Virus record (IMG/VR): IMGVR_UViG_3300042691_002463
Span: 1-27,389 of that record
Direction: 5' to 3' (one strand)
Source of the DNA: a virus
DNA: 27,389 bases
Below the pieces are notes generated by a model. That model was not told the origin of the DNA. It was given only the letters and a program-made list of their open reading frames with translations, and ran no database searches. Positions 1 to 27,389 of this stretch are shown in pieces. Within the stretch, counting starts at the first letter, position 1; every line of letters starts with the position of its first letter. Made by a program: the position numbers and the translations under genes.

Positions 1-200
1 TGGATGACCAACCAATTTATAGAGATACAGTGTTTACCACTAACTTAGCAGCTACAGACCAGTTCATCCAGCATAATAACGGGGATGAGATTAGAGAAGT
101 TAATACAGCTAGACGTGAGATTCAAGCGTTGAAAGCTATTCAACATCTTAAGATTGAAACTGGTGCTTCAAGAAGGAAGAAAGCTGAAGCAAAATTATAG
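1..200 (+). CDS. 3' end of an unrecognised gene (partial)
   Basis: A reading frame is open from base 3 to a TAG stop at 198-200 and encodes about 65 C-terminal residues (begins DDQPIYRDTVF, ends RRKKAEAKL). The gene starts outside the window. The tail is charged and looks helical, with a basic Arg/Lys cluster just before the end. No domain is recognisable. It is followed after 20 nt by a strong hairpin terminator, which supports this frame as the real end of a transcription unit. Function unknown. Confidence 0.7.
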   Translation, partial: DDQPIYRDTVFTTNLAATDQFIQHNNGDEIREVNTARREIQALKAIQHLKIETGASRRKKAEAKL

Positions 201-220
201 AAACAAATAACCAATTTCTA

Positions 221-250
221 AATAGCCTGGTGTAAAAGCCAGGCTATTTT
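221..250 (+). terminator. Rho-independent-like terminator
   Basis: A perfect 10-bp stem, AATAGCCTGG at 221-230 and CCAGGCTATT at 239-248, encloses an 8-nt loop and runs into TTTT. It lies between the partial upstream gene and the next gene, as expected for a transcription stop. Confidence 0.85.
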
Positions 251-271
251 ATCATCCATTAAATTAAGTGT

Positions 272-784
272 ATGCCAAACAACAATCCAAACAAAACAGT
301 TTCTGTATCTGCCACCGGAATGGTAATCACCTTCACAGATACCAACAAACATCACTTTGTAAAGTTTGAAAAGCCAATTAAACCGGTACGCAAGAAACAC
401 TATGAAGAAACTGATACGCCTGTCTTTAATGAAAGACAGCAGAAGATGTACTTAGAAGCTCTATATGGATTGAATGTACATCCAGAAGAGCTGGTTAATA
501 GGATGCCTAAGAATGTAATGATGAGAATCATTACAAGATGTGAGATTGTACAAAGAGTTATTAATAGATGGAAGCAAGAGATTGTAAATGAAAAGGTAGA
601 TGGATTCTTACTAAGACTATTTCCTAAATCACCGGTAGTAAAAGCTATGGTAGAAACAAAAGGATATGATGACAGCATCAAAAGTAAATTGTCTTTTAAG
701 GATTTACAACTAGATCAATACAAGATAGCAAAGAAACTAGTAGAAGAAAAGCTACTTCCAAAAAACTTTTTTAACTTAGTGTAA
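272..784 (+). CDS. Hypothetical phage protein, 170 aa
   Basis: No family is recognised. The N-terminal ~40 residues look beta-rich (TVSVSATGMVITFTD). The rest is predicted mostly helical and lysine-rich, with no Cys pairs, Walker motif, signal peptide or membrane segment. It is the first gene after the terminator at 221-250. The start ATG at 272 follows AATTAAGTGT and has no Shine-Dalgarno sequence. Its TAA overlaps the next ATG (TAATG), so the next gene is probably translationally coupled. The continuous frame and coupling support a real gene; the role is unknown. Confidence 0.75.
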   Translation: MPNNNPNKTVSVSATGMVITFTDTNKHHFVKFEKPIKPVRKKHYEETDTPVFNERQQKMYLEALYGLNVHPEELVNRMPKNVMMRIITRCEIVQRVINRWKQEIVNEKVDGFLLRLFPKSPVVKAMVETKGYDDSIKSKLSFKDLQLDQYKIAKKLVEEKLLPKNFFNLV

Positions 785-1173
785 TGATACAAGCAAAACT
801 TAAAATGTGTGCCGGCTGTTCTCAGCTCAAGCACATATGGAAATCACACAAGAAAGATAAGTATTGCAAAGAATGTTGGTATACAATAGAGAAACCCAAG
901 TCTATTTCTCCCGTCTCTAAAAAGAGGCGGGAAGAAATGGATGAATACTCTAAGAAAAGACTAGCTTTCTTAGCACTACATACCAGTTGTCAAGCAAAAC
1001 TTGTCGGTTGCACAGGTAAGAGTACAGATGTACATCACAAAGCTGGACGTGTTGGAGATAACTATCTTAATATGACTACATGGTTAGCAGTATGTAGACC
1101 ATGTCATTCTTGGATAGAAACCAATCCGGTAGAAGCTAAAGAACTAGGACTATCAGAGTCTAGACTTGATTAA
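784..1173 (+). CDS. HNH-like protein with two zinc-binding Cys clusters
   Basis: 129 aa. An N-terminal CxxC...CxxC zinc-ribbon-like pair (CAGC near residue 9, CKEC near residue 28) is followed by a C-terminal HNH-like core. The core has a Cys pair (C69, C75), then DVHHKAGR around residues 83-90, a spacer with NMTTWLAV, and CRPCH. HNH enzymes are metal-dependent nucleases, and phages use them in packaging, recombination or homing. The H-H...N...H pattern is visible, but the Asn position is my assignment. The start overlaps the preceding stop by 1 nt. It could be a nuclease or a DNA-binding protein built on a degenerate HNH fold. Confidence 0.7.
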   Translation: MIQAKLKMCAGCSQLKHIWKSHKKDKYCKECWYTIEKPKSISPVSKKRREEMDEYSKKRLAFLALHTSCQAKLVGCTGKSTDVHHKAGRVGDNYLNMTTWLAVCRPCHSWIETNPVEAKELGLSESRLD

Positions 1174-1179
1174 TAGTAT

Positions 1180-1251
1180 GGTTCCATAGTTCAATGGATA
1201 GAACGGATGCCTTCTAAGCTTCAGATCCAAGTTCGATTCTTGGTGGAACCA
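1180..1251 (+). tRNA. tRNA-Arg (anticodon UCU)
   Basis: A full cloverleaf can be drawn. The acceptor is GGTTCCA (1180-1186) with TGGAACC (1244-1250). The D stem is GTTC (1189-1192) with GAAC (1201-1204). The anticodon arm GATGC-CTTCTAA-GCTTC (1206-1222) carries anticodon TCT at 1213-1215. The T arm is CCAAG-TTCGATT-CTTGG (1227-1243). The discriminator is A1251 and no CCA is encoded. The anticodon stem has a T-T mismatch at its centre (1208/1220). It reads AGA, the arginine codon this AT-rich genome uses most, so it may supplement host supply. Confidence 0.93.
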
Positions 1252-1291
1252 CATTAATGAGTCTTAAAAGAAACAAATTGTATGACTTATG

Positions 1292-1324
1292 CTACATTAA
1301 TGACACATTGTGCTATTAATGTAG
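1292..1324 (+). repeat. Inverted repeat (hairpin) between tRNA and next gene
   Basis: CTACATTAAT at 1292-1301 is the exact reverse complement of ATTAATGTAG at 1315-1324, with a 13-nt loop. There is no T-run, so it is not a typical terminator. The 10-mer ACATTAATGA also occurs at 1251-1260, right at the tRNA 3' end. Possible roles are a 3' processing signal, an operator or a transcript stabiliser. It lies 16 nt upstream of the next start codon. Confidence 0.6.
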
Positions 1325-1340
1325 GAAATAACCAACATTT

Positions 1341-1538
1341 ATGACAGCAGTACAAGCTTATATACAAGCTATAAAAAATTATAAAAAGATAGGTGGCTCT
1401 ATAGATGATGCTATTGTAATAGCAGAAACTCTATTGTTAGACCTAGAAGAAAGACAGATTAAAGAAATAGTTGAAAAGAGCAGGACCACAGGATTAACAG
1501 CAGAATATCTTATTGAAGAACTAAAACAGAAACCATAA
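1341..1538 (+). CDS. Small hypothetical protein, 65 aa
   Basis: An all-helical, charged protein (AYIQAIKNYKK...LLLDLEERQIKEIVEKS). No motif or known family is seen. It is the first gene after the tRNA and leads a run of overlapping small genes. Its TAA overlaps the next ATG (TAATG). Small genes of this kind in phage early regions often modify host functions, but nothing in this sequence shows which. The ATG at 1341 is the first in frame and follows an AT-rich leader. Confidence 0.6.
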   Translation: MTAVQAYIQAIKNYKKIGGSIDDAIVIAETLLLDLEERQIKEIVEKSRTTGLTAEYLIEELKQKP

Positions 1539-1726
1539 TGTTAATGATTGACCCACCATCAGGATGGAAATATGGGTTTCCTAAACCTATTCCTGAAGAC
1601 AGGCGTTATGATTCTCTTACCTGGTTAGTAGAACAAGGTTATCCTCAATCACTAATAGATGAACTAGGAGAACATTTCTACTGTAGATATTGGGAACAAC
1701 CAGATAAAACTGAAGACAATGGCTAA
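1538..1726 (+). CDS. Small hypothetical protein, 62 aa
   Basis: An aromatic- and proline-rich small protein (DPPSGWKYGFPKPIPED, then CRYWEQPDKTED). It overlaps both neighbours, 1 nt upstream (TAATG) and 8 nt downstream, which fits operon translation. A second ATG at 1544 (residue 3) is an equally plausible start. There is no membrane segment and only one Cys. Function unknown. Confidence 0.6.
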   Translation: MLMIDPPSGWKYGFPKPIPEDRRYDSLTWLVEQGYPQSLIDELGEHFYCRYWEQPDKTEDNG

Positions 1727-1976
1727 CTTAGAAAAACTACATACATTTCGTAAGAGAATGGAAAAGCTAGGTATAGAGCTTGAAATGTGGTCAAACTATC
1801 CCTGGATATACATTGATAAAGTGAATGGTAACAAGGTTAAACCTGAAGACTACTTTCATGCAGATCATGGTTTCACTGTAGGATTCCATCCTATTAAGCC
1901 AGGTCAAGTGTTTGAGTTTACAGACATAGGAGAAATTTTTAAACTTATTAGAAAATATAAAGATGGAAAACTCTAA
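1719..1976 (+). CDS. Small hypothetical phage protein, 85 aa
   Basis: Residues 1-25 look like an amphipathic helix (LEKLHTFRKRMEKLGIELEMWSN). A mixed alpha/beta stretch with many aromatics follows (YPWIYIDKVNGNKV) and a lysine-rich end. It resembles short conserved proteins of Bacteroidota phages, from memory only. It overlaps the previous gene by 8 nt and the next by 14 nt. No catalytic motif or membrane segment is seen, and the role is unknown. Confidence 0.65.
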   Translation: MANLEKLHTFRKRMEKLGIELEMWSNYPWIYIDKVNGNKVKPEDYFHADHGFTVGFHPIKPGQVFEFTDIGEIFKLIRKYKDGKL

Positions 1977-2157
1977 AGCCACAGTAAAATTTAACAATGG
2001 TAATCTAGCTGTTCTATGTTCTTATTGTCATAAGATAATTAAGACAGGAGTAGACTTAACCAATGATGAACTGTTTTTAATTCTATCTGATGATGAAAAC
2101 ATGTTACCCGCACAATATTGTGAAACTTGTAAAGATAAAAAAGATGAAAAATTTTAA
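1963..2157 (+). CDS. Small zinc-ribbon-like protein, 64 aa
   Basis: Two CxxC knuckles, CSYC near residues 19-22 and CETC near residues 53-56, about 30 residues apart, are the pattern of a zinc ribbon. Such mini-proteins often bind nucleic acid or host proteins, but no specific family is recognised. The gene overlaps the previous one by 14 nt. Its end overlaps the start of the next gene if the 2144 start is used. Confidence 0.65.
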   Translation: MENSKATVKFNNGNLAVLCSYCHKIIKTGVDLTNDELFLILSDDENMLPAQYCETCKDKKDEKF

Positions 2158-2404
2158 AGTTCCTGTTCTATTAATTATTACATCTACAATTATGTTGTTA
2201 GGTGCAGTGTATTTAAGTGGAGAAAACAAATCTCAAAGAGAAAAAATACAGTTTTTAGAAATTGAAGTAATAAATCTGAATGATAGAAACTACAATGATT
2301 CTGTCTTACTATCAGAATATCAGGCTGGGTTAGATAGTTTTATGACTACTAATCCTAAGGCTGCTGATGAATTTATGAAACTAATTGAACACCAATTTGA
2401 ATAA
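2144..2404 (+). CDS. Small N-terminally membrane-anchored coiled-coil protein
   Basis: 86 aa from ATG 2144. An N-terminal hydrophobic segment (residues ~6-24, VPVLLIITSTIMLLGAVYL) follows a KNFK basic start, and a charged, probably coiled-coil region follows (KSQREKIQFLEIEVINLND). The predicted topology is inside-N, outside-C. The frame is open further upstream to 2090, but that part would read through the previous gene out of frame, and 2144 gives a clean signal-anchor. The layout resembles small spanin or superinfection-exclusion-type proteins, but the gene is far from the lysis cassette, so no function is claimed. Confidence 0.6.
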   Translation: MKNFKVPVLLIITSTIMLLGAVYLSGENKSQREKIQFLEIEVINLNDRNYNDSVLLSEYQAGLDSFMTTNPKAADEFMKLIEHQFE

Positions 2405-2406
2405 TT

Positions 2407-2556
2407 ATGAGCCACCCTTATCATCACAGTATTTCCTCAGCTAAAAAGTATGGAGGAAAATGGGAAGATTATATAGAAATACATAATTTTAAAAATAATG
2501 AACAAAGAATTTATACCTTACGAACAAGCATTAGCTTTAAAAGAATTAGGATTTGA
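2407..2556 (+). pseudogene. Truncated DUF6915-like gene start (remnant)
   Basis: ATG at 2407 opens a 49-codon frame ending in TGA at 2554-2556. Its first 28 residues match the start of the intact gene at 3528: 21 of 28 identical by eye, beginning MSHPYHHSISS, then K, GG, W, DYI and IH. After about residue 30 similarity is lost and the frame runs antiparallel in meaning to the next gene, whose ATG is at 2498. Over the matched 84 bases I count 58 identities, many differences being synonymous. It is best read as the stub of a diverged homologue, broken by insertion or recombination, although expression of a 49-aa peptide cannot be excluded. Confidence 0.75.
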
Positions 2557-2881
2557 TGAACCTTGTTTGGCATCTTGGACTTATAAAACAAAAGAAAGAA
2601 TACCAACTTTATATGGTTGTGGAGCTTTACTTTTCGATACTGATGGTTTAATCACAAACCAAACAGAGGATGTTATATGTTCAGCACCACTATACCAACA
2701 AGCATTTAGATGGTTTAGAGAGAAACATGGATTAGGTCATATGATTAATGGTTCAGGTTTTGAATCTTTTCTCATGAATATAGGTGGTATTATAGCAGTA
2801 TTTCCAATGTTTAGAACCTACGAAGAAGCAGAGCTTGCTTGTCTAAAGAAACTTATAGAAATTGTTAAACAACCTAAATAA
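2498..2881 (+). CDS. Hypothetical phage protein, 127 aa (family seen in Bacteroidota phages)
   Basis: The protein begins MNKEFIPYEQALALKELGFDE. From memory this opening is common in proteins of Bacteroidota phages and prophages, but the function is unknown. It is a compact alpha/beta protein with aromatic-rich segments (QQAFRWFREKHGLG, MFRTYEEAELACLKKLI) and no catalytic motif or membrane segment. It starts inside the downstream end of the DUF6915-like remnant frame, and a hairpin and an HNH endonuclease follow. It therefore appears to be cargo in a rearranged patch. Confidence 0.7.
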   Translation: MNKEFIPYEQALALKELGFDEPCLASWTYKTKERIPTLYGCGALLFDTDGLITNQTEDVICSAPLYQQAFRWFREKHGLGHMINGSGFESFLMNIGGIIAVFPMFRTYEEAELACLKKLIEIVKQPK

Positions 2882-2903
2882 TAAATTTGGTAAAACGATT
2901 AGA

Positions 2904-2930
2904 TAGTTGTATATTTATAATGTACAACTA
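2904..2930 (+). repeat. Inverted repeat upstream of the HNH endonuclease
   Basis: TAGTTGTA (2904-2911) and TACAACTA (2923-2930) form an 8-bp stem around an 11-nt AT-rich loop that contains TATAAT. It ends 11 nt before the HNH start codon. It could be an operator, a promoter with dyad symmetry, or an mRNA hairpin controlling translation of the endonuclease, as is known for some phage homing endonucleases. The sequence alone does not decide. Confidence 0.5.
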
Positions 2931-2941
2931 AATAATCTTTT

Positions 2942-3568
2942 ATGAAACATGTATTTACATTAGGTGAAATTATTAAGACTAAAACTGGTCATGACACATT
3001 ACTAACTTATCTTGGAGAAGGTACTAGAAATAGACAACGAAAAGTTAAAGTTAGATGTAAATGTGGCAAAGAATGGGAAGCTCAAGTAGGTAATATAATG
3101 AATGGTACTACAATATGCTGTGGTAAATATCCTTGTAGAACCTATAAATATCTCTATGAAGATAGAAGAGATCCTGAAGTAGGATATAAAGCTCTTCTTT
3201 ATGTTTATAAAAAACATGCTAGAGAAAGAAATTTAGAGTTTCATCTTACATATGAAGAGTTTAAGTATCTACTACAGCAGAGATGTCACTACTGCAATAC
3301 TCCACCTAAACAAGTATATAAATTGACTAAGCCTGGTACTGATGAAGTTAGGGCTGGGATACCTATTATCTATAACGGTATAGATAGAATAGATTCTGAT
3401 GGTCATTATACAACAGAAAATACAGTAACAGCTTGTAAAAGATGTAATACTGGTAAAATGGAGCAAACTTATGATGAGTTTCTCCAATTAGTAATTGCTA
3501 TTTATAATAATTTAAACTTAAAAGATTATGTCCCACCCGTATCACCACAGCATCAGCTCCAGCCGTAA
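2942..3568 (+). CDS. HNH homing-type endonuclease with N-terminal Cys-rich domain
   Basis: 208 aa. Residues ~35-65 carry CKCGKEW...CC...C, a probable zinc-binding DNA-recognition module. The HNH core is C-terminal: CHYC (115-118), GIDRIDSDGHYTTEN (146-160), CKRCN (165-169), then MEQTYDEFL. This matches the free-standing HNH endonucleases common in phages, which nick or cut DNA and spread by homing. The last ~14 codons overlap the 5' end of the DUF6915-like gene in another frame, so the original stop appears to have been lost. Flanking stub and intact copies of that gene suggest past mobility. Confidence 0.88.
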   Translation: MKHVFTLGEIIKTKTGHDTLLTYLGEGTRNRQRKVKVRCKCGKEWEAQVGNIMNGTTICCGKYPCRTYKYLYEDRRDPEVGYKALLYVYKKHARERNLEFHLTYEEFKYLLQQRCHYCNTPPKQVYKLTKPGTDEVRAGIPIIYNGIDRIDSDGHYTTENTVTACKRCNTGKMEQTYDEFLQLVIAIYNNLNLKDYVPPVSPQHQLQP

Positions 3569-3941
3569 GTTCGGAGGAGTGTGGCAGGACTATATAAAAA
3601 TCCATGATTTTTTTGACGAGACCAAAAGTGCATTCCCTGATATGAGACACAGAGCACTACGTCATCATTCAGAAGGTATCTTCTGGTGTGAAGAAAAATT
3701 TGGAACAGTAATCACCAACTCTGATGGTAAAATGGTACCAGTAAGAGCTATAGGAGAACAACATATTATCGAAGATGTAGGCTTTATTCCTACAATAGCT
3801 GACTATCTAAAAGAGATGAACCAAGCTGGTTGGATGTATAAACCAGGAGAAGGTAGAAAAGTATTAAAAGAAATCAAAGAACAAAAACTAGACTATGTCA
3901 AAGAAGAAACAAATAAAGAAATCAATATTGACTTGGCTTGA
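3528..3941 (+). CDS. DUF6915-like protein, 137 aa
   Basis: The sequence starts MSHPYHHSISSSRKFGG and contains IHDFFDETKSAF, RHRALRHHSEGIFWCEEKFG, ITNSDGK.VPVRAIGEQHIIEDVGFIP. I recognise this His-rich pattern as the DUF6915 family of phage and bacterial proteins, from memory. The biochemical role is unknown. The conserved HPYHH, RHRALRHH and GEQH histidines could bind metal (inference). The family core appears to end near residue 105, and the Lys/Glu-rich tail is extra. The 5' end overlaps the HNH gene by 41 nt and the 3' end overlaps the next gene by 47 nt. A truncated relative lies at 2407. Confidence 0.8.
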   Translation: MSHPYHHSISSSRKFGGVWQDYIKIHDFFDETKSAFPDMRHRALRHHSEGIFWCEEKFGTVITNSDGKMVPVRAIGEQHIIEDVGFIPTIADYLKEMNQAGWMYKPGEGRKVLKEIKEQKLDYVKEETNKEINIDLA

Positions 3942-4599
3942 TGAACAAGCTAATAATGGAAATGAACTAGCTATTAAATGGGAAGGTGGAGGTGACTCCG
4001 GCTGGGCCTATTTTGAAGTAGATGGAGAACAAACAGATAATGAATATACAGAAGCTCTTATAGGATATATGTATGAGCATCTTAACTATGGCTCATGGGC
4101 TGGAGAATTTAATGCTAGTGGTACGGCTATATACAATCCTGAAACTAAATGTTTTGAAGGTACAGATTACTATGGTGAAGACAGTCATGTTCAGATAGAA
4201 GCCAACTTTGAAATTCGTATACCAAAAGATTACTGGTTTGATGCATTCCATGCAGAAGTGGAATGTTATCATGAAGAACCTTGTAATGTAGCTGTATCTT
4301 TTAGTGTAAAAAATGGTTTCTTAACTGATAAACATTCAGATTTTTGTAGTAACTTACAGGAAGAATTAAGAGATTATTTTAATGATTTATTTAGTAGTCA
4401 AGAGCTGGCTGATAACTATGAATTCAGAGGATGTACAGATAGCTGGGTATTTGAAAAATCTGAAGCCAAAGAAGAAAATGATATGTTAGTGTTTCATATA
4501 GTTAATGTAGAAATTCAAACCACAGACTCTACTGATAGAGACATAGTGTTAGAAATCACAGAAGAAATGGCTGAAGATATTAATGAATCTTTAAAATAA
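3895..4599 (+). CDS. Hypothetical acidic protein, 234 aa
   Basis: A basic N-terminus (MSKKKQIKKSI) leads into WEGGGDSGWAYFEVDGEQ, then GSWAGEFNASGTAIYN and FEGTDYYGEDS. The glycine/aspartate-rich GDSG segment followed by an asymmetric beta-rich stretch recalls plasmid and phage proteins of the DUF6878 type, a weak comparison from memory. The remainder is acidic, with repeated beta-strand-like segments (VQIEANFEIRIP, VAVSFSVKNG, DRDIVLEITEEM). No membrane segment or catalytic signature is seen. It overlaps the DUF6915-like gene by 47 nt, which suggests coordinated expression. Confidence 0.65.
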   Translation: MSKKKQIKKSILTWLDEQANNGNELAIKWEGGGDSGWAYFEVDGEQTDNEYTEALIGYMYEHLNYGSWAGEFNASGTAIYNPETKCFEGTDYYGEDSHVQIEANFEIRIPKDYWFDAFHAEVECYHEEPCNVAVSFSVKNGFLTDKHSDFCSNLQEELRDYFNDLFSSQELADNYEFRGCTDSWVFEKSEAKEENDMLVFHIVNVEIQTTDSTDRDIVLEITEEMAEDINESLK

Positions 4600-4603
4600 G
4601 AAT

Positions 4604-5353
4604 ATGATAAGTAGTTATGCAAAGTATACATATATTGTAAACAATAGATCGGGTTGGGATTTAACCACAGCCCTTAGATTATGGAAGACTAAGTATCAAG
4701 ATGATATTAGAGACTTTCATAAAGATGTAATTACACATGAACAACTACAAGACTTTGGTCAGTTTGTAGAAGAATGTTGGAACAGAATAGAACCATTCAC
4801 TGTAGAAGATGCTCTCAAGGTGGCAAACACAGAAGAGAGACGTACCTACTTTGATGCTATTGGTATAGAAAAACTCTTTAAACAATTAGATCCCAAGCTG
4901 TTAGATAGACAAGTAATTAAAAAGTCTAGAGCTAAATGGGATGAAGAGTTTAAAGAATACACCTATGAGTTTGAAGATGTGTATGAACTCTATGAAATAG
5001 AAGGTAATAAACTGTTTGAAAAAGATAGGTGGGGTAATGAAGCCCAGCCTGTATATGCTGTAAGATGCTGGTGCACTACAACTAATAGAGAATATTGGTT
5101 GTACGTAAACAAACAAGCAGCATTAGGTGATACATGGTGGCATAGTCAACCTAAGGATCAACCAGATGCTATTAGAGCTATAGCTTGGACTGTACGTATA
5201 GATGTAGAACCAGAAAATGTAGAGAAAATCTACAGACAGGGTGATATTATTGTAGTGAAGATGACTGATGCAGCTAAAACTACAGAACATAGCTTTAGAC
5301 CATATCATCTCACTAAAGAACAGTATTTAGAAAAAATGTATTCAGAAACTTAA
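4604..5353 (+). CDS. Hypothetical protein, 249 aa
   Basis: Helical in the first 80 residues (TALRLWKTKYQDDIRDFHKDV), then a mixed region where YELYEIEGNKLF, YAVRCWCTTTNREYWLYVN and DAIRAIAWTVRIDVEPENVEKIYRQGD suggest a compact alpha/beta C-terminal domain. This C-terminal pattern faintly recalls DUF6745-type domains (low certainty). No catalytic motif, zinc site or membrane segment is recognised. It starts 4 nt after the preceding stop and is followed after 9 nt by the AT-hook gene, so it sits in the same operon. Confidence 0.65.
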   Translation: MISSYAKYTYIVNNRSGWDLTTALRLWKTKYQDDIRDFHKDVITHEQLQDFGQFVEECWNRIEPFTVEDALKVANTEERRTYFDAIGIEKLFKQLDPKLLDRQVIKKSRAKWDEEFKEYTYEFEDVYELYEIEGNKLFEKDRWGNEAQPVYAVRCWCTTTNREYWLYVNKQAALGDTWWHSQPKDQPDAIRAIAWTVRIDVEPENVEKIYRQGDIIVVKMTDAAKTTEHSFRPYHLTKEQYLEKMYSET

Positions 5354-5362
5354 AAAATAATT

Positions 5363-5692
5363 ATGGCAAAAAGAGGAAGACCCAGAAAGTCAGAAGAATT
5401 AACAATAGCTACACCAGTAGATCATGCTAAACTGTTAAAACAATTTGAACAAGAACAAAAAGTTCAGTTAGAAACATTATATAAAGACTTAGCTGTTATC
5501 AGAAAAAAGGTAGACTTAGCTCTAACTAAAATAGGATTTATAGACGAAGCTGAGAGTTTATCACAAGCTGCGTTTAAAGCAGGTAGAGCTTATGGTCCAC
5601 TAGATGAAGCTAATGACAAGCTTGAAGAAATGTTAGATGGTATCTATGACAATAATGACTTTGATCATTATGATGATATTTTTGACAATTAA
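5363..5692 (+). CDS. Small AT-hook-like protein, 109 aa
   Basis: The N-terminus is MAKRGRPRKSEE. KRGRPRK is a textbook AT-hook (GRP core flanked by basic residues), which binds the minor groove of AT-rich DNA. A helical, probably coiled-coil region follows (residues ~22-60), and the C-terminus is very acidic (DNNDFDHYDDIFDN). A single hook plus a dimerising helix suggests an accessory DNA-binding or architectural protein, possibly acting on the phage's own AT-rich DNA (inference). It lies in a plus-strand operon with close spacing. Confidence 0.7.
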   Translation: MAKRGRPRKSEELTIATPVDHAKLLKQFEQEQKVQLETLYKDLAVIRKKVDLALTKIGFIDEAESLSQAAFKAGRAYGPLDEANDKLEEMLDGIYDNNDFDHYDDIFDN

Positions 5693-5703
5693 AAATTAAA
5701 ACT

Positions 5704-5949
5704 ATGCAAAAAGCTAAACGTATTGTCCTTGGTGAAGGAGAAATCATCGGACATAAACACATTCTAGAGTCTGAGAAAGACATGGAATATGCACAGGTTG
5801 ATGACAGCATTACATTCATGCTAAAGTCTATGGGTATTCTTACACATGATGAGCATGATAAGATGGTGTTCACTCCAGGTAAATACAGATCTTATAACCA
5901 AGTGGAGTTCAATCCATTTGATAATACAATTCAAAGAGTATTTGACTAA
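5704..5949 (+). CDS. Small hypothetical protein, 81 aa
   Basis: Contains VLGEGEIIGHKHILESEKDMEYAQV and ends MVFTPGKYRSYNQVEFNPFDNTIQRVFD. A short beta-rich N-terminus is followed by an amphipathic segment. Its stop overlaps the ATG of the SF2 helicase by 1 nt (TAATG), suggesting translational coupling and perhaps a partner role, which is inference only. No family is identified with confidence. Confidence 0.65.
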   Translation: MQKAKRIVLGEGEIIGHKHILESEKDMEYAQVDDSITFMLKSMGILTHDEHDKMVFTPGKYRSYNQVEFNPFDNTIQRVFD

Positions 5950-7052
5950 TGACAAAAAGAGAACAAGTCCAGCAAGATGCTTTGGACATAGCATTTAAAC
6001 ACAAACGTTGTGGACTTGGCATCAGCATGGGGGTTGGTAAAACTCTTATAGGTTTAAAATACATTGACCATTTTGAGGGGTTAATAAAGAAGGCAAGGGT
6101 GCTCATAGTAGCACCCAAGCTTTCTATCTTTGACTCATGGAAATCTGATGCTGAAAAGTTCAATATAGATATAAGCAACGTAGACTTTACCACATATCTT
6201 TCTTTGAATAAGAAAACAGTAACTAACTATGACTTACTGGTATTAGATGAATGTCACAGTCTTTTATATTCTCATCACACATTCTTAGGAATGTTTACCG
6301 GTAGAATATTAGGACTCACTGGTACACCACCAAGACATTTTAAATCTGAGAAAGGTGAAATGGTAGCTAAGTATTGTCCTATAGTGTTCAAGTATATTAC
6401 AGACTCTGCAGTAGAAGATGACATCCTAAATGATTATAGAATTATAGTACACAGGATGAGTTTAAGTAGAGAAAACAATATACCTGTAAAGCTTAAAGAT
6501 AAATCATTCTATACATCAGAGACTAAAAACTATGCGTATTGGACTCAACGTATAATGGATGCTACTACTAAGAAACAAGAACAGATAGCATCTATTATGA
6601 GGATGAAAGCTCTTATGGATTTTAGAACCAAAGAAGAATATGCAAAGCAGTTAGTACTTGAGATAGAAGACAAGTGTATTATATTTTGTAACACACAAGA
6701 TCAAGCTGACAGACTTTGCAAACATTCATACCATTCTAATAATCCGGATTCAGAAGACAATCTAGAAAACTTTAAGCAAGGAAAGATAGACTATCTAAGT
6801 TGTGTACTTCAGCTTAATGAAGGTGTAAATATACCGGAGCTAAAGGTGGGAATAATCATGCACGCTTATGGTAATGAACGTAAGAGTAGTCAAAGGATAG
6901 GTAGACTTCTAAGACTTAACCCAGATGATACAGCCACTATACACATCTTATGTTATAAAGATACAGTGGATGACAGATGGGTGACAGAAGCTCTTAAAGA
7001 CTTTGATCAATCAAAAATTAAATACTTTGACGTAGATGATACTAGTAGGTAA
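5949..7052 (+). CDS. SF2 (SNF2/DEAD-like) DNA helicase
   Basis: 367 aa with both RecA-like domains of superfamily 2. Walker A/motif I is SMGVGKT (26-32), motif Ia VLIVAPKL, motif II DECH (100-103), motif III LTGTPP (123-128), motif IV CIIFCNT (243-249), motif V LNEGVNIP (289-296) and motif VI QRIGRLLR (315-322). It is an ATP-dependent DNA helicase or translocase; compact versions are standard in Bacteroidota and crAss-like phage replication modules. No accessory domain is present. The start is coupled to the previous stop and the 3' end overlaps the next gene by 17 nt. Confidence 0.95.
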   Translation: MTKREQVQQDALDIAFKHKRCGLGISMGVGKTLIGLKYIDHFEGLIKKARVLIVAPKLSIFDSWKSDAEKFNIDISNVDFTTYLSLNKKTVTNYDLLVLDECHSLLYSHHTFLGMFTGRILGLTGTPPRHFKSEKGEMVAKYCPIVFKYITDSAVEDDILNDYRIIVHRMSLSRENNIPVKLKDKSFYTSETKNYAYWTQRIMDATTKKQEQIASIMRMKALMDFRTKEEYAKQLVLEIEDKCIIFCNTQDQADRLCKHSYHSNNPDSEDNLENFKQGKIDYLSCVLQLNEGVNIPELKVGIIMHAYGNERKSSQRIGRLLRLNPDDTATIHILCYKDTVDDRWVTEALKDFDQSKIKYFDVDDTSR

Positions 7053-7425
7053 ATATAAAAAAGAAAGAGGCTTGCTCAAGCCTGTAACATTAGCAGGGTC
7101 TAAGCAATATGAAAGATTTGTATCTGATATACCAGATGGATCTATTGTAGAATTCTTCTATGAACTACAGCATGATGATGGTACACTGCCACAACTTGCT
7201 AAGCTTCATGTGATGATTAAAGAACTAGCTACACATATTGGTGAGACAGCAGAGAATATGAAGCTGTTAATAAAAGACAGAGCCGGCTTGTGTATAGCAA
7301 GAGAGGTGAGTGGTAAAGAATATTTTCTAGCTAAAAGCTTTGGAGAATGTTCTAAAGACGAACTGTCTCTAGCTATACAAGCAGCTATAGAAATAGGAGA
7401 AGAGATTAACTTTCCAATTCATTAG
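7036..7425 (+). CDS. Hypothetical protein, possibly NinB/Orf-like recombination accessory
   Basis: 129 aa. The order of elements, FVSDIPDGSIVEFFYELQ, then LAKLHVMIKELATHIGETAENMKLLIK, then KSFGECSKDELSLAIQAAIEIGEEI, recalls the NinB (lambda Orf) architecture: a beta strand, a helix with Q/K-L spacing, and a C-terminal Ser-x-x-E-L helix. Lambda NinB is a recombination mediator. The comparison is from memory and weak. It overlaps the helicase gene by 17 nt, consistent with a replication or recombination setting. Its 3' end overlaps a minus-strand gene by 20 nt. Confidence 0.6.
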   Translation: MILVGKYKKERGLLKPVTLAGSKQYERFVSDIPDGSIVEFFYELQHDDGTLPQLAKLHVMIKELATHIGETAENMKLLIKDRAGLCIAREVSGKEYFLAKSFGECSKDELSLAIQAAIEIGEEINFPIH

Positions 7426-7711
7426 ATAGAAGATCATCTAAATCTTTTTCTACAATTTGATTTGTTTTCTCAGCAACATCTTGTATCTCTCCAAGAAGAG
7501 TTGTGATTACATGAACGTGTTTCATCCACTCTTCTGTAAAGTCTGCTTGATCATTCTTAAATGATTCCATAGCCACCTTAAATCTATTGATGTCCTCTTC
7601 TGTTTTATCAGACAAGAGTGACAAGAGTATGCCTTGTACATCTGATATGAAAGATGTTCCTACAGTTATAGTAATCTGTGCATCTTTCTTAATCATTTTT
7701 ACTTTACTCAT
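7406..7711 (-). CDS. Lone counter-oriented small protein (helical/coiled coil), 101 aa
   Basis: The frame is open from 7759, but the ATG at 7709-7711 is the better start: it gives MSKVKMIKKDAQITITVGTSF, while the upstream extension runs through a likely regulatory spacer and into the UDG start. After a short beta-like N-terminus (QITITVGTSFI) the protein is helical and acidic, with heptad-like runs (EEDINRFKVAMESFKND, IQDVAEKTNQIVEKDLDDLL). It is the only minus-strand gene inside a long plus-strand block. Its 3' end overlaps the upstream gene. A palindrome lies just upstream. Function unknown. Confidence 0.65.
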   Translation of the reverse strand: MSKVKMIKKDAQITITVGTSFISDVQGILLSLLSDKTEEDINRFKVAMESFKNDQADFTEEWMKHVHVITTLLGEIQDVAEKTNQIVEKDLDDLLSNELES

Positions 7712-7747
7712 AACTAATTTATTTGTAACAAATTTAATAGTAAAATT
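7712..7747. promoter_or_regulatory. Divergent intergenic spacer with palindrome ATTTGTAACAAAT
   Basis: The 36-nt gap between the minus-strand gene (start 7711) and the UDG gene (start 7748) contains the palindrome ATTTGT-A-ACAAAT at 7721-7733. It is placed like an operator shared by two divergent promoters. A TTTATTTG element on the plus strand resembles part of the Bacteroidota -7 box (TAnnTTTG), but no convincing -33 box is visible. The regulatory role is inferred from position. Confidence 0.45.
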
Positions 7748-8467
7748 GTGACAGAACAAATAAATCTTGAAGAGATAAAACTTAAGCTGATAGAACGTCT
7801 TAAGCCATCCGGCTGGGCTACTAAGCTTAGAGGATTTATCCAGAGCTCTGACTTTACTAAAGTGTTAGAGACATTATATAAACTTAGAGAGGATGGTAAA
7901 AGATTTACCCCACCTCTAAAGCAAGTGTTCAGGGCATTTGAAGAATGCCCCGTAGATAAACTAAAGGTGATCATGATTGGACAAGATCCCTATCCACACT
8001 TTGGAGTAGCAGATGGCCTTGCTTTCTCATGTAGTAACACAAGAAAACCACAGCCAAGTCTTCAAAAGATATTTGAAGCTGTGGACACTACTCTTTATTA
8101 TGGAGAAGAACCCCCTGAGCATAATCCAGATTTAACTAGATGGGCTAATCAAGGAGTTCTTCTTCTAAATACAGCTCTTACATGTGAAATAGACAAGGTG
8201 GGATCTCATACACCTATATGGAAAGAGTTTATAGCCTATGCAATGGATATTATAAACTTTACAGATGGTGGATTAATCTTTGTACTTATGGGTAAACAAG
8301 CTCAAGAGTTAGAAGGATTAATAGGAGACCAACACTACATCATTAAAACCACACATCCTGCTTATGCTAGTTATACTAAGCAACCGTGGGATTGTGGTGA
8401 TATGTTTAACGAGATTAACAAAATTATTAACGGACAGAATGGTCCAACATTTAAAATCAACTGGTAA
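7748..8467 (+). CDS. ung: Uracil-DNA glycosylase (family-1-like)
   Basis: 239 aa, GTG start. The catalytic loop is GQDPYP (78-83, Asp80 activating water), followed by GVADGLAFSCS (uracil pocket Phe93). LLLNTALT (138-145, Asn141) contacts uracil, FVLMGKQAQ follows, and THPAYASY (202-209, His203) stands where family 1 has HPSPLS. The final His of the usual GQDPYH is Pro here. It removes uracil from DNA. UDG is common in crAss-like and related phages. It overlaps the next gene by 1 nt. The GTG start is supported by the spacing to the divergent gene and the absence of an earlier ATG. Confidence 0.93.
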   Translation: MTEQINLEEIKLKLIERLKPSGWATKLRGFIQSSDFTKVLETLYKLREDGKRFTPPLKQVFRAFEECPVDKLKVIMIGQDPYPHFGVADGLAFSCSNTRKPQPSLQKIFEAVDTTLYYGEEPPEHNPDLTRWANQGVLLLNTALTCEIDKVGSHTPIWKEFIAYAMDIINFTDGGLIFVLMGKQAQELEGLIGDQHYIIKTTHPAYASYTKQPWDCGDMFNEINKIINGQNGPTFKINW

Positions 8468-8832
8468 TGGCAATCAACAAAGTGGACTTGACAGTAAGTC
8501 AAATTATTAATGACCTAAACTCAGGTTTGACATGGCTTAAGAAAGATGATCTTGGCTATGGAAGTATAGAAAGTAAATATGGTGCTGTACCTGCACAGAT
8601 TGCAGCTATTAGAAAACATCCTTCTCTTAAAGATGCAGAGACTACTATTACAATCTTTAATATTATAGATGATACAGCCACGAAGACCAATGAAAAGAAA
8701 GACTCCTCCACCACCCAAGAATCTACAATTACTGGGTCAACAAATAAAGTGGAACAACCAGTGGTACCTGTGGTATCCCAGCTTGCAGAAGTGGATTCTA
8801 CAGAAGCAGCAGACATCTTTGCAAATCTTTGA
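8467..8832 (+). CDS. Hypothetical protein, 121 aa
   Basis: The N-terminal half is helical and ordered (VDLTVSQIINDLNSGLTWLKKDDLGYGS, then AQIAAIRKHPSLKD). The C-terminal half is low-complexity, rich in Thr, Ser, Glu and Val (TATKTNEKKDSSTTQES, then VVPVVSQLAEVDS), ending ADIFANL. The N-terminal part could be a small DNA-binding or protein-interaction domain, with KYGAVPAQIAAIRKH helix-turn-helix-like (weak). It starts on the UDG stop (TAATG) and is followed 1 nt later by the ATG of the AAA+ gene. Confidence 0.65.
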   Translation: MAINKVDLTVSQIINDLNSGLTWLKKDDLGYGSIESKYGAVPAQIAAIRKHPSLKDAETTITIFNIIDDTATKTNEKKDSSTTQESTITGSTNKVEQPVVPVVSQLAEVDSTEAADIFANL

Positions 8833-8833
8833 T

Positions 8834-10192
8834 ATGAGTGATCCAAGAAAGTTAAACAGACCTAGTCCATCAGAGAGTGCTACATGGTATAAACCAGGTA
8901 CATATAAAAAAGGTAATGATGGAAACATGTACACTATACAAATTAATAATAATGGTGTACCTAGATGGATACAAGCAAATGGTAATAATTATATTCCAAT
9001 AGAATTAAAAAGTTCTAAACATCCTGGTTATTTACAACAACAAACTATTATAACACAACCAAAACCCCTTAACATGGCAAAGTCAACTAAGACTATTACA
9101 AAAAGAACGGCCCAAGAGGTACGTCAGATTGAAACTTCTTTGATTAACAAAGAAGAAGTATTTAAAATGCTAGCATTGGCAGAGGCCACTGGATTACCAC
9201 TGTTACTAGTAGGTGAGCCAGGTGTAGCAAAGACTAAAACTATTATAGACTATGCCAAAGCTTGGCTAAACAGAGATGGTAAGATGACACAACAGGATTT
9301 CATGAACAAGATCTATGTTCTAGAGACTGACGAGGGTACTAAAGCTTCAGAGATCAAGGGTATGCCAGATCTTGAGAAGCTGTTTACAGATAACAAGTAT
9401 GAGCTTAACACTCCTATTGCTGATGCAGACATTGTAATCATCAATGAGGTGGACAAAGCTAGTTCAGCTATCCGTAATGCAATGTTGGGTGTAATGAACG
9501 AGAAGTTTCTGTTCAATGGTAAGAATAAAATTCCTTGTAAATGGAAGCTCTTCGTAGCCACTTGTAATGAGATTCCTAAAGAAGAAAGAGACTCTCCATT
9601 CTGGGACAGGTTCATTCTGAAGATGGAAGTTAACCGTGTATCTGCCGGCGAGATGTCTAAGTATTACAACAAGGGAGCTAGAGACTATCGTGAGAAGTTC
9701 AGCATTGGTATCCCAAGTAAAGCTGAGATGTCCACTGTAGAAGTTCCAGGTAAGAAGCTTGACAAGTATTTGGAGGTTGGTTATGCTAAGAGTTCAGATA
9801 GAACTCTCACCTTTGTGCCTAATCTTACTAGAGCTGTAAGCTACATCTGGGATATCTCTGTAGATAAAGCTCTTGTAAAGACTGCTCAGATTATGATTGA
9901 TCAAACAGCAGGTTCAGAACTTCAGAATAAACTGATGTCTGCAGAAGTTAAGGCTGTCATGAGTAAAGTGGAGATGTTACATTCTCACACTACTAATGAG
10001 CAGCTTGAGCTGGCAGTAGCTGAGATTGAGAGTATGATTAATGCATATACCACTAGAGGTGTTCTTGATGAAGCACAGGTGGAAGAGATAGAACTCTCTA
10101 TGCAATACATCATGTCTACTCATCCGGCTCGTAAAGACTATCAGACTTCAGAAGAGTTTGATCAGATGTTGACAGAAGAGCATCCGTTCTAA
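8834..10192 (+). CDS. MoxR-type AAA+ ATPase with GNDGNMY-type N-terminal extension
   Basis: 452 aa from ATG 8834, the first ATG after the previous stop. Residues ~18-46 (WYKPGTYKKGNDGNMYTI, then NGVPRWI) form a short extension. The AAA+ core starts near residue 81 at an internal ATG (9074) that could start a shorter form. Walker A is GEPGVAKT (127-134), Walker B DIVIINEVD (199-207), sensor 1 VATCN (241-245), then SPFWDRF (254-260). MoxR ATPases pair with VWA proteins to remodel partner complexes, and such a VWA gene follows. The open frame further upstream (from 8669) shadows the previous gene and is rejected. Confidence 0.9.
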   Translation: MSDPRKLNRPSPSESATWYKPGTYKKGNDGNMYTIQINNNGVPRWIQANGNNYIPIELKSSKHPGYLQQQTIITQPKPLNMAKSTKTITKRTAQEVRQIETSLINKEEVFKMLALAEATGLPLLLVGEPGVAKTKTIIDYAKAWLNRDGKMTQQDFMNKIYVLETDEGTKASEIKGMPDLEKLFTDNKYELNTPIADADIVIINEVDKASSAIRNAMLGVMNEKFLFNGKNKIPCKWKLFVATCNEIPKEERDSPFWDRFILKMEVNRVSAGEMSKYYNKGARDYREKFSIGIPSKAEMSTVEVPGKKLDKYLEVGYAKSSDRTLTFVPNLTRAVSYIWDISVDKALVKTAQIMIDQTAGSELQNKLMSAEVKAVMSKVEMLHSHTTNEQLELAVAEIESMINAYTTRGVLDEAQVEEIELSMQYIMSTHPARKDYQTSEEFDQMLTEEHPF

Positions 10193-10200
10193 TAACTAAT

Positions 10201-10234
10201 AAGGGGGGTACCAAAAAATGGTACCTCCTTTTTA
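10201..10234 (+). terminator. Terminator between AAA+ and VWA genes
   Basis: An AAGG-G-GGGTACC stem (10201-10212) pairs with GGTACCTCCTT (10220-10230, one bulge) around an AAAAAAT loop and is followed by a T-rich tail. It separates the AAA+ gene from the VWA gene, so the pair is not simply one uninterrupted transcript unless the terminator is leaky. Confidence 0.8.
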
Positions 10235-10245
10235 AATTAATTACC

Positions 10246-11742
10246 ATGAGTAAACAATATAAGAATGTCTATACCATTCTTGAGAAAGTAAAGAAGGGTG
10301 AGATAAAGTCTCATTATAAAAATGATGACGGATTATTTGGTAAGATTAACTTCTATAAGAAACCAGATCTTATTAAACCACATATGCACTGGCTAGACGA
10401 AGACAGAATAGATAGTATAATGAATGCTTATTTCCAAGATGGTAAAATGATTAAAGAACAGTATGACAGATTTGCTAAATCTGCAGACTTTCAAAAGAAG
10501 ATTCCTGACGGGCAGAAACCAGACATGAGTAGTTTTCATAGTAAGGTGAGAGATAATTACAGAAAGTTTCCTAAACATATTGTAAAGGATATCTTTAAGA
10601 TGTATTACCATAAGATGGAACGTCTAGAATTTGAAGACAGGACAGATGCTAATCAAGGAAAATATAAGTTCTTAGAGAAAGCTAACAATCCTGTAGCTAA
10701 GATTATGTCTCAAGGTTCTAATCTAAAGTCTGCCATCTTTGCTAGAAACATTATGGGTGCATACATTACTAGACTGACCACCATGGATTATACAGCGGCT
10801 GATGATTCTCAGAAAATTAAAGACAGTCTATCTGGTAACGGAGATGAGTTTAATGAACAAGATATGAAGGATGCTTTAGACAATATGTTTAATAGCACTC
10901 AAGGTAAGAATGGACTGGAGAAAGCTATAGAAGATGCCACTCAGCTTTGTAAAGATATGGACCAGAATATGGACCAGGAAATCCAAGAGAAGATGTTTGA
11001 TAATGCTAATCAGTCTGGTAGTGATGGTACAGCAGGTAATCTTAGTCCTGACTATATCAGACAAGTATCTCAGAGATTAGCTAGAATTAGCATGTCTATG
11101 GGAAGTTTGAAAGAAAAGATTAAGAAGCTGTTGGATAAGTCTGTAAGTTACTTTAGTGCTAAACAGCAAGTAAAGTATGAAGACTTATTTAATAGTGATA
11201 ACATAGCTGGGCTAGAAGACTATGAACTCTTGCATCCCAAGCTACGTAAGATCTTTGCTGAAGATGTCTATGTAAAAGATACTAAGTCCATTGGTAAGAT
11301 AGATCTTTATATAGATATATCAGGATCTATGTCTAGTAGTTGTGGTGCAGATGGTATTAGCAGGATAGATTTTGCTAAGTCATTTGCAGCTAAGCTTAAA
11401 GAAATGGATATGCTAAATGACATCTATCTTTTTGACAACAGGGTTAAGAAGTATAGAACAGATCTGATTAGTATATCTATGATTGACTGTGGAGGTGGTA
11501 CTACCATCAATAATGCTGTAAGTAGTATAGAAAGAAATGGTGTGAATGCTCTAGTCATTACAGATGCAGAAGATGGATGTAACATCTATTCAGAAAAAGC
11601 TTTCTTTATTGGTTTACAAGGAGCCAACTTCAATTATTTTGAAGAAGAAACAATAGCTCAGTATTCTAATAAAGATCAAGTGCTCATCTTTGATGGTAAG
11701 AGTATTAAGAGAGTGAATGCTATGGGGTATGTAGTTAAATAA
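10246..11742 (+). CDS. VWA (MIDAS) domain protein, partner of the MoxR ATPase
   Basis: 498 aa. Residues 1-345 are helical and charged, with a Gln/Asp/Asn-rich middle (DMDQNMDQEIQEKM). The C-terminal VWA domain begins near residue 349, with MIDAS motif IDISGSMSS (D357, S359, S361), GGGTT (416-420) and ALVITDAEDG with D440. An intact MIDAS implies divalent-metal-dependent binding of a partner. The MoxR-VWA arrangement is known from NorQ/NorD, CobS/CobT and RavA/ViaA, where they act together as a chaperone or metal-insertase machine. The phage target is unknown. The start ATG follows AAATTAATTACC. Confidence 0.9.
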   Translation: MSKQYKNVYTILEKVKKGEIKSHYKNDDGLFGKINFYKKPDLIKPHMHWLDEDRIDSIMNAYFQDGKMIKEQYDRFAKSADFQKKIPDGQKPDMSSFHSKVRDNYRKFPKHIVKDIFKMYYHKMERLEFEDRTDANQGKYKFLEKANNPVAKIMSQGSNLKSAIFARNIMGAYITRLTTMDYTAADDSQKIKDSLSGNGDEFNEQDMKDALDNMFNSTQGKNGLEKAIEDATQLCKDMDQNMDQEIQEKMFDNANQSGSDGTAGNLSPDYIRQVSQRLARISMSMGSLKEKIKKLLDKSVSYFSAKQQVKYEDLFNSDNIAGLEDYELLHPKLRKIFAEDVYVKDTKSIGKIDLYIDISGSMSSSCGADGISRIDFAKSFAAKLKEMDMLNDIYLFDNRVKKYRTDLISISMIDCGGGTTINNAVSSIERNGVNALVITDAEDGCNIYSEKAFFIGLQGANFNYFEEETIAQYSNKDQVLIFDGKSIKRVNAMGYVVK

Positions 11743-11747
11743 AAGAA

Positions 11748-11779
11748 GCCCCTGTAGAAATACAGGGGCACTTTTTTTC
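11748..11779. terminator. Bidirectional terminator at the convergent junction
   Basis: GCCCCTGTA (11748-11756), GAAA loop, TACAGGGGC (11761-11769) is a perfect 9-bp stem. On the plus strand it is followed by ACTTTTTTTCT. On the minus strand the stem is followed by TTCTTTTATTT. It sits exactly between the plus-strand VWA gene and the minus-strand late cassette, so it probably ends both transcripts. Confidence 0.9.
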
Positions 11780-11815
11780 TAGTTAGATGTATTGGATTAC
11801 ACCAAGAAACTAGAA
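11777..11815. repeat. Nested inverted repeat next to the bidirectional terminator
   Basis: TTCTAGTT (11777-11784) and AACTAGAA (11808-11815) are exact reverse complements. Inside lies a second small stem, TTGG (11792-11795) with CCAA (11802-11805) around ATTACA. No T-run follows on either strand. It could be an RNA structure at the 3' end of the minus-strand transcript or a protein-binding site; its role is not determinable here. Confidence 0.55.
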
Positions 11816-11829
11816 TGTATATAGAGGGG

Positions 11830-12021
11830 TTAGCGTTGTTTACTTTCTAAATAACTTATTATAAATCCAACAGCTACTATTAAATTCATACCTATAGAAG
11901 CTAAGATTTCATAAATATCTTCATAAATATTTAAACCAAGATGAACATGACCAACTATCCAAAATGGTACAGATAGATTTTGACTAATCCATACAATTAG
12001 ATACTTGATAAAATGTTTCAT
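11830..12021 (-). CDS. Small two-helix membrane protein, 63 aa
   Basis: Two hydrophobic segments are visible (FIKYLIVWISQNLSVPFWIVG and SIGMNLIVAVGFIISYL), with a short loop between them and basic ends. It is the last gene of the minus-strand cassette. Its ATG overlaps the TGA of the 42-aa gene (ATGA), so translation is coupled. A two-helix topology at the edge of a lysis cassette could indicate a second holin or an antiholin, but a clear holin is already present, so this is only a suggestion. Confidence 0.65.
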   Translation of the reverse strand: MKHFIKYLIVWISQNLSVPFWIVGHVHLGLNIYEDIYEILASIGMNLIVAVGFIISYLESKQR

Positions 12022-12146
12022 CTTCCTTGTCCTCTATACTTAGAGACAGCCTTAGCTTTTGGTCCACTAGACTTGGCAGCTTTGCCACCCTTACGTTTAC
12101 CAAACGTAACCTTTCTAGCATCTCCTAATGATTTTCCTTTTGCCAT
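12018..12146 (-). CDS. Tiny highly basic protein, 42 aa
   Basis: Reads MAKGKSLGDARKVTFGKRKG..., ending SKYRGQGR. About a third of the residues are Lys or Arg, with many Gly and Ser, and there are no hydrophobic segments. Comparable tiny basic proteins ending in YRGQGR are, from memory, frequent beside lysis or structural genes of Bacteroidota phages. It may bind nucleic acid or be a minor virion component (inference). The start ATG (12146) is preceded on the minus strand by the same TAAATAATTAAA leader seen before its upstream neighbour. The ATGA overlap with the following gene supports it. Confidence 0.75.
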   Translation of the reverse strand: MAKGKSLGDARKVTFGKRKGGKAAKSSGPKAKAVSKYRGQGR

Positions 12147-12157
12147 TATTTAATTAT

Positions 12158-12586
12158 TTATGGACCTCCAAATGGAAAAATAGCTCCAACAAGAGGACCA
12201 GAACAATCTGGATTTTTAAATAAAGTGATTCCAATGTCAGTTCCTATTGCTAGTACAATATTACCATCTCCGTCTACACTAAATACTCCCATGTATCCAA
12301 GCTGTGCATTAAGAGCTGCTACCAACTCATAAGCATCGTTGTATGTTCCCTCAATTGCTCCAGATACTAATGTAGGTCCCAGTCCACAATAAAACTGGAC
12401 ACCAGGAGTACTAATTGGAAAAAGTGGTGCTTCAAATGTTATTTTAAAACCACTCTGGCAGCACAAGTCTGCTGGAACTTCTTTCCATGTAGAAGGTCCA
12501 TTAGGGTGTGATCCTTTAGTTAGGATCAAACTTCCAGGTACAATCTTTCCTTTCTTACTGTACCTTACAAATGCTCTTGTTTTCAT
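12158..12586 (-). CDS. Structural-like protein with shared N-terminal module (paralogue A), 142 aa
   Basis: The N-terminal ~43 residues (MKTRAFVRYSKKGKIVPGSL, then PNGPSTWKEVPADLCC) closely match those of the neighbouring 184-aa protein. After the CC pair the sequences diverge: here KITFEAPLFPISTPG, GTYNDAYELVAALNAQLG and FSVDGDGNIVLAIGTDIGITLF, a beta-rich, glycine-rich body like tail-tip or fibre decoration proteins. A conserved stub with a variable body suggests a virion attachment module carrying interchangeable heads (inference). It lies in the late minus-strand cassette. The start follows TAAATAATTAAACA. Confidence 0.75.
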   Translation of the reverse strand: MKTRAFVRYSKKGKIVPGSLILTKGSHPNGPSTWKEVPADLCCQSGFKITFEAPLFPISTPGVQFYCGLGPTLVSGAIEGTYNDAYELVAALNAQLGYMGVFSVDGDGNIVLAIGTDIGITLFKNPDCSGPLVGAIFPFGGP

Positions 12587-12597
12587 TGTTTAATTAT

Positions 12598-13152
12598 TTA
12601 AGGGGTAAAATCAAAATCAACTTCTAAAAATCCTCTGCCACAACAGCTGTCTGTACTATATATACCTACAGCAAACCATTCTCCTGGAGGAACTGTTATA
12701 TTCCAAGTACCATTTTCAGGAGTGTCTTCAACTTTTGCAGTAGTATCCCCAGGAATACCTATGGGTTCTGTTGCAGATGTCCAATATACAGGTCTATCTA
12801 CACCAGTTCCTTCATCAAAAGATGTCCAGTTATAGTCTATATCAAATATAGCTCCTGTAGGAAAGAATTGTTTTAAATACACCCAACCAGTATCTTGATC
12901 ATCATTAGGACCAATAATTGTAAATCTATTGTTATTATCCAACTCCTCATTAATCACACTACCATCACCTGCTACACCACCTGTAACAAGAGACCATGGT
13001 GCATAGTTAGATGTAGTATCACAACACAGACTAGTTGTCACTTCTCTATATAGTCCGTCTTTAGGATAGCCTCCTTTAGTTGTCACTATAAGGCTGCCAG
13101 GGATTATTCTGCCCTGTTTTGTGTATTTCACAAAGGCTCTTTGTTTAGACAT
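12598..13152 (-). CDS. Structural-like protein with shared N-terminal module (paralogue B), 184 aa
   Basis: It starts MSKQRAFVKYTKQGRIIPGS and reaches REVTTSLCC near residue 43, the same module as paralogue A (RAFVxYxKxGxIxPGSL...LCC). The body is different: Asp/Gly/Thr-rich beta segments (NNNRFTIIGPNDDQDTGWVYL, GTWNITVPPGEWFAVGIY) ending in FLEVDFDFTP, consistent with a jelly-roll-like binding domain. No signal peptide is seen. Its position beside the lysis genes and its composition point to a receptor-binding or tail-tip role, unproven. Confidence 0.75.
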   Translation of the reverse strand: MSKQRAFVKYTKQGRIIPGSLIVTTKGGYPKDGLYREVTTSLCCDTTSNYAPWSLVTGGVAGDGSVINEELDNNNRFTIIGPNDDQDTGWVYLKQFFPTGAIFDIDYNWTSFDEGTGVDRPVYWTSATEPIGIPGDTTAKVEDTPENGTWNITVPPGEWFAVGIYSTDSCCGRGFLEVDFDFTP

Positions 13153-13157
13153 TTTAA

Positions 13158-13229
13158 TTATCTTTTAGGTTTAGAAACTGGTTTAGGCTTACCACAGCCA
13201 CAACCGTATATGTTAGTATTCTTAATCAT
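13158..13229 (-). CDS. Tiny Cys-containing protein, 23 aa
   Basis: ATG at 13227-13229 opens MIKNTNIYGCGCGKPKPVSK and stops with TAA at 13158-13160. It begins 2 nt after the endolysin stop, ends 5 nt before the next gene, and otherwise fills a gap. GCGCG followed by Lys/Pro-rich residues suggests a metal-binding or disulfide mini-peptide. Similar short Cys-Lys-Pro peptides seem to occur beside lysis genes in related phages (memory, unverified). Short length makes chance possible. Confidence 0.5.
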   Translation of the reverse strand: MIKNTNIYGCGCGKPKPVSKPKR

Positions 13230-13231
13230 TG

Positions 13232-13651
13232 TTATATCTTTTTAAGTTGAAAGTGCATACCATCTGGCTTTCTCCATGTACCACCCCAATCAAACCCATT
13301 GTCTGTAAAACATTTTACAAACCCTGCAGATAGCTGTGGTCTACATCCAAAACAGTTAGCATAAGCATTAAGGTCTACAGCTACACCCCAAGAGTGTAAA
13401 CTCATAGTAGAACCACCTCTCTTCTTACGAATATTAAAACAACCATCCCAAGTCTTAAGCTCATTGACATGACCTGTTCTAATCAGTTCTTGAAAAGCTC
13501 TAGACAAAGGTTGAATTAGATCTACATTACAATAGATTCTCTTTGGAATCATACCTATCTCCAGAAATCCTGGTACGTCCCACATTGTCATGTGACGATT
13601 AGAATCTGAAGGAGGTCCATACTTCTTAAGACATTGTGCAGATGTAAGCAT
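13232..13651 (-). CDS. M15-family peptidase endolysin
   Basis: 139 aa. Zinc-peptidase motifs of family M15 (VanY/L-Ala-D-Glu peptidase type) are present: SLHSWGVAVD (84-93, His86 and Asp93 as Zn ligands), and DWGGTWRKPDGMHFQL, in which Asp130 and His133 form the DxxH element. It would cleave peptide cross-links of peptidoglycan at the end of infection. It has no signal peptide, so it depends on the holin encoded upstream in the cassette. The length matches single-domain M15 endolysins. The order holin, spanin-like pair, endolysin makes a compact lysis cassette. Confidence 0.9.
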   Translation of the reverse strand: MLTSAQCLKKYGPPSDSNRHMTMWDVPGFLEIGMIPKRIYCNVDLIQPLSRAFQELIRTGHVNELKTWDGCFNIRKKRGGSTMSLHSWGVAVDLNAYANCFGCRPQLSAGFVKCFTDNGFDWGGTWRKPDGMHFQLKKI

Positions 13652-13657
13652 ATTGGT

Positions 13658-14083
13658 TTATTTAAAGATGAGTAATCCAGTTAGAGCTGTGATACCAGTG
13701 ATAAACAATACGTCTGTAAAGGTCTTCTTAGTCCTATATCTCTTATAGGTCTTACTTAAATTAGCATATTGGTTCTTAGCATCATTGTACAAAGAAACAT
13801 ATGCTTCCTTCTGGGTGCGTTCATTTCTCACCTGGTCCGTTAAATTGATTTCTTTCAGCTTAGCCGTAAGAATTAAGCTGTCTTTATAACCAAGCTTCTC
13901 TTTAGAAAGGTCTAATTCTTTCTCTGTAAGAGCTAGCATAGCTTTAGCTGAGTCTCCTACAATGAGATCAGCTGCCACTTGTTTAGCTACTTCTACTGGC
14001 ATACACACAGCATCAGTAGATGGCTGAGCATGAGAAGAAAAGCTAAACAGCATAACACTAAGTAGTATAATCAGTTGTTTCAT
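13658..14083 (-). CDS. Spanin-like protein with signal peptide and C-terminal membrane helix
   Basis: 141 aa. An N-terminal signal peptide (MKQLIILLSVMLFSFSSHAQ, SHA-Q type cleavage) is followed by a long helical, coiled-coil-prone middle (LALTEKELDLSKEKLGYKDS and onwards). The C-terminus has a hydrophobic segment (VLFITGITALTGLLIF) ending in Lys. This inside-out layout matches unimolecular spanins, which link outer and inner membranes, except that no lipobox Cys is at the cleavage site; the only Cys is a few residues further (AVCMP). It lies between the i-spanin-like gene and the endolysin. Confidence 0.7.
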   Translation of the reverse strand: MKQLIILLSVMLFSFSSHAQPSTDAVCMPVEVAKQVAADLIVGDSAKAMLALTEKELDLSKEKLGYKDSLILTAKLKEINLTDQVRNERTQKEAYVSLYNDAKNQYANLSKTYKRYRTKKTFTDVLFITGITALTGLLIFK

Positions 14084-14084
14084 A

Positions 14085-14489
14085 TTAATAGTTGTATCTT
14101 TTCTTAAAGAATGAATCCACTTGTTTAGGAGTGTAAGCCTTAGGTTCCTTCACTTTTTCGTGGTAGTATTCTTTTATAATAGTTTTATCTCTACCTACGT
14201 TCTGGATCTTCCAGTCCAGGTCTATAATGGCTCCTTCATACACTTTGGCAGCACTGTCTAAAGAAGCTTGCTTAGCTTGTAGTTCAGCATTAGCTTTAGC
14301 TAAACTGTCCACCTGCTTCTTGATAACATCAGGATGTTCTATCTTAGGCACAGAAGGCTGTGTAAGAAGACCTATGATAATAGCAAGAACAATAAGACCA
14401 CTAGCTATAAGTATTACAGTGGTAGTACTAATCTTTTTTCCAAAGTCTGGGAAGTAAATTTCTGGCATTGGTTCTTTTTCTTGTTCCAT
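14085..14489 (-). CDS. i-spanin-like protein (N-terminal TM plus coiled coil)
   Basis: 134 aa. A cytoplasmic N-terminus (MEQEKEPMPEIYFPDFGKK) is followed by one TM helix (TTVILIASGLIVLAIIIGLL, residues ~23-42). A periplasmic coiled coil follows (KKQVDSLAKANAELQAKQAS), and the end is TPKQVDSFFKKRYNY. This topology is that of Rz-type inner-membrane spanins, which with an outer-membrane partner disrupt the Gram-negative envelope. It lies directly after the holin gene (2 nt gap) and 1 nt before the second spanin-like gene. Confidence 0.75.
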   Translation of the reverse strand: MEQEKEPMPEIYFPDFGKKISTTTVILIASGLIVLAIIIGLLTQPSVPKIEHPDVIKKQVDSLAKANAELQAKQASLDSAAKVYEGAIIDLDWKIQNVGRDKTIIKEYYHEKVKEPKAYTPKQVDSFFKKRYNY

Positions 14490-14491
14490 AA

Positions 14492-14773
14492 TTAATCCAT
14501 TTCGGTTTCAGCTTGTCCTTCTTGTACATACACTGGTTCTTCTCCAAAGAAGTTAGTAAGTATCTTACCCACTACACCCATGATAAGTGTAGCAAGAGCC
14601 AGTCCCTTTACATCATATATCATACTAGACATAGACGTAATAGAAAAGACACCAAGAAGAGTGTCTCCTATTCTCCTAATCTTCTTAGGCGTAGGGGCCC
14701 AGTAAGACTTCATACTAAATGAAGTCTTCATCACTTTCTTCTTTCTTGGCTTTATTTTCTTTACAGGTGTCAT
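14492..14773 (-). CDS. Holin-like protein, two TM helices
   Basis: 93 aa. A strongly basic start (MTPVKKIKPRKKKVMKTSFS) leads into MKSYWAPTPKKIRRIGDTLL. Two hydrophobic helices follow (LLGVFSITSMSSMIYDV; LALATLIMGVVGKILTNFF), and the tail is acidic. This is the layout of small phage holins, which form the membrane hole releasing the endolysin. I recognise the KSYWxPTPKKxRxIGD opening from Bacteroidota phage holins (memory). In-frame ATGs at residues 15 and 21 could give shorter forms, and a dual start would be typical for holin timing. Confidence 0.8.
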   Translation of the reverse strand: MTPVKKIKPRKKKVMKTSFSMKSYWAPTPKKIRRIGDTLLGVFSITSMSSMIYDVKGLALATLIMGVVGKILTNFFGEEPVYVQEGQAETEMD

Positions 14774-14780
14774 AAAATAT

Positions 14781-15224
14781 TTATGGGTACACTTTAATCT
14801 CTATTGATAATGGGGCATATGGTGGTATAGTAATCTCTGAAGGAACTCCACCATTCCAACATGTCATACTCAATACATCGTTTCCACCTCTTGTTAAAAA
14901 TACATCATATAAAGTAGCACCATTATCATCAGAAACTCTAGCATTATAAAGTATATGCACTTTAGTAACATCTGGAAAACCTCCAGATAGTACACCTTCT
15001 ATATTAGTGAAGTCTAAAGGATTTTTTGTCCAAACAATATCTCCTCCTAATGTATTTTCAAGAACAGTTACAGCGGGACCACTACCTGCTTGATCAGAAA
15101 ACATGGTGGCTCTATAAACCTTATATGTAGTGCCCCCTCCTTCTTGAAGTTCTTTTACAGCACAACACAATCTTTTCACTGTAGTGGTGAGCCAGTCTAA
15201 CTGACCAAATATTGACCAAGCCAT
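14781..15224 (-). CDS. Tail/receptor-binding-like structural protein, 147 aa
   Basis: The N-terminus MAWSIFGQLDWLTTTVKRLCC, then AVKELQEGGGTTYKVYRA, forms a short helical stem followed by a glycine hinge and a beta-rich head (VTVLENTLGGDIVWTKNP, VHILYNARVSDDNGATLYDVFL, SEITIPPYAPLSIEIKVYP). Stem plus hinge plus beta head is typical of phage fibre or adhesin subunits. I recall similar TVLENTLGxxIxW heads in marine and Bacteroidota phages. It is directly upstream of the holin in the late minus-strand transcript. A role in adsorption is inferred. Confidence 0.75.
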   Translation of the reverse strand: MAWSIFGQLDWLTTTVKRLCCAVKELQEGGGTTYKVYRATMFSDQAGSGPAVTVLENTLGGDIVWTKNPLDFTNIEGVLSGGFPDVTKVHILYNARVSDDNGATLYDVFLTRGGNDVLSMTCWNGGVPSEITIPPYAPLSIEIKVYP

Positions 15225-15225
15225 A

Positions 15226-15564
15226 TTAATTAGTTTTATAGGGTACGAATTTTTTTACATCAAACTCTTGTTCTTTATTCAATATAGCATACATTTGTTT
15301 ATACCGAAGATCATTCTCTTCAGGTAAATTATTCTTAGTTGTTCTAGGTATTCTAAACACAGCCTGATTAAGTTGTTGAACCTGCCGCTCAAGGTTTTCC
15401 ACCTTGGCTTTATTAGAATTAGACTCAGCTAAAAGCTGTTTAACATCCGACCTTAATTCATTTACATCACGCCAGATCATCATGGCTAGTATGGTAACTA
15501 TGGATGGAAATAAATAAAGCTTCAAAGCACTAATTGTGCTTGAAGGTTTAGATGGAGTATTCAT
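15226..15564 (-). CDS. Membrane-anchored coiled-coil protein, 112 aa
   Basis: ATG at 15562-15564 is preferred over the upstream TTG at 15570. A TM helix (LYLFPSIVTILAMMIW, residues ~15-30) is followed by a coiled coil (VNELRSDVKQLLAESNSNKAKVENLERQVQQLNQ), and the C-terminus is basic. It is the first gene of the minus-strand cassette and so sits closest to the divergent promoter region. The topology again is i-spanin-like, but other membrane roles are possible. It is separated by 1 nt from the following structural gene. Confidence 0.7.
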   Translation of the reverse strand: MNTPSKPSSTISALKLYLFPSIVTILAMMIWRDVNELRSDVKQLLAESNSNKAKVENLERQVQQLNQAVFRIPRTTKNNLPEENDLRYKQMYAILNKEQEFDVKKFVPYKTN

Positions 15565-15682
15565 TATCAACTAGTTATGCAGTATTTCACAAATAAAAAT
15601 TAGGTTAGTATGCAAATTGCTACAATATAATATACTAAATTTTAAACAATAATTGTAAATTTAACCCCCCAAAAATGAAGCA
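15565..15682. promoter_or_regulatory. Divergent promoter region, possible origin region
   Basis: This 118-nt AT-rich spacer separates the minus-strand late cassette from the plus-strand replication module, so it must hold promoters for both directions. On the plus strand, TTG (15617-15619) and TAAATTTT (15636-15643) resemble the Bacteroidota -33/-7 boxes (TTTG, TAnnTTTG), and TATAAT occurs at 15626-15631. Small palindromes are ATTG-CTA-CAAT (15616-15626) and ACAAT-A-ATTGT (15646-15656). TATGCA occurs twice (15576, 15609). A run of six C lies at 15665-15670. Confidence 0.5.
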
Positions 15683-16165
15683 ATGAACAAAAAAAAGGAA
15701 TACACAGAAGAACAAACCACCGAAAGTTTCAAGAGAAGCTTCTATAGAAAATTTGGGTATACCCCTTTGATTATACTGGAAAGACCTTCAAGTAAACGAC
15801 CATCTCTTATAATGCCACTAGATGAATTGGAACAGCACTTTAATATCTTTATAGATAAAAACATAGCTTGCAAAGGATATAAGTTAAGAAGCAGACACCG
15901 GTACAGAGAGCTGGTAGACTATAGATTTATGTTTGCACACATAGCAAGATCAATGGAATATAAACTTACAACTATAGGTAAATATCTTAAGAAGCATCAC
16001 AGTAGTATTATTCATTATGAAAATGCTTTTGAGAATATGATGGAAACTTCTGAATGCTTTAAAGAAAAATATAATGAGATATTTAATTATATAAAAACCA
16101 AAATAAAGAAAGATGACAAGCTACCAGCTGTGGTTAACACTGATGAGGCACGGTGTGAGTCCTAA
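15683..16165 (+). CDS. DnaA domain-IV-like DNA-binding protein
   Basis: 160 aa. Residues ~70-140 match the C-terminal origin-binding domain of DnaA: SRHRYRELVDYRFMFAHIAR, then TIGKYLKKHHSSIIHYENAF, corresponding to the SRxRxxVxARxxAMYLxR and IGxxFGxxDHTTVxHA signatures. The AAA+ ATPase domain of DnaA is absent. Such a protein could bind DnaA-box-like sites in the phage origin or interfere with host initiation (inference). It is the first gene of the replication module, next to the divergent spacer. ATG 15683 is the first usable start; the ATG at 15674 hits a stop at once. Confidence 0.82.
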   Translation: MNKKKEYTEEQTTESFKRSFYRKFGYTPLIILERPSSKRPSLIMPLDELEQHFNIFIDKNIACKGYKLRSRHRYRELVDYRFMFAHIARSMEYKLTTIGKYLKKHHSSIIHYENAFENMMETSECFKEKYNEIFNYIKTKIKKDDKLPAVVNTDEARCES

Positions 16166-16700
16166 TCAAATCTATGTATTAGATTGTTTAAGGCACAAGG
16201 TAAAGCCTACAAGTATTGTAGATGAGTTTATAGAAATTAGAAAGTGTAGAGACTTAGGTCTTGTCACAGAAGAAGGGGTGATTACAATAGAAGGTCTATC
16301 CCTACTAGATGAATTTGAAACCTACCTTGTAAAGACAAAGAAGAAGGTAGAGACTGCTGTACTGGGAGATAAGTTCCTAGACAACATTAAGACTTATATA
16401 GAAATGTTTCCTCAAAAGAAACTACCTTCTGGCAAGTATGCTAGACAACCGGTAAAAGATATTAAAGATGCATTCACTTGGTTCTTTAAAAATTATCCGG
16501 AGTATTCCTGGATAGATGTGTTAGATGCCACACATTACTATGTATATATGGCATCACAGAAAGATTATTTATATATGATGGATAGTCTTCACTTTATATC
16601 TAAGACAGATCCTATTACTAAAAAGATTAGATCAAGCTTAGCATCAGCCTGTCTAGAAGTAAAAGACAATCCAGAACTAAACCAAAACAAGCATGAGTAA
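16143..16700 (+). CDS. Hypothetical protein with winged-helix-like N-terminus
   Basis: 185 aa from ATG 16143; an ATG at 16113 would add ten residues and a deeper overlap with the DnaA-like gene. Residues ~4-58 (GVSPNQIYVLDCLRHKVKPTS, then CRDLGLVTEEGVITIEGLSLL) look like a winged helix: three helices then a beta wing. The C-terminal half is helical and aromatic-rich (DAFTWFFKNYPEYSWIDVLDA). Position next to a DnaA-like gene and the helicase suggests a replication initiation or loader role, which is inference. No ATPase motif is present. Confidence 0.7.
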   Translation: MRHGVSPNQIYVLDCLRHKVKPTSIVDEFIEIRKCRDLGLVTEEGVITIEGLSLLDEFETYLVKTKKKVETAVLGDKFLDNIKTYIEMFPQKKLPSGKYARQPVKDIKDAFTWFFKNYPEYSWIDVLDATHYYVYMASQKDYLYMMDSLHFISKTDPITKKIRSSLASACLEVKDNPELNQNKHE

Positions 16701-16875
16701 TATCAGTAAAATTTTTCACAGACTTGCTTTAGGTTGTATCTTTCTACTATTTAACTGGTTCATTATCAATAACTTAATAGTAGAAGTTGCCTTCATCAAA
16801 TACTGTTTTATAGAAGTTATCATCTTATTAAGTATGAAGTTGTACTTATTTACAACAAAGAAAGCAGACTTATGA
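16693..16875 (+). CDS. Small two-TM membrane protein, 60 aa
   Basis: Two hydrophobic helices (LALGCIFLLFNWFIINNLIV and IKYCFIEVIILLSMKLYLF) with short basic ends. It overlaps the previous gene by 8 nt and the DnaB-type helicase by 4 nt (ATGA), so it is embedded in the replication operon. A tiny membrane protein here could tether replication proteins to the membrane or be an unrelated early host-takeover protein; nothing decides. Confidence 0.6.
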   Translation: MSNISKIFHRLALGCIFLLFNWFIINNLIVEVAFIKYCFIEVIILLSMKLYLFTTKKADL

Positions 16876-17936
16876 TTACACATCTAAACGGAGGTCGCCT
16901 CTATTCAGAGATGTTAGAGGAAGGTCTTAAGTATATAGAAGATAGAATGGAAGGAAGAATTAAATCTTTCAAGACACCATGGGATGGATTCAACAAAGCC
17001 GGTGTTGGGGGATTAGAATGGGGATCTCTCCTTACATTAGGTGCAAGACCAGGTTCAGGTAAGACACTTGTAGTATCACAGATTCTTAGAGAATCAAGGA
17101 TACATAATCCAGATCAGGACTTTCATGTTCTAGAGTTTCAGTTTGAGATGGGTGGTAAGCAAGCTGCATCAAGAGCCTTTGCTGCAGAGACAGCACTAGA
17201 CTATAATGTAGTACTAAGTACCAGTCGTTCTCTTGATAAGTTTTCTTTTGATCATATGAAGAAACATACCATGGATTTCAAGTCATTAGAAAGACAAGGT
17301 GTAATGAGAGTGGTATTAAATAAACCTCTCACCCATGTTGAGATTAAGAAAACTATATATCACTACTATGATGAACTAGGTAAGATAACTAGGCAGGGAA
17401 GCAAACCCATGATTATTACAATAGACCATAGCTGGCTGATAAAGAAGGCAGCAGATGAGAAAGAGAAGATAGCCACTCTATATAACACTGTAGAGATGCT
17501 TATGGAATTAAAGAATGATCTTCCTATTATAGTAATCATGATCACTCAGCTGAACAGAAGCATGGAAGAACCTAGTAGAAAGACCCCAGGCACTATAGCA
17601 AACTACCCCACCAGCTCAGATATATTTGGTGGTGATGCTCTTATGCAGGGCTCAGACATGGTGATTGCTCTAAGTAGACCGGCTAAAGCAGACATAAATG
17701 TATTTGGTCCTAAAGGATATCTTGTAAAGAACGAAGACATCTTTGCTCACCTGTTAAAGGTGAGGAATGGTGCAGATGATAAGAACCTTTTGTTTATGAG
17801 AGCAGAGTTTAATAAACAAAGAATGATAGAGGTGAGTGAACCGGCAGCTTCCAACCCCAATGGAAACGGCTACGTAAGATTCTCACAACAGAGAAGACCA
17901 CAACAGTCAGAAGGTCCTGACATTAGTGACATTTAA
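16872..17936 (+). CDS. DnaB-type replicative helicase (RecA-like domain)
   Basis: 354 aa. KTPWDGFNKAGVGGLEWGSL is the typical opening of the DnaB C-terminal domain, followed by Walker A GARPGSGKT (57-65), an EFQFEM segment (DnaB LSLEM equivalent, 88-93), Walker B IITIDH (181-186) and VIMITQLNR (221-229, the glutamine-sensing motif H4). A predicted arginine-finger region follows near SRPAKA. There is no DnaB N-terminal domain, so loading or primase contact must differ from E. coli DnaB. As an SF4 hexamer it would unwind DNA at the fork. The start overlaps the previous gene by 4 nt. Confidence 0.92.
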   Translation: MITHLNGGRLYSEMLEEGLKYIEDRMEGRIKSFKTPWDGFNKAGVGGLEWGSLLTLGARPGSGKTLVVSQILRESRIHNPDQDFHVLEFQFEMGGKQAASRAFAAETALDYNVVLSTSRSLDKFSFDHMKKHTMDFKSLERQGVMRVVLNKPLTHVEIKKTIYHYYDELGKITRQGSKPMIITIDHSWLIKKAADEKEKIATLYNTVEMLMELKNDLPIIVIMITQLNRSMEEPSRKTPGTIANYPTSSDIFGGDALMQGSDMVIALSRPAKADINVFGPKGYLVKNEDIFAHLLKVRNGADDKNLLFMRAEFNKQRMIEVSEPAASNPNGNGYVRFSQQRRPQQSEGPDISDI

Positions 17937-17947
17937 AATTTAATAAC

Positions 17948-18505
17948 ATGGATAATCAACAAGCAGCTTTTGATTTAAAAGCATGGAAGAAACAAAAGCT
18001 AGAAGCAATTAGAAGCTACCACTCTCAACTTATTAAAGACTTAGGGATATCTCCTTCCGACTTTAATATGAAGAAAGCATTCCGAGATAAGAAAGGAGTG
18101 GAGGTTGTAGGTATTTTTGACACAGAGTTTCTCAGAGAGAAAGGATTCTACTTTGAACTAATCACAAGTGATTTAGATCCAGCAGATCCAGAGAGAAAAG
18201 TTTACAGGGTTCCAATGAATCCTTCTTATAAAGATGAGTATGAAGTTAATGCTAAGCTGTCTTACAATGTACCATTGGAAGAACTAAGAGTAGTCAACCC
18301 ATCCACGGTAGCAATTGGTAAGCTAGCTTCCATAACAAACTTAGAAAAATTTAAAGAAGAAAGTTCTCCTTCTGTAAAAAAAGTTGTACCTTTAGAAGAT
18401 CTTCCGTATAGTGAAATGACAATCAGAGATTACATTACAATACATACCGGCAGATTAGTTAGTTTAAAGCCTTGGCTTAACGAGTTAGTAAAATCATTTA
18501 AGTAA
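17948..18505 (+). CDS. Hypothetical replication-module protein, 185 aa
   Basis: The N-terminal ~130 residues form an alpha/beta domain (VEVVGIFDTEFLREKGFYFELI, YRVPMNPSYKDEYEVNAK). A charged, poorly ordered linker (KFKEESSPSVKKVV) follows, then a short conserved-looking helical tail (MTIRDYITIHTGRLVSLKPW, then LNELVKSFK). The domain-linker-tail layout suggests that the tail docks on a partner. Similar TxRDY...WLN tails seem familiar from Bacteroidota phages (memory). It lies between the DnaB helicase and the Sak4-like NTPase, spaced 11 and 3 nt. Function unknown. Confidence 0.7.
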   Translation: MDNQQAAFDLKAWKKQKLEAIRSYHSQLIKDLGISPSDFNMKKAFRDKKGVEVVGIFDTEFLREKGFYFELITSDLDPADPERKVYRVPMNPSYKDEYEVNAKLSYNVPLEELRVVNPSTVAIGKLASITNLEKFKEESSPSVKKVVPLEDLPYSEMTIRDYITIHTGRLVSLKPWLNELVKSFK

Positions 18506-18508
18506 CAT

Positions 18509-19192
18509 ATGGGACAAAGTATCCTTGTAATTGCAGAATCAGGATCCGGTAAAAGTACAGCTATAGAAAACCTGGATCCTAAAGAAACATTTATTATTAA
18601 CGTAGCAAACAAACCCCTTCCATTCAGAGGATGGAAAAAGAAGTACACAATCTGGAGTAAAGAAAATCCTTCAGGTAATATGTACGACAAAGCCAGTGCT
18701 CAGAATATTGAGGCTTGCATTAAGTATGTCAATGACAAGAGACCAGAGATTAAAAATCTTATCATTGATGACTTCCAGTATATGTCAAGCTTTGAATTCT
18801 TTGACCGGTCAGATGAGAAAGGCTATGAAAAGTTCACCCAGATTGGTGCACACTTAGCTAGAATAGCAAGGATGCCTAAAGATTTAAGAGAAGATTTGAT
18901 GGTATTCTTTCTTACACATGCAGAAGAAGCAACAGACTTGGAGGGTAAACGTAAGTTTAAAGCCAAGACTATTGGTAAAATGGTAGATGAGAAGCTCACC
19001 TTAGAAGGTTTGTTCTCTATTGTTCTCTTTGGTAAAGTGAAGAAGAACAAAGACGGAGACATCCGGTATGTATTTGAAACATCCAACAATGGAGAGAATA
19101 CATGCAAGAGCCCTAGAGGAATGTTCCCTACCTTTGAGATTGTAAATGATTTACAATATGTAAGAGAAGCAATTATTAATTACGAAAACTAA
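18509..19192 (+). CDS. RecA-like NTPase, Sak4-type recombinase candidate
   Basis: 227 aa. Walker A AESGSGKST (9-17) is very near the N-terminus. Walker B is LIIDDFQYM (84-92), followed by FFLTHAEEA (sensor-like) near residue 133. A small P-loop ATPase of this length beside an SSB gene fits the Sak4/AAA_24 group, single-strand annealing recombination proteins of phages that work with SSB. An alternative is a replication accessory ATPase. The start ATG at 18509 is 3 nt after the previous stop. The SSB-like gene follows after 24 nt. Confidence 0.82.
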   Translation: MGQSILVIAESGSGKSTAIENLDPKETFIINVANKPLPFRGWKKKYTIWSKENPSGNMYDKASAQNIEACIKYVNDKRPEIKNLIIDDFQYMSSFEFFDRSDEKGYEKFTQIGAHLARIARMPKDLREDLMVFFLTHAEEATDLEGKRKFKAKTIGKMVDEKLTLEGLFSIVLFGKVKKNKDGDIRYVFETSNNGENTCKSPRGMFPTFEIVNDLQYVREAIINYEN

Positions 19193-19216
19193 ACTTTCAC
19201 TTTTAAATTTCAAAAC

Positions 19217-19825
19217 ATGTTTAACACAAAAGGACAAGAGATCAAAACAGGAGGAGGAACTCCTAAATCATTACAAGCAGGTGTAGTTTATGCACACATC
19301 TTTGACGGCAGTGTACGTACTGCTAAGAGCGGAAAGAAATCTTTGGAACTAATTCTGGAAGGACCAGCATTAGAAAACTTTGAAGGTTGGTCTATAGACA
19401 AAGCCAATCCAGAAGGACCTAAGTTTAAAGGTCAGTCTTCTAGGGTGAGTGCTACCATCTATACTGATCAGTTTAACTCTGACAGTCCGGCAAAGAATGA
19501 AATCATCTATAAACTTTTATTCATAGCTTCAGAACTTGGGCTCAGAGATGATGCAGATAATGTACAAGCTAACACTATAGAAGAGTGGGCAACTAAAGTG
19601 ATCAATATTCTTAAAGGACACAACTTATATTTCTTCTTGAAAGGAACTGAAGAAGAGTATAACGGTAAAACAATTATTAAATTGTCTTTGCCTAAATATA
19701 AATTTGCTTCTGCAGATGAAAGCTCTTTAGATAAGTTTGACAAGAACAATCAGTATCACTATAAAGCTTTGGCTTCTAAACCAATCTCTGGTTTTGAACC
19801 AGCTACTGATGACTTTGAAATGTAA
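19217..19825 (+). CDS. ssb: Single-stranded-DNA-binding-like protein with acidic tail
   Basis: 202 aa. The N-terminus has a glycine-rich strand (TKGQEIKTGGGTPKSLQAGV) leading into OB-fold-like strands (YAHIFDGSVRT, KSLELILEGPA, SSRVSATIYTDQF). The C-terminus ends PISGFEPATDDFEM, an acidic hydrophobic-ended tip like the protein-docking tail of SSB proteins. It lies right after the Sak4-like gene and is followed by a terminator. It would coat single strands during replication and recombination and recruit partners. The OB assignment is by pattern only; no aromatic set was verified. Confidence 0.7.
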   Translation: MFNTKGQEIKTGGGTPKSLQAGVVYAHIFDGSVRTAKSGKKSLELILEGPALENFEGWSIDKANPEGPKFKGQSSRVSATIYTDQFNSDSPAKNEIIYKLLFIASELGLRDDADNVQANTIEEWATKVINILKGHNLYFFLKGTEEEYNGKTIIKLSLPKYKFASADESSLDKFDKNNQYHYKALASKPISGFEPATDDFEM

Positions 19826-19853
19826 TCTTCCATGATTTAATGTTAACAATAGC

Positions 19854-19890
19854 GGGGGATTGTTTCTACTTTCCCCCTTTTTTTATTTTT
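19854..19890 (+). terminator. Terminator after the SSB-like gene
   Basis: GGGGGA (19854-19859) pairs with TCCCCC (19872-19877) around a 12-nt loop and is followed by a long T-run (TTTTTTTATTTTT). It divides the helicase/SSB operon from the primase operon. Confidence 0.85.
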
Positions 19891-19903
19891 AAGTGTATGC
19901 TGT

Positions 19904-20872
19904 ATGTTTTCAACAAAGAATCTAGTGCATGATGTAAAAGATGTACCAATCACATTCATCTTTGAACACTTTTGCAAACTAAAAGAACAGCTCACCGGTC
20001 AGGATGTAAAGATTAAATCCTTATTTAATCCAACTGAGCGTACACCTAGTATGTGTATATACTTGGATGCTAAGACCGGCATATATAAATTCAAAGACTT
20101 TTCTACAGGGAAGACGGGATCTGCTATGGATATGGTGAAAGAACTCTTAGGAGTTCCGTTTCATAAGGCAGCTCATGTTGTAATAGAAAAGTATAATGAC
20201 TTTGTACTACATAACAATGGTGGTTATGATATACAAAAGTTTCAAAGGGCTAGTAAATATAAAGTGACTAGTTACAATATGAGAAACTGGAGTACCCAAG
20301 ATCAATATTTCTGGACCCAGTTCAACATAGGATCTAAACTACTTGAGGCTCATATTGTAAGACCACTAGCGAGTTACTGCATGACCAAGGATGATAATGA
20401 ACTCTGTATTAGAGGACTCTATCTCTACGGTTATTTCAAAGAAGATGGTAGCTTATATAAAATCTATCAGCCCAAAACCTTAGACAAAAAGTTTATAAAG
20501 ACAGCTGATTATGTACAAGGATGGGAGCAGATGCAAGGACACAACAATCTTGTAATTACATCTAGTCTTAAAGATGTTATGTCTATTAAGTCTCTAAAGC
20601 TTAACATAGATGTCATAGCTCCTGATAGTGAGAACACCATGCTGAAAGAAACTATTATAGAAGAGCTAGATCAAAAGTATAAAAATATAATTTTGCTTTT
20701 TGACAATGATGATGCAGGTATAAAGTCCATGCAAACCTATAAAGAAAAGTATCCTTTTGTTAAGCTGGCCGTTCTACCTATGAGTAAAGATGTATCAGAC
20801 AGTATAAAAGATTATGGAGCTAAAGAAGTTCGTAATAGATTAGTTCCTATCTTAGATAAAAAATTAGTATAA
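19904..20872 (+). CDS. DnaG-like primase with TOPRIM, lacking zinc cysteines
   Basis: 322 aa. Residues ~42-78 (FNPTERTPSMCIYLD, YKFKDFSTGKTGSAMDMV) align in pattern with the DnaG CHC2 zinc domain, but the zinc-binding Cys/His are missing. The TOPRIM part is NLVITSSLKDVMSI (215-228) then LLFDNDDAGI (264-273). The usual TOPRIM glutamate position has Ser, a variant I recall in phage primases (ITKSLKD). It would make RNA primers for PolB. The start ATG at 19904 follows a terminator and AT-rich leader, so a promoter probably lies just upstream. Confidence 0.87.
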   Translation: MFSTKNLVHDVKDVPITFIFEHFCKLKEQLTGQDVKIKSLFNPTERTPSMCIYLDAKTGIYKFKDFSTGKTGSAMDMVKELLGVPFHKAAHVVIEKYNDFVLHNNGGYDIQKFQRASKYKVTSYNMRNWSTQDQYFWTQFNIGSKLLEAHIVRPLASYCMTKDDNELCIRGLYLYGYFKEDGSLYKIYQPKTLDKKFIKTADYVQGWEQMQGHNNLVITSSLKDVMSIKSLKLNIDVIAPDSENTMLKETIIEELDQKYKNIILLFDNDDAGIKSMQTYKEKYPFVKLAVLPMSKDVSDSIKDYGAKEVRNRLVPILDKKLV

Positions 20873-20874
20873 AG

Positions 20875-21282
20875 ATGTGTGCCGCTAAGAAAACAATATC
20901 CAAAAAACCAAAAACTCCAAAGACAAGGAACGCTGGTACTATGACAGAATCAGCGTTCTGGAGTTTCATAAGGAGTGCTTTAAGACAGAAGTCTAGATGG
21001 TGGAAGCCTATAGCTGAAGCCAAACATCGTGCTAAAAGAAAGTATGTAGGACCACAACAAGGTAGAGGTAAACAAAAGTGGGAGTATCAGTGTGCAGGTT
21101 GTTTAGATTGGTTTCCTGATAAGGAGGTTAATGTAGACCATAGAATACCAGCCGGTACTTTAAGATGTGCTAATGACCTTCCAGGTTTTGTAGAGAGACT
21201 CTTCTGTGAGGTGGATAATCTACAAGTGTTATGCACCACATGTCACGATAAAAAAACAGCAAATGAAAAGTCCAAAAAGTAA
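20875..21282 (+). CDS. HNH-domain protein of a conserved phage type, 135 aa
   Basis: A Lys-rich start (MCAAKKTISKKPKTPK) is followed by FWSFIRSALRQKSRWWKPIA, then CAGC, VDHRIPAGTL, VDNLQVLCTTCHDKKTANE. The zinc knuckles (C..C, C..CH) and the VDH...N...H triad of the HNH nuclease are all present. I recognise the same layout (RSxLRxxSRxWxP) in many phage genomes (memory). Unlike the homing HNH at 2942, this one sits neatly in the operon, 2 nt after the primase, so a housekeeping nicking or recombination role is more likely than homing (inference). Confidence 0.85.
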   Translation: MCAAKKTISKKPKTPKTRNAGTMTESAFWSFIRSALRQKSRWWKPIAEAKHRAKRKYVGPQQGRGKQKWEYQCAGCLDWFPDKEVNVDHRIPAGTLRCANDLPGFVERLFCEVDNLQVLCTTCHDKKTANEKSKK

Positions 21283-21451
21283 AGAGGACCTTATAGAAAC
21301 AGTAATAGAACAAATTAAAATAGATGTTCACTGTGGTGAATATGAAGCTATAGAAGAACTACTTAGCTTTCTATCTAATGTAAATTTGATAGAATACTTA
21401 CCAGAAGAAGACTGGAAACAATTTAAACATTTAAGAAATGATGACAGATAA
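21263..21451 (+). CDS. Small hypothetical protein, 62 aa
   Basis: ATG 21263 gives MKSPKSKEDLIETVIEQIKI, then DVHCGEYEAIEELLSFLSNV. The frame is open back to 21206, but that part would read the end of the HNH gene out of frame. Helical and acidic throughout, no motif. The opening is familiar from small phage proteins (memory). It overlaps the HNH gene by 20 nt and the next gene by 14 nt, consistent with an operon. Function unknown. Confidence 0.7.
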   Translation: MKSPKSKEDLIETVIEQIKIDVHCGEYEAIEELLSFLSNVNLIEYLPEEDWKQFKHLRNDDR

Positions 21452-21758
21452 AATATGGTTACAGGTGGTATATTCCTACCTTAAACATCAGATTGATCCT
21501 CAAAAAAGTATACCATTAGACTATCTATCTTCACTGAATGTAGAAGATCTAGATGCAGTTACTGAAGATATGTTTGAGGATACAAGTTATACAAAAGAAG
21601 ATGTTGAGCATATGCTTGAAGAATTAAGTCTAATAATACATAAACAAGAAGATGAAGAGATTAGAACAGAGAATGCTTTAACTAATTTAATTAAAAGTTT
21701 TCCTAATGATGGAGAACTAGGAAAAGAAATAAGAAGAAGATATGGCAGAACTACATAA
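21438..21758 (+). CDS. Small acidic hypothetical protein, 106 aa
   Basis: Helical and acidic (DLDAVTEDMFEDTSYTKEDV, HMLEELSLIIHKQEDEE), starting MMTDKIWLQVVYSYLKHQID; a second ATG is at residue 2. There are no Cys, membrane segments or catalytic motifs. It overlaps both neighbours (14 nt upstream, 17 nt downstream). Probably a DNA-mimic-like or regulatory small protein given the acidity, but that is speculation and the function is unknown. Confidence 0.65.
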   Translation: MMTDKIWLQVVYSYLKHQIDPQKSIPLDYLSSLNVEDLDAVTEDMFEDTSYTKEDVEHMLEELSLIIHKQEDEEIRTENALTNLIKSFPNDGELGKEIRRRYGRTT

Positions 21759-21951
21759 CACCGTGATGGGGAAGAGACTTATAGAACACACTCTTCCTGA
21801 AATAGCTAGACAGCTTGAACGTATAGCAGATGCTTTAGAAGGTAAAGATAAAACACCAGAACAGATTAGATCAGCTTATGTATCCCACTTAACAAGTGGA
21901 CAACCAGATTCTGAAATCATAAAACAACTTAGAGACATATGGGTGAAGTAA
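21742..21951 (+). CDS. Small helical hypothetical protein, 69 aa
   Basis: MAELHNTVMGKRLIEHTLPE, then IARQLERIADALEGKDK. The pattern IARQLERIADAL is an amphipathic helix common in small phage proteins. ATG at residue 9 (21766) is an alternative start giving MGKRLIEH. The remainder is a soluble helical tail. It overlaps the previous gene by 17 nt and the 50-aa gene by 13 nt. Function unknown. Confidence 0.65.
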   Translation: MAELHNTVMGKRLIEHTLPEIARQLERIADALEGKDKTPEQIRSAYVSHLTSGQPDSEIIKQLRDIWVK

Positions 21952-22091
21952 CAAACACAAAAGATTTGATTGATCCAATCAATCTACAAAAGCTTATAGA
22001 ATTCCTTGAGTATGAGGAAGCCCTCACTAAAGACAAAGAAACCGCAGTAAGAATTAGAAAACTATTAACAGAATTAGGAGTATGGAACTAG
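21939..22091 (+). CDS. Small hypothetical protein, 50 aa
   Basis: ATG at 21939 opens MGEVTNTKDLIDPINLQKLI, then EFLEYEEALTKDKETA, ending LTELGVWN with TAG at 22089-22091. It fills the 130-nt gap between two genes, overlapping the upstream one by 13 nt and the nuclease gene by 10 nt, exactly like its neighbours. The sequence is helical and charged with no motif. The operon-style overlap argues that this short frame is real. Confidence 0.65.
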   Translation: MGEVTNTKDLIDPINLQKLIEFLEYEEALTKDKETAVRIRKLLTELGVWN

Positions 22092-23110
22092 AAGATTTAA
22101 TGAATGAGTCTATAGAGAAACTAGAAGGAAACTTTTATAGTAAGAAGTTTTATTTTAGCTACAGCAGTTTGAATAAATTAATATGGAACCCAGCTGTGTT
22201 TCACCAGTTATATATACTAGGATTAAAAGAAGAGAAGCAAGATGCACATCTAGTACAAGGTAAAGTTATTCATGCTCTTCTCCTAGAGCCAGAAAACTTT
22301 CAAGATAACTTCATAGTTAGCCCAGGCAATCTTCCTACCGGTAATCCAAAGATTGTTATAGATAGGGTGTTTGCTCACCACATAGAACTATCTAGAAACG
22401 GTGATGAAAGAACAATGCTTCCTGAATTTATGGATGCTATTCTAGATATTATGAAGGACATGAATTACCATCAGAGTTTAAAGACAGACCAGCAAAGACT
22501 GGACAAGATTCTTACGCCGGAGTCAGAAAACTATTGGAACTTTCTTAAAGCTAAAGGAAATAAAACTTTATTAGATCAAGAGACCTATGACTTCTGTTAT
22601 AATGCTGTAGAGCTTATAAAAACAAATAAAGAACTATGCAGTTTATTAGCTTGTGATATAAATGATTTTGATAATAAACAAGTATACAATGAACTACCCT
22701 TGATGTTAGATCTTCCTAATAGAATATTTGGTTTGAAGGGTATTGTTGATAACTTAGTTATAGATCATGACCAGAAAATTTTGTATATTAATGATGTAAA
22801 GACCACCTCAAAAGATCTAAAAGATTTCCCTGAAACGGTTGAGTTCTATTCTTATTGGATGCAAGCTGTAATCTATTGTACACTTGTTAGTTTACATTTT
22901 GCTAACCTTATGTCTGTAGGATATAAGGTTAAGTTTCACTTTGTAGTGATTGATAGAATGTTCCAGACATATGCTTTCCCTGTACAAGAAAGCACTTTGA
23001 ATGAATGGGCTGATAGGTTGGTAAGACAGTTAGATAGAGCAGAATGGCACTATACAAATAAAAGCTATGACCTTCCATATGAATTTGCAACCGGTTCTAT
23101 AACTCTATAA
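22082..23110 (+). CDS. PD-(D/E)XK nuclease (RecB/exonuclease-like)
   Basis: 342 aa. The N-terminal YSSLNKLIWNP and GKVIHALLLEPENF (60-73, His64) are the RecB-family opening. The active site is LNRIF-type strand then GLKGIVDNLV (217-226, Asp223) and YINDVKTTS (235-243, Asp238 and Lys240), followed by QAVIYC (261-266, Gln-x-x-x-Tyr motif). This is the phage exonuclease pattern (PDDEXK_1, DUF3799 type) that partners a single-strand annealing protein. With the Sak4-like NTPase and SSB it could form a recombination set. It starts inside the previous gene's last codons. Confidence 0.88.
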   Translation: MELEDLMNESIEKLEGNFYSKKFYFSYSSLNKLIWNPAVFHQLYILGLKEEKQDAHLVQGKVIHALLLEPENFQDNFIVSPGNLPTGNPKIVIDRVFAHHIELSRNGDERTMLPEFMDAILDIMKDMNYHQSLKTDQQRLDKILTPESENYWNFLKAKGNKTLLDQETYDFCYNAVELIKTNKELCSLLACDINDFDNKQVYNELPLMLDLPNRIFGLKGIVDNLVIDHDQKILYINDVKTTSKDLKDFPETVEFYSYWMQAVIYCTLVSLHFANLMSVGYKVKFHFVVIDRMFQTYAFPVQESTLNEWADRLVRQLDRAEWHYTNKSYDLPYEFATGSITL

Positions 23111-23120
23111 AACATTTATT

Positions 23121-23681
23121 ATGCTAAAGAATATATATAAAAAATACTTTCAAAAGTCTAAGTCATTTTTATATCCTGCTCTTGGCATAAAAAAGAATAG
23201 CCAGTTCTCACCGGTCAACACCTATATATCTATTGATAAACATATAGGGCCTGAAGAATGTAAGCTTATCTGTAAATTTAAAAACAATACTACAGAAAAG
23301 TTTAAAGCCTTTGAAAAGGATATGCTTATAGAAAATCCTTTATTTATATGTAAGGTGGAAGAAGGTGACCACACTCTGTATATATTTGATTATCAGATAT
23401 ATACAGAGGACTGGTTTAGTTTTATTTTAGGTAAGTACTCCAGACTTTCTAATACTATCAAGAAAGCTATTAAAGAGTACTATGGAGAAACCTCAGCAGA
23501 ATACGAATTCATTAAGACTTATCTTTATCCGGAAGAGCACTTTGAAGAATACGCTGAGATTCTAGATATAGATGTTAAAGAGTTAGAAAGTTTAGGAGAG
23601 CTTTGTAATCCATATGATGAGAACAAAGAAACTTTAAAAATATCTAACAAAGAATTTCCGTGTTTAGAAAATTCAATTTAA
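23121..23681 (+). CDS. Hypothetical phage protein, 186 aa
   Basis: It opens MLKNIYKKYFQKSKSFLYPA, then LGIKKNSQFSPVNTYISID, a beginning I recall from unknown-function proteins of Bacteroidota phages. A mixed alpha/beta body (CKLICKFKNNTTEKFKAFE, DHTLYIFDYQIYTEDWFSFI) is followed by an acidic helical C-terminus (EEHFEEYAEILDIDVKELES). No catalytic motif, zinc site or membrane segment is seen. It lies 10 nt after the nuclease gene and 20 nt before the next gene within the replication module. Confidence 0.72.
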   Translation: MLKNIYKKYFQKSKSFLYPALGIKKNSQFSPVNTYISIDKHIGPEECKLICKFKNNTTEKFKAFEKDMLIENPLFICKVEEGDHTLYIFDYQIYTEDWFSFILGKYSRLSNTIKKAIKEYYGETSAEYEFIKTYLYPEEHFEEYAEILDIDVKELESLGELCNPYDENKETLKISNKEFPCLENSI

Positions 23682-23701
23682 CTTTACAAAAAACCAACAC
23701 A

Positions 23702-24121
23702 ATGAAAAATTCAATGAAGCTTATTACGTCTAGCTGGGGTCCAGCTAAGACTTTCAAAATGATTCCTATTACAAGAGAGTGCCCGTACAATGAATGCATC
23801 TTTGATGTAAACAGTAAGGTGCTGGCTATCATCTCTAAAGAAAGCAAAGAGTCTTTCCACATGATGCCTAAGCTTAATGAAGTGGGAGATATTGCACGTA
23901 TGAAGATTGGTAAGAAAGAAAATGGTAAAGACTATGCTGAAGAAAGAAAAGCATTGGTTACATTCTATGAATACTACATTGAGAATACAGACGAAATTGT
24001 AGACTTTATAAAAGATGTAGCTAAGAATGCAGAGTCATTTGACTTCCAACAATACATCAATTTAGAAATTCCTAAAGAAGGAATGGTTCCGCAAAACAAT
24101 ATCATTACGTCTGTAGTTTAA
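23702..24121 (+). CDS. Conserved phage protein of unknown function, 139 aa
   Basis: Start chosen at ATG 23702 (MKNSMKLITSSWGPAKTFKM); ATG at 23714 (MKLITSSW) is equally plausible, while the frame back to 23660 reads into the previous gene. The stretch ITSSWGPAKTFKMIPITREC and SFHMMPKLNEVGD are, from memory, typical of a conserved unknown family in Bacteroidota phage replication modules. The C-terminal half is helical (TFYEYYIENTDEIVDFIKDV). It precedes a terminator and the PolB gene. The role is probably linked to replication by location only. Confidence 0.78.
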   Translation: MKNSMKLITSSWGPAKTFKMIPITRECPYNECIFDVNSKVLAIISKESKESFHMMPKLNEVGDIARMKIGKKENGKDYAEERKALVTFYEYYIENTDEIVDFIKDVAKNAESFDFQQYINLEIPKEGMVPQNNIITSVV

Positions 24122-24142
24122 TTGTGATTGTGTTAGTAAATT

Positions 24143-24169
24143 AAGGGAGTGGAAACACTTCCTTTTTTT
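24143..24169 (+). terminator. Terminator upstream of the polymerase gene
   Basis: AAGGGAGTG (24143-24151), GAAA loop, CACTTCCTT (24156-24164, one G-T pair), followed by a T-run. It ends the operon before PolB. Confidence 0.85.
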
Positions 24170-24207
24170 ATCTTAAAGGGGGAACAGCTTAACTGAACAT
24201 ATAGAAC

Positions 24208-26325
24208 ATGTCAAACAACAAGACAGCCCACTGGGTTATGGATTATGAAACACTATGCAATTGTTTCATAGCAGTATTCCAACACTATAAAGATAGCTCC
24301 ATACAAAAAGTATTTGTAGTACATGAGTCACGTAATGACTTCCCAAAGTTTGTCACATTTCTTCAAAAATGTGTGACACAAAAAGAGTGGCACATATCTT
24401 TTAATGGATTGAACTTTGATGCACAGATCACCCAAAAGATCTTAGATAATTATAAAGAACTGTCTAAGCTACCGGTTGATAAACTTATAAACTGGATTTA
24501 TTCTTATGCACAGAGTGTAATAGATAAGTCTAACAAAGCAGAGTTCTTAGAGTATGCTCCCTATAAGATGAAGATTAAACAGATTGATTTGTTTAAGCTT
24601 AACCACTGGGATAATAAAGCTAAGATGTCTAGCCTGAAGTGGATACAGTATTCCATGGACTGGGAGAATGTAGAAGAGATGCCTCATCCACATTACCAAC
24701 CCGTGACAGATGCTCACACTTTACAGGAGGTTATCAACTATTGTATTAATGACGTACTATCTACCAAGGAAGTTCTTGTACACTCTAAAGAACAGATAGC
24801 ACTAAGACAGACTCTCACTAAAGAATACGGTATAGATTTGTATTCAGCTTCTGAGCCACGTATATCTAAGGAGCTCTTCCTATATTTTCTACAGCAAAGA
24901 CTTGGATGGGAAAAGGCCCACATCAAAACTTTACGCACGTCTAGAACTTATATAGTACTAGCAGATTGTATACTTCCTTACATAGAATTTAAAACTCCTG
25001 AGTTCAATAAAGTGCTGGACTATTTCCGTACCAAGGTGATTACATCTACCAAGGACGGATTTAAATACAGCATCAACTTCAAAGGAGTTAAGACAGACTA
25101 TGGTTTGGGTGGTATCCATGGTGCAATAGAGTCCGGAGTATATGAAGCTAAACCAGGCTGGACTATTATGACCAGTGATGTTACTAGCTTTTATCCCAAT
25201 CTAGCTATTAAGAATGGTTTCCATCCTGAGCATCTACCTAAGCAGGAGTTCTGTCAACTGTATGAATGGTTCTTTGAAGAGAGGAAAAAGATTCCTAAGT
25301 CTGATCCTAAGAACTATGTATACAAGATCATTCTGAATTCCACTTACGGTCTAACAGGTGATGAGAATTCATTCCTGTATGACCCAAGAATGACTATGCA
25401 GATTACTATTAATGGTCAACTACTATTATCAAAACTTGCAGAAATGTTAAGTTTGGCTATTCCAGAGTGTCAGCCTCTTATGCTAAACACAGATGGTTTA
25501 GAGATGATGATACCGGAGTCTAGAGTGGAAGACTATATGAATGTATGCAGTGAATGGGAGAAGCTTACACAGCTAGCCCTTGAGCATGATCAGTATAGTA
25601 AGATGATTATTAGGGATGTAAACAACTACATGGCCATTAGTACTAAAGGCAAGGTTAAATGTAAGGGTGCTTTTGAATGGGAAGATTTGTCTAAGAAAAA
25701 GGTAGCAACGTTCCACAAAAACAAATCGTTCCTTATTATACCTAAAGCAATACATGCATACTTTGTACATGGGACAAAGCCAGAAGACTTTCTAGATCAG
25801 AACCAAGACATCTATGACTACTGTGGTGCTGTAAAAGCTAAAGCAGGATGGCATTTTGAAACCAGAAAGCTTATCAATGATGTACCTGAAAGTTATAAGA
25901 TGATGACTATAGAAGAAAAAAGAAAACATCTTGAAGCTAATGGTTGGGAAATGTCATGGAGTGATGATAACTGGGTTAAGTCTGATGCTGTCAATAGAGA
26001 AGCTAATACAGGTTTATCTACTGAACAAGCTTTTAGTCGTACAGTTAAACAAGAAACAGTAGTTCAAAAGACAAGACTTCAGAAAATTGTAAGATATTTT
26101 ATTTCTAATACAGGAGATAAAATGGTGAAGTGTCACAATGATGGAAGAGAGATCCAGGTAGAGTCTGGAGAGTGGTTACAAACCACAATAAATAAAATAG
26201 ATGTTTCTAAACCTTTTGATAAATATGATATCAATAAGAAGTATTATTTAGAAGAAATCTATAAAGAGATAGAGGGTATACAAGCTGTAACTTTTAATAA
26301 GGCAACACAGCTTTCCCTGTTTTAA
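24208..26325 (+). CDS. Family B DNA polymerase with 3'-5' exonuclease and clamp-binding tail
   Basis: 705 aa. Exonuclease motifs: Exo I MDYET (Asp12, Glu14), Exo II FNGLNFD (Asn66, Asp71), Exo III YCIND (Tyr178, Asp182). Polymerase motifs: A SDVTSFYPN (Asp324, Tyr329), B KIILNSTYG (Lys373, Gly381), C LNTDGLE (Asp429; the usual DTD reads NTD, as in many phage PolBs). Polymerase and proofreading activities are therefore predicted intact. The last five residues are QLSLF, the bacterial beta-clamp-binding consensus. No clamp gene is in this window, so host DnaN is the likely partner. It is preceded by a terminator and a 39-nt leader. Confidence 0.95.
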   Translation: MSNNKTAHWVMDYETLCNCFIAVFQHYKDSSIQKVFVVHESRNDFPKFVTFLQKCVTQKEWHISFNGLNFDAQITQKILDNYKELSKLPVDKLINWIYSYAQSVIDKSNKAEFLEYAPYKMKIKQIDLFKLNHWDNKAKMSSLKWIQYSMDWENVEEMPHPHYQPVTDAHTLQEVINYCINDVLSTKEVLVHSKEQIALRQTLTKEYGIDLYSASEPRISKELFLYFLQQRLGWEKAHIKTLRTSRTYIVLADCILPYIEFKTPEFNKVLDYFRTKVITSTKDGFKYSINFKGVKTDYGLGGIHGAIESGVYEAKPGWTIMTSDVTSFYPNLAIKNGFHPEHLPKQEFCQLYEWFFEERKKIPKSDPKNYVYKIILNSTYGLTGDENSFLYDPRMTMQITINGQLLLSKLAEMLSLAIPECQPLMLNTDGLEMMIPESRVEDYMNVCSEWEKLTQLALEHDQYSKMIIRDVNNYMAISTKGKVKCKGAFEWEDLSKKKVATFHKNKSFLIIPKAIHAYFVHGTKPEDFLDQNQDIYDYCGAVKAKAGWHFETRKLINDVPESYKMMTIEEKRKHLEANGWEMSWSDDNWVKSDAVNREANTGLSTEQAFSRTVKQETVVQKTRLQKIVRYFISNTGDKMVKCHNDGREIQVESGEWLQTTINKIDVSKPFDKYDINKKYYLEEIYKEIEGIQAVTFNKATQLSLF

Positions 26326-26378
26326 CATTTTAAAAAGTGTAAAGTAATTAAAACAATTAACAATTAAAACCAACAACA

Positions 26379-27206
26379 ATGCCTCCTAAAGTTCCTTTTT
26401 ACACAGAGAATCAAGTAAGAAGTGTAGTCCTCCCTAATCATGGGGGACGTTACGCCGTAGTACCACACGGTGATGTTATAAATAATGTAAAGACTGAGCT
26501 GAAAGCAGCCGGCTTTAATATCAAGAATGAGTATTATAAACTCAGTAATGAAGGTAACATAGCTCAGGGTGTATATCACCTAGACTATGGTAGTGACCCA
26601 GACATGGGGATGATGTTTGCATGGTCTAATAGTTATAACAAAACTATGAGATTCAAGTGTGGCATCGGGGCCCATGTATTTGTATGTATGAATGGTGTAC
26701 TCAGAGGAGACATGGGCAGCTATGCTCGTAAGCATTCTGGTACAGCATACCATGAAGTGGTAGCTCAAATTAAATCTCAAATTCAAGGAGCTAAAGAATA
26801 TTATGATAAGCTCCTACAAGATAAAGCAATGCTTAAGAATGTCCTACTTAGTCCTAGAGACAAGGGTAGAATATTAGGTCAGCTGTTTGCTAATGATGAG
26901 ATCCTCACTCTGACACAGGTGGGTATAGTTAAACGTGAGATGGACAAACCAAGTCACAGTTATAACTGCCATACAGATTCAGCATGGGCTATGTACAATC
27001 ATATTACATTTGCTCTAAAAGAATCTCACCCTAGTACATATATGTCTGACCACGAGAAGGTACATCACTACTTTGTAGATGCTTATGGTGTATCTATTAT
27101 TCCTCAAGCAACAGATCCAGGTACACAAACTGCAGATGATGACTACTATCCAGATACTCCGGTTGCTCAGGAAGAAGAAAATGTATTTGGTGTAAACTTC
27201 TTATAA
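26379..27206 (+). CDS. DUF932-like phage protein, 275 aa
   Basis: Contains VLPNHGGRYAVVPHGDVINN, GVYHLDYGSDPDMGMMFAWS, then NSYNKTMRFKCGIGAHVFVC, MNGVLRGDMG and LTLTQVGIVKREMDKPSHSY. From memory this matches a conserved DUF932-related family in phages and plasmids with unknown biochemical role. The order, two beta-rich blocks followed by long helices (VVAQIKSQIQGAKEYYDKLL), is typical. The C-terminus is acidic (DDDYYPDTPVAQEEEN). It directly follows PolB and has its own AT-rich leader and downstream terminator, which suggests high or independent expression. Confidence 0.8.
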   Translation: MPPKVPFYTENQVRSVVLPNHGGRYAVVPHGDVINNVKTELKAAGFNIKNEYYKLSNEGNIAQGVYHLDYGSDPDMGMMFAWSNSYNKTMRFKCGIGAHVFVCMNGVLRGDMGSYARKHSGTAYHEVVAQIKSQIQGAKEYYDKLLQDKAMLKNVLLSPRDKGRILGQLFANDEILTLTQVGIVKREMDKPSHSYNCHTDSAWAMYNHITFALKESHPSTYMSDHEKVHHYFVDAYGVSIIPQATDPGTQTADDDYYPDTPVAQEEENVFGVNFL

Positions 27207-27237
27207 CTTTGTGACTTACAGTTTTTAAGGTTTAACG

Positions 27238-27266
27238 GGGGAGGTTTCTACCTCCCCTTCTTTTTT
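27238..27266 (+). terminator. Terminator after the DUF932-like gene
   Basis: GGGGAGGT (27238-27245), TTCT loop, ACCTCCCC (27250-27257), then TTCTTTTTT. A perfect 8-bp GC-rich stem with a U tract. Confidence 0.9.
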
Positions 27267-27277
27267 AAATTATTTTT

Positions 27278-27379
27278 ATGTACCAAAGAAAAAATACTAT
27301 ATTTGGATGGGTCAAACACATTTGGCTCTGTATACTTTCACTCACAAAAAACCAAGACAGATATGATAATAGGCGTTAA
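27278..27379 (+). CDS. Possible tiny protein, 33 aa
   Basis: ATG at 27278 follows a T-rich leader just after a terminator and encodes MYQRKNTIFGWVKHIWLCIL, then SLTKNQDRYDNRR, ending in TAA at 27377-27379. A central hydrophobic stretch (IFGWVKHIWLCILSL) with basic ends could be a membrane-associated peptide. It overlaps the next start by 17 nt. Short length and lack of homologues I can name keep confidence low. Confidence 0.35.
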   Translation: MYQRKNTIFGWVKHIWLCILSLTKNQDRYDNRR

Positions 27380-27389
27380 CGGATATTCA
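27363..27389 (+). CDS. 5' end of a probable nucleotide kinase (partial)
   Basis: ATG at 27363 opens MIIGVNGYS and runs off the window. MIIGxxGYxGSGKDT is the usual start of phage deoxynucleoside-monophosphate kinases, the P-loop of which would begin just beyond the edge. Only nine codons are visible, so the call rests on this short match and on the replication-module context. Confidence 0.45.

Follow-up and report, generated by a model that had tools for sequence, protein, structure and literature searches.

The MoxR ATPase gene of this viral DNA raises the question of where its protein begins, and of what the sequence lying in front of its conserved AAA+ core might do. The window, that is the whole 27,389-nucleotide (27 kb) stretch analysed here, is an IMG/VR virus record and an incomplete contig. 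It encodes phage-like replication genes (a DnaB-type helicase, a primase, a Sak4-like annealing protein, a family B DNA polymerase and helicases) as well as an exonuclease and an endolysin. The DnaB-type helicase was nearest, at ~30% identity, to those of uncultured human-gut phages (cr114_1, cr52_1 and others), a set that we take to be crAss-like. By sequence relatedness, the window's phage group is one of environmental phages that are distant kin of crAss-like phages. This kinship, together with A-rich leaders without Shine-Dalgarno-like sites, led us to infer a Bacteroidota bacterium as the host.

The MoxR ATPase core and its neighbor

The core of the ATPase (9074..10192; all features lie on the + strand unless noted) comprises 372 residues from a conserved internal Met (MAK) and carries the Walker A motif GEPGVAKT and the Walker B-like motif IVIINEVD. 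It matched the Pfam family bpMoxR (PF20030) with an E-value of 4e-24 (85 bits, cut-off 27) and AAA_5 with 1.7e-10, and for the relative L035 the best matches of the predicted fold were RavA, the MoxR protein CHU_0153 and BchI. Walker motifs, bpMoxR profile and predicted fold agree that the window encodes a MoxR AAA+ ATPase. The ORF at 10246..11742 shows a MIDAS-like pattern (DISGSMS...GGTT...TDAED) but had no match in the Pfam VWA search; from this pattern and its position we presume it to be the VWA partner of the ATPase. MoxR-VWA pairs are widespread, and to our knowledge their choice of substrate is mostly unexplained. With RavA-ViaA, NorQ-NorD, CHU_0153 and the bpMoxR family, the window shares an AAA+ core with Walker A/B motifs, a RavA/MoxR-like fold and a VWA-like gene directly downstream. 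It differs from them in its variable N-terminal beta modules and overlap-encoded segment, and a beta-propeller partner, the third component of the MoxR-vWA-beta-propeller ternary system linked to PF20030, was not seen among the neighbors scanned, which were part of the ORFs of an incomplete contig.

A conserved module precedes the ATPase core

The preliminary description, which read the gene from an ATG at 8834, had noted a motif from Trp18 to Ile46 ahead of the core. Translation of 8834-10192 (MSDPRKLNRPSPSESATWYKPGTYKKGNDGNMYTIQINNNGVPRWIQ...) gave residues 18-46 (WYKPGTYKKGNDGNMYTIQINNNGVPRWI) exactly as described, with the Met encoded at 9074 as residue 81. The conserved unit starts earlier than had been seen, with RPSPSESAT at 8858, and comprises residues 9-46 (RPSPSESATWYKPGT…KGNDGNMY…NGVPRWI), about 38 residues encoded by 8858..8971 (RPSPSESATWYKPGTYKKGNDGNMYTIQINNNGVPRWI). 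We refer to this unit as the GNDG module and defined its family from 39 distinct ATPase-linked sequences with the pattern RPSPxxSAT...GT...GNDGxx[WY]...G[VI]xRW; the window's copy has RPSPxxSAT, GT, GNDGxx[WY] and G[VI]xRW in this fixed order. Of 80 relatives from IMG/VR, 48 have the module ahead of the same MoxR ATPase, those 48 accounting for the 39 distinct sequences, although this share is biased upward because the retrieval peptides included KKGNDGNM. With the same bias, the in-frame fusion, borne out here but previously thought to be unusual, was the commonest architecture among the relatives retrieved.

Carriers beyond the ATPase relatives were sought with degenerate DNA patterns, and the contig matches listed, most of them due to chance, were then filtered with an HMM of the module. 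This profile search had been proposed earlier along with the suggestion that the motif recurs in other phage proteins, and recurrence was indeed found: the HMM matched unrelated proteins of other viral contigs with E-values of 1e-17 to 1e-21, and of 1e-22 to 1e-24 in whole records, which together with the ATPase relatives argues against a chance resemblance. The module stands at the C-termini of large proteins that showed winged-helix matches (L119, L120, L121, L147) and at the C-termini of mini-proteins of 60-77 amino acids in the jumbo phages L083 (LR745206, 635 kb), L093 and L103 (both ~345 kb), which are tailed phages since a terminase was found in each. In L135 it forms the N-terminus of a small protein, while in L146 and L148 it is internal. 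Every module-bearing record examined contained one copy, and the HMM found no copy elsewhere in the records of those ATPase relatives that lack the module at the N-terminus.

The module had no match in Pfam even at an E-value of 10 and none beyond chance level in PHROGs or in a PDB sequence search, and it was not found in 396 Bacteroidota genomes or in plasmids. It is, by these searches, a conserved unit absent from the protein-family libraries Pfam and PHROGs, yet it is present in viruses with very different genomes. The WOPR DNA-binding domain was considered as an identity and rejected, its match (4m8b, E 0.65 over 19 residues) being at chance level.

A motif of the form KGNDG...NGVxRW was taken, in the preliminary description as well as by ourselves, to recur in giant-virus proteins. 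A literature search for KGNDG or NGVKRW in viruses yielded no paper. One NCLDV-like contig (L198 and L310, which are the same contig) bears a protein with GNDG..Y...NGV..W, matched more weakly by the HMM (E 4.5e-6). It shares with the window's module, and with the giant-virus motif, the core GNDGxx[WY]...G[VI]xxW, but the RPSPxxSAT lead-in is missing and the match is confined to positions 14-40 of the 40-position model. The contig sits in a gammaproteobacterial MAG bin and encodes an SNF2-type helicase with a RING finger, an HNH protein, a phosphoesterase and low-complexity proteins, so that it looks like a fragment of a giant virus. Two pattern scans of IMG/VR gave phage-type module carriers only and no further NCLDV case, a scan for a Y/S variant of the motif gave nothing, and a search for NCLDV capsid proteins in the carrier records was without a match, as was its control. 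The part of the claim that concerns giant viruses thus has this single NCLDV-like contig among the matches listed to point to it, and the occurrence of the module in giant viruses is weakly suggested.

The ATPase frame extends through the end of the upstream gene

The ATG at 8834, which the preliminary description had taken as the start, lies directly past the stop codon of the upstream gene (8467..8832, 121 amino acids). The ATPase frame is open further upstream, from an ATG at 8669, and for the first ~55 codons it shares its bases, in a different phase, with the tail of the upstream gene. The full frame (8669..10192) encodes 507 amino acids, and the long form probably begins at ATG 8669 or ATG 8690. 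The N-terminal part of the upstream protein is conserved, and its tail is variable, rich in S, T, N and E, and ends in DIFANL; the final 164 nt of its gene lie within the ATPase frame. The protein contains the conserved motif KKDDLGYGSIExKYGAxxxQIxxIRKHPxLKDAET, and it showed a weak PHROG match (E 0.019) to a family of unknown function.

Among the relatives, the ATPase frame reaches ~45-98 codons back into the tail of the preceding gene. Two kinds of overlap peptide were observed, a W-type (GQxxxWNNQWYxWxxxxQxW) and a helical type (LWxAYLxL). Across the final 44 codons of the upstream gene, 44 of 45 distinct loci kept the overlap frame open. The expected share of open frames was 9.7% if the same upstream peptide was encoded with random synonymous codons and 8.7% (3.9, or about 4 loci) if codon order was shuffled; as the loci are related and were picked for overlaps of more than 100 bases, these odds are no strict probability, and the tails have strongly diverged. 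No locus had the third frame (A+2) open (0 of 45), nor was the overlap's own frame open further upstream (0 of 44). When the peptides encoded by the same bases were compared, leaving out the last 10 columns, conservation in the ATPase frame was at least as high as in the upstream frame for both types (W-type, 45% vs 39%; helical, 28% vs 21%). Three loci (L034, L039, L062) have no ATG in the stretch from the upstream stop to the module; this favors use of an upstream start in these loci, TTG or other starts also being possible. In L158 (3197-3310), a TAG stands where the overlap domain has a conserved Trp codon, and this locus would therefore need an ATG like that at 8834. The overlap is small or absent in L011, L047, L054, L064 and L077.

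Using 39 sequences, we modeled the first 105 residues of the long form with AlphaFold. The model showed two small three-stranded sheets, at residues 25-45 and 79-102, with pLDDT mostly 87-90 and a disordered joint between them. The latter is the GNDG module, for which structure prediction had been suggested; the former is a W-rich mini-domain encoded by the overlap (8711..8806, PPKNLQLLGQQIKWNNQWYLWYPSLQKWILQ), where alignment and frame conservation likewise point to a coding segment. Taken with this prediction, 8669-8832 is a dual-coding segment with a predicted folded, W-rich beta mini-domain. In the model of L035 a third small beta domain follows, with joints of pLDDT <50; overall, the small beta domains were predicted at pLDDT ~80-90. 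The possibility that the overlap domain is a diverged GNDG copy was rejected (hhalign probability 0.3%). A Foldseek search of the 105-residue model against the PDB gave nothing below an E-value of 0.9. CBM5/12 and WW-like mini-domains resemble the module in having a small three-stranded beta sheet, here a predicted one, with spaced aromatic residues, but neither identity could be maintained, since the module lacks a Pfam or PDB fold match to them.

Phages are known to use dual-frame coding and nested starts, and overlapping phage genes with internal starts share both features with this locus. What sets this locus apart is that the product of the overlap is predicted to be a folded accessory domain belonging to an ATPase, and that it is exchanged together with the tail of the upstream gene.

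The context of the internal start is conserved

A start score was trained on the other gene starts of these contigs, for which presumed real starts averaged 5.2 and other ATGs -5.8. The candidate starts scored 2.9 (8669), 1.2 (8690), -3.2 (8834..8836) and -0.6 (9074; -0.57). The ATG at 8834 thus had the poorest initiation context of the candidates, and with the frame conserved up to 8669 it does not stand as the natural start. In the window, the ATG at 9074 also scored below most gene starts, a C-rich, T-poor leader being the probable cause. This leader (9028..9073) consists of 46 bases without any G; it is A-rich, encodes the Gln/Thr/Lys/Asn-rich linker, and is a candidate ribosome-landing region. 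The Gln-rich make-up of the linker may partly reflect this leader function.

Across 52 distinct loci, the internal ATG is preceded by A at -3 in 94%, at -11 in 87% and at -12 in 92%, with 3% G in the region -30 to -1. For the other in-frame ATGs of the ATPase gene, the corresponding values were 32%, 25% and 43%, with 24% G. Ordinary starts also fell below the internal ATG, with A at -3 in 45% and at -12 in 67%. In Flavobacterium johnsoniae, adenines at -3, -6, -12 and -13 were measured as determinants that raise initiation (PMC6847099). If the same start rule is assumed for the host of this phage, the context of the internal ATG corresponds to the Bacteroidota initiation signature. L051 and L053 have lost the internal ATG, and in L050 its position is displaced. 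The earlier suggestion that ATG 9074 could give the ATPase alone therefore finds support in the conserved context, while the window's own score and the two losses speak against it; the conserved A-3/A-12/low-G context makes two protein forms from one gene plausible. Homologues do not uniformly begin at the equivalent of 9074 behind non-coding sequence, as the preliminary description had considered; this arrangement is confined to about four relatives (L056, L060, L061, L076).

The extension is gained, lost and exchanged

In place of the GNDG module or along with it, other relatives carry a VGDxVxV...ESFEL segment, which looks SH3/KOW-like and had no Pfam match, a WVDTTID segment, combinations of segments, or nothing before the ATPase. 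Mapped onto a tree of 63 ATPase cores, the extension types require at least 23 changes, some label classes resting on simple text patterns. L028 and L030 have near-identical ATPases, but in L030 the module is missing, cleanly cut away at an ATG. The ATPases of L009 and L013 are ~0.003 apart, and their overlap domains differ in type (helical against W-type). These contrasts and the 23 changes identify the region upstream of the ATPase as an exchange site, and sequence comparison indicates that the tail of the upstream gene is exchanged along with the extension. The L009/L013 pair points to recombination just upstream of the ATPase.

Discussion

To the reading that the extension is a modular N-terminal cassette, providing interchangeable adaptors on the MoxR ring and made in two translational forms, we give somewhat better than even credence. 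The small beta domains (the overlap-encoded W-rich domain and the GNDG module, and SH3/KOW-looking domains in relatives) would be tethered to the ATPase ring by flexible linkers, and would most likely serve as exchangeable adaptors that select the ring's substrate or dock it. Terminal domains play such a part in other AAA+ proteins, and it is the position of the domains, their flexible tethers and their modular exchange that suggest an adaptor role here. A long tagged form would start within the end of the upstream gene (ATG 8669 or 8690); the short form, an untagged ATPase, would start at ATG 9074 from the A-rich, G-free leader, so that mixed hexamers would bear a tunable number of adaptors, perhaps in cooperation with the VWA-like neighbor. 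A broader version, in which an undescribed ~38-residue module common to tailed phages and giant-virus-like genomes is plugged into the ring as an adaptor by means of nested starts and an overprinted domain, with adaptor dose set by translation, appears to us doubtful as a whole.

Since the module is found at the ends of unrelated proteins, in the C-terminal cases listed above and at the N-terminus in L135, the main rival to an adaptor role is a sorting or packaging tag, a terminal signal that would send viral proteins to one place such as the virion or a replication compartment. A common compartment predicts several tagged proteins per genome, whereas one per record was found, and the internal copies in L146 and L148 do not fit a terminal signal; we regard such a tag as unlikely. 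If instead upstream recombination simply dropped small ORFs in frame while the ribosome mainly started at 9074, the extension would be an evolutionary by-product with little function. The frequent gain, loss and swapping, the conserved context of the internal start and the relatives without any extension would all be expected under this view. Neutral sequence would decay, however, and the residues of the module are strongly conserved at low overall identity, just as the overlap frame has been preserved against strong odds, which makes a by-product quite improbable.

The two-form part of the adaptor reading faces an objection of another kind, namely that a single long protein is made from 8669, the conserved Met at 9074 and its A-rich surroundings being left over from an ancestral start or an effect of the K/N/Q/T-rich linker. 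Linker composition by itself does lower G, and the Met is dispensed with in L051 and L053. The adenines at -3 and -12, however, exceed 90% across relatives whose linker peptides differ, well above the frequencies at ordinary starts, and we consider a single form rather unlikely. Given nested starts and an overprinted domain, an automated start call for this gene, at 8834 or at 9074, would probably leave out part of the coding sequence. Rings so closely related, and distinguished only by exchangeable domains at the front end, offer a natural experiment on substrate choice.

Additional observation

Downstream on the - strand (12158-13152), an adjacent pair of ORFs shares a common N-terminus (RAFVKYTKQGRIIPGSLIVTTKG... 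and RAFVRYSKKGKIVPGSLILTKGS...) and has diverged in the C-terminal parts, an apparent duplication.
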